The notes under the pieces: model-generated
Databases searched by the model: none
What the model was told of the DNA's origin: nothing
The model's input: the letters and a program-made list of their open reading frames with translations, nothing else
NCBI GenBank assembly: GCA_017523325.1
Contig: JAFWWO010000017.1
Coordinates: forward strand, 1 to 64,000
DNA: 64,000 nucleotides
Direction of reading: 5' to 3'
From: Anaerotignum sp.
Lineage (GTDB): Bacteria; Bacillota; Clostridia; Lachnospirales; Anaerotignaceae
Shown here: piece by piece, positions 1-64,000 of the stretch
Numbering within the stretch: the stretch's first letter is position 1
Layout: every line of letters begins with the position of its first letter
Program-made: the position numbers and the translations under genes

Positions 1-139
1 ACTCCGGTTTTTCTAAACCGGCAAAATTTGTCTTTTCAGCGTCAATCGCTTCGCAATTCCGCTGACTGAATTGACTATGGGTTGTGTGTTCATATCCATT
101 GTTCAGTTTTCAAGGATCAACTCCGCTTGTTCAGCGGCG
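1..139 (-). promoter_or_regulatory. leader of an rRNA operon leaving the left edge
   Basis: Read on the minus strand, this stretch follows a strong promoter and contains a CCGCTGAACAAGCGG hairpin, the rRNA-leader-like string GATCCTTGAAAACTGAACAA, and a second hairpin (CCGGTTT...AAACCGG) at the very edge. Such strings are typical of Clostridia and Bacilli upstream of, or between, rRNA genes. No rRNA itself lies in the window, so the assignment is inference from leader sequence and promoter strength. Confidence 0.6.
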
Positions 140-145
140 AAGATT

Positions 146-174
146 AGTTTATCAAATCTTCTTCGTTTTGTCAA
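146..174 (-). promoter_or_regulatory. sigma-A promoter of the putative rRNA operon
   Basis: Minus strand: TTGACA (169-174), 17-bp spacer, TAAACT (146-151). The -35 is consensus and the spacer optimal. It fires leftward into the rRNA-type leader. Confidence 0.8.
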
Positions 175-219
175 CCATTTTTTGAACTTTCCGAAAAGTT
201 TTTTCGGTTTGAATAAAAA

Positions 220-311
220 TGGCGGAGAAGGAGGGATTTGAACCCTCGCGCCGCTATTAACGACCTATCCGCTTTCCAGGCGAACCCCTTCAACCACTTG
301 GGTACTTCTCC
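220..311 (-). tRNA. tRNA-Ser (anticodon GGA), CCA encoded
   Basis: The minus strand folds as a class II tRNA: acceptor GGAGAAG (305-311) pairs with CTTCTCC (224-230), discriminator G, encoded CCA (220-222), T arm with GGTTCAAATCC, a long variable arm, and anticodon loop CTGGAAA giving anticodon GGA. Length is 92 nt including CCA, normal for tRNA-Ser. It follows tRNA-Ser(TGA) and probably shares its promoter. Confidence 0.95.
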
Positions 312-345
312 AAATATGCTTTCGTTCAAAAAAATATAAAATTGA

Positions 346-431
346 CGGAGAGAGTGGGATTCGAACCCACGGCCCCTTTCGGAGTCACTGGTTTTCAAGA
401 CCAGCTCCTTAAACCACTCGGACACCTCTCC
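346..431 (-). tRNA. tRNA-Ser (anticodon TGA), CCA not encoded
   Basis: The minus strand gives acceptor GGAGAGG (425-431) paired with TCTCTCC (347-353, one G-T pair), discriminator G at 346, T arm GGGTTCGAATCCC, long variable arm and anticodon loop CTTGAAA, hence anticodon TGA. The three bases after the discriminator read TCA, so CCA must be added after transcription, unlike the neighbouring tRNA-Ser(GGA). Confidence 0.95.
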
Positions 432-473
432 ATGGATTTAGGTTTGCTTTTCTTGAGCAGCGAAACCTTTCAT

Positions 474-502
474 ATTATACCGAACCGCAACGGCATTGTC
501 AA
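474..502 (-). promoter_or_regulatory. consensus sigma-A promoter of the tRNA-Ser pair
   Basis: Minus strand: TTGACA (497-502), 17-bp spacer, TATAAT (474-479). Both hexamers match consensus exactly, as expected for a stable-RNA promoter. It lies about 40 bp upstream of tRNA-Ser(TGA). Confidence 0.9.
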
Positions 503-685
503 TAGTTTTTTGCTCATATTTTGTGTTTTTTGCAATCCTCAAAGTCATCTGCAAGGCTCGGCGGTGAAACTAACTATATCTCAAAACGAGCCCACTGTCA
601 ACCCTATTTTTCTGATTTCTATAAAGAAATTCTTTCCTAAAACAACACCATATCTTCCGAACACTTTCCCTTTCTCTGGATTTCC

Positions 686-714
686 TTGACAAAAGGTGTT
701 AGAATAGATACAAC
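686..714 (+). promoter_or_regulatory. probable sigma-A promoter of pepT
   Basis: TTGACA (686-691), 17-bp spacer, TACAAC (709-714; 4 of 6 to consensus), 22 bp upstream of the pepT start codon. The preceding 170 bases (about 503-685) show no gene. Confidence 0.6.
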
Positions 715-736
715 ACGGTTTCAAAAGGAGGCTTCT

Positions 737-1966
737 ATGAAGACTGTTGCCCAGCGTTTTTTAGAATATGTAAAACACCCTACCACATCTGACGAATATG
801 CCGCCTCTTACCCCAGCACCGCTACGCAGCTGGAATTTGCGGCATTTCTGGCAAAGGAATGTGAAGAAATCGGTCTGCAAGCCGTATCCGTAGATGCTTA
901 CGGCTATGTCACCGCCACCCTCCCTGCTACGGCAAAGCAGGCGCCTACCATCGGTTTTATTTCCCATATGGACACCAGCCCCGATGCAAAAGGCGACGGC
1001 ATCACCCCTTGTATAACGGAAAACTATGATGGCGGCGAAATTCCCTTAAAGGGCATTACAATCACTCCCGAGGAATTTCCTTTCCTAAAAGAATATATCG
1101 GACAAACCATTCTCACTTCCGACGGCACTACTTTATTAGGCGCCGATGATAAAGCCGGCATCGCCGAAATTCTTTCTGCTATGGAGTATTTGGCAGCACA
1201 TTCCGAAATCCCCCACGGGGAAATCCGAATTGCATTTACGCCCGATGAGGAAATCGGCAAGGGCGTTGATTTTTTTGATGTGAAAGCCTTCGGTGCAGAC
1301 TTTGCCTATACCATAGACGGCGGAAAAATCGGTGAACTGGAATACGAAAACTTCAATGCGGCCCGTGCTGTCATTCGCATTCACGGAAAAAGCGTTCATC
1401 CCGGTACGGCAAAGGACATCATGGTCAATGCCGCTTTAATCGGTGCAGAAATCGCCGCCGCTCTTCCTGCGGAGGAGACCCCTGCAAAAACCGATGGCTA
1501 TGACGGTTTTTTCCATCTCTGTTCTTTTGAGGGAAATGTTTCCTCTGCCGTTCTTACCTATATAATAAGAGATTTTGACGAAAACTCCTTTGCCCGGCGA
1601 AAAAAACGCATAGAAACCATCGTTGCAGAGAAAAATAAGTCATATCCCGACAGAATTTCCTTGGAGATACGGGACGAATATTATAATATGGCATCCCAAA
1701 TTGCTCCACACATGGAAATCGTGGAGTTGGCAAAGCAGGCAATGGAAGATTGCGGCATTACGCCAATCATACAGCCCATACGGGGCGGCACGGACGGCGC
1801 CCGTCTTTCTTTTATGGGCTTGCCCTGCCCCAATTTGTTTGCCGGCGGGCATAATTTCCACGGGCCTTACGAACTGATTCCCGTTTCATCTATGGAAAAA
1901 GCCGTGGAAATGATTGTGCTGATTTGCGAATTGTCAACAACCCTTGACTTTCCGAAAAACTTATGA
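737..1966 (+). CDS. pepT: peptidase T (tripeptide aminopeptidase)
   Basis: 409-residue M20-family metallopeptidase of the PepT group, which removes the N-terminal residue from tripeptides in the cytoplasm. Visible are the first metal-ligand motif HMDT (H77, D79), the LLGADDKAG segment carrying the bridging Asp, the TPDEEIG segment with the catalytic and binding Glu residues, and a C-terminal GGTDGARLS followed by the last His in GGHNFHGP. Length matches the family. The ATG at 737 is chosen because AAGGAGG precedes it; an open frame extends to 686 but lacks a ribosome site and overlaps the promoter. The next transcript (tyrS leader) starts from a promoter lying inside the last codons of this gene. 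Confidence 0.95.
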   Translation: MKTVAQRFLEYVKHPTTSDEYAASYPSTATQLEFAAFLAKECEEIGLQAVSVDAYGYVTATLPATAKQAPTIGFISHMDTSPDAKGDGITPCITENYDGGEIPLKGITITPEEFPFLKEYIGQTILTSDGTTLLGADDKAGIAEILSAMEYLAAHSEIPHGEIRIAFTPDEEIGKGVDFFDVKAFGADFAYTIDGGKIGELEYENFNAARAVIRIHGKSVHPGTAKDIMVNAALIGAEIAAALPAEETPAKTDGYDGFFHLCSFEGNVSSAVLTYIIRDFDENSFARRKKRIETIVAEKNKSYPDRISLEIRDEYYNMASQIAPHMEIVELAKQAMEDCGITPIIQPIRGGTDGARLSFMGLPCPNLFAGGHNFHGPYELIPVSSMEKAVEMIVLICELSTTLDFPKNL

Positions 1967-1972
1967 TAAGAT
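1944..1972 (+). promoter_or_regulatory. sigma-A promoter of the tyrS T-box transcript
   Basis: TTGACT (1944-1949), 17-bp spacer, TAAGAT (1967-1972). The -35 and most of the spacer lie within the final codons of pepT; the -10 begins at the base after its stop codon. Confidence 0.8.
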
Positions 1973-1984
1973 ACACCCATCGTA

Positions 1985-2263
1985 ATAAGCTGAATGTGGC
2001 AACACAAACAGTTTATTCCATAGGAAAACAGCGAAGATTGAGTATATGGGCAAAGCTGGTTACAGCCCCAGAGAGCAGTCCGGTCGGTGAAAGGATTGCA
2101 GTACAGCATTTGTAAATTACGCCTCATGAGCTTTGTGCAGGAAATGGTACAACGTCTGCTCCCCGTTACAGGAGCCGAAAGATGTTTGTCTTTTGTCATG
2201 ATAAACATGAATAAAGGTGGTACCACGGGTTCTCTCGTCCTTTCGACGGGAGCGCCCTTTTTT
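1985..2263 (+). ncRNA. T-box leader of tyrS
   Basis: Untranslated leader sensing uncharged tRNA, in this context presumably tRNA-Tyr. The T-box core AAAGGTGGTACCACGG lies at 2213-2228 and merges into an intrinsic terminator. Stem I elements are recognisable: an AGAGAGC string and the GGTCGGTGAAA distal loop near 2070-2092. Candidate Tyr specifier codons on the 3' side of stem I are TAC at 2102-2104 and at 2118-2120; I could not decide between them by eye. Binding of uncharged tRNA would stabilise the antiterminator and allow tyrS expression. Confidence 0.9.
2227..2263 (+). terminator. T-box regulated intrinsic terminator
   Basis: GGG...CTCTCGTC, loop CTTTC, GACGGGAG...CCC, followed by a T run (2257-2263). 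Its 5' arm overlaps the T-box core, the expected mutually exclusive arrangement. Confidence 0.88.
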
Positions 2264-2331
2264 ATTGCACAACGCCGCGCTGAAACCAATCCATTTTTCA
2301 GAAACATTTTGCAGAAACGGAGGATACACAC

Positions 2332-3567
2332 ATGAACGCTTACGAAGTATTAAAGGAACGGGGATTCATCGAACAGATGACCCACGAGGACGAAATCAAG
2401 GAATTATTTGAAAAAGGCGGCGTCACATTTTATATCGGCATTGACCCTACGGCAGACAGTCTCCATGTAGGTCATTTCCTGACCGTTATGGCAATGGCAC
2501 ATATGCAGCGCTGCGGCAATCGCCCCATCTGCCTGATGGGGGGCGGCACCGGTATGATCGGCGACCCCTCCGGCAAGGCGGATATGCGTCAGATGATGAC
2601 TGTGGAAACCATCGACCATAACGTAGCCTGCATCAAAAAACAGCTGTCCCGCTTCATCGATTTCGGCGGAGGCAAGGACGATGCCATCATCGTCAATAAT
2701 GCCGATTGGCTGAGAAATTTGAACTATATCGAATTTCTGCGGGAGGTAGGCGTACATTTCACCGTAAACCGTATGCTGGCGGCAGATTGCTTCAAAACCC
2801 GCATGGAAAAGGAAACCGGCCTGACCTTCTTAGAATTCAATTATATGATTATGCAGGGCTATGACTTCTTGGAGCTGTACCAGCGCCATAACTGCGTATT
2901 GGAAATGGGCGGCAACGACCAATGGTCGAATATCATCGCCGGTGTAGAGCTGATTCGCCGCAAATTAAGCAAACCCGCTTACGGCATGACATTCAAACTG
3001 CTGACAAACAGCGAGGGTGTAAAAATGGGCAAAACCGTCAGCGGCGCCGTTTGGCTGGATCCCGAAAAAACCACACCCTACGAGTTTTACCAATACTGGA
3101 GAAACGTAGGCGATAAGGACGTAGAAAAATGCCTTGCCCTGCTGACATTCCTGCCCATGGACGAAGTACGCCGTTTGGGTGCCTTGGAAGGCAGTGAAAT
3201 CAATCAAGCGAAGGAAATTCTTGCCTTTGAGCTGACCAAAATCGTACACGGCGAAGAAGAAGCCCAAAAAGCACAGGAAGCCGCAAGGGCCCTTTTCGGG
3301 AAAGGTGCCGCAGCAGGCTCCGCTCCCACCACAGAACTGCCCGCGGCTGATTTCGCAGAGGGTATGGATATTTTGTCCCTGTTGACTGCAATCAACGTAG
3401 TTCCTTCCCGCTCCGAAGCCAGACGCGCCGTACAACAGGGCGGTGTAAAGCTTGCAGAAAAGCCCGTTACAGACGTTGACTTCAAGGTAACCACCGATTT
3501 ATTCACCGACGGAAAATTACTGGTACAAAAAGGAAAAAAGACATTCCATAATGTTGTTTTGAAATAA
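2332..3567 (+). CDS. tyrS: tyrosine--tRNA ligase
   Basis: 411-residue class I aminoacyl-tRNA synthetase that charges tRNA-Tyr. The Rossmann catalytic domain shows [15 protein letters not shown] with the HIGH equivalent HVGH at 45-48, the GDPSGK motif near 77-82, and the KMSKS equivalent KMGKT at 231-235. A C-terminal S4-like RNA-binding domain (about 340-411, [17 protein letters not shown]) follows. Start ATG has GGAGG upstream. The T-box leader places it under control of tRNA-Tyr charging. Confidence 0.97.
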
Positions 3568-3573
3568 TCATAC

Positions 3574-3614
3574 AAACAGGGAGTACCTCATACAGAGGAC
3601 TCCCTGTTTTCTTT
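3574..3614 (+). terminator. intrinsic terminator after tyrS
   Basis: AAACAGGGAGT...ACTCCCTGTTTT stem with an inner CCTC/GAGG pairing, followed by TTTTCTTTT. About 150 bases between it and the convergent SpoIID-type gene hold no credible gene. Confidence 0.85.
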
Positions 3615-3761
3615 TGCCGTTTATTCGGCCTGCTCTTATTCCCGTTTCACTTCTTTTTCCGCCTCTATGAATCCTGCCCTTTTTTATCTGTGCCTGCATT
3701 TCTGTATCCATCTTTTTTCTGCATCCCATAGATAGCAAAAAACCTTCAGGCTCTATTCTTT

Positions 3762-6098
3762 TCACATGACCTTCTCCACCGTTGTTCCCGGGAAATAATG
3801 GGCGATAATTTCCGCCGCAGTCTTGCCCTGCTCCGCCAGCTTTTTGGCACCGTATTGGCTCATGCCGACGCCATGGCCGCTGCCGCCGCCGTAAAGGGCG
3901 ATACCTGTCAGCTTTCCGTCGTCATTCCGCATTTCTTTCACAGCAAAATACCCACTGGGCAGCATGGTGTTCCCCGTTAAGCTGTCGCCGCTTTTGCGTT
4001 GGAGATAAATCGGCTCGCCGATGGTCAGCCTTGTAGGGGAAAGCAATTGCCGTATGGCATATTCCGTCTTGACCCGCACCGTACCTTTTTCAAACTCCAG
4101 TTGCAGCTCCATAATGATGCCGCCCCCACCCCGTCGGGTCACTTCCATTTTTTTCAGCCTGCCCATTGCCGAGGGGGTTCCTTGCCGAAAACTGCCATCT
4201 TCTTGGCGAATCTCTACCAAAAACGGGTTGATTTTTGCAATCTCCGCCATGGTTTTTTCCAAAATTTCCGAAAGCTGGCCACAGCCGAAATATACCTTCC
4301 AGCGATACCACGGAGAGTCCATATCATAACCCTCCTTCTGCCAATCCTGCCAAAAAGCCAGCCATTCCTCTTCGTTGGCAGGTGTTTCAAAATCCCCTTG
4401 GGCTTGGGCCTTTAAGTAGCTTTTTCCTTTTCCGCCGAATGTACCGTCCTTGGACCAAACCTCCTCCGCCCCTGCGCCAAATCCGCCGGAGGTGGAATAG
4501 TAATAGGTCATGGCTACTTTCCCGTCCGTCACAGCGCATAAGCCTTCCGTAGCTTTTATGGCGGCCCTAGCTGTTTCGTTTTCGGCAAACCCCAGATACA
4601 CTTGACTTGCCACCGTATCCGTGACATGGGCGCCGTATTCACAGTATGTATTGCCGAAAAACTGCTGATACGCATAGCTTCGGGCAGTAATGGCCTGCGC
4701 CTCCAGAGCCGTTTGCCCGAAGGCAGTCGGCATTTCATGGGGCACCACCCCTAATAAATAACGTTCCATAGGCAATTCATTGAGAACGGAAAAGCTGTTT
4801 TTTTGCCGCCGTTCCAATTCCAGCCTGCCTTCGTAATCATAGGCCGTACCGTCGGCAAACTCCAGCCTGATGGGACAACCATCCTTCCCCTCTGCCGTCA
4901 CAATACCAAAGTCAAACCACGGCAAATCCGCTGTTAATGCCGCCTTTGCATCAGTGGGAAACTCCTTTTTTCCGTTGCCGTTAGAAAGGGAAAATCCTTT
5001 CTGCGCCGAAAGGGTCACCGATGCCTGTTCCTGTCCTTTCAAAAACACCCGTATGTTTTTGGGCGGAACCTCCCGACGAATGACTGCACCAACGATTTCT
5101 CCGTTCTTCTCATAATATTCCGCACCGTCGGTACCGCAAATCAGTGCCGTAAAGTCGGTCTGCTTCAGCTCCTCCGGGCCATGGTATATTCTCGCCCCGT
5201 CTGCCCAGGGCAACAGCCCTTTTTCCGCCAGATAAACCTCACTCTTATCCACCCGCTTTACGGTGCATCGTCCCATATTTTCCGCCGGAGTCACTTCTGT
5301 CACCTTGCCCTCGGTCAGCTTGACATCTGCCAGCCCTTCTTCGACCTTCCCGCCATAGGGAAAAACAGCAGTGCCTTCGCCTGTCAAAAGCGTCAATTCC
5401 TCTCCGTTTTGTCTGCAATAAATATTCCGCACCACCGGGGAAAGGGCTTCCACCGTTTGCAGCAGTAAAATTTCCCCATCTTTTTCCAAAAACGTAATGC
5501 GGCAGTTTTCATAAGGACTTAAATCCTGCCCTGCCGCAGTAAAACTTCCTGTATCAAACAGGTTTGTTTTTTCCTGCATGGTCAGCAGCACTGCGTTTTC
5601 CTGATGTATCCCGTAGGAATAAAGATTTTCTTCCCCTCTGCGTGATTTTAATGCCGTTTCCAAAAGCTGCGCCCATAAATCATAGGAAACCGACATATTT
5701 TTGTTTTCGTCAGTCAATAAAATACGACTGTCATAATCCGGCGCCAGCCTGTCCATCAGAGCTTGTGCCTCCCATAGAGTCAAATCGTCCTTGGGGCGGA
5801 AATGCCCCTCTTCATCGCCGGAGAAAAACCCCTTCTCTACACTGCCGCAGATATAAGGATACGCCCAGCTTTCCGCTTTTACATCAGAAAAATCCATATT
5901 GCTCTCCAGCCCCTCCAATTCCTTCGGGGTATAAAAGGCCAGCGCAATGGTTTTTGCCGTCATTTCCCTGCTGATGGGAATATCGTTTCCGATTCTGCCC
6001 ACTTCAGCCCGCTCCGTTGCTTGTCCACCTAGTTTGCCCATACCACATCCGCTCAAAAATAAGGTCAAAAGACCAATGACTATCCAATGTTTCTTCAT
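3762..6098 (-). CDS. SpoIID/LytB-type lipoprotein with an N-terminal SLH-like segment
   Basis: 778 residues. The N terminus is a lipoprotein signal (hydrophobic run, then LSGC with Cys18), so the protein should be anchored outside the membrane; lspA, which would mature it, is encoded 0.5 kb upstream. Residues about 50-125 resemble an SLH module (FSDVKAESWAYPYI... GHFRPKDDLTLWEAQALMDRL). The C-terminal half is the SpoIID/LytB domain (RYLLGVVPHEMP, ALEAQAITARSYA, YYYSTSGG, GHGVGMSQYGAKKLAE, HYFPGT); characterised SpoIID proteins are peptidoglycan lytic transglycosylases. At 778 residues it is much longer than SpoIID itself, so a vegetative wall-remodelling role is possible. Start chosen for GGGAGG before the ATG at 6098; the longer open frame to 6155 runs into a terminator. 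Confidence 0.88.
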   Translation of the reverse strand: MKKHWIVIGLLTLFLSGCGMGKLGGQATERAEVGRIGNDIPISREMTAKTIALAFYTPKELEGLESNMDFSDVKAESWAYPYICGSVEKGFFSGDEEGHFRPKDDLTLWEAQALMDRLAPDYDSRILLTDENKNMSVSYDLWAQLLETALKSRRGEENLYSYGIHQENAVLLTMQEKTNLFDTGSFTAAGQDLSPYENCRITFLEKDGEILLLQTVEALSPVVRNIYCRQNGEELTLLTGEGTAVFPYGGKVEEGLADVKLTEGKVTEVTPAENMGRCTVKRVDKSEVYLAEKGLLPWADGARIYHGPEELKQTDFTALICGTDGAEYYEKNGEIVGAVIRREVPPKNIRVFLKGQEQASVTLSAQKGFSLSNGNGKKEFPTDAKAALTADLPWFDFGIVTAEGKDGCPIRLEFADGTAYDYEGRLELERRQKNSFSVLNELPMERYLLGVVPHEMPTAFGQTALEAQAITARSYAYQQFFGNTYCEYGAHVTDTVASQVYLGFAENETARAAIKATEGLCAVTDGKVAMTYYYSTSGGFGAGAEEVWSKDGTFGGKGKSYLKAQAQGDFETPANEEEWLAFWQDWQKEGYDMDSPWYRWKVYFGCGQLSEILEKTMAEIAKINPFLVEIRQEDGSFRQGTPSAMGRLKKMEVTRRGGGGIIMELQLEFEKGTVRVKTEYAIRQLLSPTRLTIGEPIYLQRKSGDSLTGNTMLPSGYFAVKEMRNDDGKLTGIALYGGGSGHGVGMSQYGAKKLAEQGKTAAEIIAHYFPGTTVEKVM

Positions 6099-6134
6099 TT
6101 CGTCGCCTCCCGGTACAAGTTTATGCAAAAACAC

Positions 6135-6163
6135 AAAAAAAAGAACGAGGAACATATTCGTTC
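6135..6163 (-). terminator. intrinsic terminator between the ncRNA and the SpoIID-type gene
   Basis: Minus strand: GAACGA, loop, TCGTTC then eight T (6135-6142). It lies 37 bp before the SpoIID-type start codon, so the gene either has a promoter within this short gap or depends on read-through. Confidence 0.7.
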
Positions 6164-6189
6164 ACTCGTCCATTCTTATTTTTTATAAA

Positions 6190-6547
6190 AAAACCCGAAA
6201 TGCCGGTCTTGCCTCTTGACACCTAGCCTAAGCCAGGTGGGTTTCCGCAGCCGCAGGATCTGCCTTCCTCTGCCCAAAGGGAATTATCTTGAGGCCTGGC
6301 ATACCTGCTGCATATAGGAATCCCAAGTCAGTTCTGTAGGTTCAAATATGGCAAGTTGTCGAGCATTTCAGGAATGTTACACCACTCAAGCCATGCACCG
6401 AAATTTATCTGAAAGACCGCTGAATGCTTGCATTCATAAGGGATTTTAGATGAATTTCGGTATAGGGCGACAGCCCTAACCGAAAGACCCATCGGGTCTT
6501 GAGGTTCTGCATGGCGATATGCGTTTCTCAACCCTATCGCTTAACTT
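6190..6547 (-). ncRNA. structured non-coding RNA of unknown class, about 355 nt
   Basis: A stretch of about 430 bases between lspA and the SpoIID-type gene contains no credible ORF but dense pairing on the minus strand. Visible helices: GGGTTGAG/CTCAA..CCC (6527-6534 with 6494-6503) around a GCAT/ATGC hairpin; a possible pseudoknot GCGATA (6535-6540) with TATCGC (6514-6519); a 13-bp stem with one bulge, TTTCGGTTAGGGC/GCCCTA(T)ACCGAAA (6456-6487); a helix CCGAAATTCATCT/AGATAAATTTCGG around a TGAATG/CATTCA hairpin (6398-6460); and a 3' domain closed by ATGCC/GGCAT and GCCTC/GAGGC that encloses the hairpin CACCTGGC-TTAG-GCTAGGTG (6220-6239). A promoter lies directly upstream and a T run (6189-6195) ends it. 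I see none of the hallmarks of RNase P RNA, tmRNA or SRP RNA. The raiA-type motif and 6S RNA are models I would test first. Confidence 0.75.
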
Positions 6548-6553
6548 AGGTTC

Positions 6554-6582
6554 ATTATACACCATTATGACAAAAACAGCAA
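6554..6582 (-). promoter_or_regulatory. promoter of the structured ncRNA
   Basis: Minus strand: TATAAT (6554-6559) preceded by a 17-bp spacer and a weak -35, TTGCTG (6577-6582). It sits immediately downstream of, and touching, the lspA 3' region. Confidence 0.65.
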
Positions 6583-6590
6583 CAAAAAAA

Positions 6591-7049
6591 TCAGCTTTCC
6601 ACGCTTTTCCATATCACCTTCATAACCAGCCAAATGCCGCCGCCTACAATGCAAACATCAGCAAAATTAAATATGGGCGCATTTCTTTTGCGGAAAGGGA
6701 TATAAATAAAATCTGTCACTCGTCCTTTTTGCAGGCGTTCCAGAAAATTCCCGAATCCGCCGCCCGTAATCACCGCCAGCGGCAATGCCATGAATTTTTC
6801 GCCATAGCCCAGCAGTATCCGTAAAAACAGCCCTGCATAAAACGCCAACAGCAATCCTGTGGAAAGCAATATGCCTTTTCGTTTTCCCGCGAATCTATTA
6901 TAAGCCATACCATTATTTTTTATGTGCCACAGATACAGGTGGTTTTTAACAATTTCTTTTTTTTGATGCAGGGGCAATGTTCGCCCGGCCCATACTTTTG
7001 TTCCCAAATCCAGCCCCAAAACGGCAAAAACCGTCAAAATCTCTTTCAA
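6591..7049 (-). CDS. lspA: signal peptidase II (lipoprotein signal peptidase)
   Basis: 152-residue membrane aspartyl protease that cleaves prolipoprotein signal peptides ahead of the lipidated Cys. Four hydrophobic segments are apparent. Family motifs: DLGTK in the first segment, NNGMAYN, GGGFGNFLERL, VTDF with catalytic Asp113, and FNFAD with catalytic Asp131. The usual GNxxDR motif reads GNFLER, with Glu104 in place of Asp; the catalytic pair is intact. Start is TTG at 7049, supported by AAAGGAGGAAGGGG just upstream. The SpoIID-type lipoprotein encoded downstream is a plausible substrate. Confidence 0.9.
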   Translation of the reverse strand: MKEILTVFAVLGLDLGTKVWAGRTLPLHQKKEIVKNHLYLWHIKNNGMAYNRFAGKRKGILLSTGLLLAFYAGLFLRILLGYGEKFMALPLAVITGGGFGNFLERLQKGRVTDFIYIPFRKRNAPIFNFADVCIVGGGIWLVMKVIWKSVES

Positions 7050-7088
7050 ACCCCTTCCTCCTTTTGCAATCTTTTCCGGGCAAATCCC

Positions 7089-7117
7089 TTGCCATGAAAC
7101 TCACTCCGTATTATAAT
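7089..7117 (+). promoter_or_regulatory. sigma-A promoter of fba
   Basis: TTGCCA (7089-7094), 17-bp spacer, TATAAT (7112-7117), 57 bp upstream of the start codon. It lies in the short divergent gap with lspA. Confidence 0.85.
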
Positions 7118-7174
7118 TCTAATATATGGAAGACAAAAATGTAAATATGAAAAATATAAGAGAGGTGCTTTGAA

Positions 7175-8122
7175 ATGGCTTTGGTAACAACAAAAAAAAT
7201 GTTTGAAAAAGCATTTGCCGGCGGCTATGCCATCGGTGCTTTCAATATCAACAATATGGAGATTATACAAGGCGTCGTAGCGGCGGCAAAGGCACAAAAT
7301 TCCGCTGTGATTTTGCAGGTTTCCAAGTCTGCATTAAAATACGCCCACCCCAAATATCTGAAGGCTATGGTAGATTCCGCCATTGAGGAAACCGGGCTGG
7401 ATATTGCCCTGCATCTGGATCACGGTGCTGATTTTGAAATTTGTAAGGATTGCATCGAATACGGCTTCACCTCCGTCATGTTTGACGGTTCTCATCTGGA
7501 TTATGAGGAAAACGTTGCCCAGACAAAGAAAATCGTCGAGTATGCCCATGCACGGGGCGTTGTCGTTGAGGCGGAATTGGGCAAATTAGCCGGCGTGGAG
7601 GGCGAGGTCAACGTCAGTGCGGAAAACGCAACCTATACCGATCCCGATCAGGCGGTGGATTTTGTAACACGCACCGGTGTGGATTCTTTGGCCATCGCCA
7701 TCGGTACCAGCCATGGTGCTTATAAATTCAAAGGGGAAGCAAAGCTGGATTTCGACAGACTGGCAACCATTACGGAAAAACTGGAGGCCGCAGGCTTCCA
7801 TCATTTCCCCATCGTACTGCACGGTGCTTCCTCCGTTGACCAAAAATGTGTTGCCATGTGCAACGAATACGGCGGAGAGATTGCAGGTGCAAAAGGGATT
7901 CCTGCAGAAATGCTGAGAAAGGCTTCTTCCATGGCAGTCTGCAAAATCAATATGGATACAGACCTGCGTCTTGCCCTGACGGCAGCTGTCCGCAAGTCCT
8001 TCGGGGATAACCCCTCTGCCTTTGACCCTCGTGGATATCTGGGTGCCGGCAGGGATTTGATTCAGGAACTGGTGGAGGATAAAATCAAAAATGTCATTGG
8101 CTCCACAAATTCCATGAACTAA
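7175..8122 (+). CDS. fba: class II fructose-bisphosphate aldolase
   Basis: 315 residues. Zinc-dependent aldolase interconverting fructose 1,6-bisphosphate with glyceraldehyde 3-phosphate and dihydroxyacetone phosphate in glycolysis and gluconeogenesis. Visible: NINNMEIIQG at the N terminus, LHLDHG with the catalytic Asp82 and zinc ligand His83, EAELGKLAGVEGEV, the GTSHGAYKF phosphate/zinc segment, VLHGASSV, and the phosphate-binding KINMDTDLR near the C terminus. Length is typical. RBS GAGAGGTG precedes the ATG. A class III fructose-bisphosphatase gene, acting in the opposite direction, lies 14 kb away. Confidence 0.95.
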   Translation: MALVTTKKMFEKAFAGGYAIGAFNINNMEIIQGVVAAAKAQNSAVILQVSKSALKYAHPKYLKAMVDSAIEETGLDIALHLDHGADFEICKDCIEYGFTSVMFDGSHLDYEENVAQTKKIVEYAHARGVVVEAELGKLAGVEGEVNVSAENATYTDPDQAVDFVTRTGVDSLAIAIGTSHGAYKFKGEAKLDFDRLATITEKLEAAGFHHFPIVLHGASSVDQKCVAMCNEYGGEIAGAKGIPAEMLRKASSMAVCKINMDTDLRLALTAAVRKSFGDNPSAFDPRGYLGAGRDLIQELVEDKIKNVIGSTNSMN

Positions 8123-8128
8123 ACCGCT

Positions 8129-8158
8129 TTTGCCGTCGTTTTCTGCGACGGCAATTTT
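8129..8158 (+). terminator. hairpin terminator or attenuator after fba
   Basis: TTGCCGTCG, loop, CGACGGCAA (8130-8154) followed by only four T. It may end the fba transcript or partly reduce read-through into the next gene. Confidence 0.6.
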
Positions 8159-8175
8159 GATAAGGAGGTTTTTCT

Positions 8176-9060
8176 ATGTATGAATTGATACAGATTACAG
8201 AACATACCTATTACATCAATTCCCCCTCCAAGGTCGGCGTGTACCGCGTCAATGATGATGATGTTTGGCTGATTGACAGCGGCAACGACAAGGACGCCGG
8301 GCGTAAAATACAAAAAATCTTTGAAGCCCAAGGCTGGACATTAACCGCCATCATCAACACCCATTCCAATGCGGACCATGACGGCGGCAATACCCTCTTG
8401 CAAAACCGTTTGCACTGCGCCATTTATACCACGCCTATGGAAAAAGCCATTGTGGAATATCCCATCTTGGAGCCCTCTTTTCTATACGGCGGCTATCCCT
8501 TCAAAAAGCTACGGAATAAATTTTTGATGGCGACCCCCTCCAAGGCACAGGAAATCGACACAGCTTCCCTGCCGGAGGGTATGGAAATCTTCCCTCTGGG
8601 CGGGCATTTTTGGCAAATGATCGGCGTAAAGACACCGGACGATATTTATTTTCTGGCGGATTGTGTGTTTGGCGAGAATATCCTTGCCAAATATCACATT
8701 TCCTTTAACTATGATGTTGCCGCATTTTTTGAAACATTGGATTTTCTGGAAAAACTGGAAGGGAAGCTATTTATCCCCGCCCATGCAGAGCCGACGGAGG
8801 ATATTCGCCCTTTGGTGGCACTGAATCGTGCCAAGGCCCATGAAATTTTGGAAAAGCTGCTGCATATCTGCAAAACACCATTGCCATTTGAGCAAATTTT
8901 GAAAATCGTTTTTGAAACCTATGATTTGACAATGGATTTCAATCAATATGTGCTGGTGGGCAGCACCATACGCTCCTACCTCTCCTATCTGGCGGATACG
9001 GAGAAAATAGAGCCCTATGTGGAGGAGAATACATTGCTTTGGAAAACGAAAGTAGAATAG
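8176..9060 (+). CDS. MBL-fold metallo-hydrolase
   Basis: 294 residues of the metallo-beta-lactamase fold. The metal motif reads INTHSNADHDGG, that is H-x-N-x-D-H where most relatives have HxHxDH; a second ligand candidate is in LGGHF (about 140), then FLADCVFG (Asp) and IPAHAEP (His). The last 100 residues form a helical C-terminal extension. Substrate cannot be told from sequence; glyoxalase II-like hydrolases are the nearest fold relatives. Start ATG has AAGGAGG. It follows fba across a modest hairpin and may be partly co-transcribed with it. Confidence 0.85.
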   Translation: MYELIQITEHTYYINSPSKVGVYRVNDDDVWLIDSGNDKDAGRKIQKIFEAQGWTLTAIINTHSNADHDGGNTLLQNRLHCAIYTTPMEKAIVEYPILEPSFLYGGYPFKKLRNKFLMATPSKAQEIDTASLPEGMEIFPLGGHFWQMIGVKTPDDIYFLADCVFGENILAKYHISFNYDVAAFFETLDFLEKLEGKLFIPAHAEPTEDIRPLVALNRAKAHEILEKLLHICKTPLPFEQILKIVFETYDLTMDFNQYVLVGSTIRSYLSYLADTEKIEPYVEENTLLWKTKVE

Positions 9061-9084
9061 AAATCATCAAACACTCGTATGACA

Positions 9085-9122
9085 TAAAAAGGCAAGGCTG
9101 ATATTTCAGCCTTGCCTTTTGT
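9085..9122. terminator. bidirectional terminator between the MBL gene and ybjQ
   Basis: AAAAAGGCAAGGCTGA, loop TATT, TCAGCCTTGCCTTTT. It has an A run on the left and a T run on the right, so it serves both convergent genes. Confidence 0.9.
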
Positions 9123-9140
9123 GTATATACCGTATGTTGC

Positions 9141-9452
9141 TTATTTGAATTTTACAGCCGTACCATACACCATGACCTCTGCCGCACCTGCCATAATGGC
9201 ACTGGTGGAATAACGGATATTCACCACCGCATCTGCCCCCAGCTTTTCTGCATTTTGCACCAAACGCTGCATGGCAATTTCTCTGGCTTCTTCCATCATC
9301 TCCGTGTATGCTTTTAGCTCCCCGCCAACAATAGATTTCAACCCTGCACCAAAATCACGTCCGATATTTTTGGACTGAATGGTGGAGCCATTGACGATAC
9401 GCAACATTTCCAATTCTTTTCCTGCGATATAATCTGTATTCACCAATATCAT
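9141..9452 (-). CDS. YbjQ family (UPF0145) protein
   Basis: 103-residue protein of the YbjQ/UPF0145 family, small oligomeric proteins of unknown physiological role sometimes described as putative heavy-metal-binding. Typical features: N-terminal hydrophobic strand, GGELKAYTEMMEEAREIAMQRLVQNAEKLGADAVVN, and a terminal AEVMVYGTAVK strand. ATG at 9452 is preferred because AAAGGA sits about 10 nt upstream; the GTG three codons earlier is too close to that site. It is the last gene of the trpS operon. Confidence 0.85.
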   Translation of the reverse strand: MILVNTDYIAGKELEMLRIVNGSTIQSKNIGRDFGAGLKSIVGGELKAYTEMMEEAREIAMQRLVQNAEKLGADAVVNIRYSTSAIMAGAAEVMVYGTAVKFK

Positions 9453-9471
9453 GAAATACACATCCTTTCTA

Positions 9472-10476
9472 TCATCTGATACGCGGCGGGAAACCGACCT
9501 TTTTCTGCACCTTTGTCAGCGTGCGTTCTGCCAGTCGTCCCGCTTTTTCTGCACCACTCTTTATGATGGCGTCCAGATAATCCTTATTCGCCTCCAGCTC
9601 CTTCACCCGTTTTTGAATAGGCTCCAAATCCGCAACAACCGCCTCACCCACAGCCGTTTTGAAAGCACCGTAGCCTAAGCCTGCAAATTCTCTCTCCGCC
9701 GCCTCAATGGTACTGCCGGTTACGGCACAGTAAATGCCCAACAGGTTGGAGATACCGGGTTTTTCCTCTGAAAAACGCACTTCATTATCGGAATCCGTCA
9801 TGGCACGCTTGATTTTATTCATAATCACCTTCGGGTCGTCCATCAATGTAATGATGTTATTCTGGTTTTCATCGGATTTGGACATTTTTTTCGTGGGCTC
9901 CTGCAACGCCATGATTTTGGCACCCACTTTACCGATATATGCCTCGGGAATTTTGAAGGTATCACCATAAATGCTGTTAAAACGCCCTGCAATATCACGG
10001 GTGATTTCCAAATGCTGCCGCTGATCCTCTCCCACCGGCACCAAATCGGTCTGATACAGCAAAATATCCGCCGCCATCAGCACAGGATAAGTAAACAGGC
10101 CTGCATTGATATTCTCGGCGTATCTTGCACTCTTATCCTTAAACTGGGTCATACGGTTCAGCTCACCCATATAGGTATAGCAATTCAAAATCCATGCCAG
10201 CTCTGCGTGCTGTGGTGCGTGGGACTGGTAATAGATGATATTTTTCTCCGGATCCAGCCCAACCGCCAAATACTGTACCAAAAGATCCCTAGCCTGTTTT
10301 CTCAGCTTCGCAGGGTCCTGCCGTACCGTAATGGCGTGCATATCCACAATACAATACAGGCAGTCATACTCGTCCTGTAATTTTGTCCAGTTATTCAGTG
10401 CCCCCAGATAGTTGCCCAGCGTAATCACGCCGGAGGGCTGCATTCCGCTGAAAATCCGTTTCTTATCCTCCGCCAT
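9472..10476 (-). CDS. trpS: tryptophan--tRNA ligase
   Basis: 334-residue class I synthetase charging tRNA-Trp. The HIGH equivalent lies in [15 protein letters not shown] (about 13-26) and KMSKS is exact at 197-201 ([12 protein letters not shown]). [12 protein letters not shown], the usual tryptophanyl-adenylate segment, is at 149-160. ATG at 10476 is chosen because GGAGGA is 9 nt upstream; the ATG three codons before lies almost on the ribosome site. No T-box is present: the gap to pspC is only 33 bp, so it is expressed from the DUF402 promoter. Confidence 0.95.
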
Positions 10477-10509
10477 TTCAAGCATTCCTCCATCTCATTT
10501 CCCTTTGGA

Positions 10510-10740
10510 TCATGTTCTTTCTTCATAATCCGCATCAATCACGCCCGGGTCCTCGGGAATGACAAATGCACAGATTACATAAATCAATAAGCCCGTAAAC
10601 AGTGCTGTTAAAAAGCTCCCCAGTACCCAAAGTAATCTTACCAATGTCACATCAATATCAAAATATTCTGCAATGCCTCCGCAAACACCGGAAATTTTCA
10701 CCTGTGTTTTGGAACGATATAATCTCTTGCCGTTTGTCAT
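10510..10740 (-). CDS. PspC domain membrane protein
   Basis: 76 residues: the PspC domain motif (KRLYRSKTQVKISGVCGGIAEYF, then DVTLVRLLWVL) followed by one strong membrane segment (about 40-62) and an acidic tail. PspC proteins take part in envelope-stress sensing in several phyla. Its ATG shares one base with the radC stop codon (TAATG), indicating translational coupling. A pspA gene lies 18 kb away rather than alongside. Confidence 0.85.
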   Translation of the reverse strand: MTNGKRLYRSKTQVKISGVCGGIAEYFDIDVTLVRLLWVLGSFLTALFTGLLIYVICAFVIPEDPGVIDADYEERT

Positions 10741-11438
10741 TATAATTCCTCCTTTTCTGTTTTCAACATACCATTTTCCGCAAAACTGTAATAACTATTC
10801 TCTCCAATGATAATATGATCCACCGTTTCAACGCCAACCAAATTTAACATCTTGCGTAAGTTCACAGTCAATGCCAAATCATCACCGGAGGGACGTATAT
10901 TCCCGGCCGGGTGGTTATGGCATAATACAACACCCGTTGCCTTACTGCGCAATGCAGCCTCCATAACCTTTCTTGGCTGAACAAGTGCCTCCGCCACGGT
11001 TCCTTCGGCGATTTTCGCCGTATGTATCACCCTGCGCCTACTATCCAAACATATCACATAAAACCGTTCCGTAGTACAGTTCATCAAAAGCATTCTGCAA
11101 TATTCTGCCGCCCGTTGGGTGGAGGTAATCGTTGCTTTTTGCTCTAATTTCTCCTGCTGGCATCTCCTGTTCAGTTCATGAAGCAACGAAAGGAATACAG
11201 CCGTTTTCTTGCCTACTCCATGAATTTGTGCAATATCCTCCGCCTCAGCCTCCACAAGATTGGACAAAGAACCAAACTCCTGCAAAAGTGCATGAGCCAA
11301 AGGATTTGTATCCCCTCGGGCAATGACTCCGTACAGCAGCATTTCCAGCAATTCATGATCCGCAAAGCCATCGGGGCCTTCCTGCAAAAAGCGTGCCCGC
11401 ATTCTATCTCTATGTCCCTCGTGTATATTACCGCTCAT
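10740..11438 (-). CDS. radC: RadC family JAB/MPN-domain protein
   Basis: 232 residues. N-terminal helix-hairpin-helix-like region (HGVGKKTAVFLS) and C-terminal MPN/JAB metalloprotease-like domain with the zinc motif CHNHPAGNIRPSGDDL. Although named a DNA repair protein, the cellular role of RadC is not settled. ATG at 11438 is preferred: AAGGTG lies upstream and it overlaps the end of the DUF402 gene by 11 bp. The longer open frame to 11513 lies wholly inside that gene. Confidence 0.9.
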   Translation of the reverse strand: MSGNIHEGHRDRMRARFLQEGPDGFADHELLEMLLYGVIARGDTNPLAHALLQEFGSLSNLVEAEAEDIAQIHGVGKKTAVFLSLLHELNRRCQQEKLEQKATITSTQRAAEYCRMLLMNCTTERFYVICLDSRRRVIHTAKIAEGTVAEALVQPRKVMEAALRSKATGVVLCHNHPAGNIRPSGDDLALTVNLRKMLNLVGVETVDHIIIGENSYYSFAENGMLKTEKEEL

Positions 11439-11919
11439 CGTCCACACCTTCTGTTTCCGGGAAACAAAGCAATTCAGAAAACCTGCCCTCGTAAATGATA
11501 CCCAGCAGGGCATCCAGCCTGCGTAAAGCCGGCTTTACCTGCTCCTCGCCGATGATGCGTTCCTCCAAAGCATCGGCAATCTCCGCCAGATCCACCACTT
11601 TCACAAAGCCATCTTCATATACGATTACATCGGCCAAAAGATCCGTAAATATAAAGGCATTTTCCTCCGCCATATATTCCGTATCTATTATATCACAATA
11701 ATAATAAACCAGCTCGTCTTTTTCCCTTAAGAATTTACTAATTTTATATCCTTGCTTCAAATAATAACAAGATACCCCATGGCTGAATTGGGCTTTCGGG
11801 CGAAGAACCTGCCATTTTGTCACCAATTTCTCATCATCCCAAAAAAGAATGACATCGTCCTTGAGATGAATGGTTTCATTGGGTATATACCTTTTTCTGT
11901 AAAGTTTCGGCAGCTTCAT
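11428..11919 (-). CDS. DUF402 domain protein
   Basis: 163 residues with the DUF402 signature (a YYYCDI segment near residue 80, followed by TDLLADVIVYEDGFVKVVD). Some family members are nucleoside tri-/diphosphatases; others act in RNA-related processes, so the function here is open. The ATG at 11919 has AGGAGGGGGG upstream. First gene of the operon DUF402-radC-pspC-trpS-ybjQ. Confidence 0.85.
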   Translation of the reverse strand: MKLPKLYRKRYIPNETIHLKDDVILFWDDEKLVTKWQVLRPKAQFSHGVSCYYLKQGYKISKFLREKDELVYYYCDIIDTEYMAEENAFIFTDLLADVIVYEDGFVKVVDLAEIADALEERIIGEEQVKPALRRLDALLGIIYEGRFSELLCFPETEGVDDER

Positions 11920-11946
11920 AAGCCCCCCCTCCTTTTGCTTTTTTCC

Positions 11947-11975
11947 ATTATAAAGAATTCCGTTGGAAAACACAA
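11947..11975 (-). promoter_or_regulatory. sigma-A promoter of the DUF402-radC-pspC-trpS-ybjQ operon
   Basis: Minus strand: TTGTGT (11970-11975), 17-bp spacer, TATAAT (11947-11952), 27 bp upstream of the first start codon. Confidence 0.85.
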
Positions 11976-11984
11976 GTCTAATGA

Positions 11985-12011
11985 TAAAAGAAAACCCCGC
12001 ACAAGGCGGGG
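11985..12011 (-). terminator. intrinsic terminator after sstT
   Basis: Minus strand: CCCCGC, loop, GCGGGG then TTTTCTTTT. Confidence 0.9.
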
Positions 12012-12073
12012 TCATTCGTATCAACCGTACTTTTTATTTGTTGCATTGTTTATGCAGGAAAGCAATGCAGGAC

Positions 12074-13300
12074 TTACCATTGAATGGGCTTGCCTTGTGC
12101 CTTCCAATCATGGAATTCTGCCGCTGCTGTAAACAGAGCGTCTGTGGAGGAGTTCAAGCCTGTTTCGCAAGAATCCTGAATCATGCCGATGATGAAACCA
12201 ATACCTACCACCTGCATAGCAATATCATTGGAAATGCCGAACAGGGAGCAAGCCAGAGGAATCAGCAGCAGGGAACCGCCGGCAACACCGGATGCACCGC
12301 AAGCGGAGATAGCCGCTACAAAGCTCAGCAGAATCTTCATTGCCAGAGGCACTTCCAGACCAACGGTGTTGACACAAGCCAGCGTCATAACCGTGATCGT
12401 GATTGCCGCACCTGCCATGTTAATGGTTGCACCCAGAGGGATAGAGATGGAGTAGTTATCCTCGTCCAGACCCAGAGATTCGCAAAGTGCCATATTTACA
12501 GGGATATTCGCCGCAGAGCTTCTTGTGAAGAATGCTGTTACGAAGGAGTCCTTCAAGCATTTGAATACCAGAGGGTAAGGATTCTGTCTAATCTGTGTAA
12601 ACACGATGATAGGGTTCAAAATCAGTGCTACAAATGCCATACAGCCTACCAGAATACCCAGCAATCTGCCGTATTCTATGAAAATTTCCAGACCGTTTTC
12701 GGAAACCGTTGTAAATACCAGACCCAAAATACCGAAGGGTGCACAGCTGATCACCCATCTGACAGCCTGAGAAACAGCTTCAGAAAAATCAAACAGAGCT
12801 TTTTTGGTGGGTTCAGATGCTTTTTTCAACGCCAGACCAAATACAACTGCCCAAGCCAAAATACCCAGATAGTTTGCATTGATGATGGAGGCAATGGGGT
12901 TTGCAACGATGTTCATCAGCAGGTTTGTAAACACCTCACCAATGCCGCCTGCTGCCGTATAACCCTCTGTGGAAGCACCGCTGCCCAAAGGCAGTGTTAC
13001 ATGAATGGCGTGGCAGGCAATAACCGCTACCACAGCCGCCGCAAAGGTACCGATTAAATACAGCACAACCACACGGCCCATGGTTTTGCCGCCGCCTTCG
13101 TTCCCGCAAGCCAATGCTGCGATAACCAAGAAGAATACCAGCACGGGAGCAATGGCCTTCAATGCACTTACGAAAAGTGTACCTAAAATACCGATTACTG
13201 TTACCTGGGGAATTGCCATACCCAAAATAGCGCCGATAATCAATCCGCAGATAATGCGTTTTACCAGGCTAATGCTATTCCATTTTTGTAAAATATTCAT
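12074..13300 (-). CDS. sstT: serine/threonine:sodium symporter
   Basis: 408-residue member of the dicarboxylate/amino acid:cation symporter family, closest in motif to SstT, which imports serine and threonine with Na+. Eight or more hydrophobic segments, a serine-rich hairpin [11 protein letters not shown], and [13 protein letters not shown], the family's substrate and cation site. RBS AAAGGAG precedes the ATG. The gene directly follows both serine dehydratase subunits with no terminator in the 95-bp gap, so uptake and breakdown of serine are probably co-expressed. Confidence 0.93.
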
Positions 13301-13395
13301 TTTTCTCTTCTCCTTTTCATTATTTTATGACTCCAATTACTACGGTTGTACGAAAAAAATATATAGAAAAGTATACTGGTTTGCCTTTTATATCA

Positions 13396-14271
13396 TTAGC
13401 ACCCAAACACCTTTTCACAAAGCTTTTTCCCTGTGGGCGTGCAGGCAAGACCGCCCTCTGCCGTTTCCTTCAATGCAGGGGACATGGTGTCGCCAATCTG
13501 CTTCATCACAACGATGACCTCATCGGCAGGGATTGCACTTTCGATACCTGCCAAAGCAAGCTCTGCCGCAACAAAGGCATTTGCCACGCCGCCGGCATTT
13601 CTCTTGATACAGGGAATTTCCACCAGCCCTGCAACAGGGTCACATACCAAGCCCAGAATGTTTTTCAATGCAATGGCACAAGCATGCTCGCACATTTTGG
13701 GTGTACCGCCACAAAGCTCTACCAACGCCGCTGCCGCCATGGCACTGGCCGCACCGCACTCCGCCTGGCAGCCCCCTGCCGCACCGGCAATGCTGGCCTT
13801 ATTGGCAATGACCATACCCACTGCGGAAGCAGTAAATAATGCCATCGTCAACTCTTTATCCGATAAATTTCTCTCCTCCCCAATGGTCAAAATCGCTGAG
13901 GGAAGGATGCCGCAGCTTCCCGCCGTGGGGGACGCCACAATTCTGCCCATGCAGGCATTGGTCTGGGATACGGAAAGGGCTTTTACCATGGCCTCGCCAA
14001 AAATTTTGCCGCAAATATTTTTGCCGCTCTTAACCGCCTGCTGCATTTTATAGGCATCGCCGCCGGTCAGCCCGCTGGCAGAACGTTTCACGGGATCCAG
14101 CCCCTCCTGCATCGATTCCTTCATGACCTGCAAGGAGCGTTCCATGGTTTTGAACAGTTCCTCTTCGGTTTTTTCGGCGATTTCTGCCTGATCTCTCAAA
14201 ACAAGGGCAGATAAGGGTTCTCCATTGGCCTCCGCCGCCGCCACCAATTCCGCTAAAGAATCATATTTCAT
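13396..14271 (-). CDS. sdaAA: L-serine ammonia-lyase, iron-sulfur-dependent, alpha subunit
   Basis: 291 residues. With the beta subunit it converts L-serine to pyruvate and ammonia using a [4Fe-4S] cluster. Visible: KSGKNICGKIFGEAM, NACMGRIVASPTAGSCGILPSA, AGAAGGCQAECGAASAM and CDPVAGLVEIPCIKRN, which supply the conserved cysteines. The two-subunit form is normal for Firmicutes, while E. coli has one fused chain. RBS GAGGAGG precedes the ATG. Confidence 0.95.
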   Translation of the reverse strand: MKYDSLAELVAAAEANGEPLSALVLRDQAEIAEKTEEELFKTMERSLQVMKESMQEGLDPVKRSASGLTGGDAYKMQQAVKSGKNICGKIFGEAMVKALSVSQTNACMGRIVASPTAGSCGILPSAILTIGEERNLSDKELTMALFTASAVGMVIANKASIAGAAGGCQAECGAASAMAAAALVELCGGTPKMCEHACAIALKNILGLVCDPVAGLVEIPCIKRNAGGVANAFVAAELALAGIESAIPADEVIVVMKQIGDTMSPALKETAEGGLACTPTGKKLCEKVFGC

Positions 14272-14284
14272 TTCTCTCGCCTCC

Positions 14285-14947
14285 TCAAATCGCCTTTAAT
14301 ATGGTAGATGCGTGAATATGAGGATTTTCCAGAATGGCCTGATTCACGGACGCATCTATATCCCCATCAATTTCAATGGTCATCACAGCCGTACCGCCTT
14401 TATGATCCCTCGCCAGAGAAAAGCCATGAATATTGACGTTTTTCTCCGCCAGAATATTGGTCACCACAGCAATCATACCCGGCACATCGTCATGGGGAAT
14501 AATCAACGTATCGGATTTTCCTGTGATAGAAACATTGGTATCATTGATTTTGTTAATCACGATATTTCCGCCGCCAACGGAAGCACCCTGTACCAATGTA
14601 ACCTTACCCTTGGCATCGGTCAGTGTGATTTCTGCCGTATTCGGGTGAGCGCCGTCAATATTTTCCTCCACGAAAGTAAAATCAAGCCCCGATTCCTTTG
14701 CAATCTCCGTGCTGTTGCGGATACGGGCATCATCGGTATCCATTCCCAGAATACCGGCAATGACTGCCTTATCCGTACCGTGCCCTTTATATGTTTTTGC
14801 GAAAGAACCGCTGAAGCGGATACGGGCCTTGACCGGTTCCGTACCCAATATGGAACGGGCATACTTTCCAATGCGGACGGCACCTGCTGTATGTGAACTG
14901 GAAGGACCGATCATAATGGGTCCGATAATATCAAAAACCTGCAACAT
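14285..14947 (-). CDS. sdaAB: L-serine ammonia-lyase, iron-sulfur-dependent, beta subunit
   Basis: 220 residues: the serine dehydratase beta domain (FDIIGPIMIGPSSSHTAGAVRIG, FSGSFAKTYKGHGTDKAV) and a C-terminal ACT domain (about 148-220, PGMIAVVTNILAEKNVNIHGF). The start at 14947 follows AGGAGGG; a longer frame to 15037 has no ribosome site and would run into the promoter. First gene of the serine operon. Confidence 0.95.
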   Translation of the reverse strand: MLQVFDIIGPIMIGPSSSHTAGAVRIGKYARSILGTEPVKARIRFSGSFAKTYKGHGTDKAVIAGILGMDTDDARIRNSTEIAKESGLDFTFVEENIDGAHPNTAEITLTDAKGKVTLVQGASVGGGNIVINKINDTNVSITGKSDTLIIPHDDVPGMIAVVTNILAEKNVNIHGFSLARDHKGGTAVMTIEIDGDIDASVNQAILENPHIHASTILKAI

Positions 14948-15008
14948 TAAAATCCCTCCTTTTTCTTTGTAAAAAATATGACAAGATTCATATTTTTTCA
15001 TCAGGTCA

Positions 15009-15037
15009 ATTATATTGATAAAACTCTGCAAAGTCAA
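15009..15037 (-). promoter_or_regulatory. sigma-A promoter of sdaAB-sdaAA-sstT
   Basis: Minus strand: TTGACT (15032-15037), 17-bp spacer, TATAAT (15009-15014), 62 bp upstream of sdaAB. Confidence 0.9.
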
Positions 15038-15067
15038 TAGAATTCCCTAAAATCTTCCTTGTATGGA

Positions 15068-15114
15068 GGACATTTTTTCAAAAATCTCGGACATTTGTCT
15101 TTGTACTGAGTACA
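15068..15114 (-). promoter_or_regulatory. possible regulator site upstream of the serine operon
   Basis: The palindrome TGTACT-G-AGTACA (15102-15114) and two copies of GGACATTT (15068-15075 and 15089-15096), 21 bp apart, lie 30-80 bp upstream of the -35. The arrangement fits an activator site, but no regulator gene is adjacent. Confidence 0.3.
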
Positions 15115-15190
15115 TATTTATTTTTTTAATGATTTTTCCTTGACAATTCAATGATTCCACCCTATTAAGATGAAAAAAATTCATTTTACC

Positions 15191-15233
15191 AAAAAAAGAT
15201 AGGATATGCCGTATTTATACAACATACCCTATC
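15191..15233 (-). terminator. intrinsic terminator after groEL
   Basis: Minus strand: GATAGGGTATG, loop, CATATCCTATC, then seven T. Confidence 0.9.
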
Positions 15234-15267
15234 AGATGATTCGTTTCTTTACATGAGATTACTTACA

Positions 15268-16911
<1,644 letters not shown>

Positions 16912-16926
16912 CTATTTATAATTTTC

Positions 16927-17214
16927 TCAATCCTTTACCACAGCCAAAATATCATTCTGGCGCATAATCAGATATTCTTCGCCCTCAAATTTCACTTCCA
17001 TAGCGCCGTATCTGGAAAACACCACATGGTCCCCTTCCTTCAGAACCATTTCCACATGGGTATCGCCCACCATGCCGCCGGGGCCAACTGCCACAACAAT
17101 GGCCTCCTGAGGCTTTTCTTGGGACTGGGAAGTCAGCAATAAACCGGATTTGGTGGTTTCCTGCGCTTCCAACTGCTTTAATACAACTTTATCTCCTAAT
17201 GGTGCAAGTTTCAT
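16927..17214 (-). CDS. groES: co-chaperonin GroES
   Basis: 95-residue lid subunit of the chaperonin: KLAPLGDKVVLKQLEA at the N terminus, the mobile-loop region TTKSGLLL, and the C-terminal EEYLIMRQNDILAVV. ATG at 17214 follows GGAGG; a longer frame to 17319 would cross the CIRCE operator. Promoter and operator lie just upstream. Confidence 0.97.
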   Translation of the reverse strand: MKLAPLGDKVVLKQLEAQETTKSGLLLTSQSQEKPQEAIVVAVGPGGMVGDTHVEMVLKEGDHVVFSRYGAMEVKFEGEEYLIMRQNDILAVVKD

Positions 17215-17243
17215 AGTCGTCGTACCTCCTTCATTATTCTTTG

Positions 17244-17270
17244 TTAGCACTCCTCTTAATCGAGTGCTAA
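17244..17270. promoter_or_regulatory. CIRCE operator (HrcA binding site)
   Basis: Perfect inverted repeat TTAGCACTC, 9-bp spacer, GAGTGCTAA, located between the groES promoter and start codon. This is the known HrcA repressor site. hrcA itself is not in the window. Confidence 0.97.
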
Positions 17271-17284
17271 TTTTCATCATACCT

Positions 17285-17313
17285 ATCATATCCATTTTTT
17301 TCTTATTATTCAA
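17285..17313 (-). promoter_or_regulatory. sigma-A promoter of groESL
   Basis: Minus strand: TTGAAT (17308-17313), 17-bp spacer, TATGAT (17285-17290), directly upstream of CIRCE. The next 150 bases to the left-hand terminator of the flavoprotein gene hold no gene. Confidence 0.85.
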
Positions 17314-17468
17314 ACACAATATCTATATGTATTCGAGTAAATTTAGAAAAATATAAATAAAAAAAAGTCTATTTATCCAAGAAACCATTATTTTCTCTTG
17401 ATTTAACATATTTTCTCACTTTTTCACCGCTTTTTATTTGAAAAAAATGTCCACCGACAGGATATTCC

Positions 17469-17511
17469 AAAAAAACAGGGAGCTTTCTATCCATGAAAGC
17501 TCCTCTGTTAC
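17469..17511 (-). terminator. intrinsic terminator after the flavoprotein gene
   Basis: Minus strand: GGAGCTTTC, loop ATGGATA, GAAAGCTCC, TGTTTTTTT. Confidence 0.88.
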
Positions 17512-17530
17512 AGAAATCTATATTATTTTT

Positions 17531-18397
17531 TTATTTCTTCTCCCGTTCTCTGCGGTCGATTTCCGTTGCGGCAGAAAGGGCAGCCACTAAGCCTTCCCCC
17601 ACCGCCTTTGCAATCTGATAAGGTGCGCCGGTGCAATCCCCCGCCGCATAGACCCCCGGCAGGTTGGTTGCCATATTCCGGTCAACCAAAATATTCTTGC
17701 CGTCTGTCTGCAAGCCGAAGAGCAGGCTTTCCGGTGGCGTGGAATTTTTTGCAAAGAAGATGCCATCGCAAGCCAGCTCCTCTCCGTCCAACTCCAAAGC
17801 CACTACCCGTCCGTCCTCGCCACATACGGCCTTAGGCTTTCCTTCCTTCACCATAACGGTCTCCTTCAAATTAACCACCGGCTGATACAGCGGAATGTAG
17901 ATGACCTCCCGGCAGAGGTCTGCCAAGAAATTGGCCTCTGCCTCACCCTCTTCATTTTCGCCGATGACCGCTACTTTTTTGCCACGGTAGAGCATACCGT
18001 CACAGGTGGCGCAATAGCTGACGCCCTTTCCCAGATATTCCATCTCACCGGGGATGCCTTTGCTTTTGCTCAGACCCATAGCCAGTATAATGGTTTTGGC
18101 CTCAATAAATTCATTATCTGCATTTATCATATAATGCTCACCCATGGAAAGGATTTGTTTGATACGACATTCCTTAAACTCCACACCATTTTTAACGGCA
18201 TGGGCATAAAAACGGTTCAGCATCTCCTCCCCGCCGATATCCGGCAAGCCCAAGTAGTTATCCACCTTTTCCGCCGCAAAAAGCAAAGAGCTATCCAAAC
18301 TTCTGCCGAAAATACAAACGGATTTATTCCTCTGCCGACAATTCACCGCCGCCGAAAGCGCCGCAGGCCCGCCGCCAATAATTGCTACATCTAACAT
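17531..18397 (-). CDS. thioredoxin-reductase-like flavoprotein lacking the NADPH signature
   Basis: 288 residues with the thioredoxin reductase layout: FAD motif GGGPAALSAA (8-17), redox pair CATC (Cys129, Cys132), and the C-terminal FAD motif GVYAAGDCTG. The second Rossmann motif is degraded: the expected GxGxxA reads VIGENEEGEAEA (144-155), and no HRRxxxR motif follows (the site reads IPLYQP). Clostridial flavin thioredoxin reductases that take electrons from ferredoxin are known to lack these two motifs, so the protein may be of that kind; this is inference. No thioredoxin gene is adjacent. RBS AAGGAGG precedes the ATG. Confidence 0.8.
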   Translation of the reverse strand: MLDVAIIGGGPAALSAAVNCRQRNKSVCIFGRSLDSSLLFAAEKVDNYLGLPDIGGEEMLNRFYAHAVKNGVEFKECRIKQILSMGEHYMINADNEFIEAKTIILAMGLSKSKGIPGEMEYLGKGVSYCATCDGMLYRGKKVAVIGENEEGEAEANFLADLCREVIYIPLYQPVVNLKETVMVKEGKPKAVCGEDGRVVALELDGEELACDGIFFAKNSTPPESLLFGLQTDGKNILVDRNMATNLPGVYAAGDCTGAPYQIAKAVGEGLVAALSAATEIDRREREKK

Positions 18398-18460
18398 AGC
18401 TTCGCCTCCTTATTTCTATTCTTTGCATTTTTTCATGTTTTATGACTGTATTGCCCTGCA

Positions 18461-18497
18461 AAAAAATAACCGCAGGGAAGTACTTCCTACGGTTATT
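18461..18497 (-). terminator. intrinsic terminator after the EF-G-like gene
   Basis: Minus strand: AATAACCG..AGGAAGT / ACTTCCCT..CGGTTATT then six T. Confidence 0.88.
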
Positions 18498-18538
18498 CTA
18501 TCATGTTTTCCAAAATATGTCTGTGATTTTATTACAGA

Positions 18539-20617
18539 TTATTTATCCTTTTCCGCCGCTCTTTGTTCGATAATCTTCTGTTGTATCTCCATAGGGGCTT
18601 CTTCATAACGCTCAAAATGATGGGTGTATTCCCCTCGGCTCTGGGTCATAGAACGAAGGTCTGTGGCATATTTGTTCATTTCGGCGGTAGGCACCTCCGC
18701 AACGATACACTTCTTTGTGCCGGCGGCGTCCATACTCAGGATACGCCCGCGGCGTTTGCTGATGTCACCCATAATATCGCCCATGTATCTTTCCGGAATG
18801 ATAACCTCCACGTGTTCGATAGGCTCCAGTAATGTAGGCTTTGCCTGGGGGATACCCTCCTTAAATGCAACGGCAGTCGCCATCTTAAACGCCATTTCGG
18901 AGGAATCCACGGGGTGGTAGGAGCCGTCCGTCAATGTTGCTTTCAAGCCTACAACGGGATAGCCCGCCAATACACCGCTTTGCACGCATTCCTGCAAGCC
19001 CTTTTCCACTGCGGGGAAATACTGCTTAGGAACAGAGCCGCCGAATATCTTTTCCTCGAATACATACGGCACGGACTGATCGCCACTGGGTTCAAATTCT
19101 ATCACAACGTCACCAAATTGACCGTGACCGCCGGACTGTTTCTTATACCGTCCGCGCACAGAAGTTTTGGCCTTTACCGTTTCACGATAAGGGATAATCG
19201 GGTCAAACAGTTCCACTTCGATTTTATATTTTGTTTTGAGCTTATTGACCATAACGTCAAGCTGCTGTTCACCTACGCCATAAATCAATGTCTGCTTTGT
19301 TTCCGTATTGACCTCCATCTTAATGGTAGTGTCTTCCTCTCTGATTTTTGCCAGTGCGGCAGACAGTTTATCCTCATCACCCTTACCCTTCGGTGCAATG
19401 GCCATGCAAAGCACAGATTCCGGCAAAGCAATCTTCGGAATGGCGATATGAGCCTCCTTCAGGGAAAGAGTATCCTGGGTAGAGGTGTTAGAGAGCTTCG
19501 CCAAGGCACCAATATCACCGGTATGCAGCTCGTCCACCTCTATCTGCTCCTTACCCCGTACCACATAAAGGCGGTTGACCTTTTCCACCGTATCCTTTTC
19601 TTCGTTATACACACTCATGGTATTATCCAGTTTACCCGTCATCACTCTAAACAGGTTCAAGCGGCCGATATAGGGATCGGCAATGGTTTTGAATACATAA
19701 GCGGAAAATCTTTCATCATCGCTGCTGCAAAATACAACGTCCTTGCCATCATGGAAGGCATGGAAGTTCTTTCGTGCCTCCAGCGCAGGAGGGGTGAAAC
19801 GAACAATGGTGTTCAGCAACAGTTTTACGCCGTAGCCCAATGTTGCAGAGCCGCACATAACAGGAGCAATAGTATGGCTTTCGATACCTGCCAAAAGGCC
19901 ATCATAGATTTCTTCCTCCGTCAGCTCCACATCATTGAAGAATTTTTCCATCAATTCTTCACTGCTTTCTGCCGCAACCTCAATCAACATGGAACGGAGC
20001 ACTTCTACCTCGTCCTTCTTATCCTCCGGCATTTCACAATGCTGCAGCTTACCGTCTACTTTCTTTCTTGCATCTCTTTTAATCAGATTGATAAAGCCGA
20101 TAAAGTTGCCGTTTTCATCGTCAAAAGGAATCTGCAAGGGGGCAACGGCTTTGCCAAAGGTGGCTCTCATTTCTGCCAATGTTTTTTCAAAGTCTGCATT
20201 TTCATCGTCCATCTGGTTGACGAAAATCATTCTTGGCATATTCATCTCTTCGCAATATTCCCAAGCCTTTTCCGTTCCAACCTCTACGCCGGACTTTGCA
20301 GAAACCATAATCAAAGCCGTATCGGCTACATTCATTGCCAGTTTTGCCTCTGCCACAAAGTCAAAATACCCGGGAGTATCCAAGAAATTGATTTTTGTAT
20401 CCTGCCATTCTACAGGCAGAACGGCTGTATTTACAGACACCTTACGGCGAATTTCTTCTGCTTCATAGTCGCTCACAGTGTTTCCTTCTTCCACCTTGCC
20501 GAGGCGTTTGGTTGCACCGGAATGATACAATGCCGCTTCGACGTAGGTCGTCTTACCGGAACCGCTGTGGCCCAAAAGAACTACGTTTCTCACTCTGTTA
20601 GCTGCATAATTTTTCAT
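18539..20617 (-). CDS. elongation factor G-like GTPase (EF-G2 type)
   Basis: 692 residues with the five-domain EF-G layout. G1 is GHSGSGKT (16-23) instead of the AHIDAGKT of canonical EF-G, G3 is DTPG (80-83), and G4 is NQMD (134-137) where NKxD is usual. Domain IV/V motifs are present (GSVPKQYFPAVEKGL, SMTQSRGEYTHHFERYEE). The P-loop type matches the EF-G2 or EF-G-like group, whose role outside normal translocation is not settled. It lies alone, away from rpsL-rpsG-tufA, which also argues against it being the main EF-G. RBS AGGGAGGG precedes the ATG; no clear promoter was recognised upstream. Confidence 0.85.
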   Translation of the reverse strand: MKNYAANRVRNVVLLGHSGSGKTTYVEAALYHSGATKRLGKVEEGNTVSDYEAEEIRRKVSVNTAVLPVEWQDTKINFLDTPGYFDFVAEAKLAMNVADTALIMVSAKSGVEVGTEKAWEYCEEMNMPRMIFVNQMDDENADFEKTLAEMRATFGKAVAPLQIPFDDENGNFIGFINLIKRDARKKVDGKLQHCEMPEDKKDEVEVLRSMLIEVAAESSEELMEKFFNDVELTEEEIYDGLLAGIESHTIAPVMCGSATLGYGVKLLLNTIVRFTPPALEARKNFHAFHDGKDVVFCSSDDERFSAYVFKTIADPYIGRLNLFRVMTGKLDNTMSVYNEEKDTVEKVNRLYVVRGKEQIEVDELHTGDIGALAKLSNTSTQDTLSLKEAHIAIPKIALPESVLCMAIAPKGKGDEDKLSAALAKIREEDTTIKMEVNTETKQTLIYGVGEQQLDVMVNKLKTKYKIEVELFDPIIPYRETVKAKTSVRGRYKKQSGGHGQFGDVVIEFEPSGDQSVPYVFEEKIFGGSVPKQYFPAVEKGLQECVQSGVLAGYPVVGLKATLTDGSYHPVDSSEMAFKMATAVAFKEGIPQAKPTLLEPIEHVEVIIPERYMGDIMGDISKRRGRILSMDAAGTKKCIVAEVPTAEMNKYATDLRSMTQSRGEYTHHFERYEEAPMEIQQKIIEQRAAEKDK

Positions 20618-20914
20618 ATAATTCCCTCCCTGAGTATTTTATTACGGAAAAATCCGCGAAAATTTTCTGTGTATACAGTATGTGCCATACTTACAATATA
20701 TACATAATTTTATATTCTACACTTGTTTGGATTTCCCTTTATTTTTTTCTGCAAAAAATATTTTAGGGAAATATTACAAAATCTTCCGCGATTTCTCCCT
20801 TTATTTTTATGCAATGATTATAGTGAAAGCCAGCAGATTTTTTTCCATAAACGGTATAGTATTTTGTTCAGGAAAGCCGACTGCATTTTTGAAGGGGAAT
20901 ATCTTCTTAGCAAA
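20618..20914. other. AT-rich intergenic stretch without a recognised gene
   Basis: About 300 bases between the EF-G-like gene and the tRNA-Pro terminator copy. No ORF with a ribosome site, no tRNA and no convincing promoter were recognised, although the EF-G-like gene must have its promoter here. Confidence 0.6.
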
Positions 20915-20980
20915 CAAAAAAGGATACCGTAAACGGTATCCCAAGCAGCATCGATGCGACAGGATTTGAACCTGCGGTCT
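20915..20980 (-). repeat. duplicate of tRNA-Pro 3' end plus its terminator (copy A)
   Basis: About 65 bp almost identical to 21069-21134: the terminator hairpin GGATACCGTTTACGGTATCC with its T run (20915-20941), a spacer, then the 3' acceptor strand and T arm of tRNA-Pro. Only a few substitutions separate the copies. It belongs to the damaged tRNA copy described next. Confidence 0.85.
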
Positions 20981-21060
20981 CCGCTCCCGCTTCGGTCGGT
21001 GCGAAACGTGGTTCACTGAACCACCGCACCCTCTGCGTCCCCCTGCGTTCGCTCCGCCGA
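20950..21060 (-). pseudogene. scrambled tRNA-Pro copy with an inserted hairpin
   Basis: Read on the minus strand, the segment ends like tRNA-Pro (T arm, CGCATCG acceptor strand), but about 50 nt forming the hairpin GGTGCG..GGTTC-AGT-GAACC..CGCACC are inserted between the variable region and the 3' anticodon strand. Further 5', the anticodon-stem strand that reads CTGCGTTC in the intact gene reads GAACGCAG here, its exact reverse complement. The 5' acceptor strand CGATGCG is missing. A functional tRNA cannot fold from this. The intact gene lies about 50 bp away. Confidence 0.75.
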
Positions 21061-21070
21061 GGCGTCAACA

Positions 21071-21097
21071 AAAAAAGGATACCTTAAACGGTATCCC
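21071..21097 (-). terminator. intrinsic terminator of tRNA-Pro (copy B)
   Basis: Minus strand: GGGATACCGTTTAAGGTATCC followed by seven T, 10 bp after the tRNA. Confidence 0.85.
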
Positions 21098-21106
21098 AAG
21101 CAACAT

Positions 21107-21179
21107 CGATGCGACAGGATTTGAACCTGCGGCCTCTGCGTCCCGAACGCAGCGCTCTACCAAACTGAGCCACGCATCG
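21107..21179 (-). tRNA. tRNA-Pro (anticodon CGG), CCA not encoded
   Basis: Minus strand: acceptor CGATGCG (21173-21179) with CGCATCG (21108-21114), discriminator A (21107), D arm GCTC..GAGC, anticodon stem CTGCG/CGCAG with loop TTCGGGA (anticodon CGG), T arm CAGGTTCAAATCCTG. 73 nt. Confidence 0.95.
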
Positions 21180-21194
21180 ATAAACAACAATACT

Positions 21195-21223
21195 ATTCTG
21201 CGGCATTTTTGCCAAATTGTCAA
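21195..21223 (-). promoter_or_regulatory. promoter of tRNA-Pro
   Basis: Minus strand: TTGACA (21218-21223), 17-bp spacer, CAGAAT (21195-21200; 4 of 6). Confidence 0.75.
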
Positions 21224-21376
21224 GAGCGTTTTCTGCTTTTGTCTGATTTTTTTGCGATTTACAATAATACAGCACTTGCCCCCGTCTTCACCGGAGGAAT
21301 TACCTAGTGATACATTTCCATTCCGGAACCTGCAAACTATATTTATCAGCCATGCGGCAAAGCTTCATGCACTATC

Positions 21377-21424
21377 GAAAACAAAACAGGGAAATCCTCA
21401 TGACGAGTTTTTCCCTGTTTTTTA
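21377..21424. terminator. terminator after fbp
   Basis: AAACAGGGAAA..TTTCCCTGTTT with an A run on the left and a T run on the right; it terminates fbp on the minus strand. The 150 bases between it and the tRNA-Pro promoter hold nothing recognisable. Confidence 0.85.
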
Positions 21425-21425
21425 T

Positions 21426-23402
21426 TTATTGCTGTTCTTTGATGATACCGTTCTGATAAGCATAAAGTAGCTTTTCCAATTCATTGATGCTTTCCTGCAA
21501 TTTTTTCCCGATATCCGTATCCCGTACCCGAATTCTATCTTGGGTATATTGCAGTGCCACCGTAGAAGAAAGAATATCCTTTTCCTCGGCAATGGCAATC
21601 TCCGTAGACACAAAAGGTTCATGGGAAACCAATACCATGCCGTGGGAATTATAAATCAGCGTATAGCCGGCGATACCCGTTACCTTCTGATATGCCTTCG
21701 CAAAGCCGCCGTCTATTACAAACAGCCTGCCATTGGCCTTAATGGGGCTTTCCCCTTTAGAAACCTTCACCGGCACATGCCCATTGATGATATGGGATGT
21801 TTCGGGATTCAGCCCAAAAGCAGAAAGCACCCGCTTGCAAATCTCCTCCTCATTACGCAGGGAATAATAAGGGTTGCTGACCTCTTTATGGGTCGCCTTA
21901 TCATCTATAAAATACCGCTCAAAGGTGGTCATTTTCTTTTTGCCGAACAGGGGAGAATCTTCTCCGCACCACATATACCAAATCACGTCCATACATTCCC
22001 GCTTGGCTTCCGTATGGGGCTTATTAAAATAGCCCTCCCTCATAGTACGTTCCACTGCATCCAGATATTCCTTCCCACAGTATTCCCTGCCACGGAACAT
22101 CACGGTTTTCAGCGTACCGTCCTCATTCATGGGGATACCGCCGTGGAATAACAGATTGGAATTAAAAATAGTATACATACTGCCTTTGCTGTAAAGCACC
22201 CGAACGTGCTGCTGCAGCTTTTCACTGTTGACAAAAGAGGATTTTACTTTATCCATCACCAGCTGCTCCTCCTCCGTCAAGCGGTAGGGGTCTTTGGGGT
22301 CAACGGTAGGGAAATTCATGTCGTTCATGACATATTCCTGTCCTTCAATGAGAATTGTCCCTTTTTCAAAATTGATTTTATCCAAAAGCAGGCGGTTTTC
22401 CATGTGAAATTCCGGGTGGCGCTTGATAATCTGTGCCTCCATTTTCCACTGTAATACAGAGATGGCTTTGTGCATTTTTGCAATCAGCTTAAAATCCTTA
22501 TCACTGATTACATCGTCCCCCTTCGGTGCAAACTGCTCGCAGGGGTCATCAGCATATTTTTCCATGGCAAAGGTAGCCAATGGCAACAGATTGATGCCGT
22601 AATCCTCCTCAATGGTATCCAAATTGGCGTAACGGGTCTGTATTCTGAGAACATTGCAAATTAAGGCCTGACAGCCTGCCGCCGCCCCCATCCATGCAAT
22701 ATCATGATTCCCCCATTGAATATCCACGGAATGGTAATTCGCCAAAATATCCATAATCGCCGCCGCATTCGGGCCTCTGTCGTAAATATCCCCAATGACA
22801 TGAAGCTGGTCAATGGCAAGGCGCTGAATCAGATTGCACAATGCAATAATGAAGCGGTCCGCCTGATCCAAATCAATAATGGTATGTATGATTTCCGTAT
22901 AATACATTTCCTTATCGGTGCTGGCGCTGTTTTCATGGAGCAATTCCTCTATGATATAGGAAAACTCTTGGGGCAACGCCTTTCTTACCTTGGAACGGGT
23001 ATATTTAGAGGATACCACCTTACAAATCTTTACCAATCGGTGCAATGTGATTTTATACCAATCCTCTAAGTCCTCTTCCTGCTCCGCCATCTGCTCCAGC
23101 TTTTTCTCCGGATAATAAATCAGCGTTGCCAGGGCTTTTTTCTCATTCTCCCGCAGGCTCGGCCCAAAAATGGCACTGATGTGGTTTTTGATAACGCCCG
23201 AAGCATTGCGCAGCACATGGCTGAAAGACTCCGCCTCCCCGTGAATATCGGAAACAAAATGCTCCGTACCCTTGGGCAGGTTCAAAATAGCCTTCAGGTT
23301 AATGACCTCCGTTGCCGCACTATTGATGTTTTTATACTGATTCGACAAAAGTCGTAAATACTTCATTTCTTCTGTTGTAAAATTCCCATCTCCGCAATAC
23401 AT
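21426..23402 (-). CDS. fbp: fructose-1,6-bisphosphatase, class III
   Basis: 658 residues, the length of the Firmicutes class III enzyme, which belongs to the calcineurin-like metallophosphatase superfamily and hydrolyses fructose 1,6-bisphosphate in gluconeogenesis. Metal-site motifs are visible: FVSDIHGE near the N terminus, GDIYDRGP and WGNHD in the middle, and NGHVPVK toward the C terminus. Start is uncertain: ATG at 23402 has a weak AAGGA upstream, while the ATG at 23366 ([11 protein letters not shown]) matches the usual family N terminus. The gap upstream contains a hairpin repeat. Confidence 0.93.
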
Positions 23403-23464
23403 AAATGCATCACCGTCCTTATTGGTTTGATTTGATTGCTAACGATGCAAGTGTTCTTACCTTC

Positions 23465-23587
23465 GCCGTGCCAATTCGCAGCCTTGCGGCTGCTCATCAC
23501 GGGCTTCGCCCTATGGGCATATATTTGTATAGGTACAGACCCATGTAAGCATTCGTCTGTCCCTATACAAATATATGCCCGCACGGC
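23465..23587. repeat. cloverleaf-like hairpin repeat, copy 1
   Basis: Outer arms GCCGTGC (23465-23471) and GCACGGC (23581-23587) enclose three hairpins: GCAGCC/GGCTGC (23478-23493), GGGC-TTC-GCCC (23501-23511), and a long stem whose 19-bp arms 23515-23533 and 23562-23580 pair perfectly, with an ACAGAC/GTCTGT tip. Copy 2 near 24.8 kb has the same plan with different arm sequences. It sits between two co-directional genes. No ORF with a ribosome site covers it. Confidence 0.8.
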
Positions 23588-23654
23588 TTATGCTTTCATG
23601 AACAGTATAACAAATTACCTGCCATTTTCAAAGTTCTTTTTCTAAATTCAAGAT

Positions 23655-23692
23655 AAAAAACGCCTCGGCAGTTATCTGCCAAGGCATATTTT
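23655..23692. terminator. terminator after the membrane protein gene
   Basis: GCCTCGGCAG, loop TTAT, CTGCCAAGGC with an A run on the left; it terminates the minus-strand gene that ends at 23693. Confidence 0.88.
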
Positions 23693-24529
23693 TTAGTCCT
23701 CCTTATCGGTGGGTTCCACCGCTTCTCCGTCTAACATAGCCGCCGGCTCAACATTGGGCATACCGCCTGCCAATGCCTCTCGGTTCATATACATCAGCGT
23801 TATGCCGATGATCTGGAAAATGGCGATAAAATACTGCAAAAAACACTCCAATATCGCTTTCACACTTCCTTCACGTATAATCCCAAGCGGAATCACGATA
23901 ACGGATTCACACAGCAACGTGATGATCCCCAAAATCAACAAGTATCCTAATGTCCGCCACCATCTTCCTTTTACCAGCTCCTTGCTGCGGCGTAAAGCGG
24001 ACCAGCCCTTTTCACCGCCCAGACCGACACAGTATATCGCCAAACTCCATGCAATGCCCAAATAAATCCCCGGGATAATCAATAAACTGCCCAAAAAAGT
24101 CAGTACCAGTATAATCAAATTCACAACAATAACGGTCGGCTCCAGGGCCAATGCCTCCGAAACAGCGTCCTTTGCGGAAAGCGGCACTCCGTCCACATGC
24201 CCTTTGACCAGCTTTGCCACGGCAATCGTACCCACCGGTACCAAAAACAGCATAATTGCCAACGACAGCACTTCCTGTACCAAAAAATGCGGCATTACTT
24301 GCCTCATCTGTATTTGGACATCTGGTGAAGATACACTGCTTCCTAAAGTTTGTATGAAAAGCAGCGTATTCAGCAAACGCCCGATAACAATCCCCTGCAA
24401 AATACTGATAGGCAAAAATACCGCCACCAACACCTTCCACGTTTCTTTTATCGTTTCAACAAATATTCCAAACGCATGATAAACCAGCTCTGTCCACTTG
24501 AATTCTCTGCTATACATTTCCTCTCTCAT
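23693..24529 (-). CDS. polytopic membrane protein, GPDPase-membrane-domain-like
   Basis: 278 residues with about six hydrophobic segments and the segment WSALRRSKELVKGRWWRTLGYLLIL, typical of integral proteins resembling the membrane domain of some glycerophosphodiester phosphodiesterases and of DUF975-like proteins. No catalytic domain is present, so no reaction is claimed. The start at 24529 is chosen for AAAGGGTG upstream; the frame stays open to 24565. The tail is acidic. Flanked by copies of the cloverleaf-like repeat on both sides. Confidence 0.75.
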   Translation of the reverse strand: MREEMYSREFKWTELVYHAFGIFVETIKETWKVLVAVFLPISILQGIVIGRLLNTLLFIQTLGSSVSSPDVQIQMRQVMPHFLVQEVLSLAIMLFLVPVGTIAVAKLVKGHVDGVPLSAKDAVSEALALEPTVIVVNLIILVLTFLGSLLIIPGIYLGIAWSLAIYCVGLGGEKGWSALRRSKELVKGRWWRTLGYLLILGIITLLCESVIVIPLGIIREGSVKAILECFLQYFIAIFQIIGITLMYMNREALAGGMPNVEPAAMLDGEAVEPTDKED

Positions 24530-24683
24530 CTTCTTCACCCTTTCTTTTTTGTTGCCCATTTGCATTTTTGTTGAGATATTTTTTTATCTTTTTGCCAACT
24601 TACAGGAAGCCTTCTTGCACAATCACTTTTGCAAAAATTATACCCCCTCGACTGTCGTTTCGGCGGGGTTTCTGCAAAAGCCA

Positions 24684-24715
24684 TGCGTATTCGCAGGCTT
24701 CGCCCTATGGATATC
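24684..24715. repeat. partial copy of the hairpin repeat
   Basis: GCGTATTCGCAGG is joined directly to CTTCGCCCTATGG. Compared with copy 2, the second hairpin and part of the third have been lost. The 60 bases to the right are unpaired and unlike the other copies. Confidence 0.55.
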
Positions 24716-24776
24716 CATTTGTGAACAGCCTGCCGTTTGCAAGCACCCGACTATTCGCCCTCTTTGTGGCTTTTTC

Positions 24777-24899
24777 GCCGTGCATATTCGCAGGCTGCCC
24801 CTGCTCATCACGGGCTTTCGCCCTATGGGTAGACATTCCTAAGCAGTCGAATGTGTGCAAACACACCCTCGCCTGCTTAGGAACCTCTACCCGCACGGC
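24777..24899. repeat. cloverleaf-like hairpin repeat, copy 2
   Basis: Same outer arms GCCGTGC (24777-24783) and GCACGGC (24893-24899). Inner hairpins: GCAGG/CCTGC (24790-24804), GGGC-TTTC-GCCC (24812-24823), and a long stem GGGTAGA/TCTACCC (24827-24833 with 24886-24892) continuing as TTCCTAAGCAG/CTGCTTAGGAA (24836-24846 with 24873-24883). The second and fourth helices differ in sequence from copy 1 yet still pair. It lies between divergent genes. Confidence 0.8.
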
Positions 24900-24958
24900 T
24901 CATTGCTTTCGTGGATATTATACCATACTTCTGTATAAAAAACCAACCAAATCCCGCC

Positions 24959-24987
24959 TTGTAAATCTTAAGATTTTCCGATACAAT
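24959..24987 (+). promoter_or_regulatory. sigma-A promoter of the SDR-HAD pair
   Basis: TTGTAA (24959-24964), 17-bp spacer, TACAAT (24982-24987), 34 bp upstream of the start codon. Confidence 0.75.
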
Positions 24988-25020
24988 GATAGACAAATCT
25001 TTTGAAAAGGCGGCGAACCC

Positions 25021-25761
25021 ATGCAAACACAAAAAAAGACCGTATTGATCACAGGCTCTTCAAGGGGTATCGGCAAAGCCATGGCCCTTGCTTTCGGGCG
25101 AATAGGCTATCAGGTGGTGCTGAATGCCTCCAAAAGCGTCTTACAGTTAAAGGAAACCGAGGCACTTTTGCGGCAGGAAAATATACCTGTCCTGTCCTTT
25201 ATGGGCGATGTTTCCGATTATGAAACCTGTCAAAAGCTCTTTCACGCAACAGAAAATGCCTTTGGCGATATCGATGTACTGATAAATAACGCCGGCATCT
25301 CTCATATCGGGCTGTTCAGTGATATGTCCCCCGCTCAGTGGAAACGCCTGTTGGCGGTCAATCTGGAGTCCGCTTTGAATTGTACACATCTGGCTATTCC
25401 GGCTATGGTACGCAAAAAAGAAGGGGTTATTCTCAATATTTCCTCCATATGGGGGGAGGTAGGTGCTTCTTGCGAAGCGGTCTATTCTGCCACAAAAGGC
25501 GGTCTGAACGCCTTTACAAAAGCCATGGCAAAGGAATTGGGTCCCTCCCAAATCCGTGTCAACGCCATTTCCTGCGGCGTCATTGATACAGAAATGAACG
25601 CCTGCTTTTCGGAAGAAGAACGCCGTGCCCTGACAGAGGAAATTCCACTGATGCGTTTTGGCAAGCCGGAAGATGTGGCAGAACTGGCTCTTTTTCTGGC
25701 GGAGGAAAAAGCGGCATTTCTGACAGGCAAAATACTGACGCTGGACGGGGGAATGCTCTGA
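25021..25761 (+). CDS. short-chain dehydrogenase/reductase, FabG-like
   Basis: 246 residues, classical SDR. Cofactor motif TGSSRGIGKAMA (near 12-23), NNAG, catalytic Ser in NISSIWGEVG, and YSATKGG with the catalytic Tyr and Lys. FabG (3-oxoacyl-ACP reductase) is the nearest functional label, but no fatty-acid genes are nearby, so the substrate is open. Its stop codon shares one base with the start of the HAD gene (TGATG), so the two are translationally coupled. Confidence 0.88.
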   Translation: MQTQKKTVLITGSSRGIGKAMALAFGRIGYQVVLNASKSVLQLKETEALLRQENIPVLSFMGDVSDYETCQKLFHATENAFGDIDVLINNAGISHIGLFSDMSPAQWKRLLAVNLESALNCTHLAIPAMVRKKEGVILNISSIWGEVGASCEAVYSATKGGLNAFTKAMAKELGPSQIRVNAISCGVIDTEMNACFSEEERRALTEEIPLMRFGKPEDVAELALFLAEEKAAFLTGKILTLDGGML

Positions 25762-26492
25762 TGAAAAAGAAATTCCTCCTGTTCGATGCAGACCGCACCC
25801 TGCTGGATTTTTCCGCATCGGAAAGAAAATCTCTGCAAAAAACATTTGCCGAATATGGCCTTCCGTTTTCCGATGAAATGTATCAATATCATCTGGTCAA
25901 TAACGCCAGACTGTGGGAAAACTACGAAAAAGGGCTCATCGACAGACAGGCCGTACTATACTGCCGTTTTGTGCAACTATTTGCCCATTTCCATCTTCCT
26001 GCCGACGGTATCGCCTTTGAGGACAGCTATCGGAAAAATCTGACACACTCCTATGATTTGATGAGTGACGCCTTAGAAGTCGTGCAGAACCTTTCCCGCA
26101 CCCACGCATTATACATCGTCACCAACGGCGTTTCCGATACACAGAAAAATCGCATGAAAGGCTCCGGTCTAAACCCATATTTTCGGGACATCTTTATTTC
26201 CGAAGACATAGGCTCCCAAAAGCCGCAAAAGGAATTTTTCGCCCGTTGCCTTGCACGCATACCCGATTTTGACCCCGCCCTCTCCCTAATCATCGGCGAT
26301 TCCCTGACCTCCGATATTCTCGGCGGCAATCAAGCGGGCATTCAAACCTGTTGGTTCAATCCAACGGGCGAAGAAAATCATACCGCCGCAAAGGTAGATG
26401 CGGAAATTCGTCATCTAAAGGATTTATACCCCCTTTTGGAGGTGACTCCAGAAAAACAGGGCAAGCCTGCCATTATGGAAGAACAGGCATAA
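25761..26492 (+). CDS. HAD hydrolase, YjjG/YfnB nucleotidase-like
   Basis: 243 residues of the haloacid dehalogenase superfamily with a helical cap between motif I and motif II. Motif I reads FDADRTLLDF, with Arg where relatives have Asn; motif II is VTNG; motif III Lys lies in SQKPQKEFF; motif IV is IGDSLTSDILGG. This pattern matches the YjjG/YfnB subgroup, which hydrolyses nucleoside monophosphates including non-canonical pyrimidines. Substrate is inferred from the subgroup only. Confidence 0.85.
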   Translation: MKKKFLLFDADRTLLDFSASERKSLQKTFAEYGLPFSDEMYQYHLVNNARLWENYEKGLIDRQAVLYCRFVQLFAHFHLPADGIAFEDSYRKNLTHSYDLMSDALEVVQNLSRTHALYIVTNGVSDTQKNRMKGSGLNPYFRDIFISEDIGSQKPQKEFFARCLARIPDFDPALSLIIGDSLTSDILGGNQAGIQTCWFNPTGEENHTAAKVDAEIRHLKDLYPLLEVTPEKQGKPAIMEEQA

Positions 26493-26493
26493 C

Positions 26494-26532
26494 AAAAAAG
26501 GGAGAGCCTTATTTACAAGGTCATCTCCCGTT
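26494..26532. terminator. bidirectional terminator between the HAD and GNAT genes
   Basis: GGGAGA..CCTT..AAGG..TCTCCC with an A run on the left (strong for the minus strand) and a broken T run on the right. Confidence 0.8.
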
Positions 26533-26553
26533 TCATTTGTTATGCAATTTTCA

Positions 26554-27075
26554 TCAAATCTTCTTTTCCAGACAAATCAATGTTTCCCAAATCACATTCT
26601 GGAAATGGAACAGTGTGCTGCCTGCCAGCCTGTATCCCAAAGATTGATACAGCTTTGCGGCGGGGGTATTCCCCTCGTAAGTATCAATACGAATCGCCTT
26701 ACAGCCCTTTTCTCTTGCCAGTTCTTCGGAAAAAGCCACAAATTCCTTTCCATAGCCCTTTCTTGCACAATCAGGGCGGATACAAAGGGTATGGATCACC
26801 AATACCTCTTCCCCTTCCCCTTCAATGCTCCAAGGGATTTTGGCATATTCCGCCGGCTGGATATGATTCAGTATCACAGAGCCGTAAAGCCGACCCGCTT
26901 CGTCCTCCCCCACATAAAGGGTACCTGCATCAAGGGCTTTTTGGGCGTCTGCCTTCGTGGGGTATTTCCCCTTCACCCAGTTGGTATAACTGATGGTGGC
27001 AGCTTCTTTATCCAGAATTTCATGGAAAATCCGCTCTACTTCTGTGATATCCTGTATATTCGCCAATCGAATCAA
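26554..27075 (-). CDS. GNAT family N-acetyltransferase
   Basis: 173 residues. GNAT fold with a VIHTLCIRPDCARKGYGKEFV segment containing the acetyl-CoA-binding R-x-x-G-x-G/A loop, and a C-terminal NTPAAKLYQSLGYR typical of the last part of the domain. Acceptor substrate unknown. Last gene of the rnz-tsaD-pspA-SPFH operon. Confidence 0.88.
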   Translation of the reverse strand: MIRLANIQDITEVERIFHEILDKEAATISYTNWVKGKYPTKADAQKALDAGTLYVGEDEAGRLYGSVILNHIQPAEYAKIPWSIEGEGEEVLVIHTLCIRPDCARKGYGKEFVAFSEELAREKGCKAIRIDTYEGNTPAAKLYQSLGYRLAGSTLFHFQNVIWETLICLEKKI

Positions 27076-27090
27076 GGAACTGCCCCTTTC

Positions 27091-28125
27091 TTATTGCAAC
27101 GGTTTTCCGCAGGAATTACAGAATTTGTCTGCCCCGCCTACTTTAGCGCCGCATTCCGGGCAAAATGATGCTGTTTCCAGCTTTTGCCCACCGCCGGCAC
27201 AGAATTTATCTCCGTCCTTCACGGCCGCGCCGCAGTTGGGACAATGGGCACCGCCTGCTGTCGGCGTGGTCTGCGCAGGTGCCGCCTGGGTAGAGGCAAA
27301 CATTTCCTTTGCCATCTGTATACCGGCCGCCATACCAAAGCCCATGCCTGCCGCACCGCCTGCACCGCTGTTAGGGTTATCCAAAGAATCCGCCAGTTTG
27401 CCTCTTTGGTAAGCATCCATATCCAGCATACCGTACCCGGCAGCCTCGTTGATTTTTTTCTGGATTTCTTCGGGATAGCTGAAACTGGAAATACGCAGCT
27501 CCGTGGAGGTCATGCCGAATTTCATCAGTTCCATATCCAAATCCGTATTCATGCCACCGGCAATTTCCGAGGCACTGCTTTGCAGATGGAATAAATCCTT
27601 GCCTTCCTTGGAAATCCACTTCATCAGCAATTCATCAAGAATGCTTACCATACGATCTCTCACATCATCTACGGTAAATTTATCCTTCACGCCGGCCACC
27701 GCATCAATCAGACGGATATAATCGGAAACCTTCACCTGGAATAAGCCAAAGGCCCGCACCGGCAGTCCGCCCTTTAGGGCAGGGGAAGGAATATTCACTG
27801 CATTTCTCGTACCCCATTTCACGGTAAATTCTTTTGTATTCACAAACAGCACTTCCGCGCGGATACCGCTGTTAAAACCAAACTTAAAGCCTTTCAGCGT
27901 ACTCAAAAAGGGAATAATCTGGGATTCCACTTCATAGTTCCCTTCTTCTGTGAAAATCCCTTCTATTTTACCGTTGTAGAGGAAAATAGCGTCTTGCCCC
28001 GGTCTGATAACCAAGCGGCTCCCTTTTTTGATTTCGCTGTTATGCCATTTCCAAAATATCACACTGTCATCACTACCGGTCCATTCGATGACATTACTAA
28101 ATTCGTTGCTGTTAAACAATCCCAT
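27091..28125 (-). CDS. SPFH-domain protein with C-terminal zinc ribbons (YdjI-like)
   Basis: 344 residues. Residues 1-220 form an SPFH/virion-core-like domain; about 245-290 is a Gly/Ala/Met-rich linker; about 295-344 holds two zinc-ribbon modules. The second is intact (CPECG...CNSCG). The first reads CPNCG...CAGGG, so one of its four cysteines is replaced. In Bacillus the SPFH protein YdjI is encoded with the PspA homologue YdjF and helps localise it at the membrane; here the pspA gene is likewise directly upstream, 14 bp away. Confidence 0.87.
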   Translation of the reverse strand: MGLFNSNEFSNVIEWTGSDDSVIFWKWHNSEIKKGSRLVIRPGQDAIFLYNGKIEGIFTEEGNYEVESQIIPFLSTLKGFKFGFNSGIRAEVLFVNTKEFTVKWGTRNAVNIPSPALKGGLPVRAFGLFQVKVSDYIRLIDAVAGVKDKFTVDDVRDRMVSILDELLMKWISKEGKDLFHLQSSASEIAGGMNTDLDMELMKFGMTSTELRISSFSYPEEIQKKINEAAGYGMLDMDAYQRGKLADSLDNPNSGAGGAAGMGFGMAAGIQMAKEMFASTQAAPAQTTPTAGGAHCPNCGAAVKDGDKFCAGGGQKLETASFCPECGAKVGGADKFCNSCGKPLQ

Positions 28126-28139
28126 CGGCGCTCACCTCA

Positions 28140-28817
28140 TTACTTCCCCAGCTTTTCTTTCAACGCCGCCAGTTCGTCATCTACCGCCGCTGTATCTGCC
28201 GTGTTGTATTTTTCCATCAAATCCTCCACAGCGTCCTTCTTTGTGTTCAGCTCCAGCAATGCGTCTGCTTCATCCAGCTTTCTGTTCATCTGTTCTTCCA
28301 ACTTATCAAAAGCGGAGAGATTGCTGGATGCACTGCCCACACTCTTGCCGATTTCCGCAGTGCGTTCCTTTGCTTTGGCCATAGCCGCCTTCGCACGGAT
28401 AGATGCCTTTCTTTCGCTAATCTGGCGCAGCTGTTCTTCCAGCTTATCATGCACCTGACGCATTTTATCCGCATTATCCTTTGCCACATCCAAAGCCTTT
28501 TCCAAATTCACCAATGTTGCGGCTTTTTCCGCCTTTTGTGCCAAAAATGCCTTTGCATCGGCATCGTTGCCCTTCAGCACAGCCGCCTCTGCATATTGCT
28601 GCATTTTTGCCACAGCCTCTGCACATTCGTCATAGGCTCTCTGGGCACGTTTTACCTCTGCCATGACAGAAGCCGTTTCTGCTTTTGTTTTTCCCAAATC
28701 GTCCTCCAGATTTCTCGCCAGCTGATCCGCCATCTTTACGGGATCCTCTGCCTTATCCAAAAGGGCATTTACATTTGCTTCCATGATTGTTTTGAATCTG
28801 TTCAAAATACCTGCCAT
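28140..28817 (-). CDS. pspA: PspA/IM30 family protein
   Basis: 225 residues, almost wholly helical coiled coil from MAGILNRFKTIMEANVNALLDKAED onward, as in PspA/Vipp1 (ESCRT-III superfamily), which bind stressed membranes and help preserve membrane integrity. RBS GGAGG precedes the ATG. The gene pairs with the SPFH gene downstream. No pspF-type activator is nearby; it is preceded by tsaD at 66 bp. Confidence 0.93.
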   Translation of the reverse strand: MAGILNRFKTIMEANVNALLDKAEDPVKMADQLARNLEDDLGKTKAETASVMAEVKRAQRAYDECAEAVAKMQQYAEAAVLKGNDADAKAFLAQKAEKAATLVNLEKALDVAKDNADKMRQVHDKLEEQLRQISERKASIRAKAAMAKAKERTAEIGKSVGSASSNLSAFDKLEEQMNRKLDEADALLELNTKKDAVEDLMEKYNTADTAAVDDELAALKEKLGK

Positions 28818-28883
28818 AACGTTCTTCCTCCTTTATCACCTTATGATAGTTTGTCATGTATCTCCACGGACATTGCCCGTTGG

Positions 28884-29912
28884 TTACCGTTCGCCTAATT
28901 TCAAACTTGGATTGGCATTCAAATCCAGTCCGTCCCTTACACCGGCAATATATTCGTAATAAGCGGCACAGCCAATCATCGCCGCATTATCCGTACAAAG
29001 GATAGGGGAAGGGATACTCAGATAAAATCCCTCTTTTTCACAATCCTGCTGCATTTTCTCCCGCAGGGCACTATTGGAGGCAACACCGCCTGCCAATGCA
29101 ATTTTCTTTACGCCCCGTTCCTTTGCCGCCTTGATGGTTTTATTCACCAAAACCTCCACCACCGATTGCTGAAAGCTGGCGGCAATATCCTCCGGCACAA
29201 TTTTCTCACCCAACATTTTTTGTTTATTCACATAATTCAGTACGGCGGATTTGAGCCCGCTGAAGCTGAAATCATAGCTATCCTCCTCCAGATATACTCT
29301 GGGGAACTTCACAGCATCAGGATTGCCTTTTTTGGCAGCAGCGTCGATTTTCGGTCCGCCGGGGTACCCCATGCCGATGGCTCTAGCCACCTTATCATAG
29401 GCCTCTCCCGCCGCATCGTCCCGTGTCCGCCCCAGTATTTCGTATTTCCCATAATCGGAAACATAGACCAAATGAGAATGCCCGCCGGAAACCACCAATG
29501 CCATATAGGGCGGTGTAAAATCCTTATGCTCGATATAATTGGCACAAATATGCCCTTCGATGTGATGCACGCCAATCAGCGGTTTCCCTGCGGCATAAGC
29601 AAGGGCTTTTGCCTCCGCCAAGCCCACCAATAACGCCCCCACTAAGCCGGGGCCGTAGGTCACACCGATGGCGTCTATTTCCTCCAGCGTCACGCCGGCA
29701 TCTTCCAAGGCCTGCGTAATAACGCCATCTATATTTTCAATATGCTTGCGGGAAGCAATTTCCGGCACCACCCCGCCATAGAGCGTATGCAGGGCAATCT
29801 GCGAGGAAATTACATTGGAAAGCACCTCTCTGCCGTTTTTGACAACAGCCGCCGCCGTTTCATCGCAGGAACTTTCTACCGCCAATATCATAATATCCTT
29901 TTTTTCTTCCAT
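28884..29912 (-). CDS. tsaD: tRNA N6-threonylcarbamoyladenosine transferase subunit TsaD
   Basis: 342 residues. Transfers the threonylcarbamoyl group to A37 of ANN-decoding tRNAs. ASKHA fold motifs: [14 protein letters not shown] (11-24), iron site HHIEGH (116-121), VSGGHS, and C-terminal GGVASN and [12 protein letters not shown] at 29912 is chosen for GGAGG upstream; the frame is open to 29927. It begins just after the rnz stop codon. Confidence 0.96.
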
Positions 29913-29926
29913 AAAGTACCTCCGCA

Positions 29927-30844
29927 TTATCCCTCTTTCGGGAACTCAATGGTGATACATTTCCTTTCTCCTCCCAGCTCTGTATGGGGGAAAATTGCTT
30001 TTGCAACAGGCAAAAACTCCGTCGGTTCGTTGAGCGAGGGACTGAAATGGGTCAGCCAGAGCCGCTCCACATCGGCGTCTTTCGCCAGTGTAGCCGCCTC
30101 GGAAAAGAGCATATGCTTATTTTCCTTTGCCTTGGCTTTTTTCTCATCTTCGCCGTACATTCCTTCGCAGATAAAAAGCTGTACGCCCTCCACAAATTTT
30201 TTCAACCGTGCCACAGGGCGGCTGTCGGTACAATAGGCAACGGAAATACCTTTTCTTTCGTCCCCCAGTACCATATCTGCCGTGTAGGTTTTTCCCTCAT
30301 GCTCCACACTGCCTTCCTTTTGGAGTTTTCCCCAAAGGGGCTTGGGTAAATGCAGTTTTTCTGCCTTTTGGATATCGAATTTGCCTTTTCGTTTCAAATC
30401 AATGCGGTAAGCAAAGCATTTCACCATATGATCCGCCGGACAATGGCTCACGGAAAACCCGCCCGCCTCTATGGGATTTGGCGTATCCTTCTCCAGTTCG
30501 ATATACTCCATGGGAAAGGGCAGTTCCGGCGCAATCCGCGTCAGCCCTTCCACAATGGTTTTCAGCCCCGGCGGGCCAATCAATGTCAGCGGCTCCGTCC
30601 TGCCGGCATTGCCAATGGTCAATAATAGTCCCGGCAAGCCGGAAATATGGTCTGCATGAAAATGGGTAAAGCAAAGCACATCAATGGCCTTAAAGCCCCA
30701 GCCCAACATTTTCATGGTTACCTGCGTACCTTCCCCGCAGTCTATCAAAAGCAATCTGCCGTTCAGTCTGACCAGCATTGCCGTCAAAAAGCGACCGGGC
30801 ATGGGCATCATGCCCCCTGTTCCCAGCAAACAAACATCCAACAT
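29927..30844 (-). CDS. rnz: ribonuclease Z
   Basis: 305 residues of the MBL fold, tRNase Z group: endonucleolytic 3' maturation of tRNA precursors lacking encoded CCA. Metal motif HFHADH at 61-66, [16 protein letters not shown], and HFSPS toward the C terminus. ATG at 30844 follows AAAGGAG; the frame extends to 30883. At least two tRNAs in this window lack encoded CCA, so a tRNase Z is needed. Confidence 0.95.
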
Positions 30845-30907
30845 TCGGTTTCTCCTTTGTATCGCAATATGGATTCTTGCCATTCATGCGGTGTTCTTTC
30901 CTGTTTA

Positions 30908-30936
30908 AGCATACCATAAAATCCTGCAAAATACAA
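30908..30936 (-). promoter_or_regulatory. probable promoter of the rnz-tsaD-pspA-SPFH-GNAT operon
   Basis: Minus strand: TTGTAT (30931-30936), 17-bp spacer, TATGCT (30908-30913). Both hexamers are imperfect. The 130 bases to its right, before the rpmB promoter, show no gene. Confidence 0.5.
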
Positions 30937-31072
30937 TCATTTCTCCCCACGAAAAAAGTCACACATCTGTTTGACTTCCGCCACCCGGTTGTCATAACCC
31001 CCTTTTTTCATTTTTTCTATTCTCTCTATACATAAAAAACAGAAAAAAACAATTATTTTTTCTTGCAATGGG

Positions 31073-31102
31073 TTGACTTTTCTGTTAAAATATCTTTGTT
31101 AT
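31073..31102 (+). promoter_or_regulatory. probable promoter of rpmB
   Basis: TTGACT (31073-31078), 18-bp spacer, TGTTAT (31097-31102; 4 of 6). Confidence 0.6.
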
Positions 31103-31134
31103 GTCACATAGGCAAGTTAAGGAGGTGCAGACAA

Positions 31135-31338
31135 ATGGCGAAATGTGAAATTTGCGAAAAAGGCCAAATGAGAGGTCATAGAATCAGTATCAACCGTAGT
31201 CAGGTTAGTAGACGTGCGAATAGAAAATGGAAACCCAACGTAAAGAAAGTAAAAATCGTTGAAACAAACGGCAATGTAAAATCTATTTACGTTTGCACAA
31301 GATGTATGCGTTCCAATAAAATCACTCGTGCTATCTAA
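31135..31338 (+). CDS. rpmB: large ribosomal subunit protein bL28
   Basis: 67 residues. MAKCEICEKG at the start and VCTRCMRSNK near the end give two CxxC pairs, the zinc-binding (C+) form of bL28. The basic middle (SRRANRKWKPNVKKV) contacts 23S rRNA. Start ATG at 31135 follows AGGAGG; a longer frame to 31063 crosses the promoter. Confidence 0.96.
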   Translation: MAKCEICEKGQMRGHRISINRSQVSRRANRKWKPNVKKVKIVETNGNVKSIYVCTRCMRSNKITRAI

Positions 31339-31419
31339 TGCGTTCTCCCGCTGTATTAGGAAACCACTATTCAGCAGAGAAAAATATGCAAACAACCTAT
31401 CATTGATTCGGACAATAAA

Positions 31420-31460
31420 AAGACGGCAGACAATCCACATTGTTTCTGCCGTCTTTTTTT
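31420..31460 (+). terminator. intrinsic terminator after rpmB
   Basis: AGACGGCAGA..AAT/ATT..TCTGCCGTCT followed by seven T. Confidence 0.88.
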
Positions 31461-31492
31461 CATGTGCTTCTTCCTCGTCTTTGTTCCGGTGA

Positions 31493-31530
31493 CAAAAACA
31501 GCCCCGCAAAGGGATTCCTTTACGGGGCTT
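31493..31530 (-). terminator. intrinsic terminator of the giant surface-protein gene
   Basis: Minus strand: GCCCCGTAAAGG, loop, CCTTTGCGGGGC then TGTTTTTGTC. Confidence 0.85.
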
Positions 31531-31537
31531 GTTTCAT

Positions 31538-34500
31538 TTATTGCAGTGTTTCATAAAGTGTCGCTCTTGTTTCCAAAACCGCCCAGTCTACCGACGGAAG
31601 TATCACCGTCCAACGTTCATGTGCATGCTCTGTTTCCCGAGTATACTCATGATGGTTGGTAGCTTCTTGTACATGCAGATAATACCACTGTGTTGTGTCC
31701 ATATTATCTGTCCACCGAAGCATCGTATCCAGCAAATCTTCCGGCTTTTCGGGATTACGCTTCAATACTCTGTTCACCATCGCCATTGCTTCGGCTCTGG
31801 TAATCTTCGCATCGGGCATAAACGTACCGTCAGGATACCCTGCAACCCAGCTATTTTTCGCTGCTTTTGCAATTTCAAGCTCTGCCCAATGTCCTAAAAC
31901 ATCTCTAAAGCTTGTCGTTTCGTTATTGATACGTCTGTCAAATCTCGCTGCAATCGCCGCAAATTCCGCTCTGGTAATTGCACCGTTAGGCAGGAAGGAA
32001 CCATCTTCGTAGCCCTTCAAAACGCCTAATTTCGCCATCGTAGAAATTGCTGTGTTATACCACTGATCAGAAGGAACATCTGTAAAGGTATTCACCTTCG
32101 TATAGTTAGCAGCACGAACTTCATCGTCTAACAGACGGAAGAACATCATTGCCACTTCCGCACGGGTGATATTTCTTTCGGGATGTATCGTTCCATCAGG
32201 ATAACCAACCATGTAATTCAAGTGATCCTTACCGTTTAATGCATCAGGTACAGGTGCTATTTCCTTTTCGCCATCTGCATTGCCGTCTTCATCGACTTCG
32301 CCGTCCAGCTTTTTCCAGCCTGCATAAACGGTTCTGTTTTCATCCATAATGACGCCATCCACTTTGTTCGTCAGAGCTTTATCCGTGTACCAGCCTGTAA
32401 ACTCATAACCGTTGCGTGTCGGTGTTTTATCCAATTTCGCCAAAGTATTCGGTGAATATTTTTCATTTCCATACTTCGTGCCGCCGTTGGATTCGTAAGA
32501 CAGCGTGTAGGTCTTGCTGCCGCCACCGCCGCCACCGCCGCCGCCGCTGGAATCGCTCTTCCACTGGGCAGTCATGGTGACTTTATGCACATCAGTTCCA
32601 AAGTTATAAGTGATGGCTTGCTTGTCAGTATAAATCTTGCCGTCTGCATCAGCTTTCCAACCTGTAAATGTGTATCCGGCTCTGGTAAAGGCATTTTCTG
32701 TCAGATTTTTTGTTTCATTATATTTCATGAACATATCCGCCATATTGCCTGTACCGCCATTGGCTTCAAAATGAACCACATATTGTCCGCTTATCGGACC
32801 ACTGCCGCTCACAATGTTTTTAATGGTAAAGCTGTTGCCGCTTCCGCTTACTTCGCTCTGATAGCCTTCAATCGAATCTTCTTCGACAACATAGGAAATA
32901 GGATCGCCGGAGGCGGTCTTTGTCGGTGCATTAAATGCCACTTTCCAACCGTTGCCTTTCATCAGCCATTTGCTATCTACTTCGCTGCCGTCTGCATAAA
33001 GGATTGCTTTTACCCTTTGCAGGCGACTATCCTCCGTAATCGGCGTTACGCCGTCAGCCTCGTACCATTCTTTTGTAACGGTAATCGTTACGGTTTCCGC
33101 TGCCTGCGGTGTATAGCTGTTGATCAGGATAAATCCGCTTTCCATTGGCGTTGTGGTAGAAGTATAACCTGTCGGCACTCCTGTTTCCACAATTTCATAA
33201 ACAATCTTCTTGCTGCCTTTATAGATAGGCAGATTATTCCAAGTGTGGCTCCAAAGTCTTTCCGCAGAAAGTTTCATTTCACCATAGCTTACACCGTCTG
33301 TATCTTTCAATTCAACCGTAATATAGGCGGGACGGATGCTGTCTGCATCACTCTTATCATCCCAAATCTTCATGACGCTGACACTGGTAGTACCCGGTTT
33401 GTAGGTATCGGTTACAGTAAATGCAGGTGCCTCACCCTCAACAGTTGTACTGTAATTTTCCAACGCATTTTCCGATACACTGTAAACAATTTCCACACCG
33501 TTTTCATACTTCGGAACACCCTCAAAGGTATACTCTGTTGTATCTGCATCAGCATCAAATACCTTCGTCTTAAACGGTACGCCGTTCTTATACAATGTAA
33601 TGGTCGTTTGTTCCGGACGTTCGCCGAACGCATTACCATCATCGTCCCAAATCTTGATTACCTTAATATCCATCAATTCAATATCGCAAGAGTTGATGAT
33701 GGTTGCAACACCGTTTTTCACCTTCGCAGCCGTTTCGTCTGCGGCCTCATAGTCTGCTGCATAGCCTGTCGGTACATCTTCGACTACTGTATATTCGATT
33801 TCCTTACCTGCATCATATTTATCCAAGCCTTCGAATACATATTTCCAGCCGTCATCAGCAGTGATTTCGCCGGTAGCAATCTCAGCGTCACCATTTTTCA
33901 ATGTTACCGTTACAGAATCCGGGCGTTTGCCGTCTTGGTTATTGTTATCGTTCCAAATCTTCTTCACAGTAACAGCCGTCGTGTTCGGTGTATAGCTGTT
34001 TGTAATCGTTGCCTCGATTGTACCATCTGCAAACAATGTATGGTCAATTTTCGCAGTATAACCCTCAACCTTATCCTCGCTAATGGTATAATCAATCTTC
34101 TGTCCTCGTTCATAAACCGGTAAATTCTTAAATTCGCCAATCCAATTGCCGGCAGAATCCGCGTTGCTGTTATCCAAGTCAATGGAATCTGCTTTCTTGC
34201 CGTTTTTCAACAGATTTACGGTAACACTTGTGGGGCGTTTTCCGTCTTTATTGCCGACATCGTCCCAAATCTTTGTTACTGCAATCTCTGTTGTTTCCGG
34301 CTCGTGGCGATTGGTAATGATAAATCCGTCAGCGGCATCTCCGGTAATTACCGGAGCTTCATAGCCTTCAACCCGTGCCTCTTCTACCGTATAAACAATT
34401 GTGGAACCATTTTCTTCTTTCGGAAGTTTGGACCATGTGTGTCTCCAGCCTTTTGCTGCCGATACCACAACCGGTTCTCCCTGCGGAACGCCGTCCGCCA

Positions 34501-35668
34501 TCAGCTGAAGCAATACAAACTCCGGTCTGATGCCGTCCTGGTTATTGTTATCCTCCCACTTCTTCGTTACCGTTACATTCACTGTATCCGGCTCCGTTAC
34601 TTCATGGGTGTTGATTAAGCGTTCGCCGTCGTATACTTCCGTCAGGTTCGCTGTATATCCGTCAATTGTTGCTTCTTTTGCACTGTAAACTTCTGTTCCG
34701 CTTAATTCGGTCAGGTTCTTCCATGTCACGGTGTAGGTGTTGTCGCCGTTGTCGATGACTCTCGGCGTTACGCCCGCTACCACATCACTGCCCTTGTAAA
34801 GCGTTACCTTGCTTGCGTAGTCTGTTACGCTCGGACGAAGCTTATCCGCATTGTTCTTATCATCCCATACCTTCGTAAAGCTGAAATCTACTTTGCCCGG
34901 TACTACGGTTTCTTCGATGTTTTTCACCGTAATTTCGGGTTTATCCGCATTGGTGGTATCTACCGTCACCTCGGAGCGATAGCCTGCTATCTCTTCCTCC
35001 ACAACGGTATATTTTACCGCTATTCCGGCTGCATTCAGCTTCGCTTTCTGATAGAATGTATGCTCCCATCCGGTATCGGCAGTCAGCACGACTTCATCCT
35101 GCTTCATGCCGTCGCCGTACAATGCAATCCGCACTACCTTCGGCAGATTTTCCGTTTTTACAGTGCTGCCGTCAACCTCGTACCATGCTTTCTGCACGTG
35201 AATCGTTACCGTATCTGCTTCTTTGGGTTCATGCTTATTGATGATCTCAAAGTTATTCTCGCCCAGCGTTACATAGCTTTCTGTGTATTCCGTCGGCACT
35301 GTTGTTTCCTCTACGGAATATTCCACTTTAACGCCTGTCTCGCCTGCCTGATACAGCGGCAAATCGTTCCAGATTGCACTCCAGCCGTTGCTTGCACTCA
35401 GCATCTTCGTACCTATCACGTTCTTGTCCTGATCTTTCAGTACAACCGTAATGGTTGCAGGGCGGATATCATCCTTGTTATCCTTATCATCCCAATGCTT
35501 CGTTACCATGACGCTTGTGGTGTCATGTTTATGGCGATTGGTGATGGTGAATACCGGTATGGTCTTTCCGCCTTCTGTTGTTGTACCTGCGGCAATGTCT
35601 GTGCTGTAATGTTCTACTGCATTTTCTGTTACAGCATACACAACTTCCTTACCGTTTTCATACTTCAT
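31538..35668 (-). CDS. C-terminal part of a giant Cna-B/SLH surface protein (downstream of an in-frame TAG)
   Basis: 1376 codons in the same frame as the upstream part, separated from it by one TAG and seven sense codons. It completes the interrupted Cna-B domain, carries nine more Cna-B domains, then two InlB-type (Listeria-Bacteroides) repeats (NGGTGNM...AGYTFTGW, NGGTKYG...NGYEFTGW) with a poly-Gly linker between them, and three SLH domains (GYPDGTIHPERNITRAE, GYEDGSFLPNGAITRAE, GYPDGTFMPDAKITRAE) for attachment to the cell wall. The first Met of this part lies within a domain and has no ribosome site, so independent translation is unlikely: it is produced by read-through, or not at all, or the stop is an error. 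A 30-residue non-repeat tail follows the last SLH domain. Confidence 0.8.
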   Translation of the reverse strand: MKYENGKEVVYAVTENAVEHYSTDIAAGTTTEGGKTIPVFTITNRHKHDTTSVMVTKHWDDKDNKDDIRPATITVVLKDQDKNVIGTKMLSASNGWSAIWNDLPLYQAGETGVKVEYSVEETTVPTEYTESYVTLGENNFEIINKHEPKEADTVTIHVQKAWYEVDGSTVKTENLPKVVRIALYGDGMKQDEVVLTADTGWEHTFYQKAKLNAAGIAVKYTVVEEEIAGYRSEVTVDTTNADKPEITVKNIEETVVPGKVDFSFTKVWDDKNNADKLRPSVTDYASKVTLYKGSDVVAGVTPRVIDNGDNTYTVTWKNLTELSGTEVYSAKEATIDGYTANLTEVYDGERLINTHEVTEPDTVNVTVTKKWEDNNNQDGIRPEFVLLQLMADGVPQGEPVVVSAAKGWRHTWSKLPKEENGSTIVYTVEEARVEGYEAPVITGDAADGFIITNRHEPETTEIAVTKIWDDVGNKDGKRPTSVTVNLLKNGKKADSIDLDNSNADSAGNWIGEFKNLPVYERGQKIDYTISEDKVEGYTAKIDHTLFADGTIEATITNSYTPNTTAVTVKKIWNDNNNQDGKRPDSVTVTLKNGDAEIATGEITADDGWKYVFEGLDKYDAGKEIEYTVVEDVPTGYAADYEAADETAAKVKNGVATIINSCDIELMDIKVIKIWDDDGNAFGERPEQTTITLYKNGVPFKTKVFDADADTTEYTFEGVPKYENGVEIVYSVSENALENYSTTVEGEAPAFTVTDTYKPGTTSVSVMKIWDDKSDADSIRPAYITVELKDTDGVSYGEMKLSAERLWSHTWNNLPIYKGSKKIVYEIVETGVPTGYTSTTTPMESGFILINSYTPQAAETVTITVTKEWYEADGVTPITEDSRLQRVKAILYADGSEVDSKWLMKGNGWKVAFNAPTKTASGDPISYVVEEDSIEGYQSEVSGSGNSFTIKNIVSGSGPISGQYVVHFEANGGTGNMADMFMKYNETKNLTENAFTRAGYTFTGWKADADGKIYTDKQAITYNFGTDVHKVTMTAQWKSDSSGGGGGGGGGSKTYTLSYESNGGTKYGNEKYSPNTLAKLDKTPTRNGYEFTGWYTDKALTNKVDGVIMDENRTVYAGWKKLDGEVDEDGNADGEKEIAPVPDALNGKDHLNYMVGYPDGTIHPERNITRAEVAMMFFRLLDDEVRAANYTKVNTFTDVPSDQWYNTAISTMAKLGVLKGYEDGSFLPNGAITRAEFAAIAARFDRRINNETTSFRDVLGHWAELEIAKAAKNSWVAGYPDGTFMPDAKITRAEAMAMVNRVLKRNPEKPEDLLDTMLRWTDNMDTTQWYYLHVQEATNHHEYTRETEHAHERWTVILPSVDWAVLETRATLYETLQ
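32806..34894 (-). repeat. seven-domain Cna-B superrepeat, unit 4
   Basis: Begins with the domain KVDFSFTKVWDD and runs through seven domain types in the same order as the two units upstream, ending before the InlB-type repeats. About 2.09 kb. Confidence 0.75.
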
Positions 35669-37066
35669 CAGACCTGTGAAGGTAGACTGCTATGTGTTTT
35701 CATCTACCTCATCACTAGCACTCAGGGACTTCGTCTGTACGGGGATACCGTTTTTCAACAACGTCACTGTTACGCTGTTCGGTCTTGCATTATCACGGTT
35801 ATTTTCATCATCCCATTTCTTGGTTACCTGAACGGAGGTTTCTTCCGGCGTATAGCTGTTGGTGATGGTGGCTACGCCTGCCACAACCTCTGCCGCCGTC
35901 TTACCGTTTTCTACATAGTCCGCTTTATAACCGTTGGGTACTGTTTCTTTCACGCTGTATGTCACAGCTGTGCCGCCTTCTTTCACATTCAAATCTTCAA
36001 ATGTGTAAGTCCAGCCTGTTGCCGCTCTCAGGATTGCTTTCTTGCCTGTGGCTGTGCCGTCTTTCAGCAGTTCCACTTCAACCGTTTCCGGTCTCTTGCC
36101 GTCCTGATTATCGGCATCGCTCCATACCTTCTTCACGGTAACGGAGGTCTTGCCCGGTGTATAGCTGTTGACAATCGTTGCTTCTATGTTCTCCGATGTA
36201 TCCAGCGCATGGGAAATCTTCGTCGTATAGCCGTTTACCGTATCCTCGGATACCGTATAGTCTATCTTCTGTCCACGCTCATACATGGGCAGATTATCAA
36301 ACTCGTATGTCCAGTTGCCTGCTGTATTCGCATTTGCGGCAGTCAGTGTAATCGTCTTTGCTTTCTTACCGTTTTTCAGCAGATTTACGGTGACGCTTGC
36401 GGGACGGCTGTTGTCCTGATTATCCCCATCGTCCCAAATCTTTGTTACCGTAACCTTTGTGGTCTGCGGTGTATGCTCGTTGGTGATGACGAAATTATTC
36501 TTGCTTTCTGCTACATTGTATTTCTCCGTATAGCCTGTCGGCAAGCCGATTTCTTCCACCGTATAAGCAATCAGTGCATTGTTGGCTTTCTCCGCCAGAC
36601 CTTTCCATGTATGGGTCCAGCCGTTTGCCTCGGACAATACAATGTTATCCCCTGTCGGCGTACCGTCTGCCAGCAACCGTACAATAACATAGCCCGGTCT
36701 GATGCCGTCCTGGTTATTACCATCCTCCCACTTCTTCGTTACCGTTACATTCACTGTATCCGGCTCTTTCACTTCGTGGGTGTTGATTAAGCGTTCGCCG
36801 TCAAATACTTCCGTCATGTTCGCCGTATATTCGGAAATATCGTCTTCTTTTGCACTATAAACTTGGTTTCCGCTTAACTTGGTCAAGTCCTTCCATGTCA
36901 CGGTGTAGGTGTTGTCGCCGTTGTCGATGACTCTCGGTTCCACACCTGTTATCTCCGCATTACCGTTATACAACTTAATGTAGCCCTTGTATTCCTCTAC
37001 CGTCGGACGAATCTTATCCGCATTGTCCTTATCGTTCCATACCTTCGTAAAGCTGAAGTTGACTTT
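34895..37066 (-). repeat. seven-domain Cna-B superrepeat, unit 3
   Basis: Begins KVNFSFTKVWND. 2172 nt. Contains the TAG in its fifth domain. Confidence 0.75.
35690..35692 (-). other. in-frame TAG splitting the giant surface-protein gene
   Basis: Reading is open in one frame from 44338 to 31538 apart from this codon. The sequence around it is DENT-stop-QSTF; the equivalent place in another domain reads AAETWEYEF, so a Trp TGG changed to TAG by one base (35691) is the simplest origin. Confidence 0.9.
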
Positions 37067-40000
37067 GCCGGGTTCTTCGTCAATTTTTTCGTTTGTAACC
37101 GTAAAGATATAGCCGATTACTTTGTTTTCCGCATTTTTATCCTCTGTTTTCTCTACGGTAGATTCATAGTTTTCAACATCGCTTTCCAAAATCTGGTAAT
37201 CGATTTCTTTTTTGCCACCGGCTTGATATTTCGGCAGATTTTCAAAGACAACCTCTTTCCATCCGTTCGCCGCCAGCAATGTCTTGCTTTCCATCGGCGT
37301 ACCATCTGCAAACAATGTTACCATAATTGATTTCGGACGTGCTTTTTCACTGCCCGTATCATTTGTCCATTCCTTTTTGACCTGAACGGAAACCTTTTCT
37401 ACCTCATGGGTATTGGTCACGGTAAAGCCTTTCACAGCATCGCCGGTCACCTTTGCGGTATAGCCGTTCGGAACATATTCTTCCACGGTATACTGAATTT
37501 TGGTACCGTTCTTATATACATCCAAATTATCAAACGTACCGCTCCAACCATTCTCTGCGTTCAGCGTAAGGGTTTTGCCTGTATCTATATCGTCAGCCAG
37601 CAATTTCACCTTAACGGCAACATGACGCTTGCCGTCATAATTCTCAATACCGTTATAGCTGTCTGCCCAGCTCTTTGTCACGGTAACGGAGGTTTTGCCG
37701 ATTTTATGGGTGTTTGTGATTTCAAATCCGTTGATTGTTGTTACATAATCCTCAACAGCATCTTCTGTTACGGTATAGCTGATTTCCTCACCGTTTGCAT
37801 ACTTGGGAATCGGCTTACCGTTAATTTCCGTAAACTCATATTCCCATGTTTCAGCTGCGGCCTCACCGCTTACCTCTTCATTCGCAACCTCTGCGCCGTT
37901 TGCCAGCAAACGAACTGTAACCTTTGTGGGACGTTTGCCATCTTGGTTATCTGCATCGTCCCAATGCTTCGTTACCTTAATCTTCTTAATGCTTTCCGGT
38001 TCATAGCTGTTGGTGATGGTGGCTACGCCATCCACAATCTTTGCCGCCGTTGCCGTAGGATCTGTTTCATCATAAATTACGGTATAGTCGGTTGGCTTAT
38101 TGGCTTCCCGAACCGTATAAACGATTTCTGTACCTGCGGCATATTTGTCCAAATCTTTGAACGTATAGCTCCACATGCCATCGGTTTTTCCGCCGGTTAC
38201 AGTTGCAGTTTTCACAACAGTAGAACCATTCAAAAGTTCTAACTTGATTTCTGTCGGGCGTTTGCCGTCTTGGTTATTGGCATCGTCCCAAACCTTATTT
38301 ACCGTAATATTGATTTTTTCCGCATCATGGGTATTGACAATATCAAAACCGTTATAAGTCGGAACATACTCAGCTACTGCATCTTCCTGTACCGTATAGG
38401 CAATCTGTACGCCCTTTTCAAACTTCGGCAAATCCGTAAAGCTGTATTTCCAGTCGTCTGTTTCCCCTATGGTTTTGGAATCCTCTTTTTTACCGTTCTT
38501 CAACAGGTTCACAGTAATGGAGGTGGGGCGTTTGCCGTCTTGGTCATTGTTGTCTTTCCATGTTTTCTGTCCGGCAACTTCAATTTTCTCCGGCTCATGG
38601 GTATTGGTAATCATAACCTCGCCCGAATTGGGTACGGTAACAGGGTTTTCTGTCACAGTATAACCCGCAGGTACGGTTACTTCGCGTACTTTATAAACAA
38701 TGGCCTTGCCGTTCTCTTTTTCAGGCAAATCTTCCCATTTGTAGCTCCAGTTTGCCCCGTTTGCAACACTGCCTTCCGACAGATTTACCGTATCAACCAC
38801 CTGATTATTCGCCAACAATTCAATCGCCAGCGAAGTGGGACGCAAACCGTCTTGGTTATCCGCATCAATCCATTCCTTTGTCACAGTAATATCTCTGCTT
38901 CCGTCATTTTCCGTATAGGTATTCACCAGACGTTCGCCGTTTCTTACTGCGTCAAGGCTTGCTTCATAATGTATAATCTCATTTTCCTTTGCTACATAAA
39001 TCTTGCCTTCTTCTAATTCAGGCAGATTTTCCCATGTTACCTTATAGGTGTTATCGCCGTTATCAATAATTCTCGGCGTTACGTCTGTTACTTCTTTATC
39101 GCCGGCATACAATTTGAGGTACGTTCCATACGTTGCTACTTTGGGACGCTCCCCTGCGGCATTGTCCTTATCCTGCCAAACCTTGGTAAAGCTGAAGTTC
39201 ACTTTGCCCTCGATTTTCGTATTGGTAACGGTAAAGCCTTTCACAGCATCGCCGGTCACCTTTGCGGTATAGCCGTTCGGAACGACTTCTTCCACCGTAT
39301 AGATTATATCGCGTCCGTTTACCTGAACAGGCAAATCATAGAACACGCCCTGCCAGTTATCACTGGTGATACGCAACGTATCCTTTTTAATGCCGTCCGC
39401 ATACAAGATCACAGAAACCGCTTTCGGCAGCCCTGTTTTCAGCTCATTGCCCGCTGCGTCTTTCCATTCTTTTACCACCGTAACATTCAAAGTTTCCGCT
39501 GTATTGGTGATAAACGCTGTATTACTTGTCTTTGCATATGAAATGGTTTTTGTATACCCGGCAGGTACGGTTTCATCTACCGTATAATCAATTTCTTTCC
39601 CATCTTTATACTTCGGCAATTTATCAAAGGTATGCTGCCAACCGCCGCGTTCCGTCAGCATAAATTTTTCGCTCGAAATCTGGTTGTTATCTACCTTGCC
39701 CGTCACAGTTACCTCCACAAAGCCGGGCAAATCGCCGATTTGTCTTTCCCAAATCTTAATCACCGTCAAATACGTAGTTTCCGGCGTATATTTGTTTGTA
39801 ATTTTTACATCGACATTTCCCTGCGCGTCTGCCGTTCCGAAATAGGAAGGGGTATAGCCGTCAATAGCTTTTTCCACAACCGTATAATTGATTGCCGTGC
39901 CGCCATCTCTGTATCTGGGCATATCCTTAAATTCATATGCCTTCCAGCCATCCGACTCCTTCATTGTTCCGCTTGCAACAAGAACGCCGTCCGCCAGCAG

Positions 40001-43000
40001 CGTCAAATCGATATTCTCAGGACGCTTGCCGTCTTGGTTATTCTCATCTTTCCATTCTTTCTCTACGGTTATCTTTACTTTTTCCGGCTCATATTTATTG
40101 TAAAGAATTACTGTGCCGTCAGGACCCACGCTTACTGTCTTGTTGGTAGTATCCAAAGTCGGAACAGCTCGATTCAAAGAATACCCTGCGGGCAAATCAT
40201 CGGTTTTCTCCGATACAGAATATGGAATATCGACTCCGCCATTCTTCACCGGAAGGTCTTCCCATGTGTATTTCCAGCCGTTTGCCTCTGTCAATACAGC
40301 GGTTTTAGTAGCGCTACCATTGCTCAACTGCACCTCAATGCTTTCGGGGCGTTTGCCGTCACGGTCATGGTCATCGTCCCAAACCTTTACAACGGTAATG
40401 TTCCGTGTTTCGGGTGTATATGTATTGGTAATGTTATATCCGTCATAAGTGGTGCTGTAAGCGGGTATCGATTCCTCAACAACTTGATAAGTAATCAAAT
40501 TCCCGTTGTGGTATTTCGGCAGATTTTTGAAACGATAAGTGAATTTATTCGGTTCACTATCATTATACACAACCGCCAAATCTTCATTTTGCAAATCGCC
40601 GTAAACACTGGAACTTGAGTCCAAAATCCACTTTCCGTTAGTATCGGCCGTCGCATGAATCGTAATATAGTCATTCCCAACATCGCCATCGGCAATCAGA
40701 CGGATTTTCACTTCATGAGGGCGTGCGCCGTCACGATTGTTATCATCATTCCATGTCTTTACACCCTCAACGGTTATCGTTTCCGGCTCATATTCATTGA
40801 CGATATAGAAATTATAGCCAAAACCATGAACGATGGTATCGCCGCTATCGCCGATTACCTTAAAGGTATCGCCATCCCGCGTCTTAAATTTCGGAGGCAA
40901 TTCTTGGATACTTCTTGAATTAATCAAAGATGTATATGCCGAAGAAAGCTCTGTACTCGGGTCATTTGCCGTATAAATCAACGGCTGTGTGCCCTCTTTT
41001 GTCTGCTGATATTTGGAACTGGACAAAAGGGTTTCTTCTACTGTATAAACATAGTTTCTCTGTGTTCCGTTATCGTCATAGCTCTTGGGCAGGTTTTCCC
41101 AAATATGGCTCCAACCGTTGCCTTCGTTCAGAATCACGGAATCATCGTACTTTTCGCCGTCCCGCAACAATGTGGCCTGTATAAAGGGCGGACGCTGATT
41201 ATCGCGATTATTGTCGTCATCCCAGAGTTTCTGCACTCTTACACGGAATACGCTGGAGTTTTCCGCCTTAAATTTATAAAGCGTACTGCCGTCAAGCTGT
41301 ACTTCCTTTTTCTCCAGCTCTACGGACTGAACATAGTTGCCCAGTTCCGTAATTTCGTCCACGCCGTATTTGATTGCGTGGCCGTCTCTCGTGTACGCCG
41401 CCAAATTCTCCCATTTTGCGGTAGATGCGCCCTTAAGAATCGTTTTATCTCCCGCTTCTCTTCCGTTGGCATAAGTGGGGTTGCCCTCCTGATCCCATGT
41501 CAAACGGAACGTCACATCTTCTCTGAGTTGTTCTTCATCATAGGCATCAAGCCAAGTTTTTGTCACTTCAACATCTGCCTTCTGCACATTGATGATATTG
41601 CCGCCGCCGGGCACAACTGCCATATAAGCCGTTAAGCCTCTGCCCATATGGATAATTTGCTGAACCAAGCTCCGCAGCTTTCCGTAGTCTTCCTTGTTTT
41701 CGGAATCCAGATTGGTATGTGCGGCACGTGCCCATCCATTGGGCATCGTTCCCTCTTCTACGAACCAAATGATAGGTTCTGCATGGTTGGAAGGTTTGTT
41801 GAAATCCTCCCCTGCTACTTCCTTTTCGGTTGCAAGAGGGTCTGCATATTTCACATACCAAGTAACCTTTTCCGTATCGCCTTTTTCCTCCAAAGTGAAG
41901 CAGCCGCCCACACCGGAGGTCACCTCATCAAAGTGATCTTTCATTTCCTCCTGGCTTGTCACCATCTGCAAATCGGATTGATTCACCGTAAAAGTCACAG
42001 GCTTCACATTCGGATCTGCTGTATTATAAGGAACAAGCTCTTGCCGTATTTCATCAAAAACATAAGGTGTTGCCTTAAATTCCAAAGACTGAGGAACATA
42101 CATGGAATCGCCGACCCATGTTTTGGTGAAATAGTGGTCAGCCGTAAAATGGGCATGAACTTTACATCCGGCTGCACCGCTTACACTTTCCAAAGTCACG
42201 TCGTAAGAACCGTCATTGTTATTTTCAACGGTAATATCCGTTCCGGGAATTGTCGTTTTATTCAGCGTATTAAAGCGGAATGTATCCCCCGCCGCATTCT
42301 TTACGCCGATGACTTGCCCCAAATGATTCGTAGCGATTGCATATTCTTCACCGTCTACCCAGAAATCGGTCACACGATAGCCTTCATTGGGCTGAAGGGT
42401 AACAGTCGCCTTGGAGCCGTCCCCCATAGTTACAACGCCTTCCGCTTTTTCCGGTGCACCGCTTTCCAGGTTATAGTTTTCCACATAAACTCTGCCGCCG
42501 GTGCCGTGGCTCATTTCTACGAAACTAAAAATAGCCGTATCAAAAATTTTAGTATTCGCATCAGATCTCACTCTGTGAGAACCGGTCCACGTCAGGGAAG
42601 AACCGGCTGCATCCAAAAGCACCGCAAAACCGGTATCAAATGTATTCTCATCGGAACGAACGGCCTCGAAGGCTTGCCGAGGTTTTGAAGCATCATATGT
42701 ATATGGGTAATCTATATTTTGAAGCTGCGCACCCGCATTTCCGCCGGATTGCGTTGCCAATGTAAATTCCCCGTTTTGGTCACGGAGTTTCTTCATAGCA
42801 CTTGTCACAAAGTGCAATCCGTTGGCTGTTTTTCCGTCTACACTGCTTCCTTTCACCAGCAAAGGCGTCACCGCATCATCCGGTGTCTTGGGGGTGAATG
42901 TATAGGAACTGTTATAACTTTCATAGCCCTGATCCGCCATCAATGCTTTATTGATGGGAACCAGCCCCTTTTCTATTGCACGGGTATTATTATAGGGATT

Positions 43001-44302
43001 TGCAGAATTATCGCCGAGATAATCGTAATAAGGCATGACCGCATAGGAGCGAGCACCATCATTGATTTTTAACCCTTCCCCAAATTCGTACAAATCTCTG
43101 CCATAGGGATCACTTCCGCGTCCCCAGATACTTTCATAGCTTTCAATATCCAAGTCGCGGCAGGCATAAGAAATGGTTCCGTTAACCGGATTGCCGCTTT
43201 GGTCAATCACCTGGATTTCCACTGTGTTTTTCACACCGACACCATGATCCACCGTATTAGTATATGTTTGACCCGTAATGTTGGAATATGCTGTTATTGT
43301 CTGCCGTCCAACAGTGCTTTGGGGTCCGCTGCTCTCACCCGGGAAACATCTCTCTCCGGCTTTCGCATGATCGGACGGATACACAAATCTGGGTTCAACG
43401 GAGAAGTCGTTTGCTTTCTGCACACCCAGGTATATATCCTCACCATTTGTATCGTGGGAGGTTTCGATTTCCATTTTTTTGCTGGTCAGCACCAAGTGCC
43501 CCTTTTCCCCATTGGGCAGAGTCGCCGCATTTCTGTATATGATGCGATACAAGTATCCCCCCGGTGCCGGCTCAATGATATTGGTATGTCCGACTTTTTC
43601 CGTGCCGGTGGGATTTAAGTTGGATGTATTATCCATGACACTCGTATTTTCATAAGTCAGATAAGACTGCAACGAACCATGATAAGCAATCATATTATTT
43701 GATGTCGGCCAATTTACGTTTGTCATACCGCTGCCTTCATACTTATTCACTTGAAGAGGCTCCACATCCGGTGTATTCCCATCGGCGTCCGTCGTTGTGC
43801 AGTTTGTGTCGCCGTCGGGTGCAACCCACACAAAGGGAGAAGTGTCCGGAATATCAATAACATACTTAACGGTATTGTCCCACTTCAGTTTTTCCGTATC
43901 GATATAAACCGTACCGAAAGGAAGTACCGATGCAAAATCATTGCCATCAGAATCCAGCGATGCTTTGTCCTGTACTTTTGACTTTGCATTTCCGCCTCGG
44001 TAAACACCGGGAGCCACCTTTTCATAGCTGCTCGGACTCATCGCCCTACCGGTAAGATCGTAAGTCACACCGGTTCGTCTGTCGTCCTGCCCGCTGCTAT
44101 ATCCCGATGCAACATAAGAGGAGTAGTCATAATACGTCGGCGCCAAGTCTTGCCGAATGTTTTCCACTCGTTCCTTTAGTTCCTTGTTTTTCGCCCCCAC
44201 CGGCGCCGCAAATGCGGGCAATGCGGAGGGTACCAAGCTCTGCGCCATGACAAATGTCATAAACATGGCTAAAACCCGTTGCATTTTTTTGCTTTTTCGC
44301 AA
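35690..44302 (-). CDS. N-terminal part of a giant Cna-B/SLH surface protein, ending at TAG
   Basis: About 2870 residues. A signal peptide (KSKKMQRVLAMFMTFVMAQ...PAFAA) is followed by about 800 residues of non-repeat ectodomain that I do not recognise, then 19 Cna-B-type beta-sandwich domains of about 100 residues, each opening K-x-W-x-D-x-x-N-x-D-x-x-R-P and closing with Y-T-V-x-E. Such domains form stalks of adhesins in Gram-positive bacteria. TTG at 44302 is my preferred start, since GAGGTGA lies 5 nt upstream; an ATG at 44338 in the same frame has no ribosome site. Ending at the TAG, the product would lack the SLH anchor and be secreted rather than wall-bound. Confidence 0.82.
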   Translation of the reverse strand: MRKSKKMQRVLAMFMTFVMAQSLVPSALPAFAAPVGAKNKELKERVENIRQDLAPTYYDYSSYVASGYSSGQDDRRTGVTYDLTGRAMSPSSYEKVAPGVYRGGNAKSKVQDKASLDSDGNDFASVLPFGTVYIDTEKLKWDNTVKYVIDIPDTSPFVWVAPDGDTNCTTTDADGNTPDVEPLQVNKYEGSGMTNVNWPTSNNMIAYHGSLQSYLTYENTSVMDNTSNLNPTGTEKVGHTNIIEPAPGGYLYRIIYRNAATLPNGEKGHLVLTSKKMEIETSHDTNGEDIYLGVQKANDFSVEPRFVYPSDHAKAGERCFPGESSGPQSTVGRQTITAYSNITGQTYTNTVDHGVGVKNTVEIQVIDQSGNPVNGTISYACRDLDIESYESIWGRGSDPYGRDLYEFGEGLKINDGARSYAVMPYYDYLGDNSANPYNNTRAIEKGLVPINKALMADQGYESYNSSYTFTPKTPDDAVTPLLVKGSSVDGKTANGLHFVTSAMKKLRDQNGEFTLATQSGGNAGAQLQNIDYPYTYDASKPRQAFEAVRSDENTFDTGFAVLLDAAGSSLTWTGSHRVRSDANTKIFDTAIFSFVEMSHGTGGRVYVENYNLESGAPEKAEGVVTMGDGSKATVTLQPNEGYRVTDFWVDGEEYAIATNHLGQVIGVKNAAGDTFRFNTLNKTTIPGTDITVENNNDGSYDVTLESVSGAAGCKVHAHFTADHYFTKTWVGDSMYVPQSLEFKATPYVFDEIRQELVPYNTADPNVKPVTFTVNQSDLQMVTSQEEMKDHFDEVTSGVGGCFTLEEKGDTEKVTWYVKYADPLATEKEVAGEDFNKPSNHAEPIIWFVEEGTMPNGWARAAHTNLDSENKEDYGKLRSLVQQIIHMGRGLTAYMAVVPGGGNIINVQKADVEVTKTWLDAYDEEQLREDVTFRLTWDQEGNPTYANGREAGDKTILKGASTAKWENLAAYTRDGHAIKYGVDEITELGNYVQSVELEKKEVQLDGSTLYKFKAENSSVFRVRVQKLWDDDNNRDNQRPPFIQATLLRDGEKYDDSVILNEGNGWSHIWENLPKSYDDNGTQRNYVYTVEETLLSSSKYQQTKEGTQPLIYTANDPSTELSSAYTSLINSRSIQELPPKFKTRDGDTFKVIGDSGDTIVHGFGYNFYIVNEYEPETITVEGVKTWNDDNNRDGARPHEVKIRLIADGDVGNDYITIHATADTNGKWILDSSSSVYGDLQNEDLAVVYNDSEPNKFTYRFKNLPKYHNGNLITYQVVEESIPAYSTTYDGYNITNTYTPETRNITVVKVWDDDHDRDGKRPESIEVQLSNGSATKTAVLTEANGWKYTWEDLPVKNGGVDIPYSVSEKTDDLPAGYSLNRAVPTLDTTNKTVSVGPDGTVILYNKYEPEKVKITVEKEWKDENNQDGKRPENIDLTLLADGVLVASGTMKESDGWKAYEFKDMPRYRDGGTAINYTVVEKAIDGYTPSYFGTADAQGNVDVKITNKYTPETTYLTVIKIWERQIGDLPGFVEVTVTGKVDNNQISSEKFMLTERGGWQHTFDKLPKYKDGKEIDYTVDETVPAGYTKTISYAKTSNTAFITNTAETLNVTVVKEWKDAAGNELKTGLPKAVSVILYADGIKKDTLRITSDNWQGVFYDLPVQVNGRDIIYTVEEVVPNGYTAKVTGDAVKGFTVTNTKIEGKVNFSFTKVWQDKDNAAGERPKVATYGTYLKLYAGDKEVTDVTPRIIDNGDNTYKVTWENLPELEEGKIYVAKENEIIHYEASLDAVRNGERLVNTYTENDGSRDITVTKEWIDADNQDGLRPTSLAIELLANNQVVDTVNLSEGSVANGANWSYKWEDLPEKENGKAIVYKVREVTVPAGYTVTENPVTVPNSGEVMITNTHEPEKIEVAGQKTWKDNNDQDGKRPTSITVNLLKNGKKEDSKTIGETDDWKYSFTDLPKFEKGVQIAYTVQEDAVAEYVPTYNGFDIVNTHDAEKINITVNKVWDDANNQDGKRPTEIKLELLNGSTVVKTATVTGGKTDGMWSYTFKDLDKYAAGTEIVYTVREANKPTDYTVIYDETDPTATAAKIVDGVATITNSYEPESIKKIKVTKHWDDADNQDGKRPTKVTVRLLANGAEVANEEVSGEAAAETWEYEFTEINGKPIPKYANGEEISYTVTEDAVEDYVTTINGFEITNTHKIGKTSVTVTKSWADSYNGIENYDGKRHVAVKVKLLADDIDTGKTLTLNAENGWSGTFDNLDVYKNGTKIQYTVEEYVPNGYTAKVTGDAVKGFTVTNTHEVEKVSVQVKKEWTNDTGSEKARPKSIMVTLFADGTPMESKTLLAANGWKEVVFENLPKYQAGGKKEIDYQILESDVENYESTVEKTEDKNAENKVIGYIFTVTNEKIDEEPGKVNFSFTKVWNDKDNADKIRPTVEEYKGYIKLYNGNAEITGVEPRVIDNGDNTYTVTWKDLTKLSGNQVYSAKEDDISEYTANMTEVFDGERLINTHEVKEPDTVNVTVTKKWEDGNNQDGIRPGYVIVRLLADGTPTGDNIVLSEANGWTHTWKGLAEKANNALIAYTVEEIGLPTGYTEKYNVAESKNNFVITNEHTPQTTKVTVTKIWDDGDNQDNSRPASVTVNLLKNGKKAKTITLTAANANTAGNWTYEFDNLPMYERGQKIDYTVSEDTVNGYTTKISHALDTSENIEATIVNSYTPGKTSVTVKKVWSDADNQDGKRPETVEVELLKDGTATGKKAILRAATGWTYTFEDLNVKEGGTAVTYSVKETVPNGYKADYVENGKTAAEVVAGVATITNSYTPEETSVQVTKKWDDENNRDNARPNSVTVTLLKNGIPVQTKSLSASDEVDENT
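37067..39205 (-). repeat. seven-domain Cna-B superrepeat, unit 2
   Basis: Begins KVNFSFTKVWQD. 2139 nt. The fourth domain in units 2 to 4 always ends with a GVATI-I/T-NS motif, which fixes the register. Confidence 0.75.
39206..41583 (-). repeat. diverged first block of seven Cna-B domains
   Basis: Seven more domains precede unit 2. The last of them (opening LNVTVVKEWKDAAG..) resembles the seventh type of the later units. The earlier six are too diverged for me to match with certainty by eye. Confidence 0.5.
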
Positions 44303-44330
44303 TTCAATCACCTCATTTTTCTTAAATTTA

Positions 44331-44602
44331 TCAGTCATTCGTCATTTGTTTTTTCGCAGCTTTCTTTGCCGCGATAAAACGCTTTCCGTAAAATCTTTTT
44401 ATTCCAACTTGCAAAAGCTGTGCCGCCTTTGTCTTCTTAAGAATGTGCCTTCTTCGTCCTCCCCTCGCAAACATCGATACAGACCTTGTTTCTTTTTTGC
44501 ACAACAATATTCTCTGACAATTTTCATTATTTCGCACTGCTCTATCGTGAAAGCAGCATAAAAACCATAATTATTTTTATCTTCCATAGGCATGATCTCC
44601 AT
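44331..44602 (-). other. leader region of the giant gene with two overlapping small ORFs
   Basis: Between the promoter and the TTG start lie about 400 transcribed bases. Two overlapping small frames (44399-44602 and 44331-44537, 67 and 68 codons) are open. The first has GGAG 9 nt before an internal ATG at 44587 and begins MEDKNNYGFYAAFTIEQCEI. Neither resembles a family I know; a small protein interrupted by a frameshift, or an untranslated leader, are both possible. Confidence 0.3.
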
Positions 44603-44710
44603 CTGATTTTATCATGTGAATACATCTTTTTTTGCAAACGTATAGCGATTTTCTTACCTCAAACGGCACACGTTTACATAATTGTCGCTTTTTAGCATAT
44701 ATTCTTATAG

Positions 44711-44739
44711 ATTATACATCTTTTTCAATAAAATTTCAA
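44711..44739 (-). promoter_or_regulatory. sigma-A promoter of the giant surface-protein gene
   Basis: Minus strand: TTGAAA (44734-44739), 17-bp spacer, TATAAT (44711-44716), about 400 bp upstream of the start codon. Confidence 0.8.
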
Positions 44740-44887
44740 TAAAAATTCACCAGAATCTTAATAATTTTATGTATATTTTCAAAACCGTCATTCGCCCCAA
44801 AAATCATAAGCATCCCCATAGCCGTCCCTCTTACAACCCTATGAAAAAAACAGAATTTGATACGAAGAACAGCCGTATTTTTCCGAA

Positions 44888-44932
44888 CAAAAAAACACCT
44901 CCTATCGCAGCATACATTTTGCAATAAGAGGT
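44888..44932 (-). terminator. intrinsic terminator after the 55-residue membrane protein gene
   Basis: Minus strand: ACCTCTTATTGCA, loop, TGCTGCGATAGGAGGT with a bulge, then seven T. Between it and the giant-gene promoter (44740-44887) no gene is seen. Confidence 0.75.
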
Positions 44933-44966
44933 CTTTTTATCGTTATCCGATTTTAACAATTCGAGG

Positions 44967-45134
44967 CTAGCGTTTTCCTTTTCCGATTAGCCATACTCCA
45001 ATGCCTATAAACAACGCTCCAATCAAAAAAATCCCTTTGGGCAGCAGACACGCCAGAATCATTCCCACACCAAGGGAAATCAAAGCCAAGCCTCCCAACC
45101 ACTCTATCGGCAAACCATAGCATCTTCTACGCAT
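44967..45134 (-). CDS. small membrane protein, 55 residues
   Basis: A short ORF with a strong ribosome site (GGGGGTGG, 5 nt gap) and two hydrophobic segments (about 13-30 and 35-50) joined by a LPKG turn; basic at both ends (MRRRC start, GKGKR end). It has its own promoter and terminator. I recognise no family. Confidence 0.7.
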   Translation of the reverse strand: MRRRCYGLPIEWLGGLALISLGVGMILACLLPKGIFLIGALFIGIGVWLIGKGKR

Positions 45135-45153
45135 CTAACCACCCCCTTTCTCT

Positions 45154-45183
45154 ATCTTTATGCAAAAGATAGAAAAAGTGTGT
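45154..45183 (-). promoter_or_regulatory. probable promoter of the 55-residue membrane protein
   Basis: Minus strand: TTGACA (45178-45183), 18-bp spacer, CATAAA (4 of 6). Confidence 0.55.
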
Positions 45184-45192
45184 CAATTTCAA

Positions 45193-45229
45193 AAAACCTC
45201 CTCTGCCCGATGGCAAAAAGAGGTTCTTC
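45193..45229 (-). terminator. intrinsic terminator after thiN
   Basis: Minus strand: AACCTC..GCC, loop, GGC..GAGGTT followed by T residues; ends the long operon. Confidence 0.75.
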
Positions 45230-45230
45230 T

Positions 45231-45869
45231 TCAATCTTTGGAGCGTATCACGAACAAATATCCTTCTTTGATGTCAATTTCCGCCTGCTCCGCCGCCAGC
45301 ACATTACTCACGGCGATATAATCATCGTCCAGCTTCAAATCATAATTCTCCAGAGGGTAGGAAAAGCCTTTCAATGTAATCCCCTTGACCTCCATAGACA
45401 GCGGAATGGTAGAAACCAATTCCCCTGCATGGCCATGAATGGTCAAATGCCGGTCAATGACCTCCACGCAGTTTTTATCGTCCACCAGCCTTGCCCGCAC
45501 TCCTTTTTTCAGCAGAGAAAGCAGGTAATGGGCATTGGCAAGGGTATGGTCGAATCGGTCGCCGATGCCGCCAAAAAGCACCAAATCCGTGGCGCCCAGT
45601 TCCAATGCCAGAAAAATCCCCAGCTCCATATCCGTTTCATTTTTTCTTGTCGGGAACTGCCGAATGGGGATATTTTTTTCTTTGTAGTAGGCTAAAATCT
45701 CCTCATCGGCGGAATCAAAATCTCCTACGATATAATCAGGCAAAAGCCCCAACGCCTTTGCATGGAATAGCCCTGCGTCACAGCAAATAAGGACATCTCT
45801 CTCCTTCAGGTATTGTTCACAAAAGGTATAGTCCCGTATTTTTGCCCCGCCAAAAATCAGAGCCTTCAT
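45231..45869 (-). CDS. thiN: thiamine diphosphokinase
   Basis: 212 residues. Transfers pyrophosphate from ATP to thiamine. Family motifs: CCDAGLFHAKALGLLPDYIVGDFDS, the metal/substrate segment PTRKNETDMELG, and GGIGDRFDHTLAN. ATG at 45869 has AGGAG 10 nt upstream and begins one base after the rpe stop codon; a longer frame lies inside rpe. Last gene of the operon, as in Bacillus. Confidence 0.93.
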   Translation of the reverse strand: MKALIFGGAKIRDYTFCEQYLKERDVLICCDAGLFHAKALGLLPDYIVGDFDSADEEILAYYKEKNIPIRQFPTRKNETDMELGIFLALELGATDLVLFGGIGDRFDHTLANAHYLLSLLKKGVRARLVDDKNCVEVIDRHLTIHGHAGELVSTIPLSMEVKGITLKGFSYPLENYDLKLDDDYIAVSNVLAAEQAEIDIKEGYLFVIRSKD

Positions 45870-45870
45870 C

Positions 45871-46536
45871 TCACTCATACTCCTTAAAAATATCCATAAA
45901 TCCCTTTGCCGCAGCGGCAATATCTTCTTTCCCGAATACAGCGGAACCGGCCACGATAATATTGGCTCCGGCGTCCAGCACCGTCCGCACATTTTCTAAT
46001 GTGATGCCGCCATCCACCTCAATATCATAGGAAAGTCCCAAATCCTTTTTCCATTGTGCCAGCTGTTTGATTTTCGGCACCTGATCCTCCATAAATTTCT
46101 GCCCGCCAAAGCCGGGCTCTACGGTCATCACCAGCACCATATCCAAATCCTGCAAATAAGGACGTATGCACTCCACCGGTGTTTTCGGCTTAATGGTAAT
46201 GCCCGCCTTTGCTCCTGTCGCCTTGATTTGGGCAATGACTGCCGCCGGATCTTCGGTGGCCTCCACATGGAAATTGATGATATCCGCCCCGGCCTTGCGA
46301 AATTCTTCAATATACCGCTCCGGCTCCACAATCATCAAATGGGCGTCAAACACCATATGACTGCATTTGCGAATCCCTTTTATCACGGGGATTCCAAAAG
46401 AAATATTCGGCACAAAAACCCCGTCCATCACATCCAAATGGATATAGGGCGTTCCTGCCTGTTCCACAATAGAAAGCTGCTCTCCCACCTTCGTAAAATC
46501 AATCGAAAGCATGGAGGGGGAAAGATAGATGCTCAT
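45871..46536 (-). CDS. rpe: ribulose-phosphate 3-epimerase
   Basis: 221-residue TIM barrel interconverting ribulose 5-phosphate and xylulose 5-phosphate. Visible: LSPSMLSIDF, HLDVMDGVFVPNISFG (metal His and Asp), VMTVEPGFGGQKF, IEVDGGI and VAGSAVF. Its start overlaps the rsgA stop codon by 4 nt. Confidence 0.96.
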   Translation of the reverse strand: MSIYLSPSMLSIDFTKVGEQLSIVEQAGTPYIHLDVMDGVFVPNISFGIPVIKGIRKCSHMVFDAHLMIVEPERYIEEFRKAGADIINFHVEATEDPAAVIAQIKATGAKAGITIKPKTPVECIRPYLQDLDMVLVMTVEPGFGGQKFMEDQVPKIKQLAQWKKDLGLSYDIEVDGGITLENVRTVLDAGANIIVAGSAVFGKEDIAAAAKGFMDIFKEYE

Positions 46537-47420
46537 TGGTATTTTCTCCTCTCTTCCTCTTCCTTCAATTCCTCATAAATGGTCTGATACCGTTGGTACC
46601 GCTGTTGGGCAATCGCCCTGCCTACCTCTGCCTTTACGGCACAATCCGGCTCCTTGATATGGACACAGCCATTGTAATAGCATGTATGGACAAAGGGCTG
46701 AAATTCCCGAAAATAATACTGCAATTTTTCCGAAGGGATATGATTCAAAAACAAGGACGTAAAGCCGGGGGAATCCACGATATAGCTGTGCTCCGTAATC
46801 TGAATCAGCTCCGCATGGCGGGTGGTATGCCGCCCCCGCTGTATTTTTTCGCTGATTTCTCCCGTATTTAACTCCAGCCCGGGAAAAGCGGCATTGATGA
46901 GACTGCTTTTGCCCACGCCGGAGGGTCCCGCAAACACAGAAATTTTATGTTCCAGCACGCACCGCAGTTCTTCCACCCCATCTCCCGTTTCCGCACTGGT
47001 GCAGATTACAGGATAACCGGCTTTTCTGTATAGCTCCGCCGCTGAAAGGTACTGTTTCTTTTTATCCCTGTCAATTTTATTGATGACGATAACAATCTCC
47101 AGCTCCTGCTCCTCTGCCAACAGCAAAAACCGATCCAATAAATCCAAATTCATATTGGGGCTTTTGGCGGCAAAAACAATGACTGCTTGGTCCACATTGG
47201 AAACTCTGGGGCGAATCAATTCGTTTCTTCTGGGCAAAATCTCGTCCAGACTGCCTTTTTTGTTGCCCTCGTCCAGCACAGAGATTTGCACCCTGTCCCC
47301 CACTGTCGGGCGGATACCCTCCTTTCGGAAAATACCCCTTGCCCGACATTCATAAACGCCTGTTTCCGTATCAATATAGTAAAACCCGCCGATTCCTTTC
47401 AAAATGACGCCTTCCAGCAT
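46533..47420 (-). CDS. rsgA: ribosome small subunit-dependent GTPase A
   Basis: 295 residues: N-terminal OB fold, circularly permuted GTPase domain in the order G4 (NKID), G1 (GPSGVGKSS), G3 (DSPG), and a C-terminal zinc module with CxxxxCxHxxxxxC (CYYNGCVHIKEPDC). Acts late in 30S assembly. RBS AAGGTG. In Firmicutes it commonly lies beside the PASTA kinase gene, as here. Confidence 0.96.
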   Translation of the reverse strand: MLEGVILKGIGGFYYIDTETGVYECRARGIFRKEGIRPTVGDRVQISVLDEGNKKGSLDEILPRRNELIRPRVSNVDQAVIVFAAKSPNMNLDLLDRFLLLAEEQELEIVIVINKIDRDKKKQYLSAAELYRKAGYPVICTSAETGDGVEELRCVLEHKISVFAGPSGVGKSSLINAAFPGLELNTGEISEKIQRGRHTTRHAELIQITEHSYIVDSPGFTSLFLNHIPSEKLQYYFREFQPFVHTCYYNGCVHIKEPDCAVKAEVGRAIAQQRYQRYQTIYEELKEEEERRKYQ

Positions 47421-47429
47421 ATTTTCACC

Positions 47430-49688
47430 TTATTCCGAGAAATTTACACTCTGGGACCACTGCTCCACATTATCCACATAGCAGGTCACCGTACCGCTTC
47501 CGGTACCGGTCACTGCCACGCTGTAAGGGAATTCAGAGGCATCTTTATATTCATCTATCACAGAGTAAGTTCCGCTTTCATCGCTCTTTACAACTTTAAC
47601 ATAAATGGAGCCGTCACTGCCCATGGGCACATTGACGGTAAAATACTTCGTGCCCGATGACGCCGTATGGCTGGGTGCTGTATCCGTAGGGGGTGCAGGC
47701 GGCTGGGCAATTTCTTTTGCCCCACTGCTGATAACCAGATTCACCACACTGCCGCTAGGCACTTCTCGGTTCGCAGCAATGGTCTGTGTAATCACCTTGC
47801 CCTTCTCCACACGGTCGCTTTCCGCCTGAGAAACACTGCCCACTATCAATCCAACCGCTTCCAAATCACGGCGGGCCTGGGCCTCCGTAGAATTCACCAC
47901 ATTGGGCACCACGACATTGCCCCCCTCCTTACCCTTGCTTATCTTCAGGGTAATTTTGCTGTTGGCATTGATTTTTGTGCCTTTTTTCGGCTCCTGTTCC
48001 ACCACTTCTTCTACTTCTGCCTCTTCGTCAAACACATACTCCAATTTAGGACTGATGCCCACCAAAGAAACAATCTTCTCGGTGGCTTCTTTTTCCGTTT
48101 TGCCCACCAAATCAGGCATATCCTCCGAAGTCAAGCCAAGGCTGACTTTTACGCCGATTTTTGCATTTTTCGCCACCATAGCACCTTCCCGAACAGACTG
48201 ATAGAAAATATAGCCCTCATCATAGTAGTTGTTATAGTCTTCCCCTTCCTGTACCAGTTCAATCCCCAGTAATTTTGCGGATTTTTCCGCCTCTTCATAG
48301 GTCAGGCCGATAAACTCCGGTATTTCAATATCCTTCTCCTCGGAAACAAAGCCGCCAAAACCGCCGCCGCTGAGCGCCTTCATACCTACCACCGTAATCA
48401 GACCAATCAATATCAGTGCTGTAATAACCGCCGCTATAATAACCTTCCGCTCTGCCTTTCTATCCTGCTCATTGTCAAAATCCTCCTCCAAGCGAGGGTT
48501 CCTTCTCTTTTTCTTCGGCCGCTTGCTGACTCTAACCGGCTCCGCCTCCACATATTCCCGTTCATAGTCATCTTCTTTGGATATACGGGGCATTTTGCCT
48601 TGGTGGTCTTCTTCGGCTTTTCTTATGCCCTCGGCAGTCTTTTTCTGCTTATGGCTGCGAATATAATCCAAATCCTCTTGATTTGTTTCTTTCGTATGCT
48701 GTGCTTGGGCTCTTTTTTCGCCCTCTGCGTGTTCCTGTGCCGCTCTCAGCTGTGCCGCCGCTTCTGCCCTCTTGGACATACGCACACCTGCCGCCCCTGC
48801 CGCAGCGGCTGCTTTTGCCCCGTTCCCATCGGCATCCTGCTGTTTCTTTGACCCACCGCCGGTATCGGTTCTCGCCCGAATTAAATCCGCCAAAAGCTGG
48901 TCAATGGTGGCATATCGCTCATCGGCTTTTTTCATGGTTGCCTTTTTGATAATGCCCTCCAAAGACGGGGAACAATTAGGGTTATACTGCCGAATATTCG
49001 GCAATTCATCATTGATATGTTTCAAAGCAATACTAACGGAATTATTCCCCTGAAAAGGCAGTACGCCGGTAATCATTTCGAACATGGTGATGCCCAGGGA
49101 ATAAATATCGCTTTTCTCGTCCACATAGCCACCCCTTGCCTGTTCCGGCGAAAAATAATGGACAGAGCCGGCAGCATTGGCGGTTGTGGTCATGGTAGAG
49201 GCGGTGGCCGCTCTGGCGATGCCAAAATCCGTCACCTTTACCACACCGTCCGTTCCCACCAGAATATTCTGGGGCTTAATATCCCTATGTACAATATGGC
49301 TCTTATGGGCTTGGGATAATGCGGAAGCAATCTGTATCCCCACATTGATGGTGGAACGGGAATCAAAGGGCGCCTTTTCCTTAATTGCCTTTTTCAGCGT
49401 ATCCCCGTGGATATATTCCATGACGATAAAATTGATTTCGCCGTCCTCGCCCACATCGTACACCCGCACAATATTAGGGTGAGAAAGCCTCGCTGCGGAA
49501 CAAGCCTCCGTGCGGAAACGGGCGATAAAATCCTCATCGCCGATATATTCTTCTCGCAACACCTTTATCGTAACATACCGATCCAGCTTATGGTCCTTTC
49601 CTCTGTAAACCACAGCCATACCGCCGGAACCGATTTTCTCTATGATTTCGTATCTGCCGCTTAAAACAGCACCCGGATTCAATAACAT
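47430..49688 (-). CDS. pknB: PASTA-domain serine/threonine kinase
   Basis: 752 residues. Cytoplasmic kinase domain (1-270) with GSGGMAVVY, catalytic HRDIKPQN and DFG; a charged juxtamembrane linker; one membrane segment (about 410-430, IIAAVITALILIGLITVVGM); three extracellular PASTA domains that in relatives bind muropeptides or lipid II; and a C-terminal beta domain. Its start shares one base with the prpC stop codon. Kinase and phosphatase act as a pair on cell-wall and growth control. Confidence 0.95.
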   Translation of the reverse strand: MLLNPGAVLSGRYEIIEKIGSGGMAVVYRGKDHKLDRYVTIKVLREEYIGDEDFIARFRTEACSAARLSHPNIVRVYDVGEDGEINFIVMEYIHGDTLKKAIKEKAPFDSRSTINVGIQIASALSQAHKSHIVHRDIKPQNILVGTDGVVKVTDFGIARAATASTMTTTANAAGSVHYFSPEQARGGYVDEKSDIYSLGITMFEMITGVLPFQGNNSVSIALKHINDELPNIRQYNPNCSPSLEGIIKKATMKKADERYATIDQLLADLIRARTDTGGGSKKQQDADGNGAKAAAAAGAAGVRMSKRAEAAAQLRAAQEHAEGEKRAQAQHTKETNQEDLDYIRSHKQKKTAEGIRKAEEDHQGKMPRISKEDDYEREYVEAEPVRVSKRPKKKRRNPRLEEDFDNEQDRKAERKVIIAAVITALILIGLITVVGMKALSGGGFGGFVSEEKDIEIPEFIGLTYEEAEKSAKLLGIELVQEGEDYNNYYDEGYIFYQSVREGAMVAKNAKIGVKVSLGLTSEDMPDLVGKTEKEATEKIVSLVGISPKLEYVFDEEAEVEEVVEQEPKKGTKINANSKITLKISKGKEGGNVVVPNVVNSTEAQARRDLEAVGLIVGSVSQAESDRVEKGKVITQTIAANREVPSGSVVNLVISSGAKEIAQPPAPPTDTAPSHTASSGTKYFTVNVPMGSDGSIYVKVVKSDESGTYSVIDEYKDASEFPYSVAVTGTGSGTVTCYVDNVEQWSQSVNFSE

Positions 49689-50431
49689 CAGTCCTTACCT
49701 CCTATATCCACCAAAATCAGGGAAATATTGTCATATCCGCCCTGTTGATTTGCCTTCTCAACCAAAAGTGCGGCTTTCTTTTCCAAAGAAACCTTCCTGC
49801 CCAGTACCTTGGCGATTTCAGCATCTTTCAACATACCGGAAAGCCCGTCCGTACAAAGCAGGAGCATATCCCCCTCCCGGAGGGGTTGAATTATGGTATC
49901 CGTTTCCACGGTTTCCTTAATCCCCACCGCTCGGGTAATGATATTACGCTTGGGATGCTCTGCCGCCTCCTCCTTTGTGATGGTGCCCGGCTTTACCAGC
50001 TCCATTACATAAGAATGGTCTGTGGTCAGGGGCAATAATTCCTTCTTGCGGTATAAATACGCTCTGCTGTCGCCTACATAGGCGATATATAGCTTTTTCT
50101 CCCGAACGGCAGCCGCCACAATGGTGGTTCCCATTTCCGCAAATTCTTTGGCGGAATTTGATTTTGTATAAACCGCCTGATTGGCGGCGGCAACGGAGCC
50201 CGTCAGCAGATCCAAAGGCTCTGCGGCGGTATCCTTCGCCTTTTCCCGTTCATAATATGCCAAAAAGGCCTCCAAAGCACTGCCGCTGGCCACCTCGCCG
50301 GCGTTACAGCCGCCCATGCCGTCCGCTATCAAAAATAAATTATCCGTCGCCTCTTCTCCTACGGCGATATAGTAAGCGTCCTCGTTATTTTTTCGGCATT
50401 TGCCGATATCGCTCATTCCAATGGCTCTCAC
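49688..50431 (-). CDS. prpC: PP2C-type protein phosphatase
   Basis: 247 residues, metal-dependent Ser/Thr phosphatase that reverses PknB signalling. Motifs: GKCRKNNEDAYY, LIADGMGGCNAGE, GDSRAYLYR, LLLCTDGLSG and GGYDNISLILV. GTG at 50431 is the start, with AAGGAGG 9 nt upstream. Confidence 0.96.
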   Translation of the reverse strand: MRAIGMSDIGKCRKNNEDAYYIAVGEEATDNLFLIADGMGGCNAGEVASGSALEAFLAYYEREKAKDTAAEPLDLLTGSVAAANQAVYTKSNSAKEFAEMGTTIVAAAVREKKLYIAYVGDSRAYLYRKKELLPLTTDHSYVMELVKPGTITKEEAAEHPKRNIITRAVGIKETVETDTIIQPLREGDMLLLCTDGLSGMLKDAEIAKVLGRKVSLEKKAALLVEKANQQGGYDNISLILVDIGGKD

Positions 50432-50461
50432 CTGATTCCACCTCCTTGGTGAACTTTCTTT

Positions 50462-51508
50462 CTATCCTTCTTTTTTCAAATATCCCCGTCTTAACTGTCC
50501 GCAGGCGGCGTCAATATCACTGCCCAGTCGCCTCCTGACAGTCGTTTCTATGCCGTTTTCCTGTAAAACAGCGGCAAATCGTTTCACTCTTTCCTCACTG
50601 CTTTTCACAAAATCCCGTTCCTTCACATCATTGACGGGAATGAGATTCACATGGCAAAGAATATGCTTTTGCCGCAATCGCTTTGCCAGCTCCTTGGCAC
50701 AGGCGTCGCTGTCATTGACCCCCTGCATCAAGGCGTATTCAAATGTAATGCGTCGCTTCGTCCTGTCTGCGTAATATTTGCAGGCGTCCAACAGCTTCTC
50801 CATGGGGTAAGCCTTGGATATGGGCATGATTTGATTTCTAATCTCGTCATTGGATGCATGGAGGGATACTGCCAATGTAATCTGCAATTCCTCCTCCGCC
50901 AAATCCATCATTTTTTCCACCAAACCACAGGTAGAAAGGGTGATATGGCGCTGTCCCATGTTCTGCCCTTTTTCGTCGTTGATGAGCCGCAGAAATTTCA
51001 GCACATTTTCGTAATTATCCAAAGGCTCGCCACTGCCCATCAGCACAACGCCGTGTATTCTCTCCCCGCAGTCCTTCTGTATGGCATAAACCTGAGAAAG
51101 CATCTCCCCCGCCGTCAGGCTCCGCTCTACACCGTCCAGCGTGGAGGCACAAAATTGACAGCCCATGCGGCATCCGGCTTGGGTGGAGATACAGACCGTA
51201 TTCCCATATTCATATTTCATCAATACACTTTCAATGATGGAGCCGTTTTCCAGTGCAAAAAGATATTTCCTTGTCCCATCCACTTGGGAAACCAGCTTTT
51301 TCACCATTTCCACACCGGAAAGCCTCGCCTGCTCCGCCAGCTTTTCCCGTAGACTTTTGGAAAGGTTCGTCATTTCCTCAAAGCTGTCCACCTGCTTTTG
51401 GTGCAGCCAGTCAAAAATTTGCTTTGCCCGAAATTTCGGCTCTCCCATCTCTCCTAAGAATAATTCCAATTCTTCCGTATCCATGGATTTGAGGTCCCTT
51501 TTTGTCAT
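50462..51508 (-). CDS. rlmN: dual-specificity 23S rRNA/tRNA adenine-C2 methyltransferase RlmN
   Basis: 348-residue radical SAM enzyme methylating A2503 of 23S rRNA and A37 of some tRNAs. The cluster motif is CRMGCQFC; ISTQAGCR, GSGEPLDN and STCGLVEKM are typical. ATG at 51508 gives the usual family N terminus; an ATG three codons earlier is too near the ribosome site AGGAAGGA. Confidence 0.95.
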   Translation of the reverse strand: MTKRDLKSMDTEELELFLGEMGEPKFRAKQIFDWLHQKQVDSFEEMTNLSKSLREKLAEQARLSGVEMVKKLVSQVDGTRKYLFALENGSIIESVLMKYEYGNTVCISTQAGCRMGCQFCASTLDGVERSLTAGEMLSQVYAIQKDCGERIHGVVLMGSGEPLDNYENVLKFLRLINDEKGQNMGQRHITLSTCGLVEKMMDLAEEELQITLAVSLHASNDEIRNQIMPISKAYPMEKLLDACKYYADRTKRRITFEYALMQGVNDSDACAKELAKRLRQKHILCHVNLIPVNDVKERDFVKSSEERVKRFAAVLQENGIETTVRRRLGSDIDAACGQLRRGYLKKEG

Positions 51509-51524
51509 CAAAACCATATCCTTC

Positions 51525-52871
51525 CTAATCGTTTCTTCTCATACGGGAAATGAAAAAGCCGTCTGTTCCCGTTTGATGAGGCAGCAAGGTGATATACCCC
51601 TGCTTTGCCGTTTCCCACTCCCAATCCTTCGGCAGAAAGGGTGTCAAATCCTCCCGTTCAAAGGCGGGGTGGTTCTCCAGAAACCATTCCACATTTTTCT
51701 CATTTTCCTTTCGGCTCAGGGTGCAGGTGCTATACACCAATACCCCGCCCTGCTTCACATAGCCGGCGGCATTTTCCAAAATCTGCCGCTGTATTTGAAT
51801 CAGGCTATCTATCTCGTCCCCGTTTTTTTTCAGACGGATATCCGGCTTTTTCCGCATCAGCCCCAAGCCGGAGCAGGGTGCGTCCACCAGCACACGGTCA
51901 TATCGCTCGCACATCTTCTCATCTCTTACCGTGCCGTCCTGCACCATACAGCCCATGCAGGTGATACCCAAGCGTTCTCTGCCGTCCTCCATCAGTTCTA
52001 TTTTATGCTCGTATATATCGCAGGAGGTCAATTCTCCTGTATTTTCCATCTTTTCCGCCGCGGTAAAGCTTTTTCCGCCGGGTGCGGCACAAATATCCAG
52101 TATCCGCTCTCCCTTTTGCGGGTCTAATACCTCCACCGCCAGCTGTGAGCTTTCGTCCTGCACATGGAACAATCCTTCCCGAAAGGCCTCCAATCGGCTC
52201 AAATCCGCCGTTTTTGATAAATGCAGGGCATTTCCCGAAATTCGTCCTTCCCTCACCGAAACGCCTGCTGTTTCCAGTTGTTTTTTCAGGATGTCCCTGT
52301 CGGTTTTCAGCGTATTCACCCGTATCGTGACATCCGGCGGGCGATTATCAAAGGCACAAATCGCTTCCGTTTCATCATAGCCATAATAAGCCAGCCACAT
52401 ACGCACCAGCCATAGCGGATGGGAATAGACCACGGAAAGATAGTCGGCCGTACCTTTTGGGGGCAAAGGAATTTCCTTCCGCTTACTGACTACCGTCCGT
52501 AATACACCGTTGGCAAAGCCCTTTAGGGCACCATAGCCCCTTGCTCCCACCAACTTAACAGCTTCGTTGCAGGCGGCGGAATCCGGCACCTCCATAAAAC
52601 AGATTTGATAGACTGCCGTCCGCAGTACCGCCAGTATCCACGGCTTCATTTTCTCCAATTTCGTCCGAGAGAAGGTTTCCAGTACATAATCAATATAAAT
52701 CAGATTACGGAGAGTGCCGTTGACAACCTCTGTTACAAACGCCCGATCCTGCCTCGGCATCGCACCGTTTTGCCGCAGCAGCCGCCGCAGTGTCATGGTA
52801 TTATAGGCCTGTGCCGTCATGATTTCCATGATGGCCTCCGCCGCAATTTCTCTGGGGTTGATCTGCATCAT
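51525..52871 (-). CDS. rsmB: 16S rRNA cytosine-967 C5-methyltransferase
   Basis: 448 residues: N-terminal NusB-like helical domain (1-140), then a Rossmann methyltransferase domain with DICAAPGGKSF, DAPCSGLG and STCTLSRKENE, carrying the two catalytic cysteines. Start at 52871 is set by GGAAGG upstream; the next ATG three bases on is equally possible. Confidence 0.95.
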   Translation of the reverse strand: MMQINPREIAAEAIMEIMTAQAYNTMTLRRLLRQNGAMPRQDRAFVTEVVNGTLRNLIYIDYVLETFSRTKLEKMKPWILAVLRTAVYQICFMEVPDSAACNEAVKLVGARGYGALKGFANGVLRTVVSKRKEIPLPPKGTADYLSVVYSHPLWLVRMWLAYYGYDETEAICAFDNRPPDVTIRVNTLKTDRDILKKQLETAGVSVREGRISGNALHLSKTADLSRLEAFREGLFHVQDESSQLAVEVLDPQKGERILDICAAPGGKSFTAAEKMENTGELTSCDIYEHKIELMEDGRERLGITCMGCMVQDGTVRDEKMCERYDRVLVDAPCSGLGLMRKKPDIRLKKNGDEIDSLIQIQRQILENAAGYVKQGGVLVYSTCTLSRKENEKNVEWFLENHPAFEREDLTPFLPKDWEWETAKQGYITLLPHQTGTDGFFISRMRRND

Positions 52872-52908
52872 TTCTCCCCTTCCTTCCCTCATTGTTCATC
52901 AACTTCTT

Positions 52909-52937
52909 ATTATATGAGATTTTCGACAGTTCTTCAA
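52909..52937 (-). promoter_or_regulatory. internal sigma-A promoter for rsmB to thiN
   Basis: Minus strand: TTGAAG (52932-52937), 17-bp spacer, TATAAT (52909-52914). With the terminator just upstream it splits the housekeeping block into two transcripts. Confidence 0.85.
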
Positions 52938-52986
52938 GTTTTTTCCCATTTTCTCATAATAATCTCACAAAATTCTCTCTTTTTTC

Positions 52987-53020
52987 AAAAAAAGAGCCGA
53001 CCCTTTTTCGGATCAGCCCC
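52987..53020 (-). terminator. intrinsic terminator after the zinc metallopeptidase gene
   Basis: Minus strand: GGGCTGATCC, loop GAAAAA, GGGTCGGCTC then seven T. Confidence 0.85.
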
Positions 53021-53029
53021 CTCTATTCT

Positions 53030-53737
53030 TCAGTTCCTTCTTCTACCTGCAATGGCAACCAGACGCAAAAGCTGGGCAATTGCCGCAAACGCCGCCGCAA
53101 CATAGGTCATTGCCGCCGCTTTCAGTACCTTTTTGGCACCCCGCACTTCCTCTGTATCCAAAAAGCCGTCATCTACCAGAAGGCGAATGGCTCTGGTAGA
53201 GGCATTGAACTCCACAGGCAGTGTAATAACGGTAAATGCCACCGCCAAAGAAAACAGCACAATACCCGCCATCAGCAAAAGCTGCCCCGTACTGCCGCCA
53301 AAAATCAGCCCAACGAGTATCAGTGGCATAGAAAGCTTCGAGCCGATACCGGAAAGGGGTACGAACATACTCCGCAGTGCCAACGGCGCATAGCCCACAT
53401 CATGCTGAATGGCATGACCCGTTTCATGGGCCGCCACCCCCAATGCCGCAATCGATGTACTGTCATACACGCTCTGGGAAAGGCGCAGGGTTTTACTTCC
53501 GGGGTCATAATGGTCTGTCAAATTGCCTGCCACACGCTCTACCCGCACATCATAAATGCCGGCATTTTGCAACATCTGCTGAGCAACCTGTGCTCCTGTA
53601 TAGCCTCTATGATTGCGCACCTTGGAATACTTATTAAAGGTACCCGATACCTTCGCCTGAGCATACAACGAAAATGCAAAGGCAATCAATACCAGAAAAT
53701 ACATACTGTCATATCCGCCTAAATAAAACATATTCAT
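53030..53737 (-). CDS. membrane zinc metallopeptidase, YugP-like
   Basis: 235 residues. N-terminal membrane segment, zinc motif HETGH in GVAAHETGHAIQH, a central pair of hydrophobic segments, and a cytosolic tail of short helices. Family members are annotated as membrane peptidases without known substrates. RBS AAGGAGG. It sits between fmt and rsmB, where Bacillus has no such gene. Confidence 0.88.
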   Translation of the reverse strand: MNMFYLGGYDSMYFLVLIAFAFSLYAQAKVSGTFNKYSKVRNHRGYTGAQVAQQMLQNAGIYDVRVERVAGNLTDHYDPGSKTLRLSQSVYDSTSIAALGVAAHETGHAIQHDVGYAPLALRSMFVPLSGIGSKLSMPLILVGLIFGGSTGQLLLMAGIVLFSLAVAFTVITLPVEFNASTRAIRLLVDDGFLDTEEVRGAKKVLKAAAMTYVAAAFAAIAQLLRLVAIAGRRRN

Positions 53738-53760
53738 ATTGGATTCCTCCTTCTGTGGAA

Positions 53761-54690
53761 TTATTCAAACAGAGTTCCCTCTTTTATCTCATGGCCCCGC
53801 AAATAGGCATCGGCAGGCATTCGTTTGCCGCCCCGCGCCTGCAATTCCAGAATACGCAGGATTCCATCGCCGCATTTTACGGCAAAGTCCTTTTTGGTGG
53901 TTTCCACAACCTCACCAAAGGCCGCATCGGGATAGGCATCGGCCGCCTTTTCCGCCCAAAACAGCTTCATCGGCTCCCCTTCATACAACCCATAAGCACC
54001 GGGGCCGGGATTCAGCCCGCGCATCAGGTCGATGATTTGCTGCCCTGTTTTACTCCAATCAATATGCCCCGTTTCCTTCTCAATCATAGGGGCATAGGTG
54101 GCCTCCTCCTCTTTCTGGGGAATTCTTTCAATACAGCCCCGCTCCAGACCGTCTATGGTTTCCAGAAGCAGCTCTGCTCCCGCCTTCGCCATTTTATCAT
54201 GGAGGGCTTCAAAATTATCCTCCGGCAATATCTCGATTTCCCGTTTCAACAGCATATCCCCAGTGTCCATGCCTTTCGCCATGAACATCGTAGTAATGCC
54301 CGTCACTTTTTCCCCATCGATAATGGCCCTTTGCATAGGTGCCGCCCCACGATATTTGGGCAAAAGCGAGCCATGGACGTTGATACAGCCAAACTTTGGC
54401 ATATGCAGTATCTCCTCCGGCAAAATTTGTCCGAAAGCCGTCACGGCAATCAAATCCGCACCATAGCTCCGCAAAACGGCAATAAATTCTGCCGCCCGTA
54501 CCTTTTCCGGCTGGAGCACCTCCAGTCCCTTGGAAAGGGCATATTCTTTTACCGGTGAGGGCGTCAGCTTTTTACCCCGCCCCTTCGGTTTATCGGGCTG
54601 GGTCACCACTGCCAACACCTCGTGCTTTGTCAGCAATGCTTCCAGAGAATAGACCGCAAAATCCGGCGTTCCCATAAAAATTACTTTCAT
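53761..54690 (-). CDS. fmt: methionyl-tRNA formyltransferase
   Basis: 309 residues; formylates initiator Met-tRNA using 10-formyl-tetrahydrofolate. Motifs: [10 protein letters not shown], the catalytic [15 protein letters not shown] and [18 protein letters not shown]; a C-terminal OB-like domain. Its ATG overlaps the def stop codon (ATGA). Confidence 0.96.
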
Positions 54691-55157
54691 GCTTTGCCTC
54701 CTTGCACAACTTCCTCCTCGGGAATGGCTTTATCGATATACAAAATCCCGTCCAGATGGTCGATTTCATGGCAGAGTGCCACTGCCATCAATTCTTCCCC
54801 TTCTACAATGATTTTTTCACCGTGGCGGTTCAGCCCCTCCACCTTGACGTATTCCGGTCTGTCCACAATGGCGGATTGCCCGGGGATACTCAAACAGCCC
54901 TCATAATCCACCTGGGAACCCTTCGCTTCCACAATAACGGGATTGATGAGCTCCACCAACCCTTCGCCTATATCAATGACCACAATCCGCTTCAATATCC
55001 CTACCTGGGGCGCCGCCAGACCTACGCCGTTGGCATCATACATGGTTTCCGCCATATCCTCCAGCAGGGTCCATGTGTTTTCATTGATTTCCTGTACCGG
55101 CTTGCATTTTTTTCTCAAAATCTCATCCGTACTCAAACGGATTGTGCGCTTTGCCAT
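54687..55157 (-). CDS. def: peptide deformylase
   Basis: 156 residues; removes the N-formyl group from new proteins. All three motifs are seen: [18 protein letters not shown] and HEIDHLDG, giving the Cys, two His and Glu of the metal site. ATG at 55157 follows AGGAGG. Confidence 0.96.
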
Positions 55158-55247
55158 TTTCTTCCTCCTGTTTGCCTCTATTTGAAATTTTTCTATATTG
55201 TCAGTCAAAAAATAACCGTCTTATTTAGAATACCACAAATCCGCCGA

Positions 55248-57683
55248 TTATACAACATGGGTCGGATTCAAAGCCAGCTGAAAACGCACCTCCGTTTTCC
55301 GCTCTTTTTTGACTTCCTCCACCGCAGAAAGGACCACCGTTCTCAGTTCTTCCTCCCTTGCGCTTTTCACAATAATCTGATAGCGATACTCCCCGCGGAA
55401 TTTCGCCAACGCCGCCGGCACAGGCCCCAATATCGTACAGATACCTTCCTCATCTCGTTGTGCCAGACGCAGAGCCAACCTTTGGGCCGTTTCCTCCACG
55501 GCATTTTGCTCCTTGCCCGTCAGCAAAATACGGAAAAATGATGCAAAGGGCGGATAACCCATCATACGCCGCATCTGTATTTCCTCTGCAAAAAAGCCCT
55601 TGAAATCCTGCGCCGCCGCATACCGCACCGCATAATGCCCCGGCTGATAGGTTTGCAAAAACACACGCCCCATCAGCCCTGCTCGTCCGGCTCGTCCCGC
55701 CGCTTGCAGCATCAGCCGAAAGCCCGTTTCCGCCGCCGTATAGCTATCCACATTCAGGGATAAATCCGCCGCCATAATCCCCACCAGCGTCACATTGGGA
55801 AAATCATGACCCTTGGCAATCATCTGGGTACCAATGAGAATATCGGCTTCGCCCTTACCAAAGGCGTCCAATATCTGCCCATGGCTATGCTTTGTCATGG
55901 TCGTATCCAAATCCATACGCAAAATACGGGCTTGGGGAAAAAGCCGTTTTGCCTCCTCCTCAATTTTTTGCGTTCCCGTACCGAAATAACGGATATACCG
56001 AGAGCCACAGGCAGGGCATCTCTCCGGCAAAGGCACCCGTCTGCCGCAATAATGACAGACCAAAGCCTTTTCCTTGGCATGGTAGGTATAGCTGATGTCG
56101 CACTCGGGACAGGTCATCACATGACCGCAGCTGCGGCAAGAAACAAAGGTGGCATAACCCCGCCGATTCAAAAACAGCATGGCCTGCTGTCCTTTTTGCA
56201 GGGTTTCCCTTATAGCACTCTGCAATTCCCGCCCAAAGGCAGAACGATTGCCTTCCGCCAACTCCTTTCGCATATCGGTCACAACAATTTCCGGCTTTAC
56301 ACCGCCACCTGTTCTTTCTTTCAATTCCAGCAGGCGATATGTCCCGCTGACCGCTTTTTCATATTGGTTGATATCAGGCGTTGCCGTGCCCATCAGAAAC
56401 AGTGCATGGTACCCCTTTGCCGCTTCCTCCGCCACCTCTCGTGTATCGTATTTCGGCGTAATATCGGAGATATAGCTGTTTTCATGGGCTTCATCCATAA
56501 TAATCACGCCCACATCGGAAAAGGGCGTAAACAACGCAGACCGCGGCCCTATCATAATGGAAATTTCACCATCTCTGGCACGCTTCCACTGATCCACCCG
56601 CTCGCCCATGGAAAGGCGGCTATGGGTCACGGAAACAGCATCGCCGAAGCGGGAAAGAAACCGTTCCAAAATCAGCGGTGTCAAGGCAATCTCCGGCACC
56701 AGAACAATGGCCTGTTTCCCCTGTGCCAACACATCGGCAATAAGCTGCAAATAAATCTCCGTTTTGCCGCTGCCTGTCACGCCATGGAGCAAAACAGGGC
56801 GTTTTTCCCTTTTTTGCAGTTCTTCCCGCAGGGCAGTCAATGCTGCCGCCTGCTCCGCCGTGGGACGAAAGGCTTCTGTTTTTTTCACAGCCGCCGCATC
56901 AAAAGGCTGTCGCCATTGTGCCTGCCTACGCTCCTGCAAAATGCCCTTGCCAAGAAGGGTCCGAATCGGAGAATCGGTGATGCCCAATGCCTCCTTCAAT
57001 TCCTCCGGCGTGGCTTCCTTTCCGTTCTTGAGATATTCCAAAATACGCCGCTGTCCTGCCGTGCGGCGATTTGTTTGGACTTCCGGCTCCACCAAATGAG
57101 GATTGGTTGTATCCAAGCGATAAAACCGTTTTTCCTTACGGTATTCCCTGCGTTTCAGGCTCTGCCGCAGTTCCAGTACGCCTTTTGCCTGCAAACGCTG
57201 AACCAGTGTCACACCCGATTTCCCAAATTCTTCCTCCATTTCCGTCAGAGAAACACTCTGCCGTTCTTCTAAAAACAGCAGCAATTCCTTTTCTCGCGGC
57301 GTCAGCTTCAATTCCGCCTCCAAAGGCTTCCGTATCACCATCCACCGACTTTTGGTGCGGATACCCGGCGGGAGAATGGCTTGCAGGCATTGATTCAGCG
57401 TGCAAAAATACCGTTCCTTCATCCATTCTGCCAGTGTCAACAGCTGCGGCGTGAAAGCAGGCTTACCCTCGTCCAGAATTTCCAGAATATTCTTGATTTT
57501 TTCCCCAGGGATTTCCGTTGTCTCGGAAAGAGAAATGACATAGCCTTCTGTTTTGGCGTTTCTGCCGCCAAAGGGCACAATCACCCGTACACCCGGCATC
57601 ACTGCCATACCCTCCGGCACGCCATAATCAAACAGCCGGTCCATCTCCGGGCGGTTCAGCCCCACTATGACCTTAGCAAACAT
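55248..57683 (-). CDS. priA: primosomal replication restart helicase PriA
   Basis: 811 residues. N-terminal DNA-binding region, helicase core with Walker A GVTGSGKTEIY and DEAH box (MDEAHENSY), then eight cysteines in paired CxxC motifs (CRSCG, CPEC, CHYCG, CPACG) binding zinc. Restarts stalled replication forks. ATG at 57683 or 57686 follows AGGAGG. The upstream gene rpoZ ends in a terminator that lies just before this ribosome site. Confidence 0.95.
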   Translation of the reverse strand: MFAKVIVGLNRPEMDRLFDYGVPEGMAVMPGVRVIVPFGGRNAKTEGYVISLSETTEIPGEKIKNILEILDEGKPAFTPQLLTLAEWMKERYFCTLNQCLQAILPPGIRTKSRWMVIRKPLEAELKLTPREKELLLFLEERQSVSLTEMEEEFGKSGVTLVQRLQAKGVLELRQSLKRREYRKEKRFYRLDTTNPHLVEPEVQTNRRTAGQRRILEYLKNGKEATPEELKEALGITDSPIRTLLGKGILQERRQAQWRQPFDAAAVKKTEAFRPTAEQAAALTALREELQKREKRPVLLHGVTGSGKTEIYLQLIADVLAQGKQAIVLVPEIALTPLILERFLSRFGDAVSVTHSRLSMGERVDQWKRARDGEISIMIGPRSALFTPFSDVGVIIMDEAHENSYISDITPKYDTREVAEEAAKGYHALFLMGTATPDINQYEKAVSGTYRLLELKERTGGGVKPEIVVTDMRKELAEGNRSAFGRELQSAIRETLQKGQQAMLFLNRRGYATFVSCRSCGHVMTCPECDISYTYHAKEKALVCHYCGRRVPLPERCPACGSRYIRYFGTGTQKIEEEAKRLFPQARILRMDLDTTMTKHSHGQILDAFGKGEADILIGTQMIAKGHDFPNVTLVGIMAADLSLNVDSYTAAETGFRLMLQAAGRAGRAGLMGRVFLQTYQPGHYAVRYAAAQDFKGFFAEEIQMRRMMGYPPFASFFRILLTGKEQNAVEETAQRLALRLAQRDEEGICTILGPVPAALAKFRGEYRYQIIVKSAREEELRTVVLSAVEEVKKERKTEVRFQLALNPTHVV

Positions 57684-57698
57684 CATTTCACCTCCTAC

Positions 57699-57741
57699 GG
57701 AAAAAGCCCGTTTCCTGCCAAAAACGCAGGGCGGGCTTTCT
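57699..57741 (-). terminator. terminator or attenuator between rpoZ and priA
   Basis: Minus strand: AAAGCCCG..CCTGC, loop, GCAGG..CGGGCTTTTT. priA has no evident promoter after it, so partial read-through is likely. Confidence 0.75.
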
Positions 57742-57761
57742 GATAACAATACTTTACTGTA

Positions 57762-58073
57762 TTAGATTTCTTCTACTGCCGCTTCTTCCGGCATTTCCTG
57801 TGCGTCTACCTGCAGAGCCTCTGCCTCGCCGGGGATTTCCTCTGCCGCAGGCTGTCCCTGACGCACCTTTATCTTGCCCTGATATAACTCATTGATGGCG
57901 ATGGAAACCGGTTTATTTACCTTAATCTCATCTACAAAAGGCTCCTCGTGGTCTACCAGCTGTCTGGCACGCTTCGCCGCCGCAATCACAATGGTATAAC
58001 GGCTGCCCAGTGTGATATCTACGGAATCCTGTGTAATAACATCCAGCAAATCTGTGTAAGAAGGTCTTAGCAT
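57762..58073 (-). CDS. rpoZ: RNA polymerase omega subunit
   Basis: 103 residues. N-terminal omega domain (SRYTIVIAAAKRARQL, KPVSIAINELYQGKI) followed by a 30-residue acidic tail rich in Glu and Ala. Located directly after gmk, the usual place. Confidence 0.93.
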   Translation of the reverse strand: MLRPSYTDLLDVITQDSVDITLGSRYTIVIAAAKRARQLVDHEEPFVDEIKVNKPVSIAINELYQGKIKVRQGQPAAEEIPGEAEALQVDAQEMPEEAAVEEI

Positions 58074-58075
58074 AA

Positions 58076-58684
58076 TTACATCTCTCCTTTGAAAGTCTTT
58101 TTCATATCCTTATTTCTATAAGATTTCAATTTTTCCGCCCGTACAATGGCAAGAATATCCTCCGCCGCCTGCTCAACGGTATCATTGATGACCACATAAT
58201 CATATTCCTCCGCCAGCTCCAGCTCCTCTAAAGCTCGCTGGATACGGCGGTTAATGGTTTCTTTATCCTCTGTGCCGCGGTTGGTCAGCCGTTTTCCCAA
58301 CTCCTCCAAATTGGGGGGAATCAAAAACACCAGCACCCCTTCCGGGTAGAGCTCCTTAATTTGCAAAGCACCTTGCACTTCGATTTCCAAAATCACGTTG
58401 CGACCCTCTGCCAGCTGTTCCACCACATATTTTTTGGGCGTGCCGTAATAATTGCCGCAAAATTCCGCCCATTCCAAAAGTTCCTGCTGCTCCCGCATTT
58501 TTTCAAATTCATCTCGGGTATGGAAAAAATAATGGACGCCGTGCTTTTCATACTCACGAGGGCTTCGAGTGGTTGCCGAAATGGAAAGGGCAAAATCTTC
58601 ATTTTGGCAAAGCCGCTCCACCACCGTCCCCTTGCCGGAACCGGAAGGCCCCGAAAGAATCAATAATATTCCCTGTTTTTGCAT
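58076..58684 (-). CDS. gmk: guanylate kinase
   Basis: 202 residues; GMP + ATP to GDP + ADP. P-loop GPSGSGKGT, ATTRSPREYEKHGVHY and the EIEVQGALQIK segment. ATG at 58684 follows AAGGGG and starts two bases after the remA stop codon. Confidence 0.96.
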   Translation of the reverse strand: MQKQGILLILSGPSGSGKGTVVERLCQNEDFALSISATTRSPREYEKHGVHYFFHTRDEFEKMREQQELLEWAEFCGNYYGTPKKYVVEQLAEGRNVILEIEVQGALQIKELYPEGVLVFLIPPNLEELGKRLTNRGTEDKETINRRIQRALEELELAEEYDYVVINDTVEQAAEDILAIVRAEKLKSYRNKDMKKTFKGEM

Positions 58685-58686
58685 AC

Positions 58687-58944
58687 TCACATCCCCTTTT
58701 GTTCCGCAGTCAGCCGCCCGCCGACGGTTTCCGGCATATTGGGCGAAAGCACCACATGCCCGTCGTCCATCATAATCACACAACGGGTTTTTCTGCCGTA
58801 GGTTGCATCAATCAGCGTACCCTTTTCCTTTGCATCCTGTATGATTCGCTTGACCGGTGCAGAATCAGGGCTGATGATGGCAATGACCCGATTTGCAGAA
58901 ACCACGTTTCCATAACCGATATTCAAAAAATGTATCTTATCCAT
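58687..58944 (-). CDS. remA: RemA-like regulator (DUF370)
   Basis: 85 residues, matching RemA, a DNA-binding activator of matrix genes in Bacillus ([30 protein letters not shown]). Location between yicC and gmk is conserved across Firmicutes. Target genes in this organism are unknown. Confidence 0.92.
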
Positions 58945-58965
58945 AGTCTTCCCCTATCCCTGTCT

Positions 58966-59853
58966 TTATTCCATGTTTTGTATCTGCTCTCTGATTTTCT
59001 CGATTTCACTTTTCAGCTCAATGGTCGCCTTTACAATCTGTATATCATTGGCCTTGGAGGCAATGGTATTGGATTCCCGGTTCATTTCCTGCACCAGAAA
59101 ATCCAGCTTTCTGCCTACCTGCCCGCCTTTTTCCAATATATCCCTCAGCTGTACCAAATGGCTTTCCAGACGGGTAACCTCCTCATCGACACAGCCCTTA
59201 TCCGCAAACACAGCGACCTCTGTGGCAATCCGCTGGGGATCAACTTCCACGCCCCCCATTAAATCCTTCAAGCGGTTTTGCAGCTTTTCCTGATATTCCA
59301 CCACCACAAGGGGAGAGCGTTCCTTCACCTCCGCCACAAGGGCTTTGATGCGTTCGCCTTTCAAGAGAATATCCTTTTTCAGGTTTTCCCCCTCCATTTC
59401 CCGCATGGAAACGAACCGTTCCAAAGCCTCTTCCAGTGCGGGAGAAAGAGCCTCCCAAATGACAGCCTCCTCCTGCTGTGCTTTTTCTACGGTAATGACA
59501 TCGGGGAATCTGGCCACCAGCTCCAGCTCTCTGCCTTGGGTCAAGCCCAGTTTTTCCTGCAACCGCCGCAGCTTTTCCAGATATGCCGCCGCCAATACCT
59601 CGTTCAGCTTAACGTCCATATCCGCCGCTGAAAATGTTTCAAAGCTGATATACACATCGGTTTTCCCACGGAACACCTTCTGCATGATTCTTTTTTTAAT
59701 TTTATCCTCTAAGCCGGCCAACGTGCGGGGCAGCTTAATGGTCATATCATTATAACGATGGTTTACGGATTTCATCTCCACCGTAAACTTCCGTTCCTCT
59801 GCGATATATTCCCCCCGACCATAGCCGGTCATGCTTTTTACGCTTTCGCTCAT
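58966..59853 (-). CDS. yicC: YicC family endoribonuclease
   Basis: 295 residues. N-terminal MTGYGRGE motif, NHRYNDMTIKLPR, and a C-terminal DUF1732 segment (GRKLDFLVQEMNRESNTIASKAND). YicC proteins are RNA endonucleases. First gene of the housekeeping block. Confidence 0.93.
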   Translation of the reverse strand: MSESVKSMTGYGRGEYIAEERKFTVEMKSVNHRYNDMTIKLPRTLAGLEDKIKKRIMQKVFRGKTDVYISFETFSAADMDVKLNEVLAAAYLEKLRRLQEKLGLTQGRELELVARFPDVITVEKAQQEEAVIWEALSPALEEALERFVSMREMEGENLKKDILLKGERIKALVAEVKERSPLVVVEYQEKLQNRLKDLMGGVEVDPQRIATEVAVFADKGCVDEEVTRLESHLVQLRDILEKGGQVGRKLDFLVQEMNRESNTIASKANDIQIVKATIELKSEIEKIREQIQNME

Positions 59854-59896
59854 TTGTCCGATTCCTTTCCAAAATCTGTCTTTTCAAAACCATTAT

Positions 59897-59925
59897 ATTA
59901 TAACGGAGGGGGTATAAAAACGCAA
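59897..59925 (-). promoter_or_regulatory. sigma-A promoter of yicC-remA-gmk-rpoZ
   Basis: Minus strand: TTGCGT (59920-59925), 17-bp spacer, TATAAT (59897-59902). Confidence 0.8.
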
Positions 59926-60021
59926 CAGAAACCCCAAATTGTATCCATTATTTTTAATCTGATTTTAATCTTTCTCCCCTTTCTGTATTCGGAGAAAAAA
60001 GATGCATTTCCCGCCATTCTA

Positions 60022-60030
60022 TGCTAGAAT
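60022..60030 (+). promoter_or_regulatory. extended -10 promoter of rqcH
   Basis: TGCTAGAAT: TG one base before a TAGAAT -10. No good -35 at the right distance. It lies 41 bp before the start codon. Confidence 0.55.
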
Positions 60031-60070
60031 ATAAAGTTAGTCAGAACGAATGAAAAAAGGAGGCCTTGCT

Positions 60071-61837
60071 ATGGCTTTAGACGGCATTACCACAGCTGCC
60101 ATTATATCCGAATTAAAGACCGCTCTTTTGGGCGGGCGTATTGATAAAATCCACCAGCCATTGGGGGACGAAATCCGCTTTAGCGTTCGGGGATTGGGTA
60201 CACCGAAAAAAGTTTTGGTATCCGCCAATTCCGGTCACCCCCGCATCCACCTGACGGAAAGTGTACGGGAAAACCCCATGACCGCCCCATTATTTTGTAT
60301 GGTGCTGCGGAAATATATCGCCGGCGGGAAAATTGTAGATATTATCCAGCCGGAGTTTGAGCGTATCGTCATTCTAAAAATAGAATCCGCCAACGAAATG
60401 GGCGATATTACCACAAAAAGCCTGATTTTGGAGATTATGGGCAAGCACAGCAATCTGATATTAACCGATGAAAACGGGAAAATACTGGATTCCATCAAGC
60501 GAATTACCCATGAAAAAAGCTCCGTGCGGGAGGTTTTGCCCGGCAAGGAATATGTTTTTCCGCCTTCCCAAAATAAGAAAAATCCCCTTTTGGCAGAAAA
60601 AAACGATTTTCTGTCTGCATTGCATTTGCAGGAGGGCAGACGATTGCAGGAGTTTCTTTATCAGACGTATACGGGCATCAGCCCCCTGATGGCGGGCGAA
60701 GTATGCTCCCGCGCCTATTTATCCGCCTCCGACGCCTGTCAGGAAACGACTTTGGAGGAAGGAGAACGCCTTTTTGCCGCCTTTTCTCAAATGATGGAGG
60801 AAATACAGCGGGAAGCCTTTCTGCCCGCCATCTATTACCAAAAGGACACCCAACGCATCGTGGATTTTTCCGTGCTGGAAATGACCCAATTCGCCTCTAT
60901 GCAGGCTAAGGCATACCCCACCGTTTCCGCCCTATTGGAAGGCTTCTATCAGGAGCGGGACAACGCCTTCCATATTCGGCAAAAGGCCCATGACCTGCGG
61001 CGGCTGGTAATGACCAATATTGAGCGATGCATCAAGAAAAAGGAAATCCAGCTGAAAACCCTGCGGGAAACCAAAAATATGGATATTTGGAAGAAAAAAG
61101 GGGAGCTGCTTACGGCAAATATTTACGCCGTGAAACAGGGTATGACTACCTTCCGCACCGTGGATTTTTATGACGAAAACATGGAGGAAATTGAAATTGC
61201 CTTAGACCCCCTCAAAACCCCTGCGGAAAATGCCCAGAAATATTTCAGCAAATACAACAAGGCAAAGCGTACCCTTGCCGCACTGGAAATTCAGCAAAAA
61301 CAAAACGATGAGGAACTGGCGTATCTGGAAAGTGTACTGAACGCACTGGATAACGCCAAGGACGATGCCGACCTTTCCGAAATCCGAACGGAACTGGCGG
61401 AAAGCGGCTTTTTACGGCGGCAGGTGCAGAAAAAAGGAAGCTCCCGCCCTAAAAAGGCAAAGCCCCTGCATTTCATCTCCTCCGACGGGTACGACATTTT
61501 TGTGGGCAAAAGCAATCTGCAAAATGACGAGTTGACCCTGCGGACGGCAGAAAGCACCGATATTTGGCTGCACACAAAGGAAATCCCCGGCTCCCATGTG
61601 ATTATCCGCACCAACGGCACAGGAGAAGCACCGGATACTACGCTGGAAGAGGCGGCGAATTTAGCGGCGTTTTTCAGCAAGGCAAAAAACAGCAGTATGG
61701 TGCCTGTGGATTATACTTTGCGGAAAAATGTCAAAAAACCCAACGGCGCCAAGCCCGGTATGGTCATTTATCTCACCAACCGTACCATTTATATCACCCC
61801 CGACGAAAATCGGGTGAACCAAATGAAAACAGAGTAG
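60071..61837 (+). CDS. rqcH: ribosome quality-control protein RqcH (NFACT family)
   Basis: 588 residues: NFACT-N domain (DGITTAAIISELKTAL...GGRIDKIHQP), helix-hairpin-helix and coiled-coil middle, and a C-terminal NFACT-R domain (DGYDIFVGKSNLQNDELTLR, STDIWLHTKEIPGSHVII). It recruits tRNA-Ala to stalled 50S subunits to add C-terminal alanine tails; some relatives are annotated as fibronectin-binding. Start at 60071 is set by AGGAGG 8 nt upstream. Confidence 0.93.
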   Translation: MALDGITTAAIISELKTALLGGRIDKIHQPLGDEIRFSVRGLGTPKKVLVSANSGHPRIHLTESVRENPMTAPLFCMVLRKYIAGGKIVDIIQPEFERIVILKIESANEMGDITTKSLILEIMGKHSNLILTDENGKILDSIKRITHEKSSVREVLPGKEYVFPPSQNKKNPLLAEKNDFLSALHLQEGRRLQEFLYQTYTGISPLMAGEVCSRAYLSASDACQETTLEEGERLFAAFSQMMEEIQREAFLPAIYYQKDTQRIVDFSVLEMTQFASMQAKAYPTVSALLEGFYQERDNAFHIRQKAHDLRRLVMTNIERCIKKKEIQLKTLRETKNMDIWKKKGELLTANIYAVKQGMTTFRTVDFYDENMEEIEIALDPLKTPAENAQKYFSKYNKAKRTLAALEIQQKQNDEELAYLESVLNALDNAKDDADLSEIRTELAESGFLRRQVQKKGSSRPKKAKPLHFISSDGYDIFVGKSNLQNDELTLRTAESTDIWLHTKEIPGSHVIIRTNGTGEAPDTTLEEAANLAAFFSKAKNSSMVPVDYTLRKNVKKPNGAKPGMVIYLTNRTIYITPDENRVNQMKTE

Positions 61838-61851
61838 CGCGAGGTTATTTT

Positions 61852-63180
61852 ATGGAGAATTCGATTGCAAAAAACTTCACATTACCCTCTTTAATCGGCT
61901 TTACCCTGCCCACCATCATGATGCTGGTGTTTATCGCCACCTATACCATTGTGGACGGTATTTTTATCTCCCGTTTTGTAGGTACCGCCGCCCTTTCCGC
62001 CATCAATATTGTATTCCCTCTTATCAATGTCCTGACAGGCATTGGGATTATGCTGGACACCGGCGGCTCTGCCATTATTGGACGGCGACTGGGAGAAGGC
62101 AAAGCCGAAGAGGCACGCAGGGATTTTACCCTTATCGCCCTTTTTGCCATAGGTACAGGCGTTTTGCTTTCCCTTCTTTGCACGATATTTATTTCGCCCC
62201 TTTCCCGCTTTCTGGGGGCAGATGCACATTTACTGCCCTATTGCGTGGATTACGGCAGGATTTTAATGGGCTTTTGCTCTATTTCCGTGGTGCAGGTATT
62301 GTTCCAAACCCTTTTCATTACCGCCGGAAAGCCCCACTTCGGGCTTTGGCTCAACGTCCTGTCCGGCGTAGCGAATATTGTGTTTGACTATATTTTTATC
62401 GTCCTTTGCGATATGGGGATTGCAGGCGCCGCTTGGGGAACCGTAACCGGTTTTTTGGTGGGCGGGATACCGCCTTTGGTTTATTTCGCCAAGCCCAGAG
62501 CCTCCCTATATTTTGTAAAAACACAATGGAACAGGGGCACCATACTGCATACCCTGCTCAACGGTTCTTCGGAAATGGTGACCTCCACCGCCATGGCAGT
62601 CACCACATTCCTCTTTAATTTAACCATGATGCGGCTTTTGGGCGAGGACGGCGTGGCCGCCATTACCATCGCATTATATGCCCAGTTTTTATTCAGTGCT
62701 GCCTATTTGGGTTTTGCCAACGGCGTGGCACCCGTATTCAGCTATAATTACGGCAATCGGAATACGGCACAGCTCAAACGGCTCTTTCGTATGTGCATCG
62801 GTATCATACTGGTTTCCTCTTTGGTAGGGTTCAGCTTTTCTTATATCGTCGCTACGCCTACCATTGCCATTTTTACGCCGAAGGACAGCAGTACATACAC
62901 CATCACCCTCCACGGTTATTTGATTTTCGTCTGGAATTTTTTGTTTGCCGGCATCAATATTTTTGCCTCGTCTTTCTTTACTGCCCTTTCCAACGGGAAG
63001 GTATCGGCGCTGATTTCTTTCCTGCGCACTTTCGTTTTTGTAGCGGGAAGCATACTGCTTCTGCCCGAATTTTTGGAAATCAACGGCATCTGGCTTGCCA
63101 TACCCGTTGCAGAAGCACTGACGGTTGCAGTGGCAGTTTTTTGCCTCCTCCGTTATCGGAAGGTCTATCATTATTTCTGA
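61852..63180 (+). CDS. MATE family efflux transporter
   Basis: 442 residues, twelve hydrophobic segments in two similar halves, typical of multidrug and toxin extrusion proteins driven by Na+ or H+. The N-terminal LPTIMMLVFIATYTIVDGIFISRFVG is characteristic. Start at 61852 follows GAGG, 15 bp after rqcH; a longer frame lies within rqcH. Substrate unknown. Confidence 0.92.
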   Translation: MENSIAKNFTLPSLIGFTLPTIMMLVFIATYTIVDGIFISRFVGTAALSAINIVFPLINVLTGIGIMLDTGGSAIIGRRLGEGKAEEARRDFTLIALFAIGTGVLLSLLCTIFISPLSRFLGADAHLLPYCVDYGRILMGFCSISVVQVLFQTLFITAGKPHFGLWLNVLSGVANIVFDYIFIVLCDMGIAGAAWGTVTGFLVGGIPPLVYFAKPRASLYFVKTQWNRGTILHTLLNGSSEMVTSTAMAVTTFLFNLTMMRLLGEDGVAAITIALYAQFLFSAAYLGFANGVAPVFSYNYGNRNTAQLKRLFRMCIGIILVSSLVGFSFSYIVATPTIAIFTPKDSSTYTITLHGYLIFVWNFLFAGINIFASSFFTALSNGKVSALISFLRTFVFVAGSILLLPEFLEINGIWLAIPVAEALTVAVAVFCLLRYRKVYHYF

Positions 63181-63193
63181 AAGGAGCATCGTC

Positions 63194-63895
63194 ATGAAAA
63201 AAACGCTTCGCTATGCCATAAAACATAGTTCTCCCATATTCATCAGCTTCATTCCGGTTGCCCTTGCCTACGGCGTGCTGATGCAAAATGCGGGCTACAA
63301 TTTTATTTGGACGGGAGCATGCAGTCTTTTTGTGCTGGCCGGCTCCCTGCAATATCTCATGATGACATTTTTCGCCGGCGGCGTTTCCCTGATTACCGTG
63401 GCCGTTATGGCACTGCTTTTGAACAGCCGCCATATATTCTACGGGCTATCTTTCATTGAAAAATTCCGTTCCTTCGGGCCTTGGAAATATTTCCTGATTT
63501 ATTCCCTGACCGACGAGAATTATTCCCTCCATTGCTCCCACGATTTTCCGGAAGGCATCAACGAAAAATGGGCCTATATCCTGACAGCGGCTTTGACCGT
63601 TGCCTATTGGGTAATACTCAGTATTTTAGGGGCACTCATCGGCACCGTTATCCCCTTTGACACCACGGGAATCGACTTCGCTTTGACGGCACTTTTCATC
63701 GTCATTCTCATTGAACAAATCAAGACCGCTGACAACAGACTGCCTGCATGGATCGGGGGCATTTCCAGCATCGTTTGTATCCTGATATTCGGTGCGGCCA
63801 ATTTCATACTGCCTGCCCTTGTGATTACCGTTGCCCTACTGTCCATACTCCGCAGCCGCATTGAGCCAAAAACAGAACGGGAGGGAATGAAATGA
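63194..63895 (+). CDS. azlC: AzlC family branched-chain amino acid exporter subunit
   Basis: 233 residues with multiple membrane segments and the AzlC signature (FIPVALAYGVLM, AGSLQYLMMTFF, LLLNSRHIFYGLS). AzlCD exports branched-chain amino acids or analogues. RBS AAAGGAG before the ATG. Its stop codon overlaps the azlD start (ATGA). Confidence 0.92.
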   Translation: MKKTLRYAIKHSSPIFISFIPVALAYGVLMQNAGYNFIWTGACSLFVLAGSLQYLMMTFFAGGVSLITVAVMALLLNSRHIFYGLSFIEKFRSFGPWKYFLIYSLTDENYSLHCSHDFPEGINEKWAYILTAALTVAYWVILSILGALIGTVIPFDTTGIDFALTALFIVILIEQIKTADNRLPAWIGGISSIVCILIFGAANFILPALVITVALLSILRSRIEPKTEREGMK

Positions 63896-64000
63896 CGCTT
63901 TCCATCATGCAATCCATTCTGATTATCGCCATCTGTGCCGGCTGTACCTTTTTGGAACGGGCATTTCCCTTTCTGGTTTTCCGCGGCAATGAGTTACCCG
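63892..64000 (+). CDS. azlD: AzlD family transporter subunit, 5' end only
   Basis: The first 36 codons of a gene that leaves the window: a hydrophobic start (TLSIMQSILIIAICAGCTF) followed by LERAFPFLVF, typical of AzlD, the small partner of AzlC. Overlaps azlC by 4 nt. Confidence 0.85.
   Translation, partial: MTLSIMQSILIIAICAGCTFLERAFPFLVFRGNELP

Follow-up and report, generated by a model that had tools for sequence, protein, structure and literature searches.

A 6S RNA gene in Anaerotignum sp. separated from its promoter by an antisense copy of a dispersed, hairpin-rich repeat

The region studied here (positions 6190–6582) is part of the window, i.e. the whole 64,000-nucleotide stretch of Anaerotignum sp. 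DNA that was analysed, and is enclosed by two minus-strand genes, a SpoIID gene with an SLH domain (3762–6155) and lspA (PF01252, 6591–7049). A first, sequence-only reading had noted that the space between them holds no credible protein and that one strand is densely folded, and both observations were borne out: the intergenic stretch comprises about 360 nt, and the RNA fold of the minus strand from 6547 to 6184 was more stable than those of all 100 dinucleotide shuffles (z −5.1). The TATAAT promoter that it placed upstream is likewise present as a perfect hexamer, and the T run that it gave as the 3′ end was found in the sequence. That reading had taken the region for one unassigned RNA. It is instead two things, a 6S RNA and an unrelated dispersed, hairpin-rich repeat lying between the 6S RNA and its promoter (Table 1).

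Table 1. Features of the 6S locus and of the related copies in the window
Feature	Position	Strand	Evidence
T run 3′ of 6S	6181–6188	−	Sequence
6S RNA (RF00013)	6188–6377	−	Rfam model, 60.8 bits, cut-off 46.4; single copy, kept in congeners
Stretch gained between promoter and 6S core	~6374–6547 (borders approximate)		~168 nt net; not present at 6S loci elsewhere in the genus and family
Dispersed three-armed palindromic element, antisense to 6S	6388–6516	+	Model R1, 71.5 bits
Outer stem of element, 7 bp	6390–6396 with 6509–6515	+	Model R1
Long variable arm, tip TGCTTGCA	6397–6461	+	R1 alignment; compensatory changes across copies
GGGC-GACA-GCCC arm	6465–6476	+	R1 alignment
Tandem G-A internal-loop arm (AACC-GA-AAGACCC...GGGTCTT-GA-GGTT)	6478–6506	+	R1 alignment
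Small hairpin GCGATA...TATCGC between promoter and element	6514–6540	−	Sequence and fold
−10 element TATAAT, 6S promoter	6554–6559	−	Sequence; homologous −10 in congeners
−35 element TTGCTG, 6S promoter	6577–6582	−	Aligned with TTGCC-17-TATAAT of seven congeners; weak
Second window copy, near-perfect	23464–23589	−	R1, 131.3 bits; used to build R1
Third window copy, near-perfect	24776–24901	−	R1, 131.4 bits; weak RF01699 match; used to build R1

When the region was searched with Rfam models, its 3′ half matched 6S RNA over the full model (positions 1–187) and above the cut-off, so that the RNA can no longer be called unassigned. Of the options that had been left open, 6S thus holds for the 3′ half, and raiA had no match; of the families named for an Rfam scan (raiA, 6S, SRP, OLE and ROOL), 6S exceeded its cut-off and the other four gave no match in the window or the region. 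The earlier statement that the RNA does not look like RNase P, tmRNA or SRP RNA agrees with the search, which gave no such match in the window or the region. Matches to Rfam miRNA families at a low threshold were rejected as long-hairpin artefacts.

The 6S match is the only one in the host genome, and exactly one was also found in seven of the eight congeners, where scores ranged from 51.4 to 61.1 bits (60.8 for the host copy). The aligned 6S stretch is 83–86% identical to that of the congeners, and the aligned core 86–90%. The long irregular hairpin, closing stem and central open region typical of 6S were present in the model alignment, in an alignment of 25 relatives and in the predicted fold. 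Like the known 6S/SsrS RNAs (RF00013), the host copy combines a full-length match and a closing stem with a terminal T run and, as in the congeners, a position next to lspA. Because of the full-length score, the single copy and the congener-like scores and identity, the 6S RNA is intact by every measure available. 6S RNA slows RNA polymerase by mimicking an open promoter, and the 6S part at this locus looks like an ordinary member of this well-known RNA, with RNA polymerase binding and pRNA templating as its predicted functions. In one congener, G005 (96% completeness), the genome contained no 6S match.

The host locus differs from the 6S loci of the congeners in the distance between promoter and core. 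In seven congeners the 6S promoter reads TTGCC-17-TATAAT, with 11–13 nt between its −10 element and the TCCTG that belongs to the closing stem of 6S; in the host, the −35 to −10 spacer is also 17 nt, but the −10 element lies 180 nt from TCCTG (6373), because about 168 nt have been inserted. The −35 element TTGCTG was not reported by a consensus promoter scan. A DNA query covering the whole region (411 nt) matched relatives only in the 6S part: strong hits in congeners and in other members of the family began at about base 205–245, and the upstream part remained unmatched. Among the relatives, in which the sequence-only reading had proposed to look for homologues, the 6S part alone is conserved. 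The 6S site was empty in all seven congeners. Used alone as a DNA query, the insert had no match of appreciable length in 58 genomes from the family, no second match within the host genome, and no match when compared by blastn with plasmids and phages. The order lspA, homologous promoter, 6S is the same as in the relatives, and the comparison of loci shows the insertion to be derived.

Folding of the 5′ half favours the plus strand (z −11.2), opposite to the promoter strand, over the minus strand (z −6.8; −5.4 for the 5′ half of the minus-strand transcript folded alone). We built a covariance model, R1, from nine copies in the host genome with the insert excluded, and this model matched the insert over its full length (positions 1–125; E=1e-12 in 64 kb) as the third match in the window. 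Its placement on the plus strand agrees with the stronger plus-strand fold. Since R1 was built without the insert, the match shows, at the level of sequence, that the insert is a member of the dispersed family defined by R1, with its structured strand antisense to 6S, although a diverged one (71.5 bits as compared with more than 110 for most of its kin). The insert and the window copies have in common the outer 7-bp stem, the long arm with a TGCTTGCA-like tip, a GGGC-loop-GCCC arm preceded by ATA, and the tandem G-A arm, whose loop AUGAG...CGAAU is also present in other copies of the element. The GGGC-arm loops across copies are mostly GAA, GAAA or GCA. Hairpins of the type d(GCGAAGC) are unusually stable in DNA, which would fit folding as single-stranded DNA. 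In other copies the structured strand resembles a hammerhead core (UGAUGAG...CGAA), but this reading was dismissed: four helices meet at the junction, and G occupies the C3 position.

Further copies are found in the same window and throughout the host genome. In a folding-energy scan of the window, the intergenic stretches at 23.4–23.7 kb and 24.7–24.9 kb were among the few as strongly folded, and these harbour the second and third copies, each just downstream of a −10 hexamer. The second lies upstream of a fructose-1,6-bisphosphatase gene (PF06874) and the third upstream of a 290-aa gene without a Pfam match; a degenerate further copy (24679–24772, minus strand, 18.1 bits) stands in tandem with the third. 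The core pattern GGGCTN0-2CGCCCTAT occurred 26 times in the host genome as compared with once in a reversed control, and its occurrences were often in tandem, about 110 nt apart. R1 identified about 30 distinct places in the host genome, some of the listed matches being the second strand of one element. Among the host-genome copies, compensatory changes were observed in 22 of 42 pairs, a number that none of 500 shuffles reached, while slid structures gave 1–6 pairs.

Across the order, R1 matched 43 of the 392 genomes sampled, which belong to 28 of 174 genera; outside the order, it also matched genomes from four more families of the class. Across genera, covariation was seen in 38 of the 42 pairs and 95.9% of cells were paired, as compared with 37–44% in slid versions, although this alignment leans towards the model because it was fitted to it. 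In 20 member-bearing loci of the order, no Rfam family covered the element. The repeat family is thus real, wide and strongly covarying, and has no Rfam entry above cut-off. In L145, a genome of another family, a 6S gene (1243–1448, plus strand) is followed directly by a family member (1501–1621, plus strand). Four loci from different Clostridia (L034, L037, L038 and L039) share a letter-identical stretch with one element (R1 44 bits), which suggests recent horizontal transfer; the L034 copy is upstream of an apparent GntR-type gene. At L036 (G344:C26, ~133225–133368) we observed a tandem repeat of about 58 bp with a hairpin AACCTCAAGACC..GGTCTTTCGGTT. Two elements of G006, L041 and L044, share the ACCTCAAGACC...GGTCTTTCGGT arm; as they are missed by R1, they were not counted as members.

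Among named families, Clostridiales-1 (RF01699) comes closest, with only a weak match; Weinberg et al. (2010, PMC2864571) list it as probably an RNA and not cis-regulatory. Its model scored the third window copy at 33.9 bits (24898–24778), or 23.7 bits in a shorter scan of the copy alone, against a cut-off of 48; it gave no match to the insert at E≤5 and none in eight loci holding element copies. In the reciprocal comparison, R1 scored RF01699 loci at 12–22 bits. Clostridiales-1 RNAs occur above cut-off in eight of eight congeners, and in one genome (G064) an unusually large number of RF01699 matches, 32, was observed. Both families are multi-copy, sometimes in tandem and found in the same genus, and by eye they seem to share the AUGAG...CGAAU tandem-GA arm and the long arm with a TGCTTGCA-like tip. 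They differ in that the element has a GGGCGAAGCCC arm but no GATTGCGGGAG...GGAGCAATC arm and scores 24–34 bits, below the cut-off of 48. It may be that the families are distantly related and have exchanged arms; we do not claim membership. REP/REPIN and MITE-type repeats (PMC3733652, PMC10969869) resemble the element in being short, non-coding, dispersed, intergenic, palindromic and sometimes tandem, while the element is longer (118–160 nt), multi-armed and has helices maintained by compensatory change. As expected of a MITE/REP-like repeat, the element is multi-copy (about 30) and is absent from the orthologous 6S site of seven congeners.

To describe where the elements settle, we inspected their flanks. 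A TATAAT hexamer with at least 5 of 6 bases lies 18–27 nt upstream on the structured strand in 26 of 50 flanked elements, while shuffles expect 6.0, and a −10-like hexamer was present on the other flank in 3 of 50. Among host-genome copies, 14 of 17 have the upstream −10. Further elements come after the T runs of terminators, after a tRNA or after stop codons. On the plus strand, no −10 precedes the insert at 6S; the element is reversed there, so that the 6S −10 falls on its 3′ side. For this reason, the association with −10 hexamers would reflect site choice or tolerance more than a built-in promoter. Most likely, the element is a MITE/REP-like mobile repeat of the non-autonomous kind, which inserts next to −10 hexamers, the T runs of terminators and stop codons. 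Among the Y1 transposases checked in nine genomes of the genus, no mobilizing enzyme was identified: a link to a RAYT-like Y1 transposase is not supported, as Y1 occurs in only four of the nine and is not tied to the element. An origin from a phage or plasmid was rejected, given that blastn returned no match of the insert and no viral contig carries the core pattern.

These data bear on several ways of explaining the locus. That the whole region forms one bistable, unassigned RNA, as was originally proposed, agrees with a minus strand that folds better than its shuffles, but is scarcely tenable when the 3′ half is 6S, kept alone in relatives, and the 5′ half belongs to a dispersed family of its own, read on the other strand. 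The switch had been based on a shared strand, CCGAAA, given as 6457–6462; it actually lies at 6460–6455 on the minus strand, two bases off, and can pair with two TTTCGG stretches, one at the base of the long arm and one in the tandem-GA arm. We rejected the switch because the shared strand pairs within one arm and the alternative, tandem-GA partner has no counterpart in the alignment of other element copies. The suggested pseudoknot GCGATA/TATCGC (6514–6519/6535–6540) proved to be a simple hairpin. It is also very improbable that the 5′ half is an assembly artefact, with two contigs joined through a repeat. The host genome is a partial, repeat-rich assembly (80.5% complete, 65 contigs), but the insert is unique in it at the DNA level, so that a repeat-driven join is not expected, and relatives show the same arrangement of lspA, homologous promoter and 6S.

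If the element were instead a family of small RNA genes, a divergent form of Clostridiales-1 RNA with a −10 of its own, the 6S copy would be a plus-strand antisense ncRNA gene. Strong covariation, the −10 at a fixed distance (14/17 host copies, 26/50 overall) and the weak RF01699 match speak for this; we nevertheless consider it rather unlikely, since no such −10 accompanies the copy at 6S, many of the copies at other loci come after terminators or stop codons and have no promoter, and the RF01699 score stays below its cut-off. A role of the insert in 6S expression, in which the folded leader sets 6S release, be it through attenuation, controlled cleavage by RNase III or the like, seems still less likely. 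The insert does lie exactly between promoter and 6S, both parts are strongly folded, and L145 has a member directly after its 6S gene; against this, none of the other 6S loci examined in the genus and family has the insert, the selected structure is on the opposite strand, unlike what a sense leader needs, and the other copies adjoin unrelated genes. Taken together, the sequence establishes the 6S identity, the derived insertion and the family membership of the insert, and very probably the locus holds a single 6S gene whose ancestral sigma-A promoter was moved about 168 nt away by the antisense insertion of a dispersed element, and whose precursor would be trimmed. The repeat is most likely tolerated in the 6S leader.

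On this displaced-promoter explanation, transcription of 6S would still begin at the old promoter, with a start near 6547 on the minus strand, and would yield a precursor of some 360 nt, with its 3′ end at the T run that comes after the closing stem of 6S. Its leader would fold as its own domain, independent of 6S, because pairing inside 6S changes by only 1.7% between 6S folded alone and 6S within the long transcript. RNases would then free the 6S RNA, RNase III acting on the long arm and/or 5′ trimming being halted by the 6S closing stem, and the released RNA would act on RNA polymerase as usual, as an open-promoter mimic.

The new RNA class claimed for this region therefore falls away, as half of it is 6S, and what is still of interest is the repeat family: a global transcription regulator is separated from its promoter by a repeat, and the repeat belongs to a covarying family that is missing from Rfam although it spans at least 28 genera of a single order. 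Repeats of this kind are easily taken for novel classes of ncRNA. We suggest tentatively, as a possibility that remains somewhat doubtful, that they represent a widespread, undescribed Clostridia class of folded mobile elements that settle downstream of −10 hexamers and terminators and rewire many leaders, including that of 6S, with GNA-looped, tandem-GA and long variable arms kept by compensatory change, possibly moving as folded single-stranded DNA. Their preference for sites just after −10 hexamers makes these elements candidates for shaping gene expression in Clostridia.
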